This document shows, one piece after another, positions 1 to 58,225 of a stretch of 58,225 nucleotides of DNA. The notes under the pieces were generated by a model. It was not told the DNA's origin and made no database searches. It saw only the letters and a program-made list of their open reading frames with translations. Each line of letters begins with the position of its first letter. The first letter of the stretch is position 1. The DNA comes from a virus. Both the position numbers and the translations under genes were made by a program. The stretch covers positions 1 to 58,225 of the IMG/VR virus record IMGVR_UViG_3300022074_000042. One strand, written 5' to 3'.

Positions 1-111
1 GGCTTATATTCAAAGCCTCCTGAAAAAACTCAAATATTTATAAATGATAAGAGGGATAAAATTTCACAAAATAATAATTTAAATGTAAACACACAAAAGA
101 ACATTATCGAT

Positions 112-783
112 ATGGAACTTGAAAATACTCTAAATGAATTGAAGGATCTTCTAAATGAGAAGAAATTCTCAAAGGAAGCTGTCGCTTCCATGACTGATAC
201 CTTTGCTGATGCAATCCGTCAACGGGACGAACAGTACCGTAAGGATCTCGAAGCAGAGAGATTGGAAAAAGAAGATAAAATTAAAGAATACGAAGACCTT
301 AAAGCTTCTGTAAAGGCGCTTGAGGAAAAACTGGGAGACGCTAGCGAGCGTATTTCTGGTTATGAAAATGAGGAAAAAGCTCAAAAAGCTATTGCTTCAT
401 TTAACACTCGTATGGACCAAATTGACGAGAAATTCGAACTTGATGATCAAGATCGTGAGTTTCTCGCCTCTGAACTGAAAACTTTAGATGATGATGCTTC
501 TTACGAAGCTTTCGCTTCTAAGCTCGATGTTCTTTGGAAACATAAGAACAAAGAGGTCCAAGAAGAATTTAATTCTCAAATTCAAGCTCGTATTGATGAA
601 GAAGTAGCTAAAAAGCTCTCTACCGCTTCTGTTGAAGAAGTAAAAGTCGAAGAAGCTCTAGACGCTGCTGAACCTGTAGATGCAGAAGTTTCTAATGCAA
701 ATGAAGCTACAGCATCTCAAGAACCCTCTTTGCGGGATAAGTTTAAATCTGCTTTCTCTCGCGAAAACATTGAAATTTCTTAA
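112..783 (+). CDS. Probable prohead scaffold/core protein
   Basis: A 223-residue, strongly charged protein. Residues about 25-105 are Glu/Lys/Arg rich with the heptad look of a coiled coil, followed by a helical middle and an acidic Ala/Glu/Val tail before a basic end. Size, composition and position just before the decoration-like and major capsid genes fit a capsid scaffold, like T4 gp22 or lambda Nu3; this is inference from context. The ATG at 112 has no good Shine-Dalgarno, and the same frame stays open back to base 1, so the gene could be the C-terminal part of a longer protease-scaffold polyprotein with an internal start. Another frame upstream closes with TAA near base 41 and could instead be the end of the preceding gene. 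Confidence 0.6.
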   Translation: MELENTLNELKDLLNEKKFSKEAVASMTDTFADAIRQRDEQYRKDLEAERLEKEDKIKEYEDLKASVKALEEKLGDASERISGYENEEKAQKAIASFNTRMDQIDEKFELDDQDREFLASELKTLDDDASYEAFASKLDVLWKHKNKEVQEEFNSQIQARIDEEVAKKLSTASVEEVKVEEALDAAEPVDAEVSNANEATASQEPSLRDKFKSAFSRENIEIS

Positions 784-801
784 TTTAAAACAAACAAAAT
801 T

Positions 802-1434
802 ATGGCATTACGTATTCTACCATTCAGACAATATTCTGATCATGACGTTGTGAACATGTATGCGCTCAAAGATGCGGATATTCTCACAAGCACTACTGAC
901 ACAGGCGCTGGCGATGCTGGCGTTTTCGTGAAAGTACACGACGGAAACTTCGATAACGATCCAGTAACCTACCAAACGAATACTTACTTAGGTAAGAATG
1001 ATTATCCGTTTCTTGGGACTGCTGATATGTATCCTGAAGTTAATCTCAAGATCACTACCTCTGCCTCTGGGAATGTTCCTTTGGGTATGACACTGTATCA
1101 AACTGCGAAAAACGATGAGAACGGCGAGAAGCTGCTCTACAATCCACAGAAACAAGAAGAACTGCAAGCGATGCTTCCAGGGCAAGCTGTTCCAGTTGTT
1201 ACTAAAGGAATTTTCACATTAGCAGCCGCTGCTTTTGATGGAACTACCGCTAGTTACGCTCCAGGAACTGCTATCATTGCTTCTAATAACAACGCTGGAA
1301 AAGTCACTGGTGCTGCTCGCGGCACTGCTAAAGCTTTCGGTCACGTTCTTGGAACAGGAACCCGCACAAGCGTTGGTCCTACCACTGATCAGTTTGTTGG
1401 TGATTACATCGTCGTTTCAATTGACTGCAACTAA
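802..1434 (+). CDS. Probable capsid decoration/head-stabilising protein
   Basis: A 210-residue protein rich in Gly, Ala, Thr and small beta-type segments, with no signal peptide or membrane segment. The second half (residues about 130-185) is a low-complexity Ala/Gly/Thr stretch typical of surface-exposed capsid proteins. It lies 18 bases after the scaffold candidate and 22 bases before the major capsid gene, the place where lambda-like phages keep the decoration protein gpD. I do not recognise a family signature, so the role rests on order, size and composition. A head fibre subunit is an alternative. Confidence 0.5.
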   Translation: MALRILPFRQYSDHDVVNMYALKDADILTSTTDTGAGDAGVFVKVHDGNFDNDPVTYQTNTYLGKNDYPFLGTADMYPEVNLKITTSASGNVPLGMTLYQTAKNDENGEKLLYNPQKQEELQAMLPGQAVPVVTKGIFTLAAAAFDGTTASYAPGTAIIASNNNAGKVTGAARGTAKAFGHVLGTGTRTSVGPTTDQFVGDYIVVSIDCN

Positions 1435-1456
1435 TAAATAGAAAGGACTTTATAAC

Positions 1457-2623
1457 ATGAAAATTACTTTAAAAAGAACTCCAGAACAAGTCGAGCTTGT
1501 CAAAGCTATGGCTTCTCGTAACCGCTCTGTGGCATACGAGGCTCAAGTAGCACTTGCTGAATTCATCGGACCAGTTTTGGCCGAGGTTCTCAACAACGCT
1601 CCTACTGTGAGCAACCTTTTCAATTCGCTTCAATTTGATGCGGATGATAACCCAAGCATCCCGCTTGATCTTTACTACGACATCTCCGACGAAGATTACG
1701 TCAAGGTGTGGAGTCAGAGTCATGCAGGTGGTCTTCCAAGTAACCAAGTGCTCCCTACAGCTTCCGAGCTGAAGTTGGCCACTTACACTCTTGATGCCGC
1801 TGTTGACTTTGATCGCCGCTACGCAGCAAAGAGCCGCATGGATGTTGTTGGTAAGACCTTTACCCGTGTCGCACAAGAGATCCTTCTTAAGCAAGAGCGC
1901 ACTTCTGCTACTCTTCTTATGGCCTCACTTGCTGGCGCTTCGATTAGCTCTTCTCCTTTGTTCGAGAATAAGCAGATCTTCAGAACTGCTGTTGCAGACA
2001 GTGTTCTTATTGATGATTTCAATAAGCTCATGACTCTTGCGAAGCGTATTAACACTTCTTGGATTGGTGGAACTCCCACTACTCGTACTCGCGGTATCAC
2101 TGATATTGTTTGTTCTCCAGAAGTTGTTGGAAGTATCCGCGCTATGGCTTACAATCCTGTAAACACCAGTGCTGGCATAAAGACAACTGGTGGTGGTTCG
2201 GACACTTCAACCGAATCGGTTGTCGCTGCTCCTGAACAGCTCCGCAATGAGCTTTATCAGAACGCAGGTCTTGACAGCTTCATGGGTGTAAACATCTTAG
2301 AATTCAACGAGATGGGCAAAGGAGAGAAGTTTAACACTATCTTCGACACTGCCTCTGCCGCTGCAACCTATAAGACCTATGACGGTGCTAGAAACGCAGC
2401 GTTCGCAGGAGCAACTGACGAAATTATCGTTGGTGTTGATCGTACTCGCGATTCACTTATGCGTGTTGTTGCTACTGATCCAGATAGCAGCAGTGAGCTT
2501 AATCTTATCGCAGATGACCAGTATAGCGTTCGTCAGAACAAGATTGGTTACTACGGTCAGCTTGAAGAGGGACGAGTTGTTCTCGACAACCGTGTTCTCC
2601 TTGGACTTATTAAGGGAGGTTAA
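1457..2623 (+). CDS. Major capsid protein (HK97-fold type, putative)
   Basis: A 388-residue protein with the features of a phage coat subunit. An N-terminal helical arm (about 1-55) is followed by an alternating alpha/beta body, a segment near residues 120-150 with many Arg/Lys and Thr, and a beta-rich end that closes with a basic, Gly-containing tail. A strong Shine-Dalgarno (GAAAGGA, about 1441-1447) precedes the ATG, the best ribosome site in the neighbourhood, as expected for the most abundant protein. Codons look optimised compared with neighbours: it is less AT-rich, with many C-ending codons. A hairpin terminator follows at once. I cannot prove the HK97 fold from sequence; structure prediction would settle it. 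Confidence 0.75.
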   Translation: MKITLKRTPEQVELVKAMASRNRSVAYEAQVALAEFIGPVLAEVLNNAPTVSNLFNSLQFDADDNPSIPLDLYYDISDEDYVKVWSQSHAGGLPSNQVLPTASELKLATYTLDAAVDFDRRYAAKSRMDVVGKTFTRVAQEILLKQERTSATLLMASLAGASISSSPLFENKQIFRTAVADSVLIDDFNKLMTLAKRINTSWIGGTPTTRTRGITDIVCSPEVVGSIRAMAYNPVNTSAGIKTTGGGSDTSTESVVAAPEQLRNELYQNAGLDSFMGVNILEFNEMGKGEKFNTIFDTASAAATYKTYDGARNAAFAGATDEIIVGVDRTRDSLMRVVATDPDSSSELNLIADDQYSVRQNKIGYYGQLEEGRVVLDNRVLLGLIKGG

Positions 2624-2644
2624 TAACAACCCTTTCAATTATAA

Positions 2645-2677
2645 AGAAAGCCGTTCCTTCGGGAGCGGCTTTTTTTT
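2645..2677 (+). terminator. Rho-independent terminator after the major capsid gene
   Basis: An 8-base-pair GC-rich stem (GCCGTTCC / GGAGCGGC, one G-U pair) closed by a very stable UUCG tetraloop, with an A-run before it and eight T after it. It lies 22 bases beyond the capsid stop codon. The same core occurs in the opposite orientation at 3684-3716. Confidence 0.93.
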
Positions 2678-2690
2678 GTAATTTATTAAT

Positions 2691-2704
2691 TAAGTGTATA
2701 TAAT
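2691..2704 (+). promoter_or_regulatory. AGTGTA box overlapping a TATAAT, before gene 2710
   Basis: AGTGTA at 2693-2698 runs into TATAAT at 2699-2704, ending five bases before the ATG at 2710. It follows the capsid terminator, so a new promoter is needed here. No Shine-Dalgarno lies between box and start, which suggests a very short or absent leader. Confidence 0.5.
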
Positions 2705-2709
2705 ATTGT

Positions 2710-3159
2710 ATGGCTAAAAAGAAAACAGCTAAAAAGAAAGAAGCCCCTTTCAAAGAAGTAACTACGGGGCAAGAAAAACCTGCTAAAAAAGGTCTTCTGG
2801 AAGAATTAGAAGAACTTAGAGAAAATGGAGAGACTAGTACGGCTCGTTACAAAGAGGTTATGCAAGAAGTCGAGGTTATTTTTGGTACTGGAGAAACCAA
2901 CTCTTTTGGAACAAATGATATAGAAGTTCTTAAAGATAAGTTAAATAAAATGGGAAAAGCAGATCTGCAAGCTTTCTCTAGGAAAGTGGGAGTGAATCCT
3001 TACTATGATAAATCAGTTGTAAGAGATAATATTATTAAAGAATTTAATAGATATCAAAGCAGAGGTAATATTGCTACAGCGCCCCAACCAGTTCCAGCTA
3101 TGCAGCTAGACCCAAATAATCCAGAACATAAAGAACTTCTTGATTGGTTAAATAGTTAA
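2710..3159 (+). CDS. Hypothetical lysine-rich head-region protein
   Basis: 149 residues. The first 30 are Lys/Ala rich (repeated AKKK), like a nucleic-acid-binding or disordered tail. A helical, acidic middle is followed by a compact helical segment (about 78-118) that resembles SAP or Rho-N type helix-extension-helix modules in pattern only. The C terminus is Pro/Asn rich and then helical. It lies alone between a terminator and the next small gene and has its own AGTGTA-type box, so it is likely expressed with the structural genes. A DNA-binding or head-completion role is possible; I do not recognise the family. Confidence 0.6.
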   Translation: MAKKKTAKKKEAPFKEVTTGQEKPAKKGLLEELEELRENGETSTARYKEVMQEVEVIFGTGETNSFGTNDIEVLKDKLNKMGKADLQAFSRKVGVNPYYDKSVVRDNIIKEFNRYQSRGNIATAPQPVPAMQLDPNNPEHKELLDWLNS

Positions 3160-3170
3160 AATACTAAAAG

Positions 3171-3187
3171 ATAGTGTAATACACTAT
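3171..3187. promoter_or_regulatory. 17-base palindrome containing an AGTGTAA box, touching the start of gene 3188
   Basis: Two perfect 8-base arms (ATAGTGTA / TACACTAT) flank a single central A, ending at the base before the ATG at 3188. The left arm carries the AGTGTA box (3173-3178). It could be a regulator half-site pair, a promoter, or an RNA hairpin at the ribosome site; there is no Shine-Dalgarno. Confidence 0.55.
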
Positions 3188-3673
3188 ATGCCGAACGTAT
3201 TAGAAGACCTTGCTTCAGGAATCGTTGTCACAGAGTTTGACGGTGACACAGGAATTGCCACTGTATCTAATGTAAGTGGTTGGTTGTTTGAAAATCTTGG
3301 ACAAGTCAATACCTATTTGTATACTAATTTCAGTGGAGCAGAAGCTTCAGGGACTTATGGTTTTATGGATATTGAGGCCCAAAGTGTATTAAAAGAACTA
3401 TACCTTTCTAATTACTACAATAAGCAAGCGAGAAACGCCCTTAGAGGCATTACAACGTCCACTGCTAGTGGAGACAACGTATTGTCTCTACGAGACGGAG
3501 AAAGCGCTGTTACGTTCGTTAATCGCAATGAGGTGTCAAAAGTATACAGAGGATTAGCCAACGACTGCATGGATAGAGTCACACAGCTATCTGCACAGTA
3601 TAATATATACCAAGCTCAACCTAGACAACTGGGTGGTATTGATGCCAGTGGAGTTGGCGTGACTTATATTTAA
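3188..3673 (+). CDS. Putative head-tail connector / head-completion protein
   Basis: 161 residues with an N-terminal beta-type half and a helical second half (about 62-100 and 118-145), with no membrane segment. Proteins of this size and pattern between capsid and tail genes often act as adaptors on the portal ring, but I see no diagnostic motif. It is the last rightward gene before the leftward block at 3734-6782, and the two gene sets converge on a shared hairpin. It is probably structural because its leader carries the same box as other structural genes. Confidence 0.5.
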   Translation: MPNVLEDLASGIVVTEFDGDTGIATVSNVSGWLFENLGQVNTYLYTNFSGAEASGTYGFMDIEAQSVLKELYLSNYYNKQARNALRGITTSTASGDNVLSLRDGESAVTFVNRNEVSKVYRGLANDCMDRVTQLSAQYNIYQAQPRQLGGIDASGVGVTYI

Positions 3674-3683
3674 TCTCTAAAGT

Positions 3684-3716
3684 AAAAAAGCCGCTCCCGA
3701 AGGAACGGCTTTTTTT
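3684..3716 (-). terminator. Terminator for the leftward block; inverted copy of the capsid terminator
   Basis: Its 20-base hairpin core is the exact reverse complement of the core at 2650-2669. Read leftward it gives the stable UUCG loop and a fully paired stem with one G-U. Read rightward it has a C-A mismatch and a CGAA loop. It has an A-run on one side and a T-run on the other, so it may stop both directions but is best for the leftward transcript of 6782-3734. Confidence 0.9.
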
Positions 3717-3733
3717 AATTGGTTGAATAATTT

Positions 3734-4831
3734 TTAAACCGACACTGTTGATGCCCCACTCATGAATACTCCATGACTAGTGTCATTAGGACCACCAACA
3801 GAAGTGCTAAAGGTTAGATCTACACTCTTATTAGATCCAATTGATGAAGAGATAGACTCACTATCAAACGAGCAACCCTTTAAAGTGTAAAGAATTCCTG
3901 TTGCCCCACCATCAGTTTTAAGAGTTAGTGTAACATCTTTTTCCTGTTCATCATCTACGATGTCTGCCAAGTTTTGAGCAACTACTTCATTTACAATTGC
4001 TGATACACTAAGACTAGCAACGATTGGGAAATCAACACTACGAGCATAAGCAGATCTGCTCCCCAGACGCTCAAGAGTGCTTCGACTCATTGGAACACTA
4101 AGCGATGCGCTTTGAATATGCGCTCCCTCTGCATCATTGCCAATATCAACTAAAGTTTCACTTTCAAAATTACTAATTCCTATATTAATATTTCCTGGGC
4201 GAATAGCTGTAATAGTATTTCCTGTTTGTCCAGTAAGAGCGTTAGGTAGAGTGATATTATGATTAACAGCGTCTCCATTTACAGGGTCGATTGCTGGGCT
4301 TCCAATACTAGCAGTCGAAGAAAAAGAACGGATATTTAAAGCGTCAAAAGATACAGAAGCTGTAGGTATAGAACCAACAGCCATTTCTACAGAATAATCA
4401 GAAAGATAGCAGTTACCAACTCCAATTGCTGTGTTTGTAGCAGCAGCAGAAGATCTTGGTGGTAAATCTGCATCCGTTCCCTCTGGGGTGGTAAGGATGA
4501 TTAAGTTTCTTCCAGATCCATCAGCAAGGTGACCAGAGACAAAGCCTCCAGCAGTAGATGCTTGACCGCCAGTCGCTACGAAGAAACCTAACGCTCTTTC
4601 AGTAAACCCATCAGTTACATAGTAGCTGCAATCTGCATTCACAGTTGGAGCGTCTAGTTGAATACTGTCGAGTTTACCAAGCTGACCATACTGGTTGATA
4701 TCTTGGCGGTTAATTGAAAAACTATAGTTAGCGCTTTGTACACGCTCTAATTGTTTGTATCCATTCGCAAGGCTTGCGTCTTTGTTGATGAATAGTGCTT
4801 CTGATTGATAAATTACTCTGTTTCTGGCCAT
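3734..4831 (-). CDS. Tail tube-like protein (paralogue 1)
   Basis: 365 residues, almost entirely beta-type with many Ser/Thr/Gly/Asn, as in phage tail tube subunits. Three blocks recur in the proteins at 15312 and/or 17085: an N-terminal strand pair near residues 30-60 (VQSANYSFSINRQ), a central YSVEMAVGSIPTASVSF near 150-165, and a C-terminal segment near 240-275 (SASLSVPMSRSTLERLGS). It is the first of the three in the virion gene order and sits next to connector genes, so it is my choice for the major tail tube. It is transcribed leftward and ends 18 bases before the shared terminator. Confidence 0.55.
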   Translation of the reverse strand: MARNRVIYQSEALFINKDASLANGYKQLERVQSANYSFSINRQDINQYGQLGKLDSIQLDAPTVNADCSYYVTDGFTERALGFFVATGGQASTAGGFVSGHLADGSGRNLIILTTPEGTDADLPPRSSAAATNTAIGVGNCYLSDYSVEMAVGSIPTASVSFDALNIRSFSSTASIGSPAIDPVNGDAVNHNITLPNALTGQTGNTITAIRPGNINIGISNFESETLVDIGNDAEGAHIQSASLSVPMSRSTLERLGSRSAYARSVDFPIVASLSVSAIVNEVVAQNLADIVDDEQEKDVTLTLKTDGGATGILYTLKGCSFDSESISSSIGSNKSVDLTFSTSVGGPNDTSHGVFMSGASTVSV

Positions 4832-4880
4832 AATTAAAGATTCTTTCTTTTGTTTACAGTTTTATTATTAAAATGTGAAA

Positions 4881-5729
4881 TTATTGGAATCTAAATCTGT
4901 GTTGATCTATATCGAAATCAATAAATCCGATATAAAGCTCATTAGCTAATTCTCTTCTTGTTCTATCGCTAAGTTTAGATGTTCTTACTTTATTAATATA
5001 AAAATTAATTTGTCCTGTATGATCGTCCGTTGTTCCTGTGTAGCTGTAAGTGTTTCCTTTTAGATCACCTAGTTCTGTTGTGGGGTAATCTGCCATAGGG
5101 ATTGGAGTTATTGTTTCATCTATAGAGTCCATAAAAATAGATAAAACCCCATCTAACTGGTAAGTGTCTTCGGCTATGACTACAGCTTTAGCTTGGACTT
5201 TTGTTTCTTGCATACCGCCGAATGCATAAGGCTCATTCTCTGATTGAGAGGTAGATAAAAATATAGCTGGAACAACATCATCATATGGCTCTATGTAAGT
5301 AAGTGGGCCTGAAGGTAGCCTAGAGTTTATGGAATATTTGTTTTCCACTATTAGATCGTCCTCTGTGTCATTTGTTAAATAAACACTAAAATCTTTTACC
5401 GCAAATTCTCCTGTTATATTGGAGTCTGTCACAGAATTATTGATTAAAGCTCTTCCATTATCAAAATCTAGGACAACTCCGTCACTTCTACCAGAGAATG
5501 ATCCATTAATAAAAACTCCAGAAGGGATAGTAGCGCCTGTTATGGATGAGTCTGTAACCCATTGTTTATAGGGGCTTCCATAAGCTTTGTAGTCGGAATC
5601 CAATCTAGAATCGTCGTAATAAAAAAATTGACCAGTAGTATTGGTGTAAGCTTCTCCGTGTTTAAGAAGAAAATTATCAAACCACAAAAAGAAAGATGTA
5701 GTTAATTTATGTTGGAATTGTTCTTTCAT
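4881..5729 (-). CDS. Hypothetical neck/tail structural protein
   Basis: 282 residues, mixed alpha/beta. The N terminus is helical with aromatic residues (about 10-30), and the body is beta-rich with acidic loops and repeated Asp/Ser/Tyr. The C-terminal 50 residues contain a charged helix (RTRRELANEL) before a final strand, a pattern often seen in tail-terminator or tail-completion proteins. Its start codon overlaps the stop of the upstream gene (ATGA, about 5726-5729), so it is translationally coupled to it. I do not recognise the family; structural role by context. Confidence 0.5.
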   Translation of the reverse strand: MKEQFQHKLTTSFFLWFDNFLLKHGEAYTNTTGQFFYYDDSRLDSDYKAYGSPYKQWVTDSSITGATIPSGVFINGSFSGRSDGVVLDFDNGRALINNSVTDSNITGEFAVKDFSVYLTNDTEDDLIVENKYSINSRLPSGPLTYIEPYDDVVPAIFLSTSQSENEPYAFGGMQETKVQAKAVVIAEDTYQLDGVLSIFMDSIDETITPIPMADYPTTELGDLKGNTYSYTGTTDDHTGQINFYINKVRTSKLSDRTRRELANELYIGFIDFDIDQHRFRFQ

Positions 5730-6313
5730 TTTAACTCTTCAAATCTTTTTTTATACTTATTTATAAAACTAGAGATATACGGTCTATTCTGGAACCTGCC
5801 CCCTCTCACTTTGTTTACACGCGATTGGACCGCTGCTCCCGATCTACCCCCTTCTTTCCTTAATAAATACCCTAATCCTGATAAACCCCTCTCTATTCCT
5901 TGCGCCCAACTCCTCCCTGTAGCCCAAGGTAAAGGGGTTATGGCAAAAATTTCTTCAGCAGTAGGCAAGAAGACGTTAAAGCTAACACCTATTTGATTTC
6001 CTTTTTTTAGTTCTTTATTATAAATAAAGTTTACATTTTCTAAAGAATTTAGTATTGGCGCTATTGGTTGATCTCCTTGATCAAAGCCTATAAAAGCAAA
6101 CAAGTTACTGATTCCCCCCAATGTACCGCTTATGTTTGTGGATGTAGGGCCAGCCATAATTTCCATAGTAACAGGATCACTCAAAAACTCTTTTATCATT
6201 TCCTGTTTTATTTTTTTAAATTTATGTCTAATTATTTTTTCGGCATCTTTTCTAAGCTGTTTTGGAGCCTGTCTTTGTATTACTTGCCGAACATCTAGTG
6301 GTATTTTAGACAT
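5726..6313 (-). CDS. Putative tail-completion/HK97 gp10-like neck protein
   Basis: 195 residues when begun at the ATG at 6313 (MSKIPLDVRQ). The open frame runs further upstream, but that part lies entirely over the preceding gene and reads as hydrophobic nonsense, while the 6313 start sits two bases from the preceding stop. Residues 1-50 form a long basic helix, then a Gly/Pro-rich segment (AGPTSTNISGTLGG), a beta-type middle, and a strongly basic Arg/Gly C terminus. Helix-then-beta organisation with this size fits gp10-type neck proteins, by pattern only. The ATGA overlap couples it to the gene at 4881. Confidence 0.5.
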   Translation of the reverse strand: MSKIPLDVRQVIQRQAPKQLRKDAEKIIRHKFKKIKQEMIKEFLSDPVTMEIMAGPTSTNISGTLGGISNLFAFIGFDQGDQPIAPILNSLENVNFIYNKELKKGNQIGVSFNVFLPTAEEIFAITPLPWATGRSWAQGIERGLSGLGYLLRKEGGRSGAAVQSRVNKVRGGRFQNRPYISSFINKYKKRFEELK

Positions 6314-6314
6314 A

Positions 6315-6782
6315 TTAATCAGTAGGGCTAAGTGTAAAAGTATAAAATTGATTTGATGTAAAACCCCGTGGTTGACCATCGCTTTCAATTATAAATTTTT
6401 GCCCATCGAATTCCACTCTACGAGCTTCGCTTAAATAATTATATCCATCTTCTTTGACTGTAATTTCTACAGTCCCAGCAGGAACAACTACTTTGTTTTG
6501 AGAGCCAGCTTGTTGGGATGGGCCGTCATCAGTTAAGTAAGAGCTGTCCATATCTTTGTAATATATTCTAGCAGTAAAACTTTGAGAAACTTCTGTGTAT
6601 TCTACAGAGCTGTTCGAGCCAGTATTAGTTCTTCTATACAATGAGTTCCATGAAGAGTTAGAAGCTATTAAGGTTTTTTTAGCATTTTTATAAACAGTAA
6701 TAGTCCTTGCAAAAGTGTTGTGCAAGGTATCTGCTAAATTTCTAACTTTTGATATTTGATCGTCTGATAAAAAACCTGCCAT
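6315..6782 (-). CDS. Putative head-closure/connector protein
   Basis: 155 residues. The N-terminal 35 are helical, then a beta-rich body with VEITVKEDGYNYL and a final strand pair, the outline of small head-closure (stopper) proteins. It is the first gene of the leftward operon 6782-3734 and starts 45 bases from the divergent gene at 6828. Its leader carries an AGTGTAAAA box 15 bases upstream and no Shine-Dalgarno. Assignment is by order and shape; no motif is decisive. Confidence 0.5.
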   Translation of the reverse strand: MAGFLSDDQISKVRNLADTLHNTFARTITVYKNAKKTLIASNSSWNSLYRRTNTGSNSSVEYTEVSQSFTARIYYKDMDSSYLTDDGPSQQAGSQNKVVVPAGTVEITVKEDGYNYLSEARRVEFDGQKFIIESDGQPRGFTSNQFYTFTLSPTD

Positions 6783-6783
6783 G

Positions 6784-6811
6784 TTGATTTTTACACTTTT
6801 ATTCCTATAAT
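6784..6811 (+). promoter_or_regulatory. Sigma70-like promoter for gene 6828
   Basis: TTGATT at 6784-6789 and a perfect TATAAT at 6806-6811 are separated by 16 bases. A Shine-Dalgarno-like AAGG follows just before the ATG at 6828. It faces away from the leftward box in the same gap, so the two units are divergently transcribed. Confidence 0.55.
6787..6800 (-). promoter_or_regulatory. AGTGTAAAA box before leftward gene 6782
   Basis: Read on the minus strand the sequence is AAAAGTGTAAAAAT, with AGTGTA beginning 15 bases before the ATG. It lies in the divergent gap and would drive the connector/tail-tube block. Confidence 0.5.
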
Positions 6812-6827
6812 AAGATAGGATTAAGGC

Positions 6828-7115
6828 ATGGACGCAAAAAAAAGTTTAAATAAAAGGGCTGAATATGAAATTTCTAGCCTTTTTAAAGAAATGCTTTCTT
6901 TATTAGAGGACATGAAGGCTGATCATGATTTTCATTATGAAAAACTCTATGAGAATATCCCGAAGGAGCATCATAATGTCATAAATACAGCTAATCATTT
7001 TACTCCTCAAAAAGTCAATTGGATCAGAAAAAGAATTCTAGATCAAGGCAACGAATCTATTAGAAATTTGTATTCTGAATTAGATAATTATACAGTAAGT
7101 TTTACATTTAAATAA
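6828..7115 (+). CDS. Small helical protein of the tail operon
   Basis: 95 residues, almost wholly helical and charged, with no Cys and no membrane segment. Two helices about 1-35 and 50-80 are separated by an His/Asn-containing turn. It is the first gene of the rightward tail operon, 11 bases before the tail-chaperone-like gene. A neck or chaperone role is plausible; I do not recognise it. Confidence 0.6.
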   Translation: MDAKKSLNKRAEYEISSLFKEMLSLLEDMKADHDFHYEKLYENIPKEHHNVINTANHFTPQKVNWIRKRILDQGNESIRNLYSELDNYTVSFTFK

Positions 7116-7126
7116 AGAAAAAGGTT

Positions 7127-7882
7127 ATGGCATTCAAAGAATTATATTCATTCTCTATAGATGAGGAGAAAGAAGTCGAAAAGAAAAGCACTCGCAAGAA
7201 TAAAAAAACTGGCGAAGAGACAACTATTACTAAGAAAGTAAAAGAGAAGTCTCCTGTTCAGATTAAATTAAAAAGACCTTCTAGGAGAGAGCTAGAGGAA
7301 GCGGAACTAGAATATTCCGTAGAAATGAGCCGTTGTGTTAAGAAGGGAATTCTCACAAAAGCTATGCTTTACAAGAAGTATAGCGACACTGGAGGCGTTT
7401 GGAGCGAAGACGATGCAGAAGATTACGGAAAACTTTATAAAGAAATCTTTGATATCCAAAATGAATATGTCCGATTGGAAAGTGTAGACAAAAAGACTGA
7501 TAAGCAAAAAGAAAAACTCGAATCTTTAAAAGAAGATCTCGCTAAAACTAAAAGAAAAATAGTAGACGCTGAAAGTTCGATGCAGTCACTTTTTGATCAT
7601 ACTGCTGATACAAAAGCTCAAAATAGACTACTCTTATGGTATACTATTATGTTGACTCATATTCAAAGAGAGGATGATGAAGAGCCTATCGCTTATTTCA
7701 AAGGGGAAGAATTCGATGAAAAAATGGAAGACTATTATTCTAAAGAAGATGAAGCTTCAGATTTTTATGGAGCCGTTATCAAGAAAGTAACAACTGTCTT
7801 AGCTTTTTGGTTTTTCAACCAAGCTTCCACTCCTAAAGAATTTAACAAACTTATAGAAGATCTTGAAAAAGGTAAACTTTGA
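7127..7882 (+). CDS. Tail assembly chaperone-like protein (first of a tandem pair)
   Basis: 251 residues, highly charged. It starts with a Lys/Glu-rich arm, then a helical body containing IKLKRPSRRELEEAELEY and GGVWSEDDAEDYGKLY, a coiled-coil-like segment (about 115-150), and a C-terminal helix with AVIKKVTTVLAFWFF. The following gene repeats this order (SIRDQRYLHNYYEKY, then GIWNDSDELAIENL, and a final AVL-FF helix), so the two are paralogues. They precede the tape measure, where lambda has gpG/gpGT, so a tail chaperone role is inferred. AAAGG lies just before the ATG. Confidence 0.55.
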   Translation: MAFKELYSFSIDEEKEVEKKSTRKNKKTGEETTITKKVKEKSPVQIKLKRPSRRELEEAELEYSVEMSRCVKKGILTKAMLYKKYSDTGGVWSEDDAEDYGKLYKEIFDIQNEYVRLESVDKKTDKQKEKLESLKEDLAKTKRKIVDAESSMQSLFDHTADTKAQNRLLLWYTIMLTHIQREDDEEPIAYFKGEEFDEKMEDYYSKEDEASDFYGAVIKKVTTVLAFWFFNQASTPKEFNKLIEDLEKGKL

Positions 7883-8862
7883 AGGAAGAGTTTTACATCT
7901 CTCTTGTAGGTGAAGCTTTTGATGGTTATACCAAAGCCTCATTTGAAGAGAAAGCTGTATACATAAAGCATGTAAGCATAAGAGATCAAAGATATCTCCA
8001 TAATTATTATGAAAAATACAGAGAAATTGCTCTCTGTAAAGGATTACCATCAGAGGAATATCAATTACAATATGTTAGAGATGAAGGCATTTGGAACGAT
8101 TCTGATGAATTAGCTATAGAAAACTTAAAATTTGAGATTAAAAATCTCAAACAAACAGCTAGAGCTGTATTCCTACAATCTCAAAAAGAAGACTTTTTAA
8201 ACCAAGTAGGAGAAAAGTCTAAGGAGCTAATCGCTCTGCAAGAGAAAAGGAAAGAAATTGTAGGCCAAACAGCAGAGACTTATGCTGAAATTAGAAGCGG
8301 TGATGAAATATTAAGATTTTTATTGTTTAAAAATAAAGAATTAACAGATCATTTATATTCTGAAGAAGAGTTTGGCGAGTTAGAGTCTTGGCAAATTTTA
8401 AAATTGAGCGAAATCCACAGAGAGGTTCAAAAAAGATTAACTGACTCTACGATACAAAAAGCGGTTTTAAGGCCATTTTTTAGCATGTATCTTTCTTTGT
8501 GCGAAGATGTCAATGGTTTCTATGGTAAGCCGATAACCGAGTTAACTATATATCAATTAAGAGTGGTTCTTTTTGGAAGGATGTTCCATAACATATTCCA
8601 ATATACTGAAAACATCCCAGATCATATTAAGGATGACCCTGAAAAACTGCTGTCTTATTCAGAGTCTCAAAGAAATGGTGACAAGAATTCTGGTGGTATA
8701 AAAGACGATGCAGATGCCTCTGCTGTTTTTGGAGCGACAAGAGAAGATATGCAGAATCTAAAAGCTCAAAAGGGAAATGTCTCCTTATCTGAAGAGGCAA
8801 AAAAGGCTGGTGGCAAGTTAGATATGAAACAAATGATGCGATTAGCTGGGCATGATGTGTAA
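7879..8862 (+). CDS. Tail assembly chaperone-like protein (second of a tandem pair, TTG start)
   Basis: 327 residues, helical and charged, paralogous to the preceding protein in its first 250 residues, with an extra Gly/Lys/Asp-rich C terminus (about 255-327). The start is TTG at 7879, overlapping the preceding TGA (TTGA), with AAAGG seven bases upstream; no ATG is nearby. The overlap is in the -1 frame, the same relation as lambda G and GT, but I found no clear slippery heptamer, so coupled re-initiation is more likely than frameshifting. Placed directly before the tape measure gene. Confidence 0.55.
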   Translation: MKEEFYISLVGEAFDGYTKASFEEKAVYIKHVSIRDQRYLHNYYEKYREIALCKGLPSEEYQLQYVRDEGIWNDSDELAIENLKFEIKNLKQTARAVFLQSQKEDFLNQVGEKSKELIALQEKRKEIVGQTAETYAEIRSGDEILRFLLFKNKELTDHLYSEEEFGELESWQILKLSEIHREVQKRLTDSTIQKAVLRPFFSMYLSLCEDVNGFYGKPITELTIYQLRVVLFGRMFHNIFQYTENIPDHIKDDPEKLLSYSESQRNGDKNSGGIKDDADASAVFGATREDMQNLKAQKGNVSLSEEAKKAGGKLDMKQMMRLAGHDV

Positions 8863-8866
8863 ATAT

Positions 8867-8876
8867 TTGTGTAATT
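8867..8876 (+). promoter_or_regulatory. TGTGTAAT box before the tape measure gene
   Basis: TTGTGTAATT lies 28 bases before the ATG at 8896 in a 33-base gap, with an AAAGG ribosome site between. It is a weaker and more distant member of the AGTGTAA set (first base T). Confidence 0.35.
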
Positions 8877-8895
8877 AAAGTAAAGGTTCACGGAT

Positions 8896-11800
8896 ATGCC
8901 ATTACAATTACCAGCAGAATTTATAGGATTAGAGAAAAGCGCTGAAATTGCCGCTAAAAGAGCTGGCAGAAAATTACAGATAAATTTAGGCGCAAACGCG
9001 AAGAGCGTTGAGGGGCTTTCGCAACCTTTAGGAAGGATTACTGGTAAGGCAGACCAGTTTACCAAGTCTATGGAGGCAGCTAATGCCCGTGTGTTGGCAT
9101 TTGGAGCTTCAGTGGGTGTGCTTTCGGCAGTTCAAAGAGGTTTCGCGGATTTAGTAAGAACAACTATCGAAGTAGAAAAATCTCTTGCTAGTATTAATTC
9201 CATTCTGGGAACCACTAACAAAGAATTAAATAACTTTAAGGGGACTATTTTTGATGTAGCTCGAAATACAGAGCAATCATTTGAAACAGTGGCGAACGCT
9301 GCTTTAGAATTAAGCCGACAAGGTTTAAAAGCAGAAGAAGTTACAAAAAGATTAAATGACTCTTTAGTTTTAAGTCGTTTGTCTGGGTTGGGCGCTGCTG
9401 AAGCGGTCGCTGGTTTAACATCAGCTATTAACTCTTTCAATTCTACTGGGATTACTAGTGCAGAAGTTCTTAATAAATTATCTGCTGCCGCTGTTTCGGC
9501 TGCTGTTTCAGAAAAAGATCTGATCGAAGGTATTAAGCGATCTGGTTCTGTTGCTATTCAGGCTGGTGTATCTTTTGATGAGTTGGTCGGTGTTATTACA
9601 GCCGTCCAAGAAAGAACCGCCCGAGGAGGAGCTGTTATAGGTAACTCCTTTAAAACAATTTTTACTCGTATTCAAAGTCTCGACAAGCTTGAGACGATGC
9701 AAAATCTTGGCGTTGAAGTTACTGATGCATCAGGACAAGTTTTAAGTGCGACCAAATTAATTCAAAATTTAGGAAAGACTTTAGAGACTTTACCTGACGC
9801 TAAAAGGTTGCAGATTGCAGAGAATCTAGTAGGTAAATTCCAGATCGCTCCTTTCTTAGCTATTCTTGAAGATTATAATAGAGAAACTTCTACAGCTATT
9901 AAGGTAACTGAAATTGCTGGTAAAGCCACCAATGAAGCTTACAGTCGTAATATAGCTTTAAATCAAACTTTATCTGCCGTCCTTAATGAGACTACTATTA
10001 ATTTAAAAGAGTTAGCTAACACTTTAGGAGAAATTGGTGTCACAGATAATTTAAAAAGTATTCTAGACTTTTTTAGTAATATTTTTGGTAAAGTGAATGA
10101 ACTGCTTGGGGACGGAGAAGAGACAGGATCTGATTTCGCCAAAGGAATAGTAAAAGGTATAGGAGGTGTCATTGCTGGACCTGGGTTAGCTATCTTTGGA
10201 GCTATCATTCTAAAGCTTACTGCGGATTTAGCGAAGTTCGGTATTGGTTCTTTAAAAACTTTCTTTGGTCTTAATACAGCAGCAAAACAGCAAGCTACTC
10301 TACAAGGACAAATAGCATCCACTCTTTTAAGCAATAAAGGCGTACAAGATGCAATACTAAAAATAGAGAACTCACAAGTAAGTGCTGAACAAAAAAAAGC
10401 ACAACAGACAAAATTTTTTACGACTGCTCTTAATGAGCAACTCGGTATCATGCAAAAAATGCAAGGTATAGCGACTAGAGTAGCTCCTGGAGTTATGCGT
10501 GGGACTAGAGGAGGTCGAGGAGCTGGAGGTTACATACCTAACTTTAATGCAATTGTCGGTTATGGATCAGAACAATCTGATATAAATCGCGGTGTAGGTG
10601 GAGCGCCTAAATCCGCTAAACCTGTTACTATACCAAACTTTAATTTTGGCGGCGGTCAAAAGGGAACGATGGTGGCAAACAACAGCGAGTATATGGTTCC
10701 TAATTTTGCTGGAACTGGAGGATCTGCTATATTTAACCAAGATATGGTTGCTTCAATGGGTCTTCCTGCTGGAGCGAGAAAGATAGGGGCTGCTGGAGGA
10801 TACATACCTAACTTTGCTAAAGTAGTAAAAACTGATGCTGCTGGTATGATTGTGCCGCAAAGACGGCCTGGGCAGACAAGGGGTCAGGGAACTTTTGGAA
10901 AAGGAAAAAATGCTGTCACTTATAATTTTCCAATTTTTGGTATTGATGCAGCAGGAGAAAAAGCCCGAGAAGAAAAAGATCTAAAAAGAGTAGTCGGAAA
11001 ATTTGCTATAGGTTTAGCGAATAGAGAAGCCTTGTCGATGACTGGAGGTAGACCGAAAGCAGAAAAAAAACAGACACTTTCAAACCAAGGATCGATAGGT
11101 AGTTTATCTGGGGCTATTTTTGATACAGCATTAAGTGGTATAATAAAAAGTAAAGATTTTGATTTTGGTGAAACAGCTACGTTTGATTATGTAGGTGCAT
11201 CTGCGATTAATAGTATCGGAGATATATCTCCAGCTTTAAAGAAAACTAATATTAAATTTTTAGATGCGAAAATAGGAGATAACTCTGGCACTAGAAATAG
11301 CATGGCTAAGAAAATATTTAGTTATTTTGGTGCTTCTGCTACTGGTAAATCAATTAGTGGAAAAGGGATAAAAGAGTTGCAGAACGCTAGCGGAGGCAAA
11401 GGACAAAAAGAAATTTTGGGTAAGCTAAATATGGGGAGATTAAAAGCAGCTTCTGGTTACATTCCAAATTTTGCTTCACCTCTCGAAGACGCTATAGGAA
11501 GAGAAAAAGCCGCAGGTCTTCCAATCAATCAAATAAGAATAAATCAAGATCCAACATTAAGAAATTCTGGAAACCCAATGGGTCTTGCTGTAACTAATAC
11601 TCGCGATGAGCCTACTGGAGCTATACCAAACTTCGCTAGAAGATCTACAGAATTAGGTTTTGGTAAAAATCCGACATCTAAAATTAGAAGACAAGGTAGT
11701 TTCGGTGCTTTTGATAAATCAACAATTCAAGCTCAAAAGGATTATACAAAATCTCTTAAAGATTCTACTAATCAAAGTAATCAAAATGTAAAAGGTCAAA

Positions 11801-14800
11801 GGGATATGTTAGGTGGAATCTTCGCCGCCCAAATAGCTATGTCTGCTTTGACAGGAGCGACTTCAGGAGCAACAGAAGGGTTTAGCCTTTTCGCGAATAG
11901 ATTAACTAAAGGTTTATCTGGAGTCACAACAGCAGCTTTTGCAGGTAGTGCTTTAAAAAGCTTTGGAGATTCTATGACAAACGCTCAAGGAAAAGTAAGT
12001 GGATTCGGAAAAGCGCTTGGTGTGGCAGGTATAGTTGGAGCTGCGCTTGGAGCTACTGTATCGATGTTAGATGCTTTTAAGAAAATGGGCGAAGATTCCT
12101 CTGGAATTACAAAAGCTAATAATTTAGCACTGGCAAAAATGGCAGACGCTGCGAATAATGCAGCTATTTCTTTAAATACTTTGACAGAGGTTCAAAAAGT
12201 CGAAATAAATGAGGCGCTGCGTGAAGCATTCGGAGGAGATACTGGCACTCTTGGTTCAGTTGGGGTCGCAGCAGCAGGAATGTTCAGTTTTGGAGCTAAA
12301 GAGTTTGGTCACGGAGATTTATTTACTCAAGCAGAAATAGAAAACCAAGCTGCTGGTACAGTTCAAGTAACTCAAACTGAACAAGCAACAATAGCAAAAA
12401 ACGCAGCACAAGCTGTCGCTGCTATGATTCAAAACGACGGAATAAGTATAGAAGATGCTATTGCAAGAGTCGCCTCAATTGTGAGAGAAGAAGCTGGTAG
12501 AAGTCTTACCGAAGGAAAAGCTGATGAAGATTTTACAGGTAAAGAAGGCGGTTCTGGTCTTGAGGAAGGAGCATTAATCGCTAACCAGAAAGAAGTTGCT
12601 GCTATCAATGATAGATTATTAGGTGTTTTCGAAAAACAAAATAAAGAAAAAAAAGAAGCTATAGAAGCAGAATTAAAAGCAAAACAAGCAGCCGATGAGA
12701 AGTTAAAAGCGCAACGATTTGCTGATAGGATAGCTTCTAGTGCTGCGAAAGAAAGAATTAGAATGGCCGTTGAGCTTGCTAAACTTAACGAATCGGCTTT
12801 AGATAAAGCTAAAAACGATTTGGCTTTCAAAAAAGCTTCCGAAGGTTTAAGTGATTCAGAGATAGCAAGAGAACAAGCTAAAATTAAAGTATTGGAAGCT
12901 CAAAATGAATCAAGACAAAATACTTTAAGTAATGTGACGAAATTAGTTGATCTTACTGGTGAGCTTACAACTAGGACTGACTCCGTGGTAAATTTAGAAA
13001 AATTAATAGAACGATCTTCTAGAGATGGAGTAATAAGTGAAGGAGAAAGACAAAGTATACTCAAAGCTACCAATAAAGTATTAGAGGAAAACACTTCAGA
13101 AAATAATGATCAATTAATTAAAATTAGAAATAATATAGGATTAAGCGAAAAACAATTAAACATACAATTAAAAAGATTAGAAAACGAGAAAAAAATTACT
13201 GCCGAACTATTGAGACAAGAAGAAATAGAATTTGGTGAATCTTCTGACTTAGATTTAATAGAAACAAAGAAATCTAATGAAGTTTTAGATCCTTTATTAA
13301 GGAAACAAGCTCGAATCCAAAATAGAATAACAAATAGAGGTTTAGGTTTACAAACTGGATTCTCGCAAGAGCAAATAGCTCTACAAAATGCTAATGATAA
13401 TATAGAATTAGCTGGCGTTACAAATCAAATAGCACAGCGCAAGCTGTTCGAATCGGCTCGCGATGAAGCGGCTACTCAATTTGGTTCCTTATTCGAAAGA
13501 CAGGGATTAGCTGATGGGCGAAAAGGAAGCACTGAAGCTAGGCGTTTTTTCGATGATAACAATATAAACACTGTAAAGAAACTATTAGAATTTTTTGATT
13601 CTAAAGACCTTGACGAATTCAAAGGTATAAACAAAAAGTTTTTTGCTAGCCTAGAAGAAGGAGGAAGAGCGGATGTAATTGAAAAATTAAAAATAGATCT
13701 ACAACAAAACCAGCAAGCCACAACTGAAAATGCAAAGGCTGCGTTAGCTTCAGCTAACGCAACAAGAGCAAACACAGATGCTGTTAAAGGTTTACCTGAC
13801 ACTCGATTCTTACTACAAGATCGAGCTAAAGCTTTAAGAGATTCTAGAGTAGGTAACTTATTAGAATCGCAGTTGTCTACTGATGCAGCTACTAGGTTTA
13901 AAGGAGGATTAGCAGACAGGAACTATAAAGAAAGATCTAAGCTTATGAAAGATGGGGATGTCGAGGGTTTACGACTTCTTAATGAAGAAGAGGAATTTTC
14001 AGGTCAGATAATAGACGCATCAGCTCAATTTGCCCAAAACATAGGGCAAGCGATGACAGACGCTATCGCTAAAGGAGAAAGTTTGGGTGGTTTATTGAGA
14101 AGTGCTGCTGCGGATTTCTTCGATACTTTATCTCAAGCCTTAATGCAAAAGGCTGTAAATAGTATGATCGGAGAAGGAGCGGGATCAGGAGGAGGATTTT
14201 TGGGTAGCATATTGGGTTTTGGTGGTTTTGAATTCAAAAATTCTGGAGGTAAAGTTAATGGAGGATCTGGAGTTAGAGATGATGTTCCAGCTCTTTTGAC
14301 TGGTGGAGAGTTTGTCATGAAAAAAGGAGCTGTTCAAAAATATGGAGCAGGTTTCATGTCGGCTCTTAACGAAGGGCAAATACCCATGATGAATCGAGGG
14401 GGTTTGTTTACCCCAGGAACTTATGGTCAAGGAGAAATGAAGGGTAAGAAAAATCTTTTAGATTTTGCGACTCAATCTTTCACAACTGGAGCTTTTGATT
14501 CTGTTTCTGGTGGGGCTGGATTCGCATCTGTTGCGCTAGAGCCTCAAAGCGCAGCCCTTACGATGTTTGGACGTAGGAACAGCCCACAGTTTGCACAAGA
14601 GCAAGCAAGCAAAAGGTCAGCATTTGGATTATATGTTCAACAGGTAAACAAAGAAAAGCAAATGCGAGAGCAAGAGAAGCAAGCTAACAAAGCTTTGCTA
14701 GGTTCTATAGCATCCTTCGCTATATCCTTTGGTTTGAATGAAATGTTTAGTGGTGGTAAAACAGCAGACTTATCTAATATAGGGGGCGGTTCACCAAATT

Positions 14801-15312
14801 TAGGATCACATGGTAGGAGCGCTACAGATCGACCTGTTGGAATGCAACCTTATACTTTGAACAATGCTCTCCCTAATCCCAATCTTAATTTAGCATCTAA
14901 TCCAGATGGCACATTCACTATGTTACCCCAACTTAGAAGAGCTACAGGAGGATCTATACCTTATGCAGCGGGAGTAGATACTGTTCCTGCCATGTTATCA
15001 GGAGGAGAGTTTGTTATGAACGCAGCAGCGACCCAAAAGATAGGTAAGGGTGCATTATCCTCTATGAATTCTGGTGGTGGTGCTGAAAATGGAGGAGCTG
15101 TCATAAACAAGCTCGATGAATTAATTTCTGTTTCTGATAACCAAGGAGAAACTGTAATTAACATCACTGTAAATTCAGATGGAACATCTAGTGAAAATGG
15201 AAACGCAGATGAAGAAAATACAAATCTTGCAGGAAGAATAAGAGATGTTGTCAAACAAGTTATTGATGATGAAAAGAGACTAGGAGGATCTTTAAGACAA
15301 GCTAAAGCATAA
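8896..15312 (+). CDS. Tail tape measure protein
   Basis: 2138 residues, the longest gene. The tape sets tail length and is ejected with the DNA. Residues about 60-345 carry the classic tape-measure core: Ala/Ser-rich helices with ARVLAFGASVG, ELSRQGL and a run with RTARGGAVIGNSFKTIFTRI. Hydrophobic segments near 415-450 and 1040-1055 could cross membranes. Residues about 544-915 hold six (Y)IPNF repeats and, near 735-830, a globular insert with acidic/Lys motifs resembling a PD-(D/E)XK nuclease core. A long charged coiled coil (about 1220-1460) follows. The C-terminal third holds two copies of a VPALL-GGEFVM block, each ahead of QK-G, typical of tape-measure ends. If one residue spans about 1.5 angstrom, the tail would be near 300 nm. 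Confidence 0.95.
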   Translation: MPLQLPAEFIGLEKSAEIAAKRAGRKLQINLGANAKSVEGLSQPLGRITGKADQFTKSMEAANARVLAFGASVGVLSAVQRGFADLVRTTIEVEKSLASINSILGTTNKELNNFKGTIFDVARNTEQSFETVANAALELSRQGLKAEEVTKRLNDSLVLSRLSGLGAAEAVAGLTSAINSFNSTGITSAEVLNKLSAAAVSAAVSEKDLIEGIKRSGSVAIQAGVSFDELVGVITAVQERTARGGAVIGNSFKTIFTRIQSLDKLETMQNLGVEVTDASGQVLSATKLIQNLGKTLETLPDAKRLQIAENLVGKFQIAPFLAILEDYNRETSTAIKVTEIAGKATNEAYSRNIALNQTLSAVLNETTINLKELANTLGEIGVTDNLKSILDFFSNIFGKVNELLGDGEETGSDFAKGIVKGIGGVIAGPGLAIFGAIILKLTADLAKFGIGSLKTFFGLNTAAKQQATLQGQIASTLLSNKGVQDAILKIENSQVSAEQKKAQQTKFFTTALNEQLGIMQKMQGIATRVAPGVMRGTRGGRGAGGYIPNFNAIVGYGSEQSDINRGVGGAPKSAKPVTIPNFNFGGGQKGTMVANNSEYMVPNFAGTGGSAIFNQDMVASMGLPAGARKIGAAGGYIPNFAKVVKTDAAGMIVPQRRPGQTRGQGTFGKGKNAVTYNFPIFGIDAAGEKAREEKDLKRVVGKFAIGLANREALSMTGGRPKAEKKQTLSNQGSIGSLSGAIFDTALSGIIKSKDFDFGETATFDYVGASAINSIGDISPALKKTNIKFLDAKIGDNSGTRNSMAKKIFSYFGASATGKSISGKGIKELQNASGGKGQKEILGKLNMGRLKAASGYIPNFASPLEDAIGREKAAGLPINQIRINQDPTLRNSGNPMGLAVTNTRDEPTGAIPNFARRSTELGFGKNPTSKIRRQGSFGAFDKSTIQAQKDYTKSLKDSTNQSNQNVKGQRDMLGGIFAAQIAMSALTGATSGATEGFSLFANRLTKGLSGVTTAAFAGSALKSFGDSMTNAQGKVSGFGKALGVAGIVGAALGATVSMLDAFKKMGEDSSGITKANNLALAKMADAANNAAISLNTLTEVQKVEINEALREAFGGDTGTLGSVGVAAAGMFSFGAKEFGHGDLFTQAEIENQAAGTVQVTQTEQATIAKNAAQAVAAMIQNDGISIEDAIARVASIVREEAGRSLTEGKADEDFTGKEGGSGLEEGALIANQKEVAAINDRLLGVFEKQNKEKKEAIEAELKAKQAADEKLKAQRFADRIASSAAKERIRMAVELAKLNESALDKAKNDLAFKKASEGLSDSEIAREQAKIKVLEAQNESRQNTLSNVTKLVDLTGELTTRTDSVVNLEKLIERSSRDGVISEGERQSILKATNKVLEENTSENNDQLIKIRNNIGLSEKQLNIQLKRLENEKKITAELLRQEEIEFGESSDLDLIETKKSNEVLDPLLRKQARIQNRITNRGLGLQTGFSQEQIALQNANDNIELAGVTNQIAQRKLFESARDEAATQFGSLFERQGLADGRKGSTEARRFFDDNNINTVKKLLEFFDSKDLDEFKGINKKFFASLEEGGRADVIEKLKIDLQQNQQATTENAKAALASANATRANTDAVKGLPDTRFLLQDRAKALRDSRVGNLLESQLSTDAATRFKGGLADRNYKERSKLMKDGDVEGLRLLNEEEEFSGQIIDASAQFAQNIGQAMTDAIAKGESLGGLLRSAAADFFDTLSQALMQKAVNSMIGEGAGSGGGFLGSILGFGGFEFKNSGGKVNGGSGVRDDVPALLTGGEFVMKKGAVQKYGAGFMSALNEGQIPMMNRGGLFTPGTYGQGEMKGKKNLLDFATQSFTTGAFDSVSGGAGFASVALEPQSAALTMFGRRNSPQFAQEQASKRSAFGLYVQQVNKEKQMREQEKQANKALLGSIASFAISFGLNEMFSGGKTADLSNIGGGSPNLGSHGRSATDRPVGMQPYTLNNALPNPNLNLASNPDGTFTMLPQLRRATGGSIPYAAGVDTVPAMLSGGEFVMNAAATQKIGKGALSSMNSGGGAENGGAVINKLDELISVSDNQGETVINITVNSDGTSSENGNADEENTNLAGRIRDVVKQVIDDEKRLGGSLRQAKA
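10525..11642 (+). repeat. Six IPNF-type repeats in the tape measure
   Basis: Short repeats around GGYIPNF or VPNF occur at about 10525, 10632, 10693, 10794, 11452 and 11622, most with a preceding Gly/Ala/Ser and a following Asn or Ala. Spacing is irregular (about 60 to 660 bases). They act like linkers between small domains and are distinct from the two VPALL blocks further on. Confidence 0.8.
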
Positions 15313-16130
15313 TGTATGACACAACTTTAAATTACGACTGCCACTTCTTTATATCAGGAGTGGATGGAAGTCCATCACCGAGAGAGCTTTCGGGCATAGA
15401 AAGTCTTGATATAGGGTATTCGAATAGCAGTAACGTTTTAGCTCCTTTAGGATCAATCCGTGGTTTAACAACAGTAGGCGGCGCTACAAATCAAACGGTT
15501 TCTTTTTCTAGAAATCTGATTTATGAAGACCCTATTTTAGATTTTACAGGCGCATCTGAAGTTATGAAAGGAAGTTTTAATTATAATAATAATGCTTCTT
15601 ATGGGTTTACTGATGGATATTTATCTTCTTATTCCGTCAATTGTGCTGTCGGAGCTATTCCTAAAGTTAACACATCATTTACTGTTTATGATGAAATGAA
15701 AAGTGGTGTAAACGCTAGTGGGACAATAATTGGTTTTGAAACTCCTATTTACATACCAAGCCAAGGATCTATAACTGCAACCTGTGATAATAGCACAAGT
15801 AATAGAGTTATTGGTTTTGATTATTCTTTAACTGTAAATAAAAAACCTTATTATAGTATTGGTTCTGAAACTCCAACAGAGGTTAAACATATAAATCCAA
15901 TTCAATATTCTGCTTCAGTTCAAATGGAAGTAGACGATATATTTTTACAAAGCGGTTTTGATTTTTTAAATACAAGAGAAAATAAAAGTGTTTCTTTTTC
16001 TATTAAGGGTAAAAATGGTAACACTTTACAAAATCTAACAATACCTAATGCATCTCTTGTTTCTGAACAATTGACATCTAGCTCTGATGGGGCAGTTCGT
16101 TTAACACTTAACTATATAGGAAGCCAATGA
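15312..16130 (+). CDS. Tail protein, tube-like family (paralogue 2)
   Basis: 272 residues, all beta in character and rich in Asn/Ser/Thr. It shares the SSYSVNCAVGAIPKVNTSF block (about 106-124) with the proteins at 3734 and 17085 and has a further beta domain with VQMEVDDIF near 197-206. Position directly after the tape measure suggests a distal tail or baseplate-hub subunit of tube fold. Its ATG overlaps the tape measure stop (TAATG). Confidence 0.6.
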   Translation: MYDTTLNYDCHFFISGVDGSPSPRELSGIESLDIGYSNSSNVLAPLGSIRGLTTVGGATNQTVSFSRNLIYEDPILDFTGASEVMKGSFNYNNNASYGFTDGYLSSYSVNCAVGAIPKVNTSFTVYDEMKSGVNASGTIIGFETPIYIPSQGSITATCDNSTSNRVIGFDYSLTVNKKPYYSIGSETPTEVKHINPIQYSASVQMEVDDIFLQSGFDFLNTRENKSVSFSIKGKNGNTLQNLTIPNASLVSEQLTSSSDGAVRLTLNYIGSQ

Positions 16131-17083
16131 GCGAAAGTTTATTTTATAATAGAGACAACAATATCTCTGGAATTAGCGTTCCTTCTACTATTCGCTTGTT
16201 AAATCTTACTCCTGTTTATGGATCGCAAGTTAACTTCGAAGCTACTAATCATAGTTATAATACTGATGATTTTTATTACAATTTAGTTCCTTATTCAGTA
16301 AATAGTTTAACTGCTCAATTTAATGTAAGGTATGATGTAAATGAAACTAATGCTCAAAGATTAGCTGTATTTTTTGAAAATCAATCGGGTGTAGAAGATA
16401 TTCCTTTCACTCCTGATTCTTCAAATATATATAAAACAGTAACAGGTTTTTGTAATAATTATGCTATTAATTTTGTTAATAATCAACACTATGAAGTAGC
16501 ATCGACTATAAGCGTAGATCATGCTCCTACTTTATTAAAGTGGTCAGGTATGGGCTGCTTTGCTAACTTGGATTTTAATGGTTGGACACCTAGTTCGACT
16601 TATAAAGAATATAACGTTATATATTCGGGAATAAATCAAAATAAATTAGATAATTTTTACTATTGCACTGGAGATCATACTTCCACTGAAGCCAATAGTC
16701 CTACAGGAACAAATTCAATGTGGAGTCAAAAATTCTTTTTTGAACCAGACATCGGGACACAAAATAATGTAGTTATAAAAGCAGATGTTCTTGAGTATAA
16801 AAATTCATTTAAACAAAGGATAAAAACAAATGACAACATCTCTACTTTTGATATCAGTTATACTTTTAGTAATATTTCTGATTCCCAAACCAAAAGCATG
16901 ATTCACTTTTTAGAAAACAAAGGTGGTTACAGAAGATTTGAACACCAAATACCTTCTGTTTACAACAGACCAAAAGTTTACTATTGTCCGAAATGGACGC
17001 ACACTTGGAACTATGTCAATTCTAATACATTGACCGTGGATTTTGTAGAAGACCCTTTGGGTGTAATTCCAACAGGAACATAA
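16127..17083 (+). CDS. Lambda gpM-like minor tail protein, possibly duplicated
   Basis: 318 residues, beta-rich. Two halves have the outline of the phage minor tail protein family (lambda gpM). Each has a strand ending before a helix with AQRLAVFFENQSG or TKSMIHFLENKGG, then an aromatic strand set with Tyr/Cys-Pro (for example KVYYCPKW) and a closing strand with LTVDFVEDPLG. This suggests an internal duplication of about 150 residues. In lambda the protein sits at the tail tip near the tape measure, which fits the position here between the two tube-like proteins. Coupled by ATGA to the previous gene. Confidence 0.55.
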   Translation: MSESLFYNRDNNISGISVPSTIRLLNLTPVYGSQVNFEATNHSYNTDDFYYNLVPYSVNSLTAQFNVRYDVNETNAQRLAVFFENQSGVEDIPFTPDSSNIYKTVTGFCNNYAINFVNNQHYEVASTISVDHAPTLLKWSGMGCFANLDFNGWTPSSTYKEYNVIYSGINQNKLDNFYYCTGDHTSTEANSPTGTNSMWSQKFFFEPDIGTQNNVVIKADVLEYKNSFKQRIKTNDNISTFDISYTFSNISDSQTKSMIHFLENKGGYRRFEHQIPSVYNRPKVYYCPKWTHTWNYVNSNTLTVDFVEDPLGVIPTGT

Positions 17084-17084
17084 A

Positions 17085-18179
17085 ATGAGTAGAGGAGTAT
17101 CAATAAAAAGCCCAAACGCTGCTGTATTTGTACAAAACGGACCATCTTTTTCTGAATTGAATTTAGATGTTGTTTTGTATAAACTGGTTCAGAATTTTAG
17201 TTATTCCGTTAGTTTTCCTAGACAAGAATTAAAACAATTAGGCACTCAAGATTTATCTCTAAAAGAGATGACACAACAGCCTGATGTGCAGTTGAATTTC
17301 ACTTATATACCAGAACTTTCTTTTGGAAATGAAAATCATGGCAACTTTAAAAGTGCTGCATTAGGAACTTCAACATATCGAAATATGTTTTCAGGTGTTT
17401 CTGAAAGAGCGACAAACTTTTATGTAGTTAACACTCCTGAAACTGGGAATATTGATGCTTTTGATTCTATTAAATTTAACGAAGATCCTTTCGATTTAAC
17501 AGGATTTGATTGTATGGCTTTCGGTAATTGTTTTCCTGTTTCTTATAGTTTGTCTTATGGGATAGGAACATTGCCTTCTGTGTCTACTAGTTATATTTGT
17601 TCTAATATGGTTTTCGAGCACTTGACAGGAACTTCTATGGAAATGCCCTCTATTAATTTAACTGGAGGAAATAACGATAATGTCGGAAGGTCTTTATTTC
17701 AAATTGATCCGCAAACAAACAGCGATAGAAATCCCCCGATAATTAATCCTACAGATCCTCAAAGCAGCGTTACTTTGCAAAATTTGCAAGTAGGAGGACA
17801 ACGCTTATCTGGTATACATTTTATACAAGCTGTAGATATGCAAGTCTCACTGCCTAGAGTTTCATCATATGGATTAGGTAATGATTTTGCTTATAACAGA
17901 AAAGCTCAATTCCCAGCTCAAGGAACTTTTTCAGTTTCTTCTTTAGTCTCGGGATTTGATGAGGGTTTTGTAACAGGCGTTTTAAGCGATGACAGAAAAT
18001 ATGACTTTGAGTTAGTATTGGCTTCTGGAGACAAAAAAATGATATATGAAATCCAAGAAGCTAAACTGGACTCTTATAATTATGGAATGCCCATAAACGA
18101 TAAAATGACTTTTGACGCAAGTTTTAGTTTCACAGTCACAGAAGAGAAAGGGTTAAGGTTTAGCGGAAGCACTTATTAA
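17085..18179 (+). CDS. Tail protein, tube-like family (paralogue 3)
   Basis: 364 residues, nearly the length of the protein at 3734 and built in the same order: VQNFSYSVSFPRQELKQLG (about 34-52), YSLSYGIGTLPSVSTSY (about 156-172), and MQVSLPRVSSYGLGN with FPAQGTFSVSSLVSG (about 250-290). It probably forms another ring or tube in the distal tail. Its stop codon shares bases with the stop of the convergent gene at 18176 (TTAA), and no terminator hairpin is visible between them. Confidence 0.6.
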   Translation: MSRGVSIKSPNAAVFVQNGPSFSELNLDVVLYKLVQNFSYSVSFPRQELKQLGTQDLSLKEMTQQPDVQLNFTYIPELSFGNENHGNFKSAALGTSTYRNMFSGVSERATNFYVVNTPETGNIDAFDSIKFNEDPFDLTGFDCMAFGNCFPVSYSLSYGIGTLPSVSTSYICSNMVFEHLTGTSMEMPSINLTGGNNDNVGRSLFQIDPQTNSDRNPPIINPTDPQSSVTLQNLQVGGQRLSGIHFIQAVDMQVSLPRVSSYGLGNDFAYNRKAQFPAQGTFSVSSLVSGFDEGFVTGVLSDDRKYDFELVLASGDKKMIYEIQEAKLDSYNYGMPINDKMTFDASFSFTVTEEKGLRFSGSTY

Positions 18180-18565
18180 TCGTAATCGATTTTAATATTT
18201 TTGCTTTCGTAACCTTTTTCTTTAATTCTGTTCGGATGTTCTGCGCCTTTACGTTCCTTTTTGTAATTATCGTAGAACTTTTCCTTTACTGGATCTAAGC
18301 CCCCAGATTTTTCTGCTCTCTTCGCACTCAATTCAGCAGACAGGTCCATCATATCGCCTATAGTGCCTTTTTTGTTGTGAGTAGCGTCAATGTATTGTTG
18401 ATTATTAAAAGGGTCTATAGAGCTATCTATGGATGCGTGGGGGACGGTCCAAACCCTCCCCCACTCTACACCAAATTCGTCTATATATATGTGTTCATCA
18501 TTCATCCTTTGAAACACCTCGCGGTGTTCATCTGTATCAGGATGTTTATAAACATATAAAGACAT
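18176..18565 (-). CDS. FmdB-like protein without zinc cysteines
   Basis: 129 residues. The start MSLYVYKHPDTDEHREVFQRM has the layout of FmdB zinc ribbons (MPxYxYxCxxCG...E..M), but the Cys pair is replaced by His and Thr. The middle (EWGRVWTVPHAS) matches the usual FmdB-like phage extension, and the C-terminal half is a charged helix with Lys/Asp. It therefore probably cannot bind zinc in the normal way. Function unknown; related short proteins accompany phage regulatory and replication genes. Its ATG overlaps the Hsp20 stop (TAATG). Confidence 0.5.
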   Translation of the reverse strand: MSLYVYKHPDTDEHREVFQRMNDEHIYIDEFGVEWGRVWTVPHASIDSSIDPFNNQQYIDATHNKKGTIGDMMDLSAELSAKRAEKSGGLDPVKEKFYDNYKKERKGAEHPNRIKEKGYESKNIKIDYD

Positions 18566-18879
18566 TATTTTATATCTATTTTTTTTGCCTTCGCAATTGC
18601 CTTTTTAGGTAGAGTTATTTTTAAAAGACCATTCTTCAATAAAGCAGAGATGTGGTCCTCTGCCACTAAATCATATAAGAACAACTGGTATGATTTTTGT
18701 CTTTCTTCAGTTTTAGCATCTACCGTTAGGATATTATCTGTTACTTTAATATCTATGTCTTTCTTACAGAATCCAGCTAATTCGAACTCTGCCGCATAGA
18801 CATCTCCCGAGTCTTTAACTGGGTGAGTTTTAGTAGTTTTGCTAATATCGTTAAGAATGTTGTTAATTAATGTATTCAT
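18565..18879 (-). CDS. Small heat shock protein, Hsp20/alpha-crystallin
   Basis: 104 residues, a minimal alpha-crystallin domain: AEFELAGFCKKDIDIKV (about 29-45), LTVDAKTEER, then GLLKITLPK (about 82-91). The end carries an I-x-I (IDI) motif, used in larger members to dock in a neighbouring subunit. It is shorter than typical bacterial Hsp20 (about 140), lacking most of the N-terminal arm. Phage Hsp20 proteins are thought to guard folding during infection. It follows the glycosyltransferase gene in the leftward operon after a 30-base gap. Confidence 0.88.
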   Translation of the reverse strand: MNTLINNILNDISKTTKTHPVKDSGDVYAAEFELAGFCKKDIDIKVTDNILTVDAKTEERQKSYQLFLYDLVAEDHISALLKNGLLKITLPKKAIAKAKKIDIK

Positions 18880-18909
18880 AGTTATTTATTTAACATTTAT
18901 TATGCCATT

Positions 18910-19992
18910 CTATTCTTCCCCAAAAACAAGGGATAAAATAGCTTCAGTAGTTTTCTTATACGTCATATTGTCCCCCATTTTGACACCCTCTGTGTTAACC
19001 TGTCCTACTTTAGATTCAGCTTTTTCCATAGCGGAGACAGCTTCATCTTCAGACCATGTATAAAAAACACCATTGTTGAAATCATTTTGTTTAGTAAAAA
19101 ATACTCCGTCTTCACACGGTGTTGTTCCAGATGATTCAATCAAGATTGAGTTTTCTTCAGTAGCCCAATCTTTGTGAGATGTTTCATTTAAAACCACACT
19201 CCACTTACCTAAACAAGTAGCATTGAAAGCTGGTATGTTCCAACCTTCTCCTCCAGATAAACCTGTGAGGTCAATATCTATAGCATTTAAAAACTCATTT
19301 ACTTCAGAATTCTTAGCTAATCTTGGAATGATGTTTAGATTGTTGTAGTTTACCCCTTGTGTGACATCATTCCAAACTCCTTGCATTTGTTCTTGATTCA
19401 AAAAGGGATTGTTTACACAACAGGAAAGTTGATACTTGGGATCGTTACCATACTTTTTTAACCAAGTTTGTATAATTTTTTTAGTATGTTTTCTGTTCTC
19501 ATATTTACCCATGAGACCAAAATGTATGACATCTTTTAGATATTCTCTCCCAGTGATATGAAAATCTTCATCAAAACCAAGAGGGATAAATTTAGTATTT
19601 GCAAGACCTTTGTCTTTAAAAAGATTTTCAGCATATTTAGAAGAAAAGATAATAGTGTCTTGAAGACCAGCTATCTTGATTTCTAATTCTGTAGGTTCGC
19701 TACATTCATAAAATGAAAACAAATGTTGATCTTTAGTCTTTCTGTTTTCAGAACCATTTAAATGCCATAATTTAAAGGTGGGTGTTAATTTTGAAATTAA
19801 TCTCCATCTGTTGTTTACAGCATCTTCAATATATTTTTTAAGATCATCATTTACATCAAAAGCAGATAAATCTGGGTCACCTGTTGGAAAGATGCCCAGA
19901 TTTACTTCTAGCTTATGAAGCTCTCTGATAATGTTAAAACTAACATTACCAAAGCTCAAACTATTTAAGGGAGCTTCTAATATTAAATTCAT
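18910..19992 (-). CDS. Glycosyltransferase, GT-B fold (group 1 type)
   Basis: 360 residues. The outline is two Rossmann-like halves: an N-terminal half with helices after short strands and IIFSSKYAENLFK (about 117-129), a linker TKFIPLGFDEDFH, then a C-terminal half with HFGLMGKYENRKHTKKIIQTW and LSGGEGWNIPAFNATCLGKW. The latter is the acidic Gly-rich site that normally binds the nucleotide sugar. Usual length for GT4 is 350-400. The start overlaps the SSB stop by one base. The acceptor is unknown. Confidence 0.75.
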   Translation of the reverse strand: MNLILEAPLNSLSFGNVSFNIIRELHKLEVNLGIFPTGDPDLSAFDVNDDLKKYIEDAVNNRWRLISKLTPTFKLWHLNGSENRKTKDQHLFSFYECSEPTELEIKIAGLQDTIIFSSKYAENLFKDKGLANTKFIPLGFDEDFHITGREYLKDVIHFGLMGKYENRKHTKKIIQTWLKKYGNDPKYQLSCCVNNPFLNQEQMQGVWNDVTQGVNYNNLNIIPRLAKNSEVNEFLNAIDIDLTGLSGGEGWNIPAFNATCLGKWSVVLNETSHKDWATEENSILIESSGTTPCEDGVFFTKQNDFNNGVFYTWSEDEAVSAMEKAESKVGQVNTEGVKMGDNMTYKKTTEAILSLVFGEE

Positions 19993-20360
19993 TAAAATGG
20001 AACATCGTCACCTTGAACATCTTTAGAGCCTCCGTCTCCGTCTCCCTCTCCCTCGGACTTTTTAGAACTCAAAAACTGAAGATCTTTTCCACGAACAAAG
20101 TATTTACTGAATTTTTTACCATCCTTTTCCCAAGATGACATGCAGAGTTCTCCATTCACAATAAACTCTCTACCTTTTGACAAGTATTTTTCAGCAATCT
20201 CTGCTGTCTTGTCCCAATATTCAACATCTACGAAACACTTAGTTTTTGCATTAGATGTGGAGATACCAGCTCTTAGGCTGACTACTTTTTTACCATTATT
20301 GGTGGTTCTTACTTCTGGGTCTTTAACCAGATATGCTGCGGCTGTAATAGAATTATACAT
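19992..20360 (-). CDS. ssb: Single-stranded DNA-binding protein
   Basis: 122 residues with a bacterial-type OB fold: an N-terminal strand set with AYLVKDPEVRTTNNGKKVVS, CFVDVEYWDKTAEIAEKYL (about 42-60), then GRE-VNGEL and WEKDGKKFSKYFVRG. The C terminus is a Gly/Asp/Glu-rich tail ending DDVPF, the partner-binding tip of bacterial SSB (DDIPF type). It covers single-stranded DNA for the DnaB/Pol III replisome encoded on the other side of the divergent region. Its start overlaps the sigma factor stop by eight bases. Confidence 0.92.
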   Translation of the reverse strand: MYNSITAAAYLVKDPEVRTTNNGKKVVSLRAGISTSNAKTKCFVDVEYWDKTAEIAEKYLSKGREFIVNGELCMSSWEKDGKKFSKYFVRGKDLQFLSSKKSEGEGDGDGGSKDVQGDDVPF

Positions 20361-20964
20361 AATTTGCTTCTTTTTTTACTTTGTTAATAAATTTGTTGTG
20401 AATATTGATACACCCTTGGATGCTTAAGTCAAGATTTTCTGCTATAGATCTCCAAGGGGTGAGTTTATTATTAGCCGATCCATAACGCATGTCAACTATT
20501 TTTTTAACTCTTTCGTCTTCTTCGCTTTCCAAACACTTTTCAAACACATCTAAAGCCTCTTCTTTGTTGATATCTCCTATAAAAGAATCACAACTAGGCT
20601 CTATGTAAGTATTCTCATCGTCGATAAAATATTCCCTATTTTTCTTCTTCTTGTTCAATGCGTTAAGACATTTCCACTTAGTTTGGTTGGCCAAATGAGT
20701 AGAAAATTTAGTATTCCTCGAAGGATCGTAGTTCAAAGCAGAATCGTAGATTGTCATTTCTTTATCCTCGACAATTAAATTTTTATCCAAGACACATTGA
20801 GGACTCGACATGAAATGGTTCACCATCGTGTGAAATATTCCAGAATGTCGATCTACCAGAGCTATAAGGCTTTCCTGATCGGCATTATCGTCTTGTATTT
20901 TAGAAATTAGTGTCAGATCGCTTTCCACTGAACCAATTCTATCATCTGTATTTCCTTTTTCCAC
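20353..20964 (-). CDS. RNA polymerase sigma factor-like protein (possible late sigma, GTG start)
   Basis: 203 residues. A region-2 type segment is visible: ALVDRHSGIFHTMVNHFM (about 36-53), then YDPSRNTKFSTHLANQTKW (about 79-97), the pattern that in sigma70 proteins binds core polymerase and melts the -10. A C-terminal helix-turn-helix (PWRSIAENLDLSIQGCINIHN) resembles region 4. Length and simplicity match T4 gp55-type late sigma factors. The start is GTG, as no ATG is suitable. It is the first gene of the leftward operon. It could be the factor that reads the AGTGTAA boxes; that link is inference. Confidence 0.8.
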   Translation of the reverse strand: MEKGNTDDRIGSVESDLTLISKIQDDNADQESLIALVDRHSGIFHTMVNHFMSSPQCVLDKNLIVEDKEMTIYDSALNYDPSRNTKFSTHLANQTKWKCLNALNKKKKNREYFIDDENTYIEPSCDSFIGDINKEEALDVFEKCLESEEDERVKKIVDMRYGSANNKLTPWRSIAENLDLSIQGCINIHNKFINKVKKEANYV

Positions 20965-21002
20965 AGAAATTAAAAAAATCTGATTATATTTTATAATATA
21001 TT

Positions 21003-21070
21003 TATAAAACGTATACGATACAGTATAACGTTTACTTTACCTATAACGTAATAGGTAAGAATTACGTTTA
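21003..21070. repeat. Four ACGT-centred sites with 18-base spacing (iteron or operator array)
   Basis: ACGT cores at 21009, 21028, 21046 and 21064, i.e. 19, 18 and 18 bases apart, each with an AT-rich flank such as TATAACGTTTA, TATAACGTAAT or AATTACGTTTA. The third lies in a 22-base near-perfect palindrome (arms TTACCTAT/ATAGGTAA, 21036-21057). The array lies in the divergent gap between the sigma factor and reductase genes, the longest gene-free stretch. Confidence 0.6.
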
Positions 21071-21166
21071 TCCCGTTTCACGGTTATTATACTTCTTCTT
21101 AATTGTTTGTCAACAAAAAAAATTTTTTACGAAATGTTGTATTTGAGCTTGCCTTCGATCAGGACT

Positions 21167-21178
21167 AAGTGTAAAATC
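21167..21178 (+). promoter_or_regulatory. AGTGTAAAA box before the ribonucleotide reductase operon
   Basis: AAGTGTAAAATC, with AGTGTA at 21168-21173, 19 bases before the ATG at 21187. There is no Shine-Dalgarno. The AAAATC part is also the left arm of a hairpin whose right arm GATTTT begins at the G of the start codon (21189-21194). Confidence 0.5.
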
Positions 21179-21186
21179 TTGTAACC

Positions 21187-22158
21187 ATGATTTTTGAAGA
21201 ACAAGTATCGAGGAAGCCCGATCATTACCCTTGGGCGCAGGAGTTTATTGAGGCAATGCACAACGGTTTTTGGACCGATAAGGAATTCAGTTTTAGTAGT
21301 GATGTTCAAGATTTTAACGTGAATTTATCACCAGATGAAAAAGAAATGGTAATTAGAACCCTGTCTGCCATTGGTCAGATCGAAGTAGCTGTCAAAAAAT
21401 TCTGGAGCAAACTCGGGGACAATTTACCACACCCGAGTTTAACCGACTTGGGATATGTTATGGCTAATATTGAAGTTATCCATAATAATGCTTATGAAAG
21501 ACTGTTGAAGGTTTTGGGGTTAGAAGATATTTTTGAGAAAAACTTGGAGCTTGATTTTATTGAGGGGAGAGTTAAATATCTCCGTAAGTATAACCACAAA
21601 TTTTACAAAGATTCAAAGAAACAGTATGTTTATTCTATCATTCTGTTTACCCTGTTTGTAGAAAATGTATCTTTGTTTAGTCAGTTTTACATCATCAATT
21701 GGTTCAACCGCTACCGCAATGTGTTGAAGGATACTGGCCAGCAAGTGAAATACACTCGTAATGAAGAGAATATTCACGCTCTTGCTGGTATTAAAATCAT
21801 TAACACTATTCGCAGTGAGCATCCTGAACTTTTTGATGATGAGTTAGAAGAAAGAATTGCTAGTGAAGCTAAAGCTGCTTTTGTAGCAGAAAGCCAAATT
21901 GTTGATTGGATGATTAATGGCTTTAATGAGAAAGGATTGAATGCTGATATTCTTAAAGAGTTTATAAAAAATAGAATTAATGACTCTTTGGAAAAAATTG
22001 GTTTTCATTCGGCGTTTGATGTTGACACTTCATTGTTGGAAGATACAATGTGGTTCGAAGAAGAATTGATGGGCAATAATGCCACTGATTTTTTCCACTC
22101 AAGACCAGTGGAATATTCAAAAAATTCTCAAACATTTGACGCTGACGATCTTTTCTAA
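21187..22158 (+). CDS. nrdB: Class I ribonucleotide reductase, small (radical) subunit
   Basis: 323 residues. The subunit makes the radical used by NrdA to turn ribonucleotides into deoxyribonucleotides. Metal ligands are visible: E66, E96 and H99 (NIEVIHNNAY), E159 (FVEN), E194 and H197 (ENIH). Y103 stands at the radical-tyrosine place. The first ligand is Glu where E. coli has Asp84. The C terminus ends DADDLF, the tail that docks into NrdA. Usual length is 320-375. It overlaps nrdA by one base (TAATG), so both are made together; the box 19 bases upstream probably drives both. Confidence 0.96.
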   Translation: MIFEEQVSRKPDHYPWAQEFIEAMHNGFWTDKEFSFSSDVQDFNVNLSPDEKEMVIRTLSAIGQIEVAVKKFWSKLGDNLPHPSLTDLGYVMANIEVIHNNAYERLLKVLGLEDIFEKNLELDFIEGRVKYLRKYNHKFYKDSKKQYVYSIILFTLFVENVSLFSQFYIINWFNRYRNVLKDTGQQVKYTRNEENIHALAGIKIINTIRSEHPELFDDELEERIASEAKAAFVAESQIVDWMINGFNEKGLNADILKEFIKNRINDSLEKIGFHSAFDVDTSLLEDTMWFEEELMGNNATDFFHSRPVEYSKNSQTFDADDLF

Positions 22159-23804
22159 TGAAAAAATATAAATGGCTTAACAAGGATGCCCGTGACTTCT
22201 TAAAAAGAGGTTATCTCCAAACTGGAGAAACTGCTGAAAAGAGAGGTGAAGATATTGCAATATCTGCTGAAAAATCTCTTAAGATAAAAGGTTTTGCGGA
22301 TAAATTTGAGGATTACCTTTCTAGAGGTTTTTATTCTTTATCTAGTCCTATTTGGGCTAACTTTGGAAGAGAGAGGGGATTACCTATATCTTGTAATGGG
22401 GTGTATATTGAAGACCGCATGGATGCTATCCTTGACAAGCAAGCTGAAGTCGGTATGCAAACCAAACATGGGTCAGGAACATCAGCTTATTTTGGAGACT
22501 TAAGATCTAGGGGCGCAGATATTTCTGCTGGGGGAACATCCAGTGGTCCTATTCACTTCATGGAGCTTTTCGATAAAGTTACATCTGTTGTTTCTCAAAG
22601 TAATGTCCGAAGAGGATCTTTTGCTGCTTACCTACCGATAGACCATCCTGATATTTCTGAATTTCTTAGGATTAGATCAGAGGGTAACGCTATCCAAGAA
22701 ATGTCATTTGCTGTCTGTATCACTGACGAGTGGATGAGGTCTATGATTGAAGGAGATAGGAAAAAACGTTCCACTTGGGCTAACGTAGTCAAAAAAAGAT
22801 TCGAAACTGGTTACCCTTATATTTTCTTTACAGATACTGCAAACGTCAATGCTCCCAAACCTTACAAAGATAAAAAACTTAAAATTCACGCCTCTAATCT
22901 TTGCAGCGAAATATTCTTGCACTCATCTGAAGAGGAGTCTTTTGTTTGTTGTCTATCCTCACTAAACTTACTGAAGTGGGATGAAATTGTAGAGACTGAT
23001 GCTGTAGAAACTTTAACTTACTTTTTAGATGCAGTTATGGAGGAGTATATCCAAAAAACCAAGGATATCCCCTTCATGAAAGCTTCTCACAATTTTGCAA
23101 AAAAACAAAGAGCTTTAGGATTGGGTGTTTTAGGTTGGCATTCTTATCTGCAATCAAAAATGATTTCTTTCGAAAGCATGGACGCTAAGTTTTTAAATTC
23201 TGAAATTCATAAAACTATTTCACAAAAATGCGACAAAGCTACAAAAGAATTAGCTGTTTTATTTGGGGAGCCAGAACATCTGGAGGGATATGGGCAAAGA
23301 AACATGACAACAATGGCTATAGCTCCTACGACCTCTAGTTCATTTATTTTAGGACAAGTTTCCCCTTCTATAGAACCCTTAAACAGTAACTATTTTACAA
23401 AGGATTTAGCTAAAGGTAAGTTCACATACAAGAACCCTTACCTAGAATCCTTGTTAGAAGAGAAGAAAAAGAACACCCAGACTACTTGGAAATCTATCCT
23501 TATCAAAGGAGGCTCTGTCCAGCATCTAGATTTTCTTTCAGATGAAGAGAAAGCTGTATTTAAAACTTTTGGAGAAATCTCTCAAAAAGAAGTTGTGATT
23601 CAAGCAGCCCAAAGACAAAAATTTATTGATCAAGGACAAAGCTTAAATGTTATGGTATCTCCAAAATGCCCACCGAAACAGGCTAGTGAATTGCTTATAT
23701 TCGGTTGGGAACAGGGCGTAAAAAGCTTTTATTATCAAAGGAGTGCAAATCCTAGTCAAGAATTAGCAAGATCTATACTAAATTGCTCTTCTTGTGAGGG
23801 ATAA
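22158..23804 (+). CDS. nrdA: Class I ribonucleotide reductase, large (catalytic) subunit, without ATP cone
   Basis: 548 residues. Catalytic residues are present: C79 (PISCNG), N247 and C249 with E251 (NLCSEI), and C264/C265 (CCLSSLNL). The C-terminal CSSC pair at 543-546 shuttles electrons from thioredoxin or glutaredoxin. Bacterial NrdA is about 750 residues and begins with an allosteric ATP cone; here the protein begins near the barrel domain, so activity control by dATP is probably lost, as in other compact phage enzymes. Partner of the gene upstream. Both supply dNTPs for the phage polymerase. Confidence 0.95.
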   Translation: MKKYKWLNKDARDFLKRGYLQTGETAEKRGEDIAISAEKSLKIKGFADKFEDYLSRGFYSLSSPIWANFGRERGLPISCNGVYIEDRMDAILDKQAEVGMQTKHGSGTSAYFGDLRSRGADISAGGTSSGPIHFMELFDKVTSVVSQSNVRRGSFAAYLPIDHPDISEFLRIRSEGNAIQEMSFAVCITDEWMRSMIEGDRKKRSTWANVVKKRFETGYPYIFFTDTANVNAPKPYKDKKLKIHASNLCSEIFLHSSEEESFVCCLSSLNLLKWDEIVETDAVETLTYFLDAVMEEYIQKTKDIPFMKASHNFAKKQRALGLGVLGWHSYLQSKMISFESMDAKFLNSEIHKTISQKCDKATKELAVLFGEPEHLEGYGQRNMTTMAIAPTTSSSFILGQVSPSIEPLNSNYFTKDLAKGKFTYKNPYLESLLEEKKKNTQTTWKSILIKGGSVQHLDFLSDEEKAVFKTFGEISQKEVVIQAAQRQKFIDQGQSLNVMVSPKCPPKQASELLIFGWEQGVKSFYYQRSANPSQELARSILNCSSCEG

Positions 23805-23823
23805 TATTCATTTTTAATATTTA

Positions 23824-23835
23824 AAAGTGTAATAA
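23824..23835 (+). promoter_or_regulatory. AGTGTAATAA box before gene 23843
   Basis: AAAGTGTAATAA, with AGTGTA at 23826-23831, 17 bases before the ATG at 23843 in a 38-base gap after nrdA. There is no Shine-Dalgarno. Confidence 0.5.
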
Positions 23836-23842
23836 ATTCTTG

Positions 23843-24823
23843 ATGGAATACGACTTTTCAGACCAAGCAAAAAACTTTTTAGAAAGCCAGAGCGCTAAAC
23901 GTAAAGGTCCACGCAGTTCTGCTCAAACTCCCGCAAAACCCTCGGAGCGTAAAAAGGGATCTAAAAAGAACCCTAAAGGTTCCGCAGGTGGAGACAAAAA
24001 AGCTCCATCTATTACTTTTTCTGAAAAAGTTATTACTGCCCTCAAGAATAAAGTCAAAGAACATAACGAGAAATATTCTAAAAAAGTCACTCTTGGCCAA
24101 CTTAAAAAGGTATACAGGAGAGGTTCGGGTGCGTTTTCTAGCAGTCACCGTCCTGGAAAAAGTAGAGGTCAGTGGTCTATGGCTCGCGTAAATACATTTT
24201 TAAAAATGGTGCGTGGAGGTAAAGTAAAAGAATCTTATAGAGCTGCTGATGGCGACATTGCTAGAGGAAGTGAAGATTACTACAACGAGGAACATGGAGA
24301 GGGTTATGTTGACTACAATGAATTAGATTTTGGTCTTGCTAAAATAGATCTCTTAAAAGCTGGTGCTACCGAAGAAGAGATGAATCAAGAGATAGAAGAT
24401 TTAGACTACTCTGAAGCAGAAAAAAAAACTTTAAATAAACCTTTTCGATTACCTTCTGGTTCCAAAAAGAAATTTGGAGTTTATGTAAAAAACCCCAAAG
24501 GTAATATAGTCATGGTAAAGTTTGGTGATCCTAATATGGAAATCAAGCGAGACGATCCCGCTAGACGCAGAAATTTCAGAGCGCGTCATAAATGTGACTC
24601 AAACCCAGGACCGAAACATAAGGCTAGATATTGGTCTTGCAGATTTTGGAGTAAAAAGCCAGTTAGCAAAATGACTTCTAGTGAAGCTTTGGCTTGGGAT
24701 GATGAAGAAGTATTAAGCGAATGGGGTTGGGATGATTCTGAATTCGAGGAATATCATGATTTTTTAGATGCTTATCCATTTCTTAACGAGGTCAAGATAT
24801 CTGTTGAAGAAGAAGGTTTATAG
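23843..24823 (+). CDS. Two-domain phage protein of unknown function
   Basis: 326 residues from the ATG at 23843; a TTG three bases earlier is in frame but less likely. After a basic disordered N terminus (about 1-55) comes a helical module with VTLGQLKKVYRRGSGAFSSSH and WSMARVNTFLKMVRGGK (about 80-132), then an acidic linker. A second module contains KKFGVYVKNPKGNIVMVKFG and RARHKCDSNPGPKHKARYWSCRFW (about 205-275), which has two conserved Cys and an aromatic/His-rich core. Both modules are widespread in large-phage proteins, often fused to head-maturation protease domains, but their activity is not established. No protease motif is seen here. Confidence 0.7.
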   Translation: MEYDFSDQAKNFLESQSAKRKGPRSSAQTPAKPSERKKGSKKNPKGSAGGDKKAPSITFSEKVITALKNKVKEHNEKYSKKVTLGQLKKVYRRGSGAFSSSHRPGKSRGQWSMARVNTFLKMVRGGKVKESYRAADGDIARGSEDYYNEEHGEGYVDYNELDFGLAKIDLLKAGATEEEMNQEIEDLDYSEAEKKTLNKPFRLPSGSKKKFGVYVKNPKGNIVMVKFGDPNMEIKRDDPARRRNFRARHKCDSNPGPKHKARYWSCRFWSKKPVSKMTSSEALAWDDEEVLSEWGWDDSEFEEYHDFLDAYPFLNEVKISVEEEGL

Positions 24824-24825
24824 GA

Positions 24826-24831
24826 TATAAT
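24826..24831 (+). promoter_or_regulatory. TATAAT hexamer before the glycan island
   Basis: A perfect TATAAT lies 12 bases before the ATG at 24843 in a 19-base gap. No convincing -35 is visible. The following bases form a CATGCA/TGCATG inverted repeat (24832-24845) that includes the start codon. Confidence 0.3.
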
Positions 24832-24842
24832 CATGCATTTGC

Positions 24843-25691
24843 ATGAGAGTATTATTTATATCTGACTTCACACTCGAACAAAGACAAGGTGGCGCTCAAG
24901 TAAGCAATAAATTGCTTATAGATAAAGGCAAAGAGTTGGGTCTTGATATAAAAGAACATCATCACAACTCATCAGTTACTGATTTCCTATCGTCTTATGA
25001 TTTAGTGGTTAATTCTAATTTAGAAGCTATTAGTAAAATAACTCCTCCAAAAATACCTTTGATTATTAAATCTCCTAATTCTGTTAGGTTGGAGCATGAC
25101 TCTTGTAGTTATTTAGACAATGACACAAGAAAGCTTTTGTTTTCTAAATCTAAAAAGAATTTTTTTTTAAGTAATTATCATTACAATTATTTTAAACATT
25201 TGTATGGGGATTACTTTCACAATGTAGAAATTGTCTACGACCCTATCGACACTTCTAAGTTTAAAAAATCGGACCATGAAAAAACATATGATGTGGTTTA
25301 TTGTGGTTACTTACATCCACTTAAAGGTTTAAACAACTTACTTCGGTTCGCGAAGCAACATACAGATAGGCAAATTGATATTTTTGGATGGGGAGAACTT
25401 TCTCCTCAAGAAACTTTTAAAGGTTATGATAATATTAAGTTTAATGGTGAGGTAAAATATGAAGAAATTCCTTCGATATTCCAATCAGCGAAAGCTATTT
25501 TTCATCAACCTATAGTAAATGAACCATTTTGCAGAATGGTAGGCGAGGCGATTTTATGCGGTGTGGAGGAAATTATAGGTGACAAATCAAAAATAGGAGC
25601 CTACATTGAATTCAATGATGTTGGTTATGAAAACTTTAGAGACGGCTGCGAAAACGCTCCATCTATATTTTGGGAAAGGGCTTTAAAATGA
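24843..25691 (+). CDS. Glycosyltransferase, GT-B fold (GT4-like)
   Basis: 282 residues, short for the family. The N terminus has a Gly-rich start (FTLEQRQGGAQVSNK), and the C-terminal nucleotide-sugar half is clear: VVYCGYLHPLKGLNNLLRFA (about 154-173), IDIFGWGE, FNGEVKYEEIPSIFQSAKAIFHQP, then EPFCRMVGEAILCG (about 234-247), the GT4 E-x7-E type site. It opens the glycan-synthesis island. The next gene overlaps its stop by four bases. Confidence 0.85.
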   Translation: MRVLFISDFTLEQRQGGAQVSNKLLIDKGKELGLDIKEHHHNSSVTDFLSSYDLVVNSNLEAISKITPPKIPLIIKSPNSVRLEHDSCSYLDNDTRKLLFSKSKKNFFLSNYHYNYFKHLYGDYFHNVEIVYDPIDTSKFKKSDHEKTYDVVYCGYLHPLKGLNNLLRFAKQHTDRQIDIFGWGELSPQETFKGYDNIKFNGEVKYEEIPSIFQSAKAIFHQPIVNEPFCRMVGEAILCGVEEIIGDKSKIGAYIEFNDVGYENFRDGCENAPSIFWERALK

Positions 25692-26533
25692 ATTTTGTTT
25701 GTGGAACTTATTTTAAGCATCAATGCGGCTTACAGTTAACGGATTATAAAAATGCCAGAGATTCTGTTTTTGTTAATTTCCAAAATGAATATTTAGACAA
25801 CAATCTTGTATTTTGCAAACCCGAATATCTAAGTTTATTAAATACTTATTTAAAAATAGGTTCTGTGAAAATCCCTGATGTATTTGATCTAGTTACCCAT
25901 AATTCTGACATTAATTTTGGCGCTCAAGAGATTGATTATGTATTAGATTTATTCCCAAATATTAATAATTGGTATACTCAAAACTTAACGTTTAATCATC
26001 CTCAATTAAAGCCTATTCCTATAGGAATCGCTAATCCTAAATGGTCTCATGGTAATCAACCAAGGTTTCTTGAGATTATGGAGGAGAATCAAGATAAGCA
26101 GAATAAAGTCTATGTTAATTTTAATGTCTCTACCAATCCTCCAGCCAGACATGATTGTTTAAATAAAATATCAGATCAATACCGTCCTCAAAATAAAAAA
26201 AATTATCCCAATGCGGCCTCGATACAAGATCATGACGATTTTGTGGAATCCACTCAAAAAGATTATTTAAGAAGTATAGCTAAATCTTACTTCACAGTTT
26301 CTCCTGTGGGTAATGGTTTAGATTGTCATAAAACTTGGGAAGCCATCTATATGAAAAGTGTTCCTATCGTCACTAGATGGCATGGGGTAGAAAAGTTTAA
26401 AGAAATGGGAATACCTATTCTAATCATAGACGATTGGTCTGAATTAAAAGACTTAGATCTTTCAGAAGACAATTATAAAAACATATGGGGAGATTTTAAT
26501 GTAAATTCTCTTAATTTTAATTTATTTAAATAA
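25688..26533 (+). CDS. Glycosyltransferase-like protein (exostosin-type pattern)
   Basis: 281 residues from the ATG at 25688, which overlaps the previous TGA (ATGA) and follows GGGAAAGGG at a ribosome-site distance; a TTG 18 bases earlier is in frame but less likely. The C-terminal segment TVSPVGNGLDCHKTWEAIYM (about 200-219) followed by SVPIVTR matches the donor site pattern of exostosin-like and related GT-B enzymes (D-HKTWEA). The N-terminal half has QLTDYKNARDSVFVN and IPIGIANPKW. Acceptor unknown; part of the island. Confidence 0.65.
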   Translation: MNFVCGTYFKHQCGLQLTDYKNARDSVFVNFQNEYLDNNLVFCKPEYLSLLNTYLKIGSVKIPDVFDLVTHNSDINFGAQEIDYVLDLFPNINNWYTQNLTFNHPQLKPIPIGIANPKWSHGNQPRFLEIMEENQDKQNKVYVNFNVSTNPPARHDCLNKISDQYRPQNKKNYPNAASIQDHDDFVESTQKDYLRSIAKSYFTVSPVGNGLDCHKTWEAIYMKSVPIVTRWHGVEKFKEMGIPILIIDDWSELKDLDLSEDNYKNIWGDFNVNSLNFNLFK

Positions 26534-27168
26534 TGAAAAGTAGAAGCAGAGAATCGCACGATAATACTATGTATAATTTGCATGGTTTAGAATTTTGGGA
26601 AAAACATAACAAAGAACATATTGACCAAGCTTTTGATAATGAAGAGTTAAAAGTAGGCCGACTTTTGGAAAAAAATCCATCCATAAGAAAAAATGCGATA
26701 GATATAGGAAGCGGTGGAGGATGGATGAGTAAAAAACTTTCTAGTATTTTTGAAAATGTTTATAGCATAGAGCCTTCTTCAAAAGCTGTTAGCTTATGTA
26801 AAAGCTTATATGATTTACCGAACATTAAATGGATAGAGGGCTATGCGGAGGATATTTTAAAAAATGAAGAAATGCCCAAAGAAAATGTTTTTATTAATAC
26901 CTGCTCTGTTTTTATGCATATAGATGATAAAGATTTAATTCCTACTCTTGAGTATATTAACGAAAACTTTACTAACAGTATTTTTAGCTTTCAAGAATTT
27001 TGGTCTGAAGATATACCTTTTAACCAGCCCTTAACGAACTGTAGGACTAAAGCTTGGTGGCAATCTAATTTAAGTAATTGGGATCTAGATTTTCATGGCC
27101 CTAGTATGGCTGAACATGGAGATATGTATAAAAACTTTTTTAAAGGAATTCACGGACGTAAAAAATGA
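26533..27168 (+). CDS. SAM-dependent methyltransferase (class I)
   Basis: 211 residues. Motif I is clear: AIDIGSGGGWMSKKL (about 56-70), followed by SIEPSSKAV (acidic residue binding the SAM ribose) and an INTCSVFMHIDD segment at the motif IV position. Its place among glycosyltransferases points to O- or N-methylation of a sugar, or capping of a glycan chain. Start overlaps the previous stop (TAATG) and its own stop overlaps the next start (ATGA). Confidence 0.85.
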   Translation: MKSRSRESHDNTMYNLHGLEFWEKHNKEHIDQAFDNEELKVGRLLEKNPSIRKNAIDIGSGGGWMSKKLSSIFENVYSIEPSSKAVSLCKSLYDLPNIKWIEGYAEDILKNEEMPKENVFINTCSVFMHIDDKDLIPTLEYINENFTNSIFSFQEFWSEDIPFNQPLTNCRTKAWWQSNLSNWDLDFHGPSMAEHGDMYKNFFKGIHGRKK

Positions 27169-27902
27169 AAAAAAAAGTTACTTATATTCTAAATACTTGG
27201 CAGCGTCCTCATACTCTTAAGGATCAAGTAGACGCAATTTCTAATCAAACAACAAAATGTGATGAGCTTATGATCTGGCAGAATAAACCAGAAAAAGCAG
27301 AGGATTCATTCATTATCCGAGACGATGAGGGATCTTTAAAAGTTTCTCATAACAATTATAATTATGGAGTTTGGGCTAGATTTGCTTTCGCTTTAAATGC
27401 TAAATCTGATTATATTTGCTTATTAGATGATGACACAATCCCAGGAAGTAAATGGACAGAAAATTGCATTGAAAACATTGAAAAAGAAAACGGCTTATAT
27501 GGAACGGTCGGAGTTGTTTTTGATGATACCAAATATCAATCATTTGAAAGATTTGGGTGGCCGAATCCAAACGAAGAAAAAAAACAAGTTGACATCGTGG
27601 GTCACTCTTGGTTTTTCCATAGGGATCTTTTAAGCGCTTTTTGGAGAGAAACTGGTCCTCCATTAAATAATATCTGTGGAGAGGATGTGCATTTTTCATA
27701 TTCTATACAGAAATATTTAGGATTAAACACTTATGTCCCGCCTCATCCAAAAGAAGATTTAGATCTTTGGGGAAGCAAACCTAAAGAGGCTATGCAATAC
27801 GGTGTTGATAAAAATGCTATTTCAGTCAACTCTAATGGAATTGATTTTGGTTTATCTTTAGATCACTACTATAAAAAAGGATTCAAATTATTGAGGTTGT
27901 AA
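27165..27902 (+). CDS. Glycosyltransferase, GT-A fold (GT2-like)
   Basis: 245 residues. The N terminus VTYILNTWQRPHTLKDQVDAI is the nucleotide-binding start of GT2 enzymes. YICLLDDDTIPG (about 85-96) gives the metal-binding DDD/DxD motif. VDIVGHSWFFHRDLL and GEDVHFSYSIQKYLG (about 171-185) match the acceptor side and the catalytic ED. The family transfers single sugars from UDP- or GDP-sugars. It is coupled to both neighbours. Confidence 0.88.
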   Translation: MKKKVTYILNTWQRPHTLKDQVDAISNQTTKCDELMIWQNKPEKAEDSFIIRDDEGSLKVSHNNYNYGVWARFAFALNAKSDYICLLDDDTIPGSKWTENCIENIEKENGLYGTVGVVFDDTKYQSFERFGWPNPNEEKKQVDIVGHSWFFHRDLLSAFWRETGPPLNNICGEDVHFSYSIQKYLGLNTYVPPHPKEDLDLWGSKPKEAMQYGVDKNAISVNSNGIDFGLSLDHYYKKGFKLLRL

Positions 27903-28888
27903 TGAAAATATTAATTTGTTTTGGAACAAGACCAGAGTGGTTAAAGGTAAAACCCTTGTTGAAAACTTTAGATAATTATCAGCTTTTATTTACTGGGCAA
28001 CATGTTGATCTTTTAAAAGACGTATGCACGGATTATAAAATAAAAATAAATCAAAATAAAAATAGACTAGATCAACTAGTCAGTGACTGTTTGTTACAAT
28101 TCCCAGAAGGTGATTTTGATTCTGTCTTAATTCAAGGAGATACAGCTTCTGCTTTTGCTTGTTCTGTGGCGGCTTTTCATAGAAAGAAAAAAATTTACTA
28201 TTTAGAAGCTGGTCTTAGAAGCTATAACCTTGAACATCCATATCCAGAGGAGGGGTATAGACAAATGATTTCAAGAATTTCTGATCTAAACTTATGCCCA
28301 ACTTCTTTATCTAAAGGTAATTTATTTAATGAACTAGCAAACGGCGATTGTCATGTGGTTGGTAATACAGTTTTAGATAACCTTTTACCCTACAAGGAAA
28401 AATGTGAATATGGCAATAAAGTCTTAGTAACTCTACATAGAAGAGAAAATCATGAACAAATGAGCGAATGGTTTAAAGCTGTTAATGATTTAGCTAAACA
28501 AAACAGCGAATTAGAATTTATATTACCTTTACATCCAAGTCCAAATGTGCAGCAGCACAAACACTTGTTAAACCACATAAACGTCTTAGATCCACTTCCT
28601 CATTCGATGTTGTTAGATATTTTAGTAAAATCAAAACTTGTAATTAGTGATAGCGGAGGTTTACAAGAAGAGGCTAGTTTCTTTAATAAAAAAGTCATAG
28701 TTTGTAGGCAGACAACTGAAAGGCCAGAAGGTAAAAACTCTGGGCATTTAATCATGTGCCAGTCACCTAAAGAATTATGTGGAATATTTTATAATTTAGA
28801 AGATAATTACAAAATCGAAGAGAAATGCCCTTACGGAGACGGCGAGTCTTCAATAAAGGTAAAAAAAATACTTGATGAAAAACTTTAG
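27902..28888 (+). CDS. wecB: UDP-N-acetylglucosamine 2-epimerase
   Basis: 328 residues. It converts UDP-GlcNAc to UDP-ManNAc. Family marks: CFGTRPEWLKVKPLL at the start, QGDTASAFA (about 78-86), YLEAGLRSYNLEHPYPEEGYR (about 99-119), LVTLHRRENHEQM, and SDSGGLQEEASF with RQTTERPEGK near 250-280. Slightly short compared with E. coli WecB (376). The symbol denotes the family; the exact substrate could differ. It makes a donor sugar precursor for the island's transferases. Start overlaps the previous TAA. Confidence 0.93.
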   Translation: MKILICFGTRPEWLKVKPLLKTLDNYQLLFTGQHVDLLKDVCTDYKIKINQNKNRLDQLVSDCLLQFPEGDFDSVLIQGDTASAFACSVAAFHRKKKIYYLEAGLRSYNLEHPYPEEGYRQMISRISDLNLCPTSLSKGNLFNELANGDCHVVGNTVLDNLLPYKEKCEYGNKVLVTLHRRENHEQMSEWFKAVNDLAKQNSELEFILPLHPSPNVQQHKHLLNHINVLDPLPHSMLLDILVKSKLVISDSGGLQEEASFFNKKVIVCRQTTERPEGKNSGHLIMCQSPKELCGIFYNLEDNYKIEEKCPYGDGESSIKVKKILDEKL

Positions 28889-29576
28889 ACAAGATTTTAT
28901 TAATTTAACTGAAAAGCTTAGAGGAAAAGAAAAGTTTTCTTTTTCTAAATATGCTGATGGTGAATATAAAATTTTAAGGAATGAGGCTATAACTAATTGT
29001 GACAATTGGACTTTTTCTCCTGACTTGCATCGAAAAGAACAATCTCTTCTTTTAGAATCTTTTCAATACGACCACGATGATTACATTGTTGGAATAAGTT
29101 GTCCATGCTGTCAGCCTATGGAGCATGTTCAGTGGATGAGAGATACTGTAAAAACAAAAAATGTAACTTGGGCTAATTTATTTGTTAATAGCAATTATCC
29201 ATATTTTGAAAAAGACCTTATCCCTATTTTTAATGATTGGGGCGAAGATGTTTTTCTTTTTGCTAATGAAAACGGCATCTCTAAACAAATGCCATTTAAA
29301 ATCAAAAAATACTTCCCGCTCAATATGAAAGCTTGGCAAGAGCCTTTTCTTTCTCATTGGATAAATCTAGGTATGCAAAAAGCTAAAGAATCTGAAGGAG
29401 CTTTATTTCTATTTGCAGGTGGGCCACTCGGTAACATTTTAAGTTATAAACTTCACAAAGCTAATCCTTTTAATACTTACATAGATATTGGTTCTACAAT
29501 TAGTCCTTGGGTAGTTGGTAAAAATAGAGACTATCATTTTGGAGGGAAGACATCACAACAAACTTGTATTTGGTAA
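28875..29576 (+). CDS. GT-D-like glycosyltransferase (putative)
   Basis: 233 residues from the ATG at 28875; a TTG directly before is less likely. FSFSKYADGEYKIL (about 21-34) resembles the R-x-GDGE motif of GT-D and DUF1792-type enzymes, with Lys in place of Arg. LFLFAGGPLGNILSYKLH and NTYIDIGSTISPW (about 175-215) match the C-terminal conserved part. A CPCCQP cluster near residue 75 is unusual. It overlaps the end of the epimerase gene by 14 bases. Activity is inferred from these motifs only. Confidence 0.6.
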   Translation: MKNFRQDFINLTEKLRGKEKFSFSKYADGEYKILRNEAITNCDNWTFSPDLHRKEQSLLLESFQYDHDDYIVGISCPCCQPMEHVQWMRDTVKTKNVTWANLFVNSNYPYFEKDLIPIFNDWGEDVFLFANENGISKQMPFKIKKYFPLNMKAWQEPFLSHWINLGMQKAKESEGALFLFAGGPLGNILSYKLHKANPFNTYIDIGSTISPWVVGKNRDYHFGGKTSQQTCIW

Positions 29577-30271
29577 TGGATAACTTTAAAAATATAGTTT
29601 ACTCACATTCAGAATATTTCGATATTTTAGATATTTTTTTAGAACAACAAAAAAAGTTTGGAATAGAAAATATATTAGTATTCTCTGACAAAAAATTCAA
29701 CGATGAAAATGAGCATATCATTTACAATGAAAATGATGTTTATAGCGAAAGATTAAAAAAATCTTTAGAGAAAGTAAAAGAAGATATTATTTTATATCAA
29801 CATGAAGATATGTTTTTATACAAAAAACCGAATATAAATAAGGTTAAAAAATACATAAACATATTAAAAGACTCAAATTATTCGTTTATTAGACTCTGCA
29901 AAACAGGAGATTGTATTTTATCAAAATCCAATCTATTATCTTCCTTGTGGGAAGTAGATCCAACTTCAAAAGATTTCTTTGCACTACAACCAACAATATG
30001 GAAAAGAAAAAGTTTAATATCTTTTCTAGAAAAATCTAATAAATGTAGTGGGTGGGATTTAGAATTAAATTCTGGTAAAATTAATTCATCAATAAGAGGA
30101 CTTTTACACTATGATGGCGAAGAAGCTAGGGGTGGTCATTTCAATTCTTGCGTTTGGCCTTATGTAGCTACAGCTATAGTAAAAGGTGGATGGAATTTTA
30201 GAGAATACTCGACTGAATTAAGCAGGATAAAAAAGATAAAAAAAAGTAAAAGACAACATGCCGTTTGGTAA
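29576..30271 (+). CDS. Putative glycosyltransferase or sugar-chain protein
   Basis: 231 residues when begun at the ATG at 29576, which overlaps the previous TAA; an upstream in-frame TTG is less likely. The pattern is alpha/beta with DIILYQHEDMFLYKKP (about 74-89) at the place where GT-A-like enzymes have their acidic metal motif, then FALQPTIWKRKSLISFLE and GGHFNSCVWPYVATAIVKGGWNF. I cannot name a family. Neighbours on both sides are sugar enzymes. Confidence 0.55.
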   Translation: MDNFKNIVYSHSEYFDILDIFLEQQKKFGIENILVFSDKKFNDENEHIIYNENDVYSERLKKSLEKVKEDIILYQHEDMFLYKKPNINKVKKYINILKDSNYSFIRLCKTGDCILSKSNLLSSLWEVDPTSKDFFALQPTIWKRKSLISFLEKSNKCSGWDLELNSGKINSSIRGLLHYDGEEARGGHFNSCVWPYVATAIVKGGWNFREYSTELSRIKKIKKSKRQHAVW

Positions 30272-30277
30272 ATTTTT

Positions 30278-31780
30278 ATGAAAATATTAGGTTTTAGCGC
30301 TGGCTCACACGATTCTAGTTATGCCATCTTTGAAGATGGTCGTTTAGTAATACACGAAGAATTAGAGAGGATAACTAGAGTAAAAGAAACAGAAGAAGAT
30401 GTATTGCAATATTTAGAAGAGTCAGGGGTAGACCTTGATGAGTTTGACTACATTGTTACATACCCACACGGGAACCCTATAGGTTACTCACAGACTTACT
30501 TAAATATACAACGTAAAAACCCATCTAAATGTGTAGAGATTGGTCATCATTTAGCTCATGCAGCTAATGCTTTTTATAATAGCAAGTATGATGACTCATT
30601 AGTTGTAACGATAGATGGAGGGGGTTGGGACAATGGAAGACCTGGATGTCTAACGTCATGGCAAGCTGATAAAGATAGTATTAAAAATTTAGATTATAGA
30701 ATGTCTCCAAATTTAGGTGGGTTTTGGCAAGATTGCACAAGAGAGATTTTTGGATTAAGCGGTGGTGGACCTCCATATGGGTGTCAGGCTGGAACCGTTA
30801 TGGCTATGTCATGTATGGCTAATGAATCTGAAACACCAGAAAGACCCTACAGTCAATATGCGGGTTGTTCTGATCAAAGAAAATATAATTTAGCACAAGG
30901 TATTCAAGATGTTACGGAGAATATTGTAAAAGAATATATACAGAAAAATCTAGGAGAAAACACCAACTTGTGTTTAGCTGGCGGTGTCGTTCTCAATTGT
31001 GTATTAACTGGCAAGATTAAATCTTGGTTTCCTCAAATTAAAAATATTTTTATACCACCTGTTCCTTATGATGCAGGTTTAGCTATTGGGTGTGTACAAT
31101 ACTTTTTGAAAGAACATTTGAAAAAGGATTTGATAATTGATCAATTATTTGACTCTCCATATTTAGGAGCGTCTTATGGCGATGAACACATTAATAATGC
31201 TTTATTAGAGTTTGCAGATAAAATTGAAACTGTTGAATGCTCTGATTTAGATGTAGCAAAATTATTGACAGAAAAAAATATTATATCTGTTTATGGAGGT
31301 AAAAGCGAGTCGGGTAGAAGAGCTTTAGGCAATAGGTCTATATTAGCAGATCCTAGACACGAAGATATGAAGGATATTATTAACCAAAAAGTCAAACACA
31401 GGCAAAGCTTTAGACCTTTTGCTCCATCTATATTACGAGAGCATGTAGCTGATTGGTTTGTAGAAGATATAGATAGCCCCTATATGAGTTTTGCTATACC
31501 ATTTAAAAAAGGAAAAGCCAAATTAGTTCCTGCTGTTGTCCACTTGGACGGCACGGGTAGACTACAAACTGTAACACAGTCATCTAATAATTGGTATTAC
31601 AATTTTATAAAGACATTTAGCTCGTTAACTGATGTCCCAATTATTCTAAATACTAGCTTTAATGATAGAGAGCCTATTGTTGAAACACCAAGTGATGCGA
31701 TCAAAACTTTTTTAAAAACAGATATAGATTTTCTTTACTTTAGAGAAAAAAATTGTTTAGTTAAAAAAAATATTCAATAA
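30278..31780 (+). CDS. Carbamoyltransferase (NodU/CmcH family)
   Basis: 500 residues. It should transfer a carbamoyl group from carbamoyl phosphate, using ATP, to a sugar or antibiotic hydroxyl. Conserved parts: MKILGFSAGSHDSSYAIFEDG at the N terminus, HHLAHAANAFY (about 89-99) with metal-binding His, VVTIDGGGWDNG, then YGGKSESGRRALGNRSILAD (about 338-357) and LNTSFNDREPIV (about 460-471). The length is slightly less than the family's 560-600. As part of the island it probably carbamoylates a glycan. Six bases separate it from the preceding gene. Confidence 0.92.
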   Translation: MKILGFSAGSHDSSYAIFEDGRLVIHEELERITRVKETEEDVLQYLEESGVDLDEFDYIVTYPHGNPIGYSQTYLNIQRKNPSKCVEIGHHLAHAANAFYNSKYDDSLVVTIDGGGWDNGRPGCLTSWQADKDSIKNLDYRMSPNLGGFWQDCTREIFGLSGGGPPYGCQAGTVMAMSCMANESETPERPYSQYAGCSDQRKYNLAQGIQDVTENIVKEYIQKNLGENTNLCLAGGVVLNCVLTGKIKSWFPQIKNIFIPPVPYDAGLAIGCVQYFLKEHLKKDLIIDQLFDSPYLGASYGDEHINNALLEFADKIETVECSDLDVAKLLTEKNIISVYGGKSESGRRALGNRSILADPRHEDMKDIINQKVKHRQSFRPFAPSILREHVADWFVEDIDSPYMSFAIPFKKGKAKLVPAVVHLDGTGRLQTVTQSSNNWYYNFIKTFSSLTDVPIILNTSFNDREPIVETPSDAIKTFLKTDIDFLYFREKNCLVKKNIQ

Positions 31781-31781
31781 T

Positions 31782-32591
31782 ATGAAAACTGCTATTTGTT
31801 TACATGGTCTAGCTAGAGGAAGCTCTACGCCAGCATACGGTGCATATAAGGAAAAGTTCGCCACGCTTTTAAGCAAGATAGGTGATGCTGATGTTTTTAT
31901 CCACTCTTGGGATACTGACATTTCCGAAGAGTTGGTCGAAATATTTAACCCAATTTCGTATAAAATTGAAAATCAAAAAGACTTTGCTGAAGAACTTGAT
32001 AGGCTTAAAGATATAAACAATTCTCATAACACAGGAGAAATTCAATATAACTTATTTAATATGTTAAGTTTCTTGTATTCACGGAAGCGTTCAGTTGACT
32101 TAAAAAGGCAATATGAAATTGAAAATAATATTAAATATGATTGTGTTCTTATTTCTAGGTTTGATGTAGGTTTTCATAATTCAGGTCTTAACAAAACAAG
32201 CCACTTAAATTTTAATTTAAATTTAGATATGGAAAAAGTCTACCAAGCATACTGGGATCAACTAAACGCTGGATCATCTGATCATTGGTATTACAGTAAT
32301 TCAGAAAATATAGACATCATTTCAACCATATATGATAAAGTATTTGAGTATCTACAACCAAACAGCGACTATACATATTTATGTAAGACTGGATGGCCAA
32401 TTAGTAATAAACATGATAAATTTTCTAATGAGTTACTAAAAGAAGATCGATCTAGTGATTTAGCTATTTATGTTTCTGATGATACGGTCCTTGTAAATCC
32501 TCACTGCTTGTATAAATATCACCTTATGATTAATAATTTATGGGAAAATAATCAATCTATATTTTTAAATAAAAACTTGTGGCATGACTAG
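31782..32591 (+). CDS. Glycosyltransferase-like protein
   Basis: 269 residues. The N terminus MKTAICLHGLARGSS is a strand-loop typical of nucleotide-sugar enzymes. ADVFIHSWDTDIS (about 34-46) and VLISRFDVGFHN (about 120-131) place acidic residues where capsular-polysaccharide GT-A-like enzymes bind metal. The central part is helical. No decisive motif; the role is inferred from pattern and neighbourhood. It starts two bases after the carbamoyltransferase stop. Confidence 0.6.
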   Translation: MKTAICLHGLARGSSTPAYGAYKEKFATLLSKIGDADVFIHSWDTDISEELVEIFNPISYKIENQKDFAEELDRLKDINNSHNTGEIQYNLFNMLSFLYSRKRSVDLKRQYEIENNIKYDCVLISRFDVGFHNSGLNKTSHLNFNLNLDMEKVYQAYWDQLNAGSSDHWYYSNSENIDIISTIYDKVFEYLQPNSDYTYLCKTGWPISNKHDKFSNELLKEDRSSDLAIYVSDDTVLVNPHCLYKYHLMINNLWENNQSIFLNKNLWHD

Positions 32592-32596
32592 CTTAG

Positions 32597-32618
32597 TAAT
32601 AATATGATAAAATTATTA
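32597..32618 (+). repeat. Inverted repeat enclosing the start codon of gene 32604
   Basis: Arms TAATAAT (32597-32603) and ATTATTA (32612-32618) enclose an eight-base loop that begins with the ATG. All AT pairs, so weak and possibly chance. Confidence 0.3.
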
Positions 32619-33122
32619 ATATTAGATGTCGATGGAGTTTTAACTGATGGCACAAAACTTTATTCGGAAAACGGACTCGGTAAAATGAAATCGTTTTGCG
32701 ATAAAGATTTTACAGCGATCAAAAGAATAAAAGCTTCTGGAGTTAAAGTGTGTTTCCTTAGTGGAGATGAAAATGTAAATAGAGCTATAGCTGAAAATAG
32801 GAATATTGATTTTCACTTCGCGAGAGGCAAAAACAAAAAAGATTTTTTGGAGAAGTTTTGTATGATTTACGATTGTCTTGCAGATGATATTTGTTTCGTT
32901 GGTGATGATTTATTCGATGTGGATTTATTAAAAAATGTAAAATATTCTTTCTGCCCTACAGATTCTTGCGAAGAGGTTAAAGATTCCTGTATACATGTAT
33001 TATCTAGTAAAGGTGGCCATAATTTAATTATGGAACTCCATGATTATTTATTATCTAATGACTTAATTAAAAAAGCAGACTTACAATCTGTTATGGATCT
33101 TGATGCAGCAGAAAAATTTTAA
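32604..33122 (+). CDS. KdsC-like HAD phosphatase
   Basis: 172 residues. Motif I LDVDGVLTDG (about 7-16) has the two catalytic Asp; a Ser in LSGDEN (motif II) and GDDLFDVDLL (motif IV, about 99-108) complete the HAD site. This cap-less layout is that of KDO-8-phosphate phosphatase KdsC and CMP-NeuAc-synthetase-linked relatives. Here it stands beside a PfkB kinase and a nucleotidyltransferase-isomerase fusion and may remove a phosphate during nucleotide-sugar synthesis. The next gene overlaps its end by 20 bases. Confidence 0.87.
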   Translation: MIKLLILDVDGVLTDGTKLYSENGLGKMKSFCDKDFTAIKRIKASGVKVCFLSGDENVNRAIAENRNIDFHFARGKNKKDFLEKFCMIYDCLADDICFVGDDLFDVDLLKNVKYSFCPTDSCEEVKDSCIHVLSSKGGHNLIMELHDYLLSNDLIKKADLQSVMDLDAAEKF

Positions 33123-33807
33123 TCTTGGTTTATTTGGCAGGAAGTATTTAGATACAGTAGTTTATTTAAATACTTTAAAGTCGGGCGAAACCAATATTGC
33201 TTTGAAAGTTGATAAAACTGTTGGCGGCATTTTTAATATTTTAAAGGCTAATATTCCATCGGTTATATCTTACTGCTATCAAGACAGTGAAGTAGAAGCA
33301 TTTATTATCAGTGAGTCTGATAGTTCGACAAGAAGCTCTATTATTCACTCTTTTCGTAATTCTGAAAAACCTAAAATAAAAGAGGATTTATTAGATTGGT
33401 TACATATTGCATATGTAGATGACTTGTCTCAACCTGAAATATTAAATAATTTAAAAACAAAAATAAGTTTAGATTTTTGCACAATTAAAGAAAGAGAAAA
33501 TTATCTCCATTTAATTAAAAAATCATCATTAGTTTTCGATTCTAGAGAAAGGAAAGCTTTATATAGCGACCTTAATTTTAAAACACCTTTAATATTACAC
33601 GATAAACACGGCTGCGAATGCATAATTCAAGGTAAAGTCGTGAGTGAGGGTTTCACCGATCCACAGGAAAATATTCATGTCAATGGAGCTGGCGATATTT
33701 TCGCTGGAATATTTATTTCTAAATACTATAATTCTACACTAGACGATGCTATAAAATTAACTCCAAAAGAGACAACCAAATACCTTATTAAAAAAAATGA
33801 AATATAA
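33103..33807 (+). CDS. PfkB-family sugar kinase
   Basis: 234 residues from the ATG at 33103 (a TTG directly before is less likely), shorter than the 300-330 usual for the family. The start NFNLGLFGRKYLDTVVYLN resembles the PfkB N terminus. HVNGAGDIFAGIFISKY (about 189-205) is the C-terminal signature with the catalytic Asp and anion hole (GAGD). The middle is reduced, perhaps lacking the usual lid. It overlaps the phosphatase gene and is overlapped by the fusion gene, so the three are translated together. Substrate probably a sugar phosphate. Confidence 0.82.
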   Translation: MQQKNFNLGLFGRKYLDTVVYLNTLKSGETNIALKVDKTVGGIFNILKANIPSVISYCYQDSEVEAFIISESDSSTRSSIIHSFRNSEKPKIKEDLLDWLHIAYVDDLSQPEILNNLKTKISLDFCTIKERENYLHLIKKSSLVFDSRERKALYSDLNFKTPLILHDKHGCECIIQGKVVSEGFTDPQENIHVNGAGDIFAGIFISKYYNSTLDDAIKLTPKETTKYLIKKNEI

Positions 33808-34945
33808 TTTACTTTTACCCATAGCTGGTAAGGCTCAAAGGTTTGTTGATCAAGGTTATACAATGCCCAAGCCTTTAATTATGGCTAAAACAAAACAAGT
33901 TATTGATTGGGCTATGGAGTCTATCGATACAAAAGATTGTAATTTGATTTTTGCTGTAAGGCTTGAACATATAAATAATTTTTCTATAGATGAGATTTTA
34001 AAGCAAAAGTTTGGAGAAAGTGTAAAAATTGTAGTTATTGATCACGATACAGATGGCTCTGTTTCGACATGTTTGTTAGCCAAAGAGTATATTGATAATG
34101 ATATCCCCTTAATTATTTATACCCCAGATGTTTATTTCCAAAACAAATTTGATCCTGATGATATAAATGAAAATTTAGATGGCCTTTTGCTTACTTTTAA
34201 AGCTAATAGCCCAGCTCACAGTTATGTAGCTACAGACGAAAATGGATACGCGACTAAAACGGTAGAAAAACAAGTAATTAGTTCAGATGCGGCTGTTGGT
34301 GTTTATTATTTTAAAAAAGGTAGATATTTTGTTGAATATGCTGAAGAGCTTGTGCGGAAAGACATTAGAACGAAAGATGAGTTTTATATCTGCCCCATGT
34401 ATAATTTGCTGATTAGAGATGGTCGGAGCGTTAGTATTAAGCAGGTTGAAAAAATGCATGTGCTAGGCACTCCAGAAGAATTAGAATTTTTTGTTGATAA
34501 GGTTGCTTACAAATTTGGTGAAAAACCTGTAGGTCTTTGCTGTGATCACTCTGGCTATCAAAGGAAGCAAGATGCTAAAACCGTCTTGGAGTCTTTAGGT
34601 ATTGAATACGTTGATTTTGGATGCCATGTAGAGAAAGATGTAGACTATAATGCTTATGTGAACCAAGCGGTAGAATCCTTAAATAACAAAACTTGTGATT
34701 TTATTTTAGGTTTTTGCAGAACTGGTCAAGGTGTTAATATTTTAGCAAATGATAAAAAAGAAGTAAGGGCTGCATTGATTTTTGACGAATATACAGCGGA
34801 AATGTCTCGCAGACATAATTGTGCCAACTTTTTTTCTATACCTTCTAAGTATACATCCATTTCTTCTCTTAAAGATATTATAAATACATTAGTAAGTTCA
34901 TCTTTTGATGGGGGTAGACATATGACTAGAGTAAGCAAAAAATGA
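33797..34945 (+). CDS. Fusion of sugar nucleotidyltransferase and RpiB-type isomerase
   Basis: 382 residues, two domains. Residues about 1-235 are a nucleotidyltransferase: LLLPIAGKAQRFVDQGYTMPKPLI, then VIDHDTDGSVSTCLLAKEYI and an acidic YTPDVYF. Residues about 243-382 match RpiB: CCDHSGYQRKQDAK, GIEYVDFGCHVEKDVDYNAY, FCRTGQGVNILAND with the ring-opening Cys, RRHNCANFFS with the catalytic His, and FDGGRHMTRV near the end. Both sites look intact. RpiB normally interconverts ribose-5-phosphate and ribulose-5-phosphate. The fusion, next to a kinase and a phosphatase, suggests one enzyme makes both ends of a sugar-activation route. I know of no named family with this order. Confidence 0.85.
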   Translation: MKYNLLLPIAGKAQRFVDQGYTMPKPLIMAKTKQVIDWAMESIDTKDCNLIFAVRLEHINNFSIDEILKQKFGESVKIVVIDHDTDGSVSTCLLAKEYIDNDIPLIIYTPDVYFQNKFDPDDINENLDGLLLTFKANSPAHSYVATDENGYATKTVEKQVISSDAAVGVYYFKKGRYFVEYAEELVRKDIRTKDEFYICPMYNLLIRDGRSVSIKQVEKMHVLGTPEELEFFVDKVAYKFGEKPVGLCCDHSGYQRKQDAKTVLESLGIEYVDFGCHVEKDVDYNAYVNQAVESLNNKTCDFILGFCRTGQGVNILANDKKEVRAALIFDEYTAEMSRRHNCANFFSIPSKYTSISSLKDIINTLVSSSFDGGRHMTRVSKK

Positions 34946-35355
34946 TCTTAATATCTCACAGAGGAAATCTAGAAGGGCCATCTAATTTAGAAAATCACCC
35001 CGACCAGATCCAAAAGGTTTTGCGGTTAGGCTTTGATTGTGAAATAGATTTGTGGAGAGAAGACAGTAAATGGTATCTTGGTCATGATCATCCAGAGTAT
35101 GAAGTTGATGTAAATTTTTTTTGCAAACCAAAATTGTGGATTCACGCAAAAAACTTATCTGCATTAAATTGTATACCGAGATATTTAAATTTTTTTTGGC
35201 ATCAAGAAGATGATTTCTCTTTAACATCCAAACACTTTATATGGACTCACCCAAACAAACCTGTTTCGGAAAAATCCGTTATTGTAGATAACACAAAAAA
35301 CTGGAAAGAAAAAAACTACAAATCTTTCGGGGTTTGTTCTGATTGGATTTTATGA
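34942..35355 (+). CDS. GDPD-like short protein
   Basis: 137 residues. LISHRGNLEGP (about 3-13) and FDCEIDLWREDSKWYLGHDHP (about 32-52) carry the His-Arg-Gly, Glu-x-Asp and His-Asp points of glycerophosphodiester phosphodiesterases, but the protein is half the usual 230-250 length and lacks much of the barrel. Related short forms occur in polysaccharide clusters. It may act on a phosphodiester linkage in the glycan, or be a scaffold. Overlaps the fusion gene stop (ATGA) and the next gene start. Confidence 0.65.
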   Translation: MILISHRGNLEGPSNLENHPDQIQKVLRLGFDCEIDLWREDSKWYLGHDHPEYEVDVNFFCKPKLWIHAKNLSALNCIPRYLNFFWHQEDDFSLTSKHFIWTHPNKPVSEKSVIVDNTKNWKEKNYKSFGVCSDWIL

Positions 35356-36401
35356 AAAAAATTATTATTACAGGAGTTACAGGTCAAGATGGTAGCCTTA
35401 TGGCTGATTATCTTTTGAAACATACAGAGCATACAATTATTGGAGGCGCTAGGAGACTTAGTGTAAAAAACCACAAAAACATCGAACACCTAGAAGATAA
35501 CGACAGATTCTTTCTTATTGATTTAGATGTTTCAGACCCTCAAAACACAGAAAGAGTTATATCTGAACACAAGCCTGACTATTTTATAAATTTTGCAGCA
35601 AACTCTTTTGTCGGAACTAGTTGGAAAATGCCGACTCAACATATGGAGACAAATGCTATGGCTGTTTTGCACCAATTAGAAGCTATTCGCAGACACGCTC
35701 CCAATTGCCGATATTACAACGCTGGCAGCTCTGAAGAGTTTGGCGATATTGTAGAGTCTCCACAAACAGAAGAACACCCTTTGCGCCCTAGAAGCCCGTA
35801 TGGGGCTGCTAAATGCTCCGCTAGGCATTTGGTCAAAGTTTATAGAGATTCATACGATATTTATGCCGTCCAAGGGTTTTTGTTCAACCATGAAGGAGTA
35901 AGAAGAGGGGAAGAGTTTGTGACTCGCAAAATTACAAAAAATGTCGCCAGAATTCTTGTAGAATTTGAATTAGGTAAAGAAATTGAACCTTTACAATTAG
36001 GTAATGTAGATTCAAAAAGAGACTGGAGTGATGCTGAAGATTTTGTTCAAGGTGTCTGGTTGATGTTGAACCAAGATAGGAAAGATCCAAAAGAATATGT
36101 TTTATCTTCCAATGAGACTCACACTATTAGAGAGTTTGTGGAAGAGGCTTTTAATTTTGCTGGATTTCACAGAAGCCAATGCAAATGGAAGGGTGAAGGG
36201 TTGGAAGAAAAGTATTTTCACGGATCTGATCTTCTTGTAGAGATCAACAAAGATTTTTACAGACCAGCAGAGGTTGATTTGTTATGGGGAGACTCTACTA
36301 GAGCTAGAGAAGAGTTGGGTTGGGAGCCAAAAACTAATTTTTTTCAGCTTGTGAAAAAAATGATTGACCGAGATGTGGCGGCAGTTTACCCTTACCCGTG
36401 A
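35352..36401 (+). CDS. gmd: GDP-mannose 4,6-dehydratase-like SDR enzyme
   Basis: 349 residues from the ATG at 35352, which overlaps the previous TGA; a TTG nine bases earlier is less likely. GVTGQDGSLMADYLL is the NAD(P) site, NAGSSEEFGD (about 125-134) gives the catalytic Ser/Glu region, SPYGAAKCSARHLV (about 151-164) the YxxxK pair, and FNHEGVRRGEEFVTRKIT (about 178-195) matches the GMD substrate loop. The family turns GDP-mannose into GDP-4-keto-6-deoxymannose, a precursor of fucose and rhamnose types. The symbol is by similarity. Confidence 0.9.
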   Translation: MKKIIITGVTGQDGSLMADYLLKHTEHTIIGGARRLSVKNHKNIEHLEDNDRFFLIDLDVSDPQNTERVISEHKPDYFINFAANSFVGTSWKMPTQHMETNAMAVLHQLEAIRRHAPNCRYYNAGSSEEFGDIVESPQTEEHPLRPRSPYGAAKCSARHLVKVYRDSYDIYAVQGFLFNHEGVRRGEEFVTRKITKNVARILVEFELGKEIEPLQLGNVDSKRDWSDAEDFVQGVWLMLNQDRKDPKEYVLSSNETHTIREFVEEAFNFAGFHRSQCKWKGEGLEEKYFHGSDLLVEINKDFYRPAEVDLLWGDSTRAREELGWEPKTNFFQLVKKMIDRDVAAVYPYP

Positions 36402-36745
36402 GCAAAAAAAAGGGTCCGAATAAAAGAGAAATCTTATTTAGATTATTAGACGTTCCCGATAAAGGAAGAAGACCTTTCTTTGCTAGGGAAATGAAAATGC
36501 TCAACGATCTTTGTGATCGTTACTCGCAGGATTTCATGGCTATTGTCTACTTCGATAAGAAGTTCGACTCTTTAGCTTATCTTGTCAGCGACAAGCTGAA
36601 AGAAACTCTTGACGAAAAATTCAGAGCTTTCAATTTTAAGGTTGACTTATCCAAGTATAAGACCTATGATATAGGCGATAAGTCGGGGCAAGATAGCAAT
36701 GTGCTTCGTAAAACTAAAACAATAAAAGACTTTTTAAATGAGTGA
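36398..36745 (+). CDS. Hypothetical protein linking the glycan and replication modules (GTG start)
   Basis: 115 residues, basic at the start (SKKKGPNKRE) and helical, with no Cys and no membrane segment. The start is GTG overlapping the previous TGA (GTGA). It ends eight bases into the RecA-like gene, so it is expressed with the replication genes. I do not recognise it; a recombination or replication accessory is plausible from position. Confidence 0.6.
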   Translation: MSKKKGPNKREILFRLLDVPDKGRRPFFAREMKMLNDLCDRYSQDFMAIVYFDKKFDSLAYLVSDKLKETLDEKFRAFNFKVDLSKYKTYDIGDKSGQDSNVLRKTKTIKDFLNE

Positions 36746-37850
36746 TAACATAGAACCAGCAAATATCCTTGGTAATTTTTTAAAAGCAAACAAGGACGAT
36801 CATTTTAATTTCGAAGATACGGTGGAATACAAAGTTTCTAGCGGTTCCCTACAGTTAGATTACCATCTTGCTGGGGGCTTTGGTCCTGGGTTGCATCGAT
36901 TCACGGGAGTTAACGAAGGTGGCAAAACCTCTGAATCTTTGCAGGTTATGAAGAACTTTTTAACTAGTGTAGATAAATCTAGAGGTGTGTATATCAAAGC
37001 GGAAGGAAGGTTAGGTCCAGAAGTTAAAGAAAGATCTGGGGTTAAATTTGTTTTTTCTCCAGAAGAGTGGGTGGATGGAACTTGTTTTGTTTTCGAGAGT
37101 AATGTTTACGAAGCGGCTATGACTCTAATCAGACAGTTGATTACCAATAATGACGATAAGATTAAATATTGCTTTATCCTAGATTCTGTAGATGGTTTAA
37201 TTAAGAAGGACGATTTAGCGAAAGGTTTTGAAGAGAGTAGCAAGGTAGCAGGTGGTGCGGTAATTGCTTCTGATTTTTGCAAAAAAACTAGCACTGCGTT
37301 AGGTAAAAGGGGACACATGGCTATTTTCATCAGTCAAGTCAGAGCGGATATCAAACTAGATCCTTATTCAAAAGCGCCTGTCCGTCAGACTACAGCTACA
37401 GGAGGTAATGCGTTATTGCACTTCGCTAACAATATTATGGAGTTTGAACCTAGATTTAAGGGCGATTTGATTTTGAAAAATCCAACTGTAAAAACTATAG
37501 ACTCTAAAAAAAATCCAATCATTGGACACCAAGCTAAAGTGACGATTAAAAAATCCGCTCACGAAAATACGAACATGACTATCTCTTATCCTATAAAATA
37601 TGGACGTATTAATGGCACATCTATTTGGGTAGAAAAAGAAGTCGTAGACTTACTATATGCTTGGGAGTTTATGCAGAAGAAAGGAGCTTGGATTAAACCC
37701 ACAGAAGATTTTTTAGATTTGCTAAAAGAAAACAAATTTGACTTTCCAGAAAAAATACAAGGAGATAATAATTTATTTAAAACTATCGAAGACAACAAAG
37801 ACTTGTGTGAATTTCTGATCAACTATTTCAAAGAACAAATTGTAGCATGA
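36738..37850 (+). CDS. RecA/UvsX-like recombinase
   Basis: 370 residues. Walker A GVNEGGKT is at 57-64. The Walker B strand is YCFILDSVDGL (about 145-155), and AIFISQVRADIK with TTATGGNALLHFANNIMEFE (about 195-240) covers the L1 edge, L2 and the conserved GG. The protein should form filaments on single-stranded DNA and drive strand exchange. Length is close to UvsX (391). The C-terminal region is Lys/Asp rich. Neighbours are a nuclease, helicase and primase, so recombination-linked replication is likely. Confidence 0.92.
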   Translation: MSDNIEPANILGNFLKANKDDHFNFEDTVEYKVSSGSLQLDYHLAGGFGPGLHRFTGVNEGGKTSESLQVMKNFLTSVDKSRGVYIKAEGRLGPEVKERSGVKFVFSPEEWVDGTCFVFESNVYEAAMTLIRQLITNNDDKIKYCFILDSVDGLIKKDDLAKGFEESSKVAGGAVIASDFCKKTSTALGKRGHMAIFISQVRADIKLDPYSKAPVRQTTATGGNALLHFANNIMEFEPRFKGDLILKNPTVKTIDSKKNPIIGHQAKVTIKKSAHENTNMTISYPIKYGRINGTSIWVEKEVVDLLYAWEFMQKKGAWIKPTEDFLDLLKENKFDFPEKIQGDNNLFKTIEDNKDLCEFLINYFKEQIVA

Positions 37851-38254
37851 AATTTGTTGACCGATACGGCAAAGAAAGAAACCTTAAAAATGCAAAGAAA
37901 TATTTAATTGATTGGGAAAAACCTAGCAGAAGTAAATTTCAAACTACTGTAAAAAAATTCTTGTATAAATACTGGAAAAATGACATTGTTTTTGAAGAGT
38001 TCCGTGTGGTTGGCAGCAGATTAACTTTAGACTTTTACAACGCTAATAAAAAAATAGCCGTAGAAGTTCAGGGAGCGCAACACACAAAATTTGTTAAGTT
38101 TTTCCACAAAAACCATTTTAAATATGCTGATCAACTTAAAAGAGATGAGCATAAATTAAACTTTTGCAAGGCTAATGAAATTCAGCTAGCAGAAATTTAT
38201 CCCAAAGACGAAATCCAAGCTTCTTTATTTACCGATCAAGACATTTATTTATGA
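37847..38254 (+). CDS. PD-(D/E)XK-type endonuclease (Vsr/DUF559-like pattern)
   Basis: 135 residues. The core is FRVVGSRLTLDFYNANKKIAVEVQGAQH (Asp about 63, Glu-x-Gln about 73-75, His about 78), followed by KRDEHKLNFCKANEI. The D-(12)-E-V-Q pattern with a following His is that of Vsr and related nucleases, with Gln in place of the usual Lys. The N-terminal 40 residues are basic. It could process recombination or replication intermediates next to RecA. Start overlaps the RecA stop (ATGA). Confidence 0.75.
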   Translation: MKFVDRYGKERNLKNAKKYLIDWEKPSRSKFQTTVKKFLYKYWKNDIVFEEFRVVGSRLTLDFYNANKKIAVEVQGAQHTKFVKFFHKNHFKYADQLKRDEHKLNFCKANEIQLAEIYPKDEIQASLFTDQDIYL

Positions 38255-38493
38255 ATTTACCAGAAGGCAGTGACGATAAGGAATTTTGTATTCCTACAGA
38301 GATGGTTGATAAGCTCTACGAGCTTTCGGGTGGGGCTGACAAGTATAAAGGTGTTATCATGGCTGTTTCTTCTGAAAATGGGAAGCCGCTTATTTATTGC
38401 AAATTTGATTGTGGTATGACAGAATTTGCTTTAACAAAAGCTTTGGAAAATCATTTCCAACATGCATCTAACGAAATAATAGAAGAGGATTAA
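38251..38493 (+). CDS. Small hypothetical replication-region protein
   Basis: 80 residues, acidic, with alternating strand and helix and a C-terminal helix ending in Glu/Asp. It overlaps its neighbours by four and one bases, so it is co-translated with the nuclease and helicase. A helicase-loader or accessory role can only be guessed; I see no motif. Confidence 0.6.
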   Translation: MNLPEGSDDKEFCIPTEMVDKLYELSGGADKYKGVIMAVSSENGKPLIYCKFDCGMTEFALTKALENHFQHASNEIIEED

Positions 38494-40010
38494 TGATATA
38501 CAATTTTGAACTAGAAAAACAGTTATTAGCTGGTTTGCTTAAAGAGCCAGAAAGCCTTGCGGAGATTTCTAATTTCATTAGTAATTCAGATTTCTACTCT
38601 AAACAAAGCTCTTTGCATTCTGCGATCTTTAGAATCATAAAACAAGCTATCGATGCGGGTGATGAAATTGATGAGATTATAATCGCGCAAAGAGTAAATG
38701 AGGTTGGATTATCTTTTGAGGACAACCTCAATCCTTCTGATTATATTAAGTCTTTGTCTTTGAGGAAAGTCCCCAAAGGTAATATCTTAAAGACAGCCAA
38801 AGAACTTAAAAAGTATACAATAAGAAGAGAAATACTAGATTCTTCTCAAGAGATAGCTAAGAAGATGAAGAACATAGCTCCAGAATCTTCTTATAGAGAT
38901 ATCATAGAGGTAGCTGACAATGTTTATAATTCTCGAATTAATCTTTACGAGATAGGAAACGACACCCCAGAGAACATTTACGAGGAAATGGAAGCTCTTG
39001 TCGAAGAGCGTGGAAATAATCCCGTTACTGAATTTGGCATGATGGGTCCACATGGAAAGATAAATGATATTTATGGCTCTCTTTTAAGAGCTGGTAATAT
39101 TACAGTTATTGTGGCTCGTTCTGGTGTCGGTAAGACACAGTTTTGTATGGATTACTCTACCAAAGTCAGCTTGAAGTATGATGTCCCTGTTCTGCACTTC
39201 GACAATGGAGAGATGAGTAAAGAGGAACTGATCATGAGACAATGCGCTGCTCTATCTGGAGTGCCTATGCATTTACTGGAAAATGGTAAATGGAGGCAAG
39301 CTGGACAGGATGTGGTAGATAAAGTCAGAGCTGTCTGGCCTAGAGTTAAAAACCTAAAATTCTACTATTACAATGTCGGAGGAATGGATGTAGACTCTAT
39401 GGTCAATACTCTAAAGAGATTTTATTATTCGAAAGTTGGCAGGGGTAACCAAATGGTATTTTCTTTCGATTATATCAAAACAACGTCTGAAAATAATGGC
39501 AATAAATCAGAATGGCAAGTCGTTGGAGAAATGGTCGATAAATTTAAGAAGTGCGTCCAAAAAGAAATCTTACATGACGGCAACCCTGTTATCCCTATGA
39601 TTACATCAGTTCAATCCAACAGATATGGTATAACAACCAACAGGACTTCTCAAAATATAGTCGATGATGAATCTATTGTTTCTCTATCAGATAGGATTAC
39701 TCAATTCTGCTCTCATATGTTCATTCTTCGCAGTAAAACTACAGACGAAGTAGAGATGGAAGGCGGGAGATTTGGAACACATAAACTTATTAATGTAAAA
39801 GCCCGACACTTAGGAAGCGATATTGCTGGAGCAGTAGAGCCTGTAAGCATTGGCGATTCTTTGAGAAAAAATGCTATTAATTTAGATTTTAATAATTTTA
39901 ATATCACAGAGAGAGGAGATCTTAGGGATATAGCAAGAGTTTTAAATGGAGAGGAAGATTTAGACAGTGATGGAATCCAAGAAACAATCCCAGACTTCGA
40001 TCAATTCTGA
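38493..40010 (+). CDS. dnaB: Replicative DNA helicase, DnaB type
   Basis: 505 residues. An N-terminal helical domain (about 1-115) like DnaB-N is followed by the RecA-like motor: Walker A ARSGVGKTQF (208-217), PVLHFDNGEMSKEELIMRQ (H1a, about 232-250), MVFSFDYIKTTS (Walker B region, about 322-333), and PMITSVQSNRYG (H3, about 367-378). The hexamer unwinds the fork ahead of the phage polymerase. The usual length is 450-500. The start overlaps the previous stop (TAATG) and the primase gene starts within its end. Confidence 0.93.
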   Translation: MIYNFELEKQLLAGLLKEPESLAEISNFISNSDFYSKQSSLHSAIFRIIKQAIDAGDEIDEIIIAQRVNEVGLSFEDNLNPSDYIKSLSLRKVPKGNILKTAKELKKYTIRREILDSSQEIAKKMKNIAPESSYRDIIEVADNVYNSRINLYEIGNDTPENIYEEMEALVEERGNNPVTEFGMMGPHGKINDIYGSLLRAGNITVIVARSGVGKTQFCMDYSTKVSLKYDVPVLHFDNGEMSKEELIMRQCAALSGVPMHLLENGKWRQAGQDVVDKVRAVWPRVKNLKFYYYNVGGMDVDSMVNTLKRFYYSKVGRGNQMVFSFDYIKTTSENNGNKSEWQVVGEMVDKFKKCVQKEILHDGNPVIPMITSVQSNRYGITTNRTSQNIVDDESIVSLSDRITQFCSHMFILRSKTTDEVEMEGGRFGTHKLINVKARHLGSDIAGAVEPVSIGDSLRKNAINLDFNNFNITERGDLRDIARVLNGEEDLDSDGIQETIPDFDQF

Positions 40011-41037
40011 AGAATTTCAAGGAATTCTGGAATCAATAGGTTACAGTCTAATAGATTGTGGCGATCATTGGAGAACCCAAGCTCTTTATAGAGATGGAGA
40101 CAACAACACTGCTGTTAAAATATATAAGAACACTGGTGTTTGGATGGACTTTGTTGAAAACAAAGGGTGCAAACCTTTTGAAGCTTTAATCAGACTTACT
40201 CTTAAAGATAATAAACAGACAGAGGAAATTCTATCAAACTCTTCTACAGATAACGTAACTGTTTATCAACCCAAAGAAAAAATTGAAATGGAAAAAATTT
40301 ACGATGACTCTCACTTAGAGAGATTATTCCCAAATTATAACTTCTATAGCAAAAGAAAAATTTCCGAAGAAACTCAAAAAGCTTTTCAGGTAGGTTTAGC
40401 GGGGGTGGGAAAGATGTATAGAAGAATGGTCTTCCCTGTTTATAATGAACACCAACAAATCATTGGATTTTCAGGAAGAAAAGTTGATGACCATAATGAT
40501 TTCCCTAAATGGAAACATATTGGGAAGCGCAATAATTGGGTTTACCCAGCTTTCAATAAAATGACGGGGGTAGAGGAAGAAATAAATTTAAAAGAAGAAA
40601 TAATTTTAGTAGAAAGTATAGGTGATGCATTGGCTCTTTACGAACAAAACATTAGGAATGTTCTTGTCATTTTTGGTTTATCTGTTAATAATAACATTAT
40701 TAATTACCTTAGTAGTAGGCGTATTAATCGGATATATATTTCAACAAATAACGATAACAACAGTGGGGAAAATAGAGGGTTTATTGCGGCCTTAAAAAGT
40801 TTTTTGAAATTATCTACCTACTTCGATTTAAGCTCTTTAAGTGTAAAATTCCCACCAAAGCCGTATAATGATTTCGGTGATGCTCATCTAGAGGGATGTG
40901 ACATTAAGAAATATTGGAATGAAAAATCAATAGATCAAAATGCACAACTAAAATTTATTTGCGATTTTGTTAAAAACAATTCTTCTAGCTTCACTAAAAA
41001 AGAAGTAAAAACTGCTCTATTACTTAGTGATGACTGA
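39970..41037 (+). CDS. DNA primase with Toprim domain
   Basis: 355 residues from the ATG at 39970; a GTG just before is in frame. The N-terminal region (about 1-115) has a fold-back pattern without a clear zinc ribbon. The Toprim core shows IILVESIGDALALYEQNI (Glu, about 212-229) and ISTNNDNNSGENRGF (Asp-x-Asn, about 254-268). A basic RRMVFPVYNEHQQIIGFSGRKV (about 149-170) is the RNA-polymerase edge. It makes primers for the fork. It overlaps the helicase by 41 bases, suggesting coupling. Confidence 0.85.
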   Translation: MESKKQSQTSINSEEFQGILESIGYSLIDCGDHWRTQALYRDGDNNTAVKIYKNTGVWMDFVENKGCKPFEALIRLTLKDNKQTEEILSNSSTDNVTVYQPKEKIEMEKIYDDSHLERLFPNYNFYSKRKISEETQKAFQVGLAGVGKMYRRMVFPVYNEHQQIIGFSGRKVDDHNDFPKWKHIGKRNNWVYPAFNKMTGVEEEINLKEEIILVESIGDALALYEQNIRNVLVIFGLSVNNNIINYLSSRRINRIYISTNNDNNSGENRGFIAALKSFLKLSTYFDLSSLSVKFPPKPYNDFGDAHLEGCDIKKYWNEKSIDQNAQLKFICDFVKNNSSSFTKKEVKTALLLSDD

Positions 41038-42055
41038 ACCTCAAACACCTCTATCGGCTAGTCGGATTAAGACGGCGCAGTCTTGTTCTTGGTTATACTG
41101 GTCGAAGTATAAACTCCATCTTCCAGAAAAAGGAAATGATGGAGCTAGAAGAGGTTCGATATGTCACCTTGTTTTTGAAGTTCTAGGGGTTAAAAAAAGA
41201 AAAAAATATTTTAATAAAATAATTAAAACTGAAGATGTTTTTTCTGTCCCCTCTATAAAAAGACTTATCCTTAAACATGCTGTAAAGGAAGGTGTCGATG
41301 ACAAAGAAAATGTAGATCTAATGAAGGACATGATCTTCAATGGGTTATCTTATGATTTCTTTGGCGGTGATTTATCTAAACCAACAGAGGAATATTCTGA
41401 AAAAGATTTCGACATAATCAAGAATGAGGGGGATATCAGTTATAAAGTAAGAGGCTTTATTGATAAACTTTTTTTATACAAAAAAGAAAAATTTGCTCTT
41501 ATCAGAGACTTTAAAACAAGTAAAGACGTATTCAAAGGCAAAGATCAAACAGATAATTTGCAAGATTTGATGTATAGTCTAGCTGTCAAAAAGCTTTTCC
41601 CAAAATACTCAAACAGAGTTAGTGAATTTTTATTTCTAAAGTTTGACTTAGATCCTAACGCTTCTAAATCTGGTGTTGTTAGGATGAAGCCTTTAGACCC
41701 TGACGAATTAGAGGGCTTTGAGTTGCAGCTCACAGAGATTCAAAAATATCTTGATAACTTTTCAGAAAGAGATGCTAGATATAATTTCGCAGCGCATCAA
41801 GGCTTTCCCAAAGATAGCTCTTTCAGTGGAAAACTTCTTTGTGGATTTGCAACGCGCAAAGGAGAGTTAAAAAAGGACGGCACTCCTAAATGGCATTGCC
41901 CAATGAAATTTGATTTTTTCTATTACGAAGTTTATGACAATAAAGGTCAGTTTAAGAAATCTTATTTTGAAGAAGAGTTTTCCGAGGATTTGATACCTGA
42001 AGGCGGTTCTTTTGAGCTTCGATATTATCAGGGTTGTCCCGCACATTCTTCTTGA
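41030..42055 (+). CDS. RecB/Cas4-like PD-(D/E)XK nuclease with likely Fe-S cysteines
   Basis: 341 residues from the ATG at 41030 (GTG just before is in frame). SASRIKTAQSCSWLYWSKY (about 8-26), RRGSICHLVFEVLG (His about 47), GFIDKLFLYKKEKFALIRDFKTSK (Asp, then Asp-x-Lys, about 143-166) and QDLMYSLAVKK form the RecB-family nuclease site. Cys near 18 and three Cys near the C terminus (LLCG, WHCP, GCPAHSS) could bind an iron-sulphur cluster as in AddB and Cas4. Probably trims DNA ends in recombination. Confidence 0.82.
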   Translation: MTEPQTPLSASRIKTAQSCSWLYWSKYKLHLPEKGNDGARRGSICHLVFEVLGVKKRKKYFNKIIKTEDVFSVPSIKRLILKHAVKEGVDDKENVDLMKDMIFNGLSYDFFGGDLSKPTEEYSEKDFDIIKNEGDISYKVRGFIDKLFLYKKEKFALIRDFKTSKDVFKGKDQTDNLQDLMYSLAVKKLFPKYSNRVSEFLFLKFDLDPNASKSGVVRMKPLDPDELEGFELQLTEIQKYLDNFSERDARYNFAAHQGFPKDSSFSGKLLCGFATRKGELKKDGTPKWHCPMKFDFFYYEVYDNKGQFKKSYFEEEFSEDLIPEGGSFELRYYQGCPAHSS

Positions 42056-42071
42056 CTTCATGGTTTAATTT

Positions 42072-42093
42072 GGTATCTTACGTTAATGATACC
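42072..42093 (+). repeat. Inverted repeat spanning the start codon of gene 42086
   Basis: Arms GGTATC (42072-42077) and GATACC (42088-42093) enclose a ten-base loop. The right arm begins at the G of the ATG. The same geometry occurs at 21173-21194. No other control element is visible in the 30-base gap. Confidence 0.4.
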
Positions 42094-42823
42094 TGTATTC
42101 AAGTCCACTTACTCTATCGGGAAGAGCATTCTAACTCTCGATGAAGACGAGATTGAAGGCGGTCCCGATAGCATCTTCACCATATGCGAAGAAAACGACA
42201 TTAAATCTTTAGTCTTAGTAGAAGACTCTATGACGGGATTTGTAACCGCTCACAATAGATGTAAAGATAAAGATATTGATCTTGTTTTTGGACTTAGGTT
42301 GACTTGTTGTAACGACACAAAAGAAGATGACAATTCAGACCATAAGATCGTAGTGTTCGCTAATGATGATGTTGGATGTAAACTGCTTTACAAGATTTAT
42401 TCTCATGCTCATACAGGTAATGGTAAGGTAGATTTTGCATTTCTTAATTCTGTTTGGAATGATAGTGTCGAATTAATTATCCCTTTTTATGATTCATTTA
42501 TCTTTAATAATAATTTTCACTTAAGGAAATGCGTTCCTGATTTTGCTAAGATAACACCTACGTTTTGGGTAGAAGAAAACAATCTTCCATTCGATGAGTT
42601 ACTAAAAGAGAAAGTTATTGCATTCTCTACTAGAATCGATAGACCCGCTAAGAAAGTAAAAAGTATTTTCTACAAGAATAAGAGGGACGTAGAAGCTTTG
42701 CAAACATACAAAATTATTTGTAACAGAAACTTTGGGAGACCTGCCACTTTAAGCTCTCCTAATCTAAATCACTTTGGCAGCAATGAATTCTGTTTTGAAT
42801 CTTACTTAGAAAAACAAAAATGA
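42086..42823 (+). CDS. PHP-like N-terminal part of DNA polymerase III alpha, separate gene
   Basis: 245 residues. The order fits the PHP domain of DnaE: a start SIGKSILTLDE where DnaE has HxHxEYS, ICEENDIKSLVLVEDSMTGFV where DnaE has the A-TDHG-G pattern, then VFGLRLTC where DnaE has IiG-E, and later helices. The metal-binding His are absent (Tyr/Ser instead; EDS for TDH), so it is probably structural, not an active phosphoesterase. Together with the core at 43449 it adds up to about 1096 residues, the length of a full DnaE. ATGA couples it to the exonuclease gene. Confidence 0.7.
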   Translation: MIPVFKSTYSIGKSILTLDEDEIEGGPDSIFTICEENDIKSLVLVEDSMTGFVTAHNRCKDKDIDLVFGLRLTCCNDTKEDDNSDHKIVVFANDDVGCKLLYKIYSHAHTGNGKVDFAFLNSVWNDSVELIIPFYDSFIFNNNFHLRKCVPDFAKITPTFWVEENNLPFDELLKEKVIAFSTRIDRPAKKVKSIFYKNKRDVEALQTYKIICNRNFGRPATLSSPNLNHFGSNEFCFESYLEKQK

Positions 42824-43452
42824 ACGAATCACTACTTAGATTTAACAAAAAGCAAAGATATGTGGTCTTTGATACTGAAACAGAGGGTTTGAACTTGATT
42901 ACTTCTCGACCTTGGCAAGTCGCTTGGATGGTCGTAGAAGGAGACAGTGTAATTGAGAAAAATGATCTGTTTATTGAGTGGCCTGACTTGGAGGTTTCAG
43001 AGGGTGCTGCTAAAATCACAGGTTTTACAGAAAAGGAATACAACAAAAGATGTGAACCCCCTAAACAAGTCTGGGATAAATTTTCTAAAGAATTATATAA
43101 TCCTGAAAACTTGATAATAGGGCAGAACCTTTTAGGTTTTGATGTTTATATGGTTAATATTTGGAGAAGGCTTATGAATTTACGTGCAGATTATTCTTTT
43201 ATACCTAGAATTTTAGACACTAAGGCTTTAGCCACAGCTATAGCTAAAGAAATGCCTGTAGTTAAAGATGATTTTATTGGCTGGCAATACAGGTTGTTAA
43301 ATTACAGAGAAAGAGGTTTAAAAACATCTCAAGCCACTTTATTGAAGAAATATAATATTGACCATGACCCTAAGAGGCTGCATGATGCTCTATACGATAT
43401 TGAGATGAACTTTAAAGTATTCCGTAAACAATTATTCGATCTTGAGATATGA
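42820..43452 (+). CDS. DEDDh 3'-5' exonuclease (DnaQ-like proofreading)
   Basis: 210 residues. Exo I VVFDTETEGLNL (Asp/Glu, about 15-26), Exo II IGQNLLGFDVYMVN (about 100-113), and Exo III HDALYDIEMNFKVF (His-Asp, about 187-200) give the four acidic residues and the His of the DEDDh group. The gene stands between the two parts of polymerase III alpha and overlaps both by ATGA, so it probably proofreads for that polymerase. It lacks a clear beta-clamp motif. Confidence 0.92.
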   Translation: MNESLLRFNKKQRYVVFDTETEGLNLITSRPWQVAWMVVEGDSVIEKNDLFIEWPDLEVSEGAAKITGFTEKEYNKRCEPPKQVWDKFSKELYNPENLIIGQNLLGFDVYMVNIWRRLMNLRADYSFIPRILDTKALATAIAKEMPVVKDDFIGWQYRLLNYRERGLKTSQATLLKKYNIDHDPKRLHDALYDIEMNFKVFRKQLFDLEI

Positions 43453-46004
43453 GTTCTAGCACATTTAAAGGGTATGATACCCCATTTCCAGTTGGGGTGA
43501 AACTCCCAGAAATCAAAATACAAAAAAAATATTATGACGAGGTTTCTTGTAAAGACCTGGGAGACAACTTTAAATTCTTAAGGAAGCTTTGCTTTGCGCG
43601 TCTTAAAGAGAAAGGAATTCATGAGTTTGAAAACGCTCAAGTTTATTACGATAGATTAAAAGAAGAGTTAACGATTTTTGATGAACTTGGTTTTGTGGAT
43701 TACATTCTTTTGAATTGGGATATTATTAACTTCTGTAAAGAAAACGATATTCCGACAGGAGCAGGTAGAGGTAGTGCGGCAGGTTCCTTGGTTCTCTATG
43801 TCATAGGAGTTACCAATATCGATCCTATTGAATACGATCTATTCTTTGAGAGGTTCGTCTCAAAAAGCAGGGCTAAGAAGATCGAGCATAATGGAGAAGT
43901 ATTTTTAGATGGTAGTTTATTGGCTGACGTAGATAACGATATTTCCTACGATAGAAGGGCAGAGGTTATTAAATACATCGAAGATAAGTATGAAGGTAAG
44001 ACATCAAAAATTCTCACCTTAAATACTCTTAGTGGTAAGCTTTGCATGAAAGAGTGTGGTAAGATTATAGCTGAACTTTCTGAAATGGAGGTTAATCAAA
44101 TAAGTGATACAATCCCTAAACATTTTGGCATCGTAGCTAAATTAGATACAGCATATCAAGAGAGCGAGTCTTTCAAATCTTACGCTGATAAACATCCTAA
44201 AGTATTTAATATAGCTAAAAAATTACAAGGATTGAATAAAAATACTGGAGTCCATCCTTCTGGGATTTCTATTTCATATTATGATTTAGATGGGATTATG
44301 CCACTTCAGAAAACTAATGATGATTCTTTAATTTCTGGTTACGATATGAATGACGTAGCTAGCCTTAGTGTCAAATTTGACATTCTAGGTCTAAGAACTC
44401 TTTCTGTTGTCCATGATGTTTGCAAGCAAGTGGGCATAAACGCTTCGGACATAGATATTAACCATGAAACTATTTATGCTGCTTTATCCTGTCTCCGATC
44501 ACCTCAAGGTCTTTTCCAGATAGAAGCAGAAACAAACTTCAAAGTTTGCAAGCTAATAGCTCCTCAAAATCTAGAGCAATTGTCTGCCGTGGTAGCTATA
44601 GCAAGACCTGGAGCTTTAGATTTCAAGGATAATTATGCTACTTATGTAAGAACTGGGGATTTCCAGTCTGTTCATGAATTCTTTGATGATATTTTGAGCT
44701 ATACTGGTGGTATTCCGCTCTATCAAGAGCAACTTATGAAGATGGCTGTAAAGGTTGGCTTCACTCTAGACGAAGCTGAACAACTAAGAAGAATTGTTGG
44801 CAAAAAGAAAGTCGATCAAATGCCAGCTTGGAAGGCCAAGATTGAGGAAAAAATTATTTCCAACAAATTAGATAGTGCTATTGGTGATGTTCTTTGGAGA
44901 GTCGCGGAGGATTCTGCTAATTACTCATTTAACAAATCTCACTCTATCAGTTACGCTCACTTGGCTGCTATAACTGTTTACTTAAAATTTACATACCCAC
45001 AAGAGTTCTTTTTGAGCTTATTAAAGTTTGCTAAATTTGAACCTAACTCTCATGAGGAAATAGCTAAAATCTCTCAAGAGCTTTCTCATTTCGATATTAA
45101 GCTTTTACCACCAGATTTAAATAAGTCTGATATCGACTTTAAGATAGAGGGTAAAAATATTAGGTATGGATTAAATTCTATTAAAGGCGTATCCACTAAA
45201 GTTTTACAATCTTTGCTTGATTTTAGAGAGGAGTCTTTCTCTAATAAATATGAAATATTCTTGTCTGCAAAACAAGCAGGTTTGAATATAGGAACTTTAT
45301 CAGCTTTAGTTCAAGCGGGTTTACTAGATTCTTTTGTCAAAAGCAATCGTCCTAGATTAGTCTTAGAGGCTCAAACATTTAATATTTTAACAGATAGAGA
45401 AAAGAGAAATTTTGTAGCCCTTGGGGAGAGAGATGATTATGACATAATTAACTCCATTCATAATGCTAAAAAGGGAGATATCGTTGGAGATGATAACAGA
45501 AAGCTCTTTTCAGAGAAAAGATTCAATACATTTCGTAAAAAATATCAGCCATATAAAGATATTTACGAGATGAACAAAGAGCATATAAAATACGCTAATT
45601 GGTTTTTCGAAGAGAAATTGTTGGGCTATAGTTATTCTCACAATATTAGAGAAGTGTTTAGTTATGAAGACGATTTTAATTCCGCAGACGATGTTAAGGA
45701 GCTTGGAGACCGTGCTAATGTAAAATTTGTAGGTGTTTTGACTGATATTATGCGTAGAACTAGCAGAAATGGCAATAAATATGCCCGTTTAACTATGCAG
45801 GACGAAGGGGGAGTTCTAGAAGGTTTATTTTTAGATGGTAGTAGAGATGCTAGACTGACAAATTATTTAGATTCTGGAAAAAAATTACCCAAAAAGTCAG
45901 ATGTCGTGATAATATATGGCTCTAAGGGAGATGATATTGTTTTCATCGACAAGATTTTTCCCCTAAAAGACAAAATCTACATGAAGTTATCTGAACTTAA
46001 ATAG
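43449..46004 (+). CDS. dnaE: DNA polymerase III alpha, polymerase core (separate gene)
   Basis: 851 residues. Begins exactly where DnaE leaves the PHP domain (LGDNFKFLRKLCFARLKEKG). GAGRGSAAGS (104-113), NIDPIEYDLFFERF, ADVDND (D160, D162; 159-164) and KFDILGL (D311) give the catalytic palm. IPLYQEQLMKMAVKVGFTLDEA (about 416-437) and FNKSHSISYAHLAA (about 496-509) are fingers and HhH-type segments. The C-terminal OB fold is clear (FVGVLTDIMRRTSRNGNKYAR, about 760-780). An insert with IEHNGEVFLDG (about 144-155) precedes the catalytic motif. A bacterial-type C-family polymerase is unusual for phages, which mostly use A or B. Confidence 0.93.
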   Translation: MSSSTFKGYDTPFPVGVKLPEIKIQKKYYDEVSCKDLGDNFKFLRKLCFARLKEKGIHEFENAQVYYDRLKEELTIFDELGFVDYILLNWDIINFCKENDIPTGAGRGSAAGSLVLYVIGVTNIDPIEYDLFFERFVSKSRAKKIEHNGEVFLDGSLLADVDNDISYDRRAEVIKYIEDKYEGKTSKILTLNTLSGKLCMKECGKIIAELSEMEVNQISDTIPKHFGIVAKLDTAYQESESFKSYADKHPKVFNIAKKLQGLNKNTGVHPSGISISYYDLDGIMPLQKTNDDSLISGYDMNDVASLSVKFDILGLRTLSVVHDVCKQVGINASDIDINHETIYAALSCLRSPQGLFQIEAETNFKVCKLIAPQNLEQLSAVVAIARPGALDFKDNYATYVRTGDFQSVHEFFDDILSYTGGIPLYQEQLMKMAVKVGFTLDEAEQLRRIVGKKKVDQMPAWKAKIEEKIISNKLDSAIGDVLWRVAEDSANYSFNKSHSISYAHLAAITVYLKFTYPQEFFLSLLKFAKFEPNSHEEIAKISQELSHFDIKLLPPDLNKSDIDFKIEGKNIRYGLNSIKGVSTKVLQSLLDFREESFSNKYEIFLSAKQAGLNIGTLSALVQAGLLDSFVKSNRPRLVLEAQTFNILTDREKRNFVALGERDDYDIINSIHNAKKGDIVGDDNRKLFSEKRFNTFRKKYQPYKDIYEMNKEHIKYANWFFEEKLLGYSYSHNIREVFSYEDDFNSADDVKELGDRANVKFVGVLTDIMRRTSRNGNKYARLTMQDEGGVLEGLFLDGSRDARLTNYLDSGKKLPKKSDVVIIYGSKGDDIVFIDKIFPLKDKIYMKLSELK

Positions 46005-46010
46005 TGTAAA
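46002..46010 (+). promoter_or_regulatory. AGTGTAAA box before the Clp gene
   Basis: TAGTGTAAA, with AGTGTA at 46003-46008, 13 bases before the first ATG at 46016 (16 before the second). It overlaps the stop region of the polymerase gene; there is no Shine-Dalgarno. Confidence 0.45.
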
Positions 46011-46015
46011 GAATT

Positions 46016-48478
46016 ATGATGGGTCTAACCGATTTCAATTTAACACCCAAAGCAAAAAAGGGACTTAAGGATTCGCAAAAATTTGCAGAAGCTAATGGAC
46101 ATACTCTAGTAACAACAGCTCACCTAGTTTATGGTTGTATGATGAATATATCTGACAGTTGCGCTGTCAGGTTGAAATCTCATGATTTGCACGTAGTAGG
46201 CAAGAAATTTATTAAGCTGTTTAAAAAATACGCAGCTCAAAATAAAGAATATTTTCAAGCTTCTAAAGGCCAAGGAGGTTGGCATGAAGATGTAAATGAA
46301 ATTATATTTTTTGCTAGAGATTTTTCAGATAACTTTGATAGTTACTTTATAGGAATTGAACATATTCTTTATACCATTTTAGACATGGAGGGTCATTTCA
46401 TAGAATATATGAAGAGTAATGGTATCGATACTATACATGCCAAAGATATTATCGAAACGTATATTCTTGAGACAAGTATTCCTCCTACAGATCAAATAAA
46501 GAACGCATTGACTGACTCTGGGAGATTAGACATAGAAGGTAAAATGAAAGCTCGCAGTAAAAACGAACTTTCAGAGGATTCATTATCTAATTTAACAAAA
46601 TATTGTATTAACTTAAACGAAAAATTTGTTACGGAAAAAACCTCTCTTATCTCTGGCAGAGATCGTGAGATACATGAATTAGTAGAGATTTTATCTAAAA
46701 AGAATAAAAGTAATGCTATCTTAGTCGGAGATGCAGGTGTAGGTAAAACTGCTATAGTAGAGGGTCTGGTGCAAAAAATAATTAACCAAGAAAGCCCCCC
46801 TCACATGTCTTTAATGCAGATTTATTCTGTTGATATAAGCGCTATGGTAGCTGGCACAAAGTATAGGGGAGAGTTTGAGGAAAGATTTAAATCTCTCATC
46901 GCAGAAGTGGAGAAAGACTCTGGTATCATTTTGTTTTTTGACGAAATACATACAATAATAGGAGCGGGGAATTCTGAAGGTGCAGTCGATGCTTCTAATA
47001 TGCTCAAGCCAGCTTTAGCGAGAGGAGATATTAAATGTATTGGGGCTACGACCTCTCAAGAATATAAAAAATTCTTTGAGAAAGATACTGCGATGAAAAG
47101 AAGGTTTGATAAAATCTTTATTGAAGAACCTTCTAAAAAAGACACTAAAGACATTGTGATGAAAACGTTGCCTTATTACGAGGATTTTCATCATGTTAAG
47201 TATAAAGAGTCGGACGTAGATACTATTATTGATTTATGCGATAAGTTTCTAAGCAACAAAAAATTCCCAGATAAAGCGTTCGATATAATTGATCAATTAG
47301 GAGCGAGAACAAAAATAAAATACAATGAAGTCCCTTCTACTGTTGAGGAAGTAAGAACATCATTTTGCGAATTTTTAATGGGGACTACAGAGGATGAAAA
47401 GCTAGATGAAGAAAAATTTACCTCGATGCTAAAAAACTATCTGCAAGTTATGGCTCGATATGCAGAAAAAAAAGGTAGAAAGCAGAATATAAGACAAAAA
47501 GACATCCTTTCTGTTTTCGAAGAAAAGACGGGGTTATCTCCTAAAACAATAGCTAAAAACACTTCTTCTTTTACCAAATTCTACAACCAGATGAACTCTG
47601 AAGTTTTTGGTCAAGAGAAGAACATAAAAGTCATACATAACGCATTAGCATGTGTCAAAGCTGGCTTAAACGACCCTAAAAAGCCATTAAGTAACTTTTT
47701 GTTTATTGGTTCTACAAGTGTAGGCAAGACATTTACAGCTAAGAAAATAGCAAAATATTTCTTTGGTAACGAAAAATCATTTTTGCAGCTAAATATGAGT
47801 GAGTATCAAGATAAAACAGGTATCTCTAAACTCATGGGTGCTAACGCTGGCTATGTAGGATACGAAGAAGGTGGTCTACTAACTGAATACGTTAGAAATA
47901 ATCCTAACTGTGTTGTTTTGTTTGATGAGGTAGAGAAATGTGAGCCAAAAGTCTTAGATATCTTATTGCAAATACTAGACGAAGGGTATATCACAGACAA
48001 CCTTAATAGACGGATAGACTTGAGTAAAACTATAGTAGTTATGACTTCTAATGTGGGGTATAAAGAGAAAACCAAAAGAAGCATGGGCTTCTCTCCACAA
48101 ACAGAAAATGAAGATGAAATCTATAAAAACTCTCTCAAAAAATATTTTAGACCTGAATTGTTGGCTAGAGTAGATGAGGTTTTAGTTTTTAACGAGCTAG
48201 GAGAATCCGAGTTGCTTAAGATTATTAGAGCTGAATTATCAGCTATAGAAGACAGACTCTCTGAAAGAAACATTGAAATCTGTATAAATAAAAGCGTGGA
48301 AAAACACATCTTAAACGAAATTAAAATGCAAAAAAATCACGCTAGACAAATAAAAAATGCAGTAAAAGCTATTGTGCAGGTTCCTATTTCGAACTACATA
48401 GTAAAAAACAGAAATGTGGATAAAATTTCCATAAAAGTAGTTGACAAATCGCTAGAATTCTCTAAGATAGCTACATGA
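46016..48478 (+). CDS. ClpA/ClpC-like AAA+ unfoldase
   Basis: 820 residues. Two N-terminal Clp repeats (about 10-150), AAA module 1 with GDAGVGKTAI (238-247) and LFFDEIHTIIG, and AAA module 2 with GSTSVGKT (about 565-572) and VVLFDEVEKCE. The pore-1 segment is YRGEFEERF and the pore-2 segment is YVGYEEGGLL. A KRSMGFSP loop (near 690) sits where ClpA and ClpC carry the IGF/VGF tripeptide that binds ClpP; ClpB lacks it. No ClpP gene is in the window, so it could use host ClpP. Two ATG codons follow each other; either may start it. Confidence 0.9.
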   Translation: MMGLTDFNLTPKAKKGLKDSQKFAEANGHTLVTTAHLVYGCMMNISDSCAVRLKSHDLHVVGKKFIKLFKKYAAQNKEYFQASKGQGGWHEDVNEIIFFARDFSDNFDSYFIGIEHILYTILDMEGHFIEYMKSNGIDTIHAKDIIETYILETSIPPTDQIKNALTDSGRLDIEGKMKARSKNELSEDSLSNLTKYCINLNEKFVTEKTSLISGRDREIHELVEILSKKNKSNAILVGDAGVGKTAIVEGLVQKIINQESPPHMSLMQIYSVDISAMVAGTKYRGEFEERFKSLIAEVEKDSGIILFFDEIHTIIGAGNSEGAVDASNMLKPALARGDIKCIGATTSQEYKKFFEKDTAMKRRFDKIFIEEPSKKDTKDIVMKTLPYYEDFHHVKYKESDVDTIIDLCDKFLSNKKFPDKAFDIIDQLGARTKIKYNEVPSTVEEVRTSFCEFLMGTTEDEKLDEEKFTSMLKNYLQVMARYAEKKGRKQNIRQKDILSVFEEKTGLSPKTIAKNTSSFTKFYNQMNSEVFGQEKNIKVIHNALACVKAGLNDPKKPLSNFLFIGSTSVGKTFTAKKIAKYFFGNEKSFLQLNMSEYQDKTGISKLMGANAGYVGYEEGGLLTEYVRNNPNCVVLFDEVEKCEPKVLDILLQILDEGYITDNLNRRIDLSKTIVVMTSNVGYKEKTKRSMGFSPQTENEDEIYKNSLKKYFRPELLARVDEVLVFNELGESELLKIIRAELSAIEDRLSERNIEICINKSVEKHILNEIKMQKNHARQIKNAVKAIVQVPISNYIVKNRNVDKISIKVVDKSLEFSKIAT

Positions 48479-48699
48479 AGAAAGTCAACATGCGAGTAAT
48501 GAAAGCTATCCGTGATTCCAAAGGACGTTTCTTTGGTCTCTACACGAAGCAGGGTGAATCACTCAACGCCCAACTTGAATCAGAAACAGATCAAACAATT
48601 GTGGTTTATGATCGCAATTTTAATCGTACCCGCCGCTTTTCTAAAGCCAGTATTTCTGGGGTTCGAATCGCAAAAAAGAATTTTGGTAAGGTCTTCTAG
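48475..48699 (+). CDS. Small basic protein
   Basis: 74 residues, strongly basic, with a beta-type pattern (GRFFGLYTKQGESLNAQ, TIVVYDRNFNRTRRFS). It overlaps the Clp stop (ATGA) and could be an adaptor or nucleic-acid binder. The codons are less AT-biased than its neighbours. It ends about 50 bases before a strong terminator. Confidence 0.6.
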   Translation: MKKVNMRVMKAIRDSKGRFFGLYTKQGESLNAQLESETDQTIVVYDRNFNRTRRFSKASISGVRIAKKNFGKVF

Positions 48700-48717
48700 T
48701 CTTGCTGGATATATGGT

Positions 48718-48733
48718 CATCTAATATTAGATG
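48718..48733. repeat. Perfect 16-base palindrome
   Basis: CATCTAATATTAGATG reads the same on both strands. It lies in the 91-base gap between the small basic gene and the terminator, so it could be an operator or an RNA hairpin. Confidence 0.6.
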
Positions 48734-48747
48734 GTTTGCTCATGTGG

Positions 48748-48780
48748 AAGCCCCCTCTTGAAAAAGAGGGGGTTTCTTTT
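48748..48780 (+). terminator. Strong rho-independent terminator
   Basis: Nine perfect pairs (CCCCCTCTT / AAGAGGGGG) with three more weak pairs below, a GAAA tetraloop, and a T-rich tail. It closes the unit that ends with the Clp and small basic genes and lies 11 bases before the next gene. Confidence 0.92.
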
Positions 48781-48790
48781 ATTATAGTCG

Positions 48791-49855
48791 ATGAAGCTTT
48801 CTTCCCTCTTTAAAGGCAAAGTTTATGCTTTCCCACAAACTCAAAATCAAGAACAAGATTTAACTTTTGCGGGTAAAGTAATAGAAAAAGTAGATCCCAA
48901 ATTAGATATAGCTAACATTTCTTTGGGTAAAATTAATGATAATTATGATGTTTTCACGATAACAGATACAAATCAGAAAAATTATAAATTAAAAATATCT
49001 TTGGATGATTCTGATGGTATCTTAAAAAAAGAAGCTTCTGTTGTAAAAAACAGTAAGTCAAAAACTGTGCCTAAGTTTAAAAGTTACGGTGAAATTAAAA
49101 TAGGAGAAAATATTTCTTATTTACTTACAATTATCCCACCTTATGAAAGCGTCAGAGATTACGGAAGATCATGCCTAATTGAGAATATGGATTTATTTTT
49201 CCGTAATTACTTTGATTTCCAATGTACTAAATCCGTTCGGCCTACATATAAGACTTCATTAGATAAGTTTTTTAATAATTTAGACCCTCAAAACTATTTA
49301 CCAAAAGATTCTCTCCGAGCATTTGAGAGTTATACAGATTATTCTTTGTGCCGAGAATTTATGATCGAATTAAAAGAAGAGACGTATGGATTGACCCAAA
49401 AAATACACCTTCCTTATAATTTTAAATGTCACGGCAATCTCTCTTTAGATAATATATTTTTTGATAAAAAAATGTTTTATTTTGATGGGTTTCAGTCTGT
49501 ATACATGGGCCATCCATTCATTGATTTAGTTGATTTCTTTTTAGAAGTAGGATTACCTGAAGAAGACCAATACCGAATCTTGTCTCAATTTTGTGCAGTG
49601 GGAGAATTACCTGAAGAAAGAGGTTATTTTAAAGCTCTATATGAAATTCAACTTAGAAAAAAATTGGGAGATTTAATCTCTAATTACATAAAAGAAATTT
49701 ATATTTACGATTCATATCGTTACGATAATATTTTGAATATAGCAGATGTTTTTTCCCATTGTTACGAGAGGTTCTGTAAAGTAGAAATTTTCAATAAAAA
49801 CAGAGATTTTATCATGAAAACTATCTGTGAGCCTATTTTTGGTGTAAAAGCTTAA
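48791..49855 (+). CDS. Degenerate APH/choline-kinase-fold protein
   Basis: 354 residues. The C-terminal half holds KCHGNLSLDNIFFDKKMFYFDGF (about 211-233) followed by GHPFIDLVDFFLEVG, the outline of APH-type kinases (HGDxxxxN then D-G/W and the D-L-A region). The catalytic Asp of HGD is Asn and the metal-binding segment is FDGFQ, so activity is doubtful. The N-terminal lobe has FTITDTNQKNYKLKIS with a possible ATP-binding Lys. It might be a pseudokinase or an altered enzyme. It follows a terminator and precedes a short phage protein. Confidence 0.6.
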   Translation: MKLSSLFKGKVYAFPQTQNQEQDLTFAGKVIEKVDPKLDIANISLGKINDNYDVFTITDTNQKNYKLKISLDDSDGILKKEASVVKNSKSKTVPKFKSYGEIKIGENISYLLTIIPPYESVRDYGRSCLIENMDLFFRNYFDFQCTKSVRPTYKTSLDKFFNNLDPQNYLPKDSLRAFESYTDYSLCREFMIELKEETYGLTQKIHLPYNFKCHGNLSLDNIFFDKKMFYFDGFQSVYMGHPFIDLVDFFLEVGLPEEDQYRILSQFCAVGELPEERGYFKALYEIQLRKKLGDLISNYIKEIYIYDSYRYDNILNIADVFSHCYERFCKVEIFNKNRDFIMKTICEPIFGVKA

Positions 49856-49857
49856 GT

Positions 49858-50382
49858 ATGCCACTACCATCACCTAGAGACGGAGAAAAGAAGTCTAAGT
49901 TTATGAGTCGCTGCATGGTCGATCTCACAGCTAAAGACGAATTTAAGGACGTTAAACAAAGAGCTGCTGTTTGTGCTTCTCAATTTGATAAAGCTGAAAG
50001 TAAAGCTTCTGTTGTCGTGCAAAATCCTTGGGATGAGACTGATGTATTTTATTATTTCTCCAAGTCTAGCCCACAAGAAATGGATCATTATTTTGATACA
50101 AAAGAAAAAGCTTTAGAAGATGCTAAAAAACTAGGTTTGAAGGGCTTCCATACTCACAAAAATGATGACGGGAAAACTATGTATATGGCTGGCCCTGATC
50201 ATGAGTCGTTTATGAAACGACATAATGAAATTCTTAAAAAGAAAGATGAATCTGATAGTAGTCTTTGGGAAAATATCAGAAAGAAAAGGGAAAGAATTAA
50301 AAGCGGATCTGGTGAAAAGATGCGTAAAAAGGGAGATAAAGGCGCTCCTACTCCCGATCAAATTAAAAAAGCTAAAAATTAA
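49858..50382 (+). CDS. Phage protein with DUF-type head-maturation-linked segments
   Basis: 174 residues. It begins SPRDGEKKSKFMSRCMVD and then QRAAVCASQFDKAE, a Cys-pair segment often found at the ends of phage portal/protease-linked proteins. The end holds SLWENIRKKRERIKSGSGEK and RKKGDKGAPT, another short module widespread in large-phage proteins. A middle segment (about 60-125) is alpha/beta. It seems to be a combination of such short modules; function unknown. Two bases separate it from the preceding gene. Confidence 0.65.
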   Translation: MPLPSPRDGEKKSKFMSRCMVDLTAKDEFKDVKQRAAVCASQFDKAESKASVVVQNPWDETDVFYYFSKSSPQEMDHYFDTKEKALEDAKKLGLKGFHTHKNDDGKTMYMAGPDHESFMKRHNEILKKKDESDSSLWENIRKKRERIKSGSGEKMRKKGDKGAPTPDQIKKAKN

Positions 50383-50385
50383 TTT

Positions 50386-50423
50386 ATGTAGAAAAAAAGC
50401 CCTAGTTGCTTAATATTCTACAT
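50386..50423 (+). repeat. Inverted repeat overlapping the start of gene 50422
   Basis: Arms ATGTAGAA (50386-50393) and TTCTACAT (50416-50423) with 22 bases between. The right arm includes the first two bases of the ATG at 50422. It may mask the ribosome site or bind a regulator. Confidence 0.5.
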
Positions 50424-50904
50424 GATTGTTCAGTATTATAAACCTAATTCTAGTAATAAAGGTTGTGCTTTTAGTTTCGATATTGGAGCTAATAACAAGA
50501 ATCAAGAACCATGTGTTTATATCCGTGCTGTGAAACAGTATTCTTGGAATGATAAGACACGGACAGGTTCATTTTCTGAAAACGCTAAAGACCCAGATAA
50601 GTCTATTTCTATCAAATTGAACGAAAACGAAATTGGTGGATTTATTCATGCTATAGAAAAGTATACTGAATTTTCAGCCTTTCACTCTTACGAAGATAAT
50701 AAAACTTCTATCTCGTTCAAACCTTATCAAAAAAGGGATGGAACTTCTGCTTTCTCATTCGGGGTTACAAGAAATTCAGCTAATAAGTTTGGCATTGGAG
50801 TTGAGATGTCAGAAGCTTATAATCTTTTAGAATTCTGTAAATTTTATCTCCAAGAGCTTTATATACATCGCTTGACTAAAAATAATAATTTGCGGGATAA
50901 ATGA
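50422..50904 (+). CDS. Hypothetical protein, possible Whirly/PC4-like nucleic-acid binder
   Basis: 160 residues: two sets of four strands, then a helical end. GCAFSFDIGANNKNQEPCVYIRAV and KSISIKLNENEIGGFIHAIE, then TSISFKPYQKRDGTSAFSFGV and EAYNLLEFCKFYLQELY, repeat a strand-strand-helix rhythm seen in Whirly and PC4 proteins that bind single-stranded nucleic acid. This is a pattern impression only. The gene is next to glycosyltransferases, and its start lies in an inverted repeat, so autoregulation is possible. Confidence 0.5.
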   Translation: MIVQYYKPNSSNKGCAFSFDIGANNKNQEPCVYIRAVKQYSWNDKTRTGSFSENAKDPDKSISIKLNENEIGGFIHAIEKYTEFSAFHSYEDNKTSISFKPYQKRDGTSAFSFGVTRNSANKFGIGVEMSEAYNLLEFCKFYLQELYIHRLTKNNNLRDK

Positions 50905-52793
50905 GCAAAAAAAAGACTGTTTTAATACATTCTAATTTTTGTCGAGCTTATACAGGTTTCGGTAAAAATAAAAAAAATATTCTTCGCTACCTATATAATA
51001 CAGGGAAGTATAATATTGTAGAGCTAGCTAACGGAGTTCAATGGGACGATCCTACTACAAAGCTTTTGCCTTGGGAATGCCGAGGGTCTGGCTTACCACC
51101 TAACGAATTACAGGGGTTAAGTGCTGAAGATCAAAGAGCTGAAGGTTATGGGCGCAAATTAGTAGATAAAGCTATTAAAGAGTTCAAACCAGATGTTTAT
51201 ATAGGCATGGAAGACATTTGGGCTTTCAATTCGTTTCATACGAAGCCTTGGTGGAATAAAATCAATACAATGATTTGGACTACACTGGATAGTCTTCCGA
51301 TTTTGCCCCAAGCTATTGAATATGCTCCTAAAATCAAAAATTATTATGTTTGGGCTTCTTTCGCAGAGACAGCGATGAAAGAGATGGGGTATAACCATGT
51401 AAAAACTTTAAGAGGATCTTTAGACACTAGTAAATTTTTTAGATTGAGCGATGAAAAGAGATCTTCTTTAAGAAAGTCTAATAATTTATCTGATGAGTTT
51501 ATTGTCGGATTTGTATTTAGAAACCAATTAAGAAAGAGCGTTCCCAATATGCTCGAAGGTTTTAAATTATTTAAAGAAAAAGAGCCAAAAGCAAAATTGC
51601 TACTACACACACACTGGTCTGAAGGTTGGGATATCCCTAGACTGATTAAAGAAAAAGGCATCAATCCAGAAGATGTTCTTACTACTTATATTTGCAATAA
51701 ATGCGGAGTGTATCATATATCTCCTTTCAGGGGGCAAGAACTTACATGTGCTTCTTGTGGCACACAAAAATCTGTGAACACAACTAACACAGGTAGGGGG
51801 GTAAGTGATTCTCAATTAAACGAAATCTACAATTTGATGGATGTATACTGCCATCCTTTTACAAGTGGTGGCCAAGAGATTCCGATCCAAGAAGCTAAAC
51901 TCACAGAGATGATTACTTTAGTAACTAATTATTCTTGTGGAGAAGATAGCTGTTCAGAAGAGTCTGGGGGCATTCCTTTAGAGTGGAGTGAGTATAGAGA
52001 ACCTGGGACTCAATTTATTAAAGCGTCTACTTCTGCGGATGATATAGCTAAAAAGCTAGAGTTAGTTCGAGATATGGAGCAGGAGAAGAGAGTGGCTATG
52101 GAGAAAAAATCTAGACGGTGGGTTGTAGATAATTTCAGTGTCGAAGTAATCGGCGAACAGCTCGAAGAGATAATTGATGAAATGCCTCCTATAGATTATG
52201 ATTTTGATTCTAAAGGTATGGATTATAACCCTAATTATCAACCTAGAAACAACTACACCTCTCAAGAAGAGTTTATAATTGATATTTATAAAAATATTTT
52301 ATGCGATGATGTTGACGAAAATTCCCAAGGTTTTAAACACTGGATGACTCAACTAAGATCTGGCAAAAGTGCAACTGAAGTAGTCGATTACTTTAAAAAA
52401 GTAGCTACACAAGAAACTCAAAAGCTAAAAACTCCTTCTTTGGAAGAATTGCTATCTAAAGAAGGGGACGGCAAAAGAATAGCTGTAGTCATACCCCAGA
52501 GTGAGGTGGATGTCTTATTGGTTAATTCTTTATTGAAAAACCTGAAGTCACAATATAAAGGGCATAACATTTATATTTTCACCAAACCTGAATGCTACTC
52601 TTATATTGATGACAACCCAGCTATTTATAAATTACTTCCTTACAATCCTGTGGTAGAAAACTCGTTAGTAATGGAGGGTGTTTCTGATCACGAAGGTTAT
52701 TTCGATATGGTGTTTTATCCACATTCTACTACCCAAAAAAATATATCTTATATCCATAATGGGTTAGATAAACATGAATTCTCACTAAAATAA
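50901..52793 (+). CDS. Composite glycosyltransferase: GT4, zinc-ribbon insert, DUF4214-like segment and GT9 N-terminal half
   Basis: 630 residues. GT-B core about 1-430: TLRGSLDTSKFFR, a VGFVFRNQLRKSVPNMLEGF segment, then GGQEIPIQEAKLTEM (the acidic donor site). Inside it is an insert with CNKCGVY and LTCASCG (about 263-294), a CxxC/CxxC zinc ribbon. Residues about 457-500 (IIDIYKNILCDDVDEN and GFKHWMTQLRSGKSATEVV) match DUF4214-type repeats. The last ~110 residues start RIAVVIPQSEVDVLLVN and look like the N-terminal half of a heptosyltransferase (GT9) that continues in the next gene. The two genes overlap by one base. Confidence 0.7.
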   Translation: MSKKKTVLIHSNFCRAYTGFGKNKKNILRYLYNTGKYNIVELANGVQWDDPTTKLLPWECRGSGLPPNELQGLSAEDQRAEGYGRKLVDKAIKEFKPDVYIGMEDIWAFNSFHTKPWWNKINTMIWTTLDSLPILPQAIEYAPKIKNYYVWASFAETAMKEMGYNHVKTLRGSLDTSKFFRLSDEKRSSLRKSNNLSDEFIVGFVFRNQLRKSVPNMLEGFKLFKEKEPKAKLLLHTHWSEGWDIPRLIKEKGINPEDVLTTYICNKCGVYHISPFRGQELTCASCGTQKSVNTTNTGRGVSDSQLNEIYNLMDVYCHPFTSGGQEIPIQEAKLTEMITLVTNYSCGEDSCSEESGGIPLEWSEYREPGTQFIKASTSADDIAKKLELVRDMEQEKRVAMEKKSRRWVVDNFSVEVIGEQLEEIIDEMPPIDYDFDSKGMDYNPNYQPRNNYTSQEEFIIDIYKNILCDDVDENSQGFKHWMTQLRSGKSATEVVDYFKKVATQETQKLKTPSLEELLSKEGDGKRIAVVIPQSEVDVLLVNSLLKNLKSQYKGHNIYIFTKPECYSYIDDNPAIYKLLPYNPVVENSLVMEGVSDHEGYFDMVFYPHSTTQKNISYIHNGLDKHEFSLK

Positions 52794-53935
52794 TGGCTCA
52801 TTTAATAGAAGAATACGCAAAAAGTTTAGGCGTTAAAATAAGTAGTCCTGTCGTAAAAGACCACTACTTTCCTATTTGTTTTGATAAGTATATCACTATT
52901 CATCAAGCTTCTAATGTTTCTTCAAAAACTTACTCTCACTACGATATAGTAGTCCGTCTATTAAAACCTTTTTTAGAACGCGCAAAAATTAAAGTTATAC
53001 AGTTGGGGGGTTCCAAAAAAATAGAAGGGGTAGACGCTGCTTTAAATATTTCTTTTAAACAGCAGTCTTTTATTTTATCTAAATCTTTAGTTCATTTGGG
53101 GTGCGATAGCGCTTTAGCCCAGCTATCTAGCTCTAAAAAAATACCTACAGTCACTTTATTCGGTAATGTTTTCGCTGCTAATGCAAAACCTGCTTTTTCT
53201 GATGAGTCAATAAATGTGGCACTAGAGCCTAAATGGGATAAAAAACCATGTTTTAGTATCGAAGATCCGAAAAAACAAATCGACAATATAAAACCTGAAG
53301 TTGTTGCTCAATCTGTTTTAAATTTTCTTGAAATAGAAAAAGAAGATATTAGATTTAACACTAAATATGTAGGTTCATCATTCCAAAATCCTGTCGTAGA
53401 AGTTATTCCAACTTCTTTCGCCCCTCTAAAGTTAAAATCTGGGCAAGAATTAATGATTCGCGCTGATTATGCTTTCGATGAGGATTGTTTTATGAAGTAT
53501 TGCTCTTCATACCCTGTCACTATTTTTGCAAACAGTTTGATCCAACCTCATGGACTGCAAAAAATAGCAAAAAATGTAAATAAATTTTATTTATTTTTAG
53601 ATGAGACTTGGGATTCTATTCCAGAAAACTATTTTGAAATACTAAAAAACATGGATATTGACTTCTCTATAATAGTCAAAAAAGAAGAGGAATTAAGCAG
53701 TATAAGGAATAAATATTTTGATATTCCTGTAATACCTTATCTGAATGATAAAAAAGCTCCTTGTGAGATTGGTGAGGATTCTAGGTTCATGTCTTCCTTG
53801 AGGCTTATCGAGGGAGGTAAAGAATATTTAAGTTACGCTCACTGGAAAAAAGGTCTTGACAGCAATAATAAAGTGCTTGATACTCCTGAATATTGGAGAG
53901 AATCAGACCATTTTTATATTTATGAGCGCGACTAA
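52793..53935 (+). CDS. Heptosyltransferase-like (GT9) C-terminal half plus unknown domain
   Basis: 380 residues. Residues about 15-180 resemble the C-terminal half of GT9: KVIQLGGSKKIEGVDAALN, then LSKSLVHLGCDSALAQLSSSKKIPTVTLFGN (about 100-130), the donor site and PTVTLFG strand of heptosyltransferases. The rest (about 190-380) is an unknown domain with VEVIPTSFAPLKLKSGQEL and PVTIFANSLIQPHG. Without the preceding protein's end it lacks a GT9 N-terminal half, so the two may act as a pair. The TAATG overlap supports co-translation. Confidence 0.6.
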   Translation: MAHLIEEYAKSLGVKISSPVVKDHYFPICFDKYITIHQASNVSSKTYSHYDIVVRLLKPFLERAKIKVIQLGGSKKIEGVDAALNISFKQQSFILSKSLVHLGCDSALAQLSSSKKIPTVTLFGNVFAANAKPAFSDESINVALEPKWDKKPCFSIEDPKKQIDNIKPEVVAQSVLNFLEIEKEDIRFNTKYVGSSFQNPVVEVIPTSFAPLKLKSGQELMIRADYAFDEDCFMKYCSSYPVTIFANSLIQPHGLQKIAKNVNKFYLFLDETWDSIPENYFEILKNMDIDFSIIVKKEEELSSIRNKYFDIPVIPYLNDKKAPCEIGEDSRFMSSLRLIEGGKEYLSYAHWKKGLDSNNKVLDTPEYWRESDHFYIYERD

Positions 53936-54701
53936 AACAGCAAAAAAGAAAACAGCAAAGAAATTCTATGGACCAGATGCGTATCAACGCAACGAGCATG
54001 GTTTATTAGAGAATGTGGATTATGTATTCAACGAGGATGGATCTGTTGATTGGAGGGCGATGATTAAGCCAGAGTTCTTGTATCCCAACAAAGGTTGGTT
54101 CGATGCACGAAATAAGCCATTACCCACATCGACAGAGGGCTTAGATGATAAGCAACTCCTAATTATGCTTGGAGGTATTAAGGAACTTGCCAAGATGCGT
54201 GGATACTACAAAGTAGCCTTTAAAACAGAGAATATCGCAGAAGGATATGTCACTGCTAAATGCACTATACAGTGGATCAACAACTACGAATCAGCGGTTT
54301 GCGGAGTCTCTTACTCTGACGTAGCTAATGCAACCCTAGCAAACACAGACGCTTTTTGCGCTAAGTTTCTAGAAACTATTGCTTGTAATAGAGCTTTTGT
54401 CCGTTGTGTTCGCAATTATCTTAACATCCACATCGTTGGAGCAGATGAGATTGACAAGTCACAAGGGGCAGGTCAAGCAGTTGAGGCAGATGCTATAGCT
54501 ACCCCTGTTACTCCTGTAGAGCTTCTTATGAAGACGTTAAGAGAAAAGCATGGAGTAGATTCATTTGAGTCATGCAAAGATGTTTTGCGCGACTTATGGA
54601 AGAGTGAAAAATATAGAAACGAAGAAGCTAAGACATGGAGTTCTTTTTCTGATATCCCAGCTAAAGAAGCCAGAAAGCTTATCGTCGCTTTGAATAAATG
54701 A
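53922..54701 (+). CDS. Hypothetical protein, possibly a single-strand annealing protein
   Basis: 259 residues from the ATG at 53922 (MSATKTAKKK). The longer in-frame extension lies wholly over the previous gene and is unlikely. After a basic start come LGGIKELAKMRGYYKVAFKT and FLETIACNRAFVRCVRNYLNIHIVG (about 165-190), a helix-strand-helix pattern similar to Rad52/Erf-type annealing proteins, and a helical C terminus with a final AKEARKLIVAL. Similarity is weak and by eye. It overlaps the previous gene by 14 bases. Confidence 0.45.
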   Translation: MSATKTAKKKTAKKFYGPDAYQRNEHGLLENVDYVFNEDGSVDWRAMIKPEFLYPNKGWFDARNKPLPTSTEGLDDKQLLIMLGGIKELAKMRGYYKVAFKTENIAEGYVTAKCTIQWINNYESAVCGVSYSDVANATLANTDAFCAKFLETIACNRAFVRCVRNYLNIHIVGADEIDKSQGAGQAVEADAIATPVTPVELLMKTLREKHGVDSFESCKDVLRDLWKSEKYRNEEAKTWSSFSDIPAKEARKLIVALNK

Positions 54702-55156
54702 TCAAGAGGATACTAGACCCTCAAGAATTTAAAGTTCTTTTGGATGACATTTTCCCTCTATTTGATATGGAGAATAAAAAACAAGGTCACGCTCTACTAA
54801 AACACAATAAAGAGTATATTTTTAATGCTTTTGGTGATAAATCTATCTTGGCTTGGGATTTCTTTGTTTGGGCTAATTATAATAGCCAAGGAAAATTCGA
54901 TGCTGTAATTGCATTTTTGAATAATAAAAACGAGAAATTTGGAGAAGAAATTTTTGCGGAATATATTTGGCTTTCTAAAAATCCAAAGATGGGTCAAAAG
55001 CTTTTGGGGACTGCTATGAAGTTCGCTAGAGAAAAAGAGTTTAAATATGTGATGATGAGTTGCGTAGAAGCTCATCCCAAATCCCGCAAAGTAGCTAAAT
55101 TCTACGAAAAAATGGGATTTATTAAAGATTCCGAAACATACATTGCTAAATTATGA
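54698..55156 (+). CDS. GNAT-family acetyltransferase-like protein
   Basis: 152 residues. The C-terminal segment RKVAKFYEKMGFIKDSETY (about 129-147) is the final strand-helix pair of GNAT enzymes, and LSKNPKMGQKLLGTAMKFARE (about 91-111) is where acetyl-CoA binds, with Gly/Lys instead of a classic RxxGxG/A. Substrate unknown. Start overlaps the previous TGA (ATGA). Confidence 0.75.
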   Translation: MIKRILDPQEFKVLLDDIFPLFDMENKKQGHALLKHNKEYIFNAFGDKSILAWDFFVWANYNSQGKFDAVIAFLNNKNEKFGEEIFAEYIWLSKNPKMGQKLLGTAMKFAREKEFKYVMMSCVEAHPKSRKVAKFYEKMGFIKDSETYIAKL

Positions 55157-55365
55157 ACCAAAGAGTTGCTAAAAGACTTAGAAAAATCAGTAATCCTGTT
55201 GACACAGTTTCTAAAAGGGTATATCGTCGATTGAAGAAACAATATACCCAATTACCACATCATGCAAAAAGAGATTTCCTCGACCTCCTCGAAACCACAT
55301 TCAACGAAATCGGAAAAGTCAGCTTGGACGCAGAACAAAGTGGGGTCGTTTTGGATAAAGAATAA
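55153..55365 (+). CDS. Small basic helical protein
   Basis: 70 residues; the first 40 are Arg/Lys rich and helical. Start overlaps the GNAT stop (ATGA). Another gene runs in the +1 frame over its second half (55262-55495). Function unknown. Confidence 0.55.
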   Translation: MNQRVAKRLRKISNPVDTVSKRVYRRLKKQYTQLPHHAKRDFLDLLETTFNEIGKVSLDAEQSGVVLDKE

Positions 55366-55495
55366 GGACAACGGTAGACAGTATCTCTCGGGAGAAATAG
55401 TCGTAGATGGGAAAAAAATCCCATGCCTAATCTTTAAAAACGATTACCAAGAAGGTAATACGCCTCATTTCCATATTTACTCTTTAGGAGAGTAA
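55262..55495 (+). CDS. Small DUF736-like protein overlapping the previous gene
   Basis: 77 residues from an ATG at 55262; a GTG at 55340 would give 51 residues starting just before SFWIKNKDNG. The second half (WIKNKDNGRQYLSGEIVVDG then IPCLIFKND) resembles the short beta-barrel of DUF736. The first 26 residues are Ser/Lys rich and read like a shadow of the overlapping gene, so 55340 may be the real start. It closes six bases before the convergent stop at 55501. Confidence 0.55.
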   Translation: MQKEISSTSSKPHSTKSEKSAWTQNKVGSFWIKNKDNGRQYLSGEIVVDGKKIPCLIFKNDYQEGNTPHFHIYSLGE

Positions 55496-55500
55496 TTTAA

Positions 55501-55917
55501 TTATACTGGAGCTTCTCCAGTCGGAGGTGGTGGTGGAGGAGTATCAGCCCAAGTTCTTAAAGCTGGAACGGCTGCAATAATAGCATCCATCGCTGCTTTG
55601 ACTTCTGGGACTTCATCTACACACTGCCAAAAAGGTTTTCTTCCGTTCACACGGCTAGGGACATTAATATATTCGACTCCCTCATTATCGGAAGTTACAA
55701 GAACTTTTTCATTAGATCCGTCATAAGGCAGCATTTCAATATTAAGGCTTCCTCCATTTGGATCTTCTGTAGAGGTGTTTGGTGCGTAAATATTAATACT
55801 ACGAAGCCAAACAGAATCAAAAGTTTCTTCTGGTCTGGCTGGAACTACAAAAGGTTCATCTCTTGGGATAGGGTCTCCTACTCCCAAATCTTCAATTGGT
55901 GTATCGTCAGTTGGCAT
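55501..55917 (-). CDS. Hypothetical Pro-rich structural-type protein
   Basis: 138 residues. Acidic N terminus with DDTPIEDLGVGDPIPRDEP, a beta-type middle (LNIEMLPYDGSNEKVLVTS), and a C terminus with six Pro in a row. Such proteins occur near tail fibre genes. No motif is recognised; a role in virion assembly is a guess. Confidence 0.5.
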   Translation of the reverse strand: MPTDDTPIEDLGVGDPIPRDEPFVVPARPEETFDSVWLRSINIYAPNTSTEDPNGGSLNIEMLPYDGSNEKVLVTSDNEGVEYINVPSRVNGRKPFWQCVDEVPEVKAAMDAIIAAVPALRTWADTPPPPPPTGEAPV

Positions 55918-55954
55918 ATTAATAATATTGTTAAATTTTAATTTATCTATTTTT

Positions 55955-55966
55955 TATTACACTAAA
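55955..55966 (-). promoter_or_regulatory. AGTGTAATAA box before gene 55917
   Basis: Minus-strand TTTAGTGTAATA, with AGTGTA beginning 46 bases before the start at 55917. It overlaps the stop codon of the upstream gene, so chance is possible, and the distance is larger than in other cases. Confidence 0.25.
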
Positions 55967-56649
55967 AATGATTTTAAGTGACCTACTCTCATTTTTGGGG
56001 CCACTAAAGGCTTAATTTTTGTTTCCTCATAGCAATTACGACAAAAACTGACATCTTCGAAGCTAAGATCTTTTACATCGAACTTCTCTCCTTTTTTGAC
56101 GGGATTGTTACATTTTTCAATGAAAGCGTCCCTTAAAGGGTAATAAGGATATTCCATTTGTTCATAAATAGATCTATGGACTTTGGTAAATCCAAAGCCA
56201 CACCAATCTACTTGCACTAATTTATTTCCCTCTTCTTTTGCTGTTTTTGTAAGCCAATCTACTGAAGTAAATGGCATATGCAGGTTTTCTCTAAAAAAAT
56301 CTTCATCCCAGTTGCCTACCATCGCGTTGTCACTATAATCAGACCTATACCAGCCAGTAACAAATTTCTTGTCTTTTGGTATGCTCATCATATATTCTAT
56401 TTTTTCGATAGTAAATTCGACATCGGAGTCGATCCAGAACAACCATTCTGCATCTGGTGGGGATGTATCTGCAAATCCACCCCCTCCTGTAGCTAAATAA
56501 TTACGAGCGAAGTTTAAAAATAGACCATTAGAAGTAAAAATTTGAGCATTATTCCTCTCACACCAAGACTGTAATTCTAAATATTGAGGAAATAATTTGC
56601 CTTGTATGCCTCTATGATCAATTGGGATTAGAAAAACACAATTTAACAT
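55957..56649 (-). CDS. Glycosyltransferase-like protein, GT-A fold
   Basis: 230 residues. WLFWIDSDVEFTIEKIEYM (about 69-87) gives the DxD metal site. WCGFGFTKVHRSIYEQMEYPYY and LSFEDVSFCRNCYEE (about 194-208) match the second half, with ED at the usual catalytic place. The N terminus starts VFLIPIDHRGIQ. It stands next to the fibre region, so it may glycosylate virion or host glycans. Located on the leftward strand with the gene at 55501. Confidence 0.72.
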   Translation of the reverse strand: MLNCVFLIPIDHRGIQGKLFPQYLELQSWCERNNAQIFTSNGLFLNFARNYLATGGGGFADTSPPDAEWLFWIDSDVEFTIEKIEYMMSIPKDKKFVTGWYRSDYSDNAMVGNWDEDFFRENLHMPFTSVDWLTKTAKEEGNKLVQVDWCGFGFTKVHRSIYEQMEYPYYPLRDAFIEKCNNPVKKGEKFDVKDLSFEDVSFCRNCYEETKIKPLVAPKMRVGHLKSFLV

Positions 56650-56683
56650 GTATTATTATATAGATTTTAATAAAATTTAAAGT

Positions 56684-56893
56684 ATGAAAAAAATTGAATT
56701 CACCGAAGAAGAAATCCAAGTCACTATTCAACTCATTGATATCGCTATTAAATCTGGCGGTCTCAATGTAGCAGAAGCTGGAGCTGTCCTCGCTAAAAAA
56801 TTAGGTTCTCATTTGCAACAGGCATCCCCTGAACAGCCAAAAGAGTTCGCTGATGAGGCTACTGATTTCGAGGTTGTCGAAGACAAAGATTAA
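56684..56893 (+). CDS. Small acidic phage protein
   Basis: 69 residues: a helical N-terminal half (FTEEEIQVTIQLIDIAI and GLNVAEAGAVLAKKL) and an acidic tail. It is a single rightward gene between two leftward ones; its stop shares bases with the convergent fibre stop (TTAA). Function unknown. Confidence 0.6.
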   Translation: MKKIEFTEEEIQVTIQLIDIAIKSGGLNVAEAGAVLAKKLGSHLQQASPEQPKEFADEATDFEVVEDKD

Positions 56894-58225
56894 TTAGCAT
56901 GTTCTGGAGCTAGAATTTCTATTTCCAGTTTATCTATATCCTTACGTTCTCCGTAAATTACATAAAAGTAATTCAGAGGTTCTTCTGTATTTGAACCTAT
57001 AGTTACCTCTCCATCATCTGCTATTGATTCAACATAAAGGTCTTGATTTGGACCTATGGCTGTAATATCTACAGTCATCGAATCAATATGGACTAGACCA
57101 ATCCAGTAATCAGGCATCTCAAGTATACTTGAGGTGCTTTTTCCTCTGAAATACACACCATTTTCTGGACCCTCGATACACGCATGGAGTAGCTGCTTAC
57201 CCTCTTTTGTCGGGTGTTTTATTAAGAAACTCTTGGATGAGCCTACAATAGAACCGCCAACTTGGAGCGTATAAGAAGCGCTTGTTACTCCTATACCAAC
57301 GTTACCTTGAATAATAGCTCCGTTAGATGGGGCAGTGTTTCCGACATAGCTCGCTCCGATAGCTATTCCTCCAGATACGTCTAGCTTGTTAGCTGGATTA
57401 TTTGTGCCTATACCAACATTACCGTCTTGTTCTATAGTAAATCTTTCTCCACCAGTGGCACTATTGATATGTTCATAAATCCTAAAGGAACCCCTGCCAC
57501 CACTACTTCTATTAGCTCCTATACTCCATCCATAGTTAGTAACTGTGCTTGTAGCGAAGGAGATACCTTGCCATCCAGTATTATCAACTGTATTAGTAGA
57601 TTCTAGTCGTATTTGACTAGAAGCCCATTGTGCAGCCACACCCATCGGTGCTATTGTGTTAATGCTACCTCCGACGGTCAGCTTTTGAGATGGACTTGCT
57701 GTCCCTATACCAACTTTATTATTTATAACCGTCCCACCTGAATTAACACCAAGTAAGATATCATAACCTGTTCCTCCATCATTACGTATTCTTAAATCAT
57801 TACCAGCGTGGTTGAATTTCCACAAGTTACTATTATCACTGCGACCAAGCTCTAATGATTCGTCGTTACCATTTGTTGATTCAAATTTAGCAGTTCCTTG
57901 ATATACATGAAGTTCCTGTTCTGGACCAGTTGTTCCTATACCAACGTTGCCGCCTGTGAAATATCCTCCACCTTGGAACCTTCCTGCACCAGCAGATACG
58001 ATTGTTCCATTATCATAAATTACAGTATTATTATTACCACTGGAATTTTGTAAAAGAAAAGCGGTGCTTCCATTACTGGTAGAGGCTTTTATGTTTAGCC
58101 TCCCTTGTGGACTAGTTGTTCCTATGCCAACGTTTCCTGTAGGTTGAAAAATTAAATCAGCGGTAGCGTTGATTCTTAAATCAATACCATCTGTAGTTAT
58201 AGTGCCTCTAGATGTCTCACTCCCA
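56890..58225 (-). CDS. Tail fibre protein, 3' part (5' end outside the window)
   Basis: The frame stays open to the window edge, giving at least 445 residues. The visible part is a chain of fibre repeats: GNVGIGTTSP, GNVGIGTNNP and variants, each followed by a beta-strand with L-V-GG. Such repeats form triple-stranded fibres. The C terminus SFLIKHPTKEGKQLLHACIEGPENGVYFRG and a later beta domain ending EILAPEHAN resemble the tip or chaperone domain of other phage fibres. The gene ends just after the small gene at 56684. It probably determines host binding. Confidence 0.88.
   Translation of the reverse strand, partial: GSETSRGTITTDGIDLRINATADLIFQPTGNVGIGTTSPQGRLNIKASTSNGSTAFLLQNSSGNNNTVIYDNGTIVSAGAGRFQGGGYFTGGNVGIGTTGPEQELHVYQGTAKFESTNGNDESLELGRSDNSNLWKFNHAGNDLRIRNDGGTGYDILLGVNSGGTVINNKVGIGTASPSQKLTVGGSINTIAPMGVAAQWASSQIRLESTNTVDNTGWQGISFATSTVTNYGWSIGANRSSGGRGSFRIYEHINSATGGERFTIEQDGNVGIGTNNPANKLDVSGGIAIGASYVGNTAPSNGAIIQGNVGIGVTSASYTLQVGGSIVGSSKSFLIKHPTKEGKQLLHACIEGPENGVYFRGKSTSSILEMPDYWIGLVHIDSMTVDITAIGPNQDLYVESIADDGEVTIGSNTEEPLNYFYVIYGERKDIDKLEIEILAPEHAN

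Follow-up and report, generated by a model that had tools for sequence, protein, structure and literature searches.

A conserved viral operon for a KdsC-type phosphatase, a short PfkB-fold kinase and a nucleotidyltransferase-RpiB fusion, with a proposed role in activated-sugar synthesis

Introduction

The synthesis of NDP-heptoses follows a four-step relay, i.e., an isomerase (GmhA), a kinase (HldE or HddA), a HAD phosphatase (GmhB) and a nucleotidyltransferase (HldE or HddC), and multidomain fusions are also known in this pathway (PMC11573728). In phages, the arabinose module of RB69 and the Mosigviruses, formed by the SIS isomerase ORF055c and the transferase-kinase ORF053c-052c, has been proposed to yield an NDP-pentose; the RB69 genes for the arabinose-5-phosphate isomerase and the nucleotidyltransferase-kinase lie beside DNA-modification genes (PMC6024577, PMC13390438), and in phages of this type dCMP is pre-modified by a thymidylate-synthase-family enzyme. 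The Shewanella phage Thanatos makes UDP-xylose, for which a role in base modification was also proposed (PMC12838424). The sugar clusters of cyanophages, on the other hand, have been proposed to serve surface glycans; PfkB kinases were noted in these clusters, and a text search of that paper found neither RpiB nor KdsC mentioned (PMC7824862).

Here we describe a locus in a viral sequence of 58,225 nucleotides (positions 1 to 58,225 of IMG/VR record IMGVR_UViG_3300022074_000042), referred to as the window. Between positions 32604 and 34945 of the + strand, there are three ORFs of 172, 235 and 382 aa, with overlaps of 23 and 11 bases, and it was confirmed that they encode a KdsC-type HAD phosphatase, a short PfkB-fold kinase, and an RmlA/4EVW-type nucleotidyltransferase fused to RpiB. 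An earlier note on this DNA had read the trio as three overlapping genes with four enzyme activities, analogous in its logic to the four-step relay of NDP-heptose synthesis; the ORFs, the family matches and the folds agree with the first point, and the published relay with the second. The features of the operon are:

32604..33122, + strand: ORF 1, KdsC/YrbI-type HAD phosphatase, 172 aa (TIGR01670, PDB matches to the KdsC family, invariant residues)
33100..33807, + strand: ORF 2, short PfkB-family sugar kinase, 235 aa from TTG 33100 (profile, homologues, model, motif)
33797..34945, + strand: ORF 3, whole fusion, a single ORF of 382 aa belonging to PHROG 3980, annotated as unknown function (phrog_3980, 4.9e-75)
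33797..34504, + strand: nucleotidyltransferase domain of the fusion, residues 1-236 (4EVW by sequence and fold)
34529..34939, + strand: RpiB-type sugar-phosphate isomerase domain of the fusion, residues 245-381 (PF02502, fold, residues)
34715 and 34814: catalytic Cys307 and His340, respectively, of the RpiB domain

The phosphatase and the kinase

The product of the first gene matches TIGR01670 at 1.3e-23 with 83.7 bits, a score below the curated cut-off of 106.95 bits. Its PDB matches (from 6e-17) belong to the KdsC family, and the protein matches KdsC models and not GmhB. The DxD nucleophile pair D8/D10, K78 and the GDD at 100-102 are invariant in 13 homologues.

The natural start of the kinase is probably ATG 33103, just past the listed TTG 33100. 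Searched alone, the window kinase gave no Pfam match, and the PHROG search with it found no family. Nevertheless, five of the 40 operon homologues are full-length kinases of 289-305 aa, of which the four that were scanned match PF00294 at 1e-10 to 1e-16, and the family profile aligns end to end with the archaeal kinase 2C49 (4e-12); from these matches, the window protein is identified as a shortened PfkB-family kinase. Its AlphaFold2 model (mean pLDDT 96.0, pTM 0.92) retrieved ketohexokinases and ribokinases with Foldseek, ketohexokinases being the best matches, and G13, D18, G42, N46 and the catalytic Asp199 of the GxGD motif are invariant in 40 sequences. Family profile, ribokinase fold and GxGD motif, which together mark the PfkB/ribokinase family, are thus all present. 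Among family models, the full-length homologues have their best scores with ribokinase-like ones, ribose-1-phosphate kinase among them, and no HldE model appears among the matches listed. We also observed that 35 of the 40 kinases are about 60 residues shorter than a normal PfkB protein and keep all the catalytic motifs.

The nucleotidyltransferase-RpiB fusion

Within the single third ORF, residues 5-232 match 4EVW by sequence (7.8e-16) and residues 245-381 match PF02502 (6.7e-34), as expected from the earlier claim that both activities are joined in one protein. The AlphaFold2 model of the fusion has a mean pLDDT of 92.9 and a pTM of 0.85. In Foldseek searches the nucleotidyltransferase half matched 4EVW (TM 0.83, by target) and LicC (TM 0.79), its best matches being sugar pyrophosphorylases, and the other half matched RpiB structures (1O1X TM 0.92, 3HE8 TM 0.89, rmsd 1.2 A). 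In 41 sequences, K25, D111, E157 and K158 of the nucleotidyltransferase are invariant. In the second domain D250, H251, C307, H340, N341, R374 and R378, which correspond to the catalytic Asp-His, Cys and His-Asn of RpiB and to its phosphate-binding Arg residues, are also invariant. The RpiB fold, whose absence the earlier note had named as a refutation, is present together with the catalytic Cys and His, and with the catalytic residues invariant the idea that this domain is a dead structural appendage is disfavoured.

By its PF02502 match, its fold, and its catalytic Cys, His and phosphate Arg residues, the domain belongs to the RpiB/LacAB family. It differs from the known members in being fused to a nucleotidyltransferase and in its catalytic loop, which reads C-R-[TS]-G-Q-G-x-N in 39 of 39 fused RpiB domains (Arg308, Gln311 and Asn314), so that the catalytic Cys is followed by Arg and the next Ser position is occupied by Asn. 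In contrast, the loop of ordinary RpiB is C-G-[TS]-G-x-G, as found in the solved structures 3PH3, 3HE8 and 1O1X and in four Bacteroidota RpiBs. The Gly after the catalytic Cys that is absent here is common to the solved RpiBs and is not needed for family membership. This altered loop suggests that the substrate may have changed.

Conservation and distribution of the operon

A pattern scan of IMG/VR for the fusion confirmed at least 172 relatives; 80 of these were fetched and, together with two cultured phages and one contig from a metagenome-assembled genome (MAG), gave 51 loci after dereplication at 95% fusion identity. Gene order was counted in the 48 dereplicated loci with at least 1.3 kb of upstream DNA. 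The KdsC gene is present in 47 of the 48 and so is the PfkB gene, the kinase slot of the remaining locus being occupied by an unrecognised ORF. The unbroken contiguous trio is kept in 39 of the 48, with fusion identities down to about 50%, and the other flanking genes vary among loci. All three genes are under purifying selection, with dN (0.05-0.51) well below dS (0.9-2.9, near saturation). The order kept in these loci, the invariant catalytic residues and the low dN relative to dS place the conservation of the trio far beyond chance; a chance arrangement or a frame artefact is ruled out by the 172 relatives and the confident models.

Two cultured cyanophages, the Synechococcus phages Bellamy (gp204-206) and SynMITS9220M01 (gp190-192), carry the operon, with its genes annotated as phosphatase, hypothetical and phosphatase, and full-length homologues of the fusion occur in cultured cyanophages down to 49% identity. 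In a scan of genome contigs from 84,980 species with two specific peptide patterns, the fusion was found only on one 16-kb MAG contig, which is also an IMG/VR record, i.e., a viral contig; 395 Bacteroidota genomes yielded RpiB or nucleotidyltransferase only as separate genes, and no further fusion. An origin of the fusion in bacterial capsule clusters was thus considered and rejected, since neither search contained one and unfused relatives of the nucleotidyltransferase were found instead. As far as these searches go, limited as they are by pattern or by sample, the fusion appears to be restricted to viruses, a provisional conclusion. A search of the accessible literature returned no RpiB-nucleotidyltransferase fusion and no named pathway with this gene set. 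The earlier note knew of no such pathway and proposed looking for the fusion and the gene order in phages and in bacterial clusters. Both were found in phages (Bellamy, SynMITS9220M01 and IMG/VR). The set is not rare, with at least 172 viral relatives of the fusion and the trio in 39 of the 48 loci, but it is not assigned to a known sugar, and bacteria offered only the viral contig in one MAG.

These data also bear on whether the genes work together. They could be independent and merely co-located, the isomerase, the kinase and the phosphatase serving the carbon metabolism of the infected cell instead of one nucleotide-sugar route; cyanophages carry pentose-phosphate genes, and SynMITS9220M01 has glucose-6-phosphate and 6-phosphogluconate dehydrogenases nearby. 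However, the isomerase is covalently fused to the nucleotidyltransferase, the genes overlap and keep their order over deep divergence, and the changes around the catalytic Cys are invariant, unlike ordinary RpiB, making this the least probable of the explanations considered.

Comparison with NDP-heptose synthesis

The earlier note went further and proposed that an RpiB-type enzyme replaces GmhA. Stated in full, the operon would encode a modified D-glycero-D-manno-heptose route in which the RpiB domain acts on sedoheptulose 7-phosphate in place of GmhA. The logic of the four steps is the same (PMC11573728), KdsC and GmhB are both HAD phosphatases, and a transketolase linked to the operon in some relatives (see below) could make sedoheptulose 7-phosphate. 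Nevertheless, the families differ at every step: the isomerase is RpiB and not SIS, the kinase is a ribokinase-like short PfkB and not HldE or a GHMP kinase, the phosphatase is of KdsC type and not of GmhB type, and an RmlA/4EVW-type transferase is fused to the isomerase. RpiB isomerases are not related to the SIS family; they are known on C4-C6 sugars and act on pentose and hexose phosphates. The kinase is closer to ribose-1-phosphate kinases and ribokinases than to HldE, with neither an HldE kinase domain nor HddA recognised in the operon, and its phosphatase is not closest to GmhB. A search for GmhA-type SIS_2 domains was negative for the window and for 12 other records; the only match, a weak one in SynMITS9220M01, lies in a separate cluster.

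One phage can also carry both sets. Besides the operon, SynMITS9220M01 has genes for a GmhA-like protein (gp205), HddA-like proteins (gp196 and gp204), an HddC-like protein (gp198) and an RfaE domain II-like protein (gp206), so that heptose activation in this phage has genes of its own. The simple replacement of GmhA is therefore disfavoured, and the heptose variant is judged quite unlikely. As a side observation, the heptose-type genes of this phage lie in two sets, one HddA/HddC-like (L120:3923-6999) and the other comprising HddA-like, GmhA-like, RfaE-II-like and SDR genes (L016:11679-13679).

Linked genes and glycan context

Two linked genes were absent from the earlier note, i.e., a GDPD-superfamily gene just downstream of the fusion and, in a subset of the relatives, a split transketolase. 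The window also holds a cluster of sugar genes around the operon:

34942..35355, + strand: small GDPD-superfamily protein, directly downstream of the fusion (family linkage, invariant residues)
35343..36401, + strand: GMD-like short-chain dehydrogenase of the same sugar cluster (PF16363, 7e-104)
24843..32591, + strand: glycan cluster (Pfam, NCBIfam and PHROG matches)

The window GDPD-like protein alone gave no Pfam match; a bacterial relative matches PF03009 at 5e-5, and H6, R7, N18, E34, D36, H48 and K70, the HR/N/E-D/H/K catalytic residues of the superfamily, are invariant in 19 aligned homologues. The gene is found in the fetched flank of 45 of the 51 dereplicated loci, and 36 of these 45 have no second ORF of the nucleotidyltransferase family; by this linkage it is probably a fourth member of the module. 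Bacterial genomes group a GDPD-like gene with a beta-PGM-type HAD gene, a member of the same nucleotidyltransferase family (often annotated as glycosyltransferase family 2) and sometimes a cupin (L114:6850-9183, L116:7890-9896, L019:2681-4676, L020:2945-5732), a module for which no assigned function was found; in 12 of the viral loci, too, the fusion is followed by the cupin. These bacterial 4EVW-type nucleoside-diphosphate-sugar pyrophosphorylases thus share with the viral operon the nucleotidyltransferase family, the GDPD-like partner and, in some viral loci, the cupin, but they lack the RpiB fusion and PfkB, and their HAD protein is of beta-PGM instead of KdsC type. In addition, the same nucleotidyltransferase family is fused to a HAD phosphatase in S-CAM9 gp067 and relatives (L018:4344-5726, L088:7829-9214), with a GDPD-like gene nearby. 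The fusion model also matches BFVD entry A0A2H4UUJ1, a Bodo saltans virus protein named glycosyltransferase/phospholipase; it is possible that this is a nucleotidyltransferase-GDPD fusion, which would support the GDPD link.

The GDPD-like partner raises the question of whether a sugar is activated at all. The nucleotidyltransferase could activate a phosphorylated polyol or another small phosphate, giving a CDP-linked product in the style of LicC or CDP-glycerol, with the isomerase, kinase, phosphatase and GDPD-like protein preparing the group. The frequency of the GDPD-like gene, the bacterial neighbourhoods just described and the fold match to LicC would fit this idea. It is nonetheless unlikely, given that RpiB and PfkB suit an aldose phosphate better than a polyol, that no reductase is consistently linked to the operon, and that the best fold matches are sugar pyrophosphorylases.

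A split transketolase, i.e., N-terminal and pyrimidine-binding subunits, occurs in nine of the 51 loci, directly after the fusion, within 0.8 kb, or (L048) inside the module. Since it adjoins the operon, there is a hint that the ketose of the isomerase can come from transketolase. It is absent from Bellamy, from SynMITS9220M01 and from the window record, the last of these being possibly a fragment, and in cultured phages transketolase homologues gave only weak matches, none close. The split enzyme lacks the C-terminal domain (L030, L032, L033, L036, L039, L042, L043, L045 and L048; e.g., L042:7155-8287).

The glycan cluster includes genes for GT1, GT47-like, GT2, WecB and GT-D-like proteins, a methyltransferase, a NodU-type carbamoyltransferase and a DUF7796-like protein, and fits, by its predicted content, the synthesis of surface glycans. 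Within it, positions 25670-26533 match RXYLT1_C (PF24785, 7.5e-10), a family that takes its name from a eukaryotic xylosyltransferase, and the carbamoyltransferase lies at 30278-31780. Elsewhere in the window, positions 43449-46004 encode a polymerase of the bacterial DNA polymerase III alpha type, with RecA-, DnaB- and primase-like genes nearby.

This context is relevant to another explanation, namely that the product is an NDP-pentose for glycosylation of phage DNA bases, as in the arabinosylation of RB69 and the Mosigviruses. The precedents of RB69 and Thanatos favour it, and here too an isomerase, a kinase and a nucleotidyltransferase of a phage may lead to an NDP-pentose. However, the RB69 enzymes belong to other families (a SIS isomerase and a nucleotidyltransferase with an APH-like kinase), neither of which was recognised in the window operon, and they serve DNA modification with a dCMP-modifying gene that is absent here: no match to the thymidylate-synthase family PF00303 was found in nine records (the window, the complete genomes of Bellamy and SynMITS9220M01, and six others), a search that gave a match in 9 of 14 control genomes. 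This absence, together with the glycan cluster around the operon, points to surface glycans and not DNA as the target, and a role as a DNA-glycosylation precursor route is disfavoured and very unlikely.

Proposed pathway

By analogy with NDP-heptose logic, a four-step relay of isomerase, kinase, phosphatase and nucleotidyltransferase would be the most economical reading of the gene set, and we give a probability of roughly 0.6 to the operon being such a route to an NDP-aldose for surface glycans. The data show the gene order, the folds, the retained catalytic residues, the linkage and purifying selection; from these we infer the individual reactions and the sequence in which they run, as well as which sugar, nucleotide and final acceptor are involved. 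In this route the RpiB domain would convert a ketose phosphate, most likely a pentulose phosphate, to an aldose phosphate; in some relatives the ketose may be supplied by the virus-encoded transketolase. The PfkB-fold kinase would then phosphorylate the anomeric position to give an aldose-1,n-bisphosphate, from which the KdsC-type phosphatase would take off the other phosphate to leave aldose-1-phosphate. The nucleotidyltransferase domain would join this sugar-1-phosphate with an NTP to form the NDP-aldose, and glycosyltransferases of the cluster would put the sugar onto a surface glycan of the host or the virion. A pentose takes about half of the probability given to the route.

Some observations stand against the NDP-aldose. 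PfkB kinases usually phosphorylate a primary hydroxyl, and anomeric phosphorylation is documented for HldE; the viral kinase is not closest to HldE, and Foldseek matched it best to ketohexokinases. The operon also occurs in some viruses that lack a transketolase. Moreover, in bacteria the relatives of the nucleotidyltransferase have GDPD-like, HAD and cupin genes as neighbours, so that the viral enzyme might use a substrate other than a sugar-1-phosphate.

A more specific form of the NDP-aldose route can be put forward tentatively, as a possibility held at less than even odds. Viruses could have evolved a new NDP-sugar pathway that draws on a ketose derived from transketolase or the pentose-phosphate pathway and uses the altered RpiB fused to the nucleotidyltransferase, with a step by the GDPD-superfamily protein; the product could be an NDP-pentose or a chain-extended sugar of a kind that is not known in cellular clusters.

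Implications

Through this operon, PHROG 3980 and genes annotated as "phosphatase" or "hypothetical" acquire a testable reading, and the operon's enzymes may offer a compact means for making activated sugars. It is also relevant to the remodelling of host surfaces by phages against superinfection. If this conserved and apparently virus-restricted operon of aquatic phages, two of them cultured, does serve to activate a sugar, it would mean that viruses bring their own sugar chemistry and not merely copies of that of their hosts.

Follow-up and report, generated by a model that had tools for sequence, protein, structure and literature searches.

A replicase layout in which the alpha subunit of a DnaE-type DNA polymerase III is encoded in two parts, with an exonuclease gene between them, is real and conserved in an extensive group of phages, uncultured and for the most part marine. 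The layout was noted in IMG/VR virus record IMGVR_UViG_3300022074_000042, the whole 58,225 bases of which are referred to here as the window, where three consecutive, overlapping open reading frames occupy positions 42086-46004 on the + strand. We consider it likely that these genes specify a DnaE-type replicase in which a single, ancient split at the PHP/palm boundary divided the alpha subunit, the exonuclease gene being retained in the gap, and that the three products assemble.

Organization of the three genes

The genes and their overlaps are as follows.

42086..42823, + strand: PHP-domain protein of 245 aa that corresponds to residues 6-248 of E. coli DnaE and has lost the metal ligands
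42820..42823, + strand: ATGA stop-start overlap of the PHP and exonuclease genes
42820..43452, + strand: DEDDh 3'-5' exonuclease (DnaQ/PolC-exonuclease type), 210 aa, catalytic motifs intact
43449..43452, + strand: ATGA stop-start overlap of the exonuclease and core genes
43449..46004, + strand: DnaE polymerase core without PHP domain, 851 aa, with palm/thumb (DNA_pol3_alpha), fingers, (HhH)2 and a weak C-terminal OB

The initial annotation of the window had proposed a DnaE split at the PHP/core boundary, an exonuclease gene between the two parts and a normal DnaE length for their sum, and all three proposals were borne out. Judged by sequence, the PHP protein and the core are complementary, non-overlapping pieces of one DnaE model. 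In the phage DnaE family PHROG_405 (1190 positions), the PHP protein was matched at positions 62-151 (E 4e-9) and the core at positions 325-1039 (E 9e-157), and NCBIfam DnaE models were likewise covered in complementary pieces, the core beginning at positions 276-289. When PHP and core profiles were aligned by hhalign with a profile of 35 intact bacterial DnaE sequences, the PHP profile corresponded to alignment columns up to 268 (3.7e-10) and the core profile to columns 303-1057 (5.7e-99), which places the break at the PHP/palm boundary. No counterpart of the PHP-palm linker helix (about E. coli residues 249-262) was noted in either part in the profile alignment. The two proteins together comprise 1096 aa, within the range of 1053-1188 aa that includes most intact bacterial DnaE proteins, and an exonuclease gene likewise lay between the two parts in 162 distinct trios of related genes.

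Properties of the encoded proteins

The match of the first protein to Pfam PHP was under the Pfam cut-off (E 0.0037). An AF2 model of this protein, built with 105 family rows (pLDDT 89, pTM 0.86), had E. coli DnaE as its best PDB match (Foldseek 1.3e-9), and residues 1-245 of the model were superimposed on DnaE residues 6-248 (4jom/2hnh) with a VIA-align Z of 20.8 at 3.0 A over 224 residues, as opposed to Z values of 16-18 for PolC PHP. The protein is predicted from this model to have the PHP fold of DnaE. Absence of the metal-binding His, suspected when the gene was first described, was confirmed by hhalign comparison, in which the HxH motif aligned to V4/K6 and later D, E and H ligands were also replaced, one ligand His by a Lys (K87) that is invariant in the family. 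With respect to the nine-residue metal site of active PHP exonuclease, hhalign and the family alignment indicated replacement of the ligands and a Cys position that could not be aligned.

The product of the middle gene is a DnaQ-like DEDDh proofreading-type exonuclease, as indicated by its RNase_T fold (Pfam RNase_T, 1e-14) and by an active site, comprising DTET, the D of GFDVY and HDALYD, that is kept across 79 aligned sequences. The best NCBIfam match was to the PolC exonuclease domain (3.9e-11), compared with 8e-9 for the DnaQ model, and the exonuclease of one relative (L168) matched E. coli epsilon (2gui) with a Z of 19. The protein has no long C-terminal tail of the E. coli epsilon kind, and its C-terminal KQLFDLEI contains no clear clamp motif and is not conserved throughout the clade. 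In E. coli, the C-terminal helix of epsilon packs on PHP and the epsilon catalytic domain touches the thumb (PMC4703070); any binding of the tailless phage exonuclease to PHP must therefore differ from that in E. coli.

Pfam matches of the third protein were to DNA_pol3_alpha, finger and HHH_6, and its E values against PDB entries were 2e-116 for DnaE and 7e-7 for PolC. Similarity to DnaE begins at about residue 276, and on sequence grounds the core appears homologous to DnaE rather than PolC. Catalytic Asp residues are present in ADVDND and KFDILGLRT, and in the family alignment D160/D162/D164 and D311 are invariant, with the three palm catalytic Asp residues kept. The tau-binding C-terminal domain was not matched in the core. 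The N-terminal PHP domain was never fused to the core but was encoded by a separate gene in all split-clade loci examined.

Conservation and distribution

In IMG/VR, four scans that used PHP or core as the query yielded 224 loci. The order PHP, exonuclease, core was found in 204 of the 204 loci that held all three genes, and no fused genes were seen. From a fifth scan, which yielded more than 520 stretches encoding PHP relatives, 80 loci were kept, and the order was the same wherever such a locus held more than PHP. Distinct PHP proteins numbered 177, and the 162 distinct trios came from independent assemblies. The ATGA overlaps, described initially as joining all three genes, are both present in the window but are not universal in relatives; of the 162 trios, 44 have the overlap at the end of the PHP gene and 80 at the end of the exonuclease gene. 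Gaps of more than 300 nt, often containing a whole gene, were noted between PHP and exonuclease (37 of 204 loci) and between exonuclease and core (17 of 204). Dozens of loci have extra genes in one gap or the other without disruption of the reading frames, and such insertions indicate that PHP, exonuclease and core are truly separate cistrons. All three are under purifying selection, with dN/dS values, relative to a related locus (L005), of 0.05 for PHP, 0.11 for exonuclease and 0.03 for core; PHP diverges faster than core (dN 0.063 versus 0.032). In one subclade, a conserved protein of about 70 aa is encoded between exonuclease and core. The window ORF at 38251-38493 was considered as a possible homologue of this small protein and gave no match in a profile search.

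Among 50,697 sequenced phages there was no close homologue, the core having less than 60% identity (best about 28-32%), the exonuclease 25% and PHP no match. When 84,980 species genomes were scanned, the family was located in only four MAG contigs, labeled Flavobacteriaceae, Flavobacteriales, Lokiarchaeota and Woesebacteria, with identities of 51-76% and a drop to 33% for the next match. Such contigs probably derive from phages and were binned with their hosts or by mistake; the two flavobacterial labels make flavobacteria a first guess as hosts. In a gp23 search of long contigs, meant to place the phages, the control was without a match anywhere.

Genomic neighborhood

The trio is part of a conserved cluster with the order recA-g135-g80-dnaB-primase-PDDEXK-PHP-exo-core-ClpA, the other recognizable members of which in the window are listed below.

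36738..37850, + strand: RecA/UvsX-like recombinase, opening the conserved replication cluster
38493..40010, + strand: DnaB-type helicase, member of the cluster
39967..41037, + strand: DnaG/TOPRIM primase, member of the cluster
41027..42055, + strand: PD-(D/E)XK nuclease, the gene of which immediately precedes that for PHP, here and in relatives
46016..48478, + strand: ClpA-type AAA+ protein, a conserved neighbor that immediately follows the core

The stretch at 37847-38254 of the window resembles homing endonucleases, and a LAGLIDADG-like ORF lies between PHP and exonuclease in one relative (L033).

Probable assembly of the gene products

In the favored model, the three translationally coupled products would bind each other to form a PHP-exonuclease-core heterotrimer in which the core would synthesize DNA, the exonuclease would proofread and PHP would act as a non-catalytic scaffold, by analogy with E. 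coli alpha, in which PHP holds epsilon (PMC4703070). A search of nine contigs of up to 203 kb revealed no beta clamp domain, so that the replicase would need either a host clamp or a clamp of its own too diverged for recognition. For a two-chain phage replicase there is a precedent in the T4-like phage 25, the split gp43A/43B of which co-purify and are active, as stated in PMC2988022 (citing Petrov 2010). The stricter proposal, an obligate three-chain Pol III core with the dead PHP as a free scaffold and the protein of about 70 aa as a fourth component in one subclade, has in our estimation an even chance of being correct.

Co-folding, recommended at the outset as a check on contacts between the parts, was performed with a surrogate, namely a stop-read-through fusion from L168 that contained an artificial linker and was modeled with 74 unpaired rows (PHP 1-256, exonuclease about 373-585, core beginning at about 680, with truncation at 1200 aa). 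Each domain was folded with confidence, but the arrangement of the domains was not, the overall pTM being 0.49 for this construct with its artificial linker, unpaired rows and truncated core. PHP and core of the surrogate could be fitted jointly to DnaE only at 23-28 A rmsd, and PHP was not docked in the manner of DnaE. Gaussian covariation between PHP or exonuclease and core was no stronger than that of neighbor controls at an Neff of 30, which reflects few sequences.

The absence of DnaE-style docking in the surrogate would also be expected of a PHP protein that had left the polymerase and been kept for another role, such as that of a regulator or in binding DNA ends or host proteins, with the replicase consisting of core and exonuclease. 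Loss of the metal site, the higher dN of PHP than of core, the long gaps, often with a whole gene, between PHP and exonuclease and the absence of the linker helix from both parts agree with such a departure. We nevertheless regard it as unlikely in view of the strict linkage and fixed order of PHP directly before exonuclease and core across the clade, the purifying selection on PHP, its DnaE-like fold and size, and the generally structural role of DnaE-type PHP even if inactive (PMC3919608, PMC12926913).

Homing-type ORFs in and near the cluster, as noted above, might suggest that the exonuclease is a hitch-hiker, left behind when a mobile element inserted into the gene and split it, and does not function in proofreading. 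This is very unlikely for an enzyme that is of the DnaQ/PolC DEDDh type rather than a homing type, that retains its active site across the aligned family and that accompanies core and PHP in complete loci; PB1-like phages and WFC also have dnaQ adjoining dnaE.

Origin of the split and relation to PolC

In a tree built from 85 cores, sequences with the split grouped in one clade, with a support of 100 and a branch length of 1.37 changes per column. The core phylogeny, which the initial annotation had called for, thus places the split clade as a single derived branch among phage and bacterial DnaE; its nearest neighbors are phage DnaE on long branches and the sister group is therefore unsure. 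A single, ancient fission of the gene for a DnaE replicase agrees with the data.

Assembly of the three proteins into a PolC-like complex, or an intermediate stage in the formation of PolC, had both been suggested, and neither was upheld. The better NCBIfam match of the exonuclease to the PolC domain than to DnaQ, and a gene order superficially like PHP(exo)-Pol, do recall PolC. The hallmarks of that enzyme (a single chain in which the exonuclease interrupts PHP, an N-terminal OB and a PolC-type core) are, however, absent from the trio, in which the exonuclease follows a PHP that runs without a break through the site of insertion in PolC and the OB is C-terminal as in DnaE. Together with the E values of the core, the Z values of PHP and the position of the clade within DnaE, these features make either form of the PolC reading extremely unlikely.

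An artefact, whether a frameshift, misassembly, intron or split intein that would restore one chain, has a negligible probability: HNH/intron-like inserts occur in DnaE of Bacillus phage KLEB27-3 and Alicyclobacillus KKP_3916 and inteins divide the DnaE of cyanobacteria (PMC3919608), but a sequencing frameshift or missing joint is excluded by 162 distinct trios that are alike and by the 633-nt gene that would have to be deleted to undo the split, the PHP protein stops at DnaE residue 248 with no intein-sized surplus, the 4-nt ORF overlaps on both sides leave no room for a ribozyme, and no Rfam match was found in 41000-47000.

Comparison with known systems

Exonuclease is tied to family C polymerase in three ways, as separate epsilon, by insertion in PHP (PolC) or by N-terminal fusion in some Bacteroidetes (PMC3919608), and the PHP, exonuclease and core arrangement matches none of these. 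The E. coli Pol III core (DnaE alpha and DnaQ epsilon) shares with it the DnaE-type PHP, palm, thumb, fingers, (HhH)2 and OB, a separate DEDDh exonuclease and an inactive PHP; it differs from the phage system, in which PHP is separate from the rest of alpha and the tau-binding domain and epsilon tail are absent. In Bacteroidetes DnaE1 (fusion N-terminal to PHP) and PolC (insertion in PHP), the exonuclease is also physically tied to the PHP part, but within one chain (PMC3919608). The dnaQ-dnaE pairs of PB1-like phages (phiVader, WFC) resemble the trio in that an exonuclease gene adjoins phage DnaE, whereas their DnaE is a single chain with fused PHP and the exonuclease gene is upstream rather than between.

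The initial view that split C-family polymerases are unusual in phages holds only in part. Cellulophaga phage phi13:1, a flavobacterial phage, has DnaE as two adjacent genes, but these are split inside the polymerase domain/palm (525 + 673 aa) without an exonuclease gene between them, and DnaE of Bacillus phage KLEB27-3 is interrupted by HNH. The gp43A/43B PolB of T4-like Aeromonas phages is likewise a working, co-purifying two-chain phage replicase, but belongs to family B, and its split is tied to an intercistronic sequence or a homing endonuclease (PMC2988022). A PHP/core split in phages was not found described in the open-access literature, subscription papers lying outside the search. Thus split phage polymerases are already known, and the split at the PHP/core boundary with an exonuclease in the gap is a new variant.

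This type of replicase is common to many uncultured phages and is absent from the searched collection of sequenced phages. To our knowledge, the reason that an inactive PHP persists in DnaE polymerases is unsettled. In the present phages PHP is naturally detached from the polymerase yet under purifying selection and, as a separate conserved gene, allows its role (proofreader scaffold, folding partner or other) to be tested with one subunit supplied or left out and with no need to cut a protein. The split also reveals a clean break point in DnaE.

Additional ORFs within and around the split DnaE genes

In several of the collected loci (L-numbers, mostly IMG/VR contigs with the split trio), further ORFs were noted between the genes of the trio. 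In one subclade, a conserved ORF of 70–85 aa occupied the gap between the exonuclease and polymerase core genes (L037:7415-7630, L132:4728-4956 and 56 other loci); the 58 matches of its profile include a few cupin ORFs in the same position that had entered the profile. The 70–85 aa ORF, which matched no Pfam or PHROG family, possibly encodes a small accessory subunit. A cupin ORF, judged by eye to resemble mannose-6-phosphate isomerase, was inserted between the exonuclease and core genes in L010 (7370-7717), L049, L054 and L005. The gap between the PHP and exonuclease genes contained a homing-type, LAGLIDADG-like ORF in L033 (6703-7648) and L224. In one subclade, comprising L141 (3650-4122) and its relatives, the same two genes were set apart by an ORF of 164 aa that had no match in Pfam. 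The PHP proteins of L165 (331-1650) and L178 (346-1665), each 439 aa in total, carried an additional C-terminal domain of approximately 180 aa that appeared nuclease-like by eye and had no Pfam match.

No beta sliding clamp domain (PF02767) was detected in nine contigs of up to 203 kb (L217, L220, L039 and others), all from phages with a DnaE replicase. In the flavobacterial Cellulophaga phage phi13:1 (L314:3870-7470), DnaE is encoded by genes of 525 and 673 aa with the break inside the polymerase domain, and this split is an independent event.

Other genes in the window

A 135-aa ORF of conserved position between recA and dnaB (37847-38254) resembles the C-terminal part of homing/HNH endonucleases. 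The window shares with cyanophages genes for a Nol-like carbamoyltransferase (30278-31780) and for a product 50% identical to a Synechococcus myophage protein (33797-34945).
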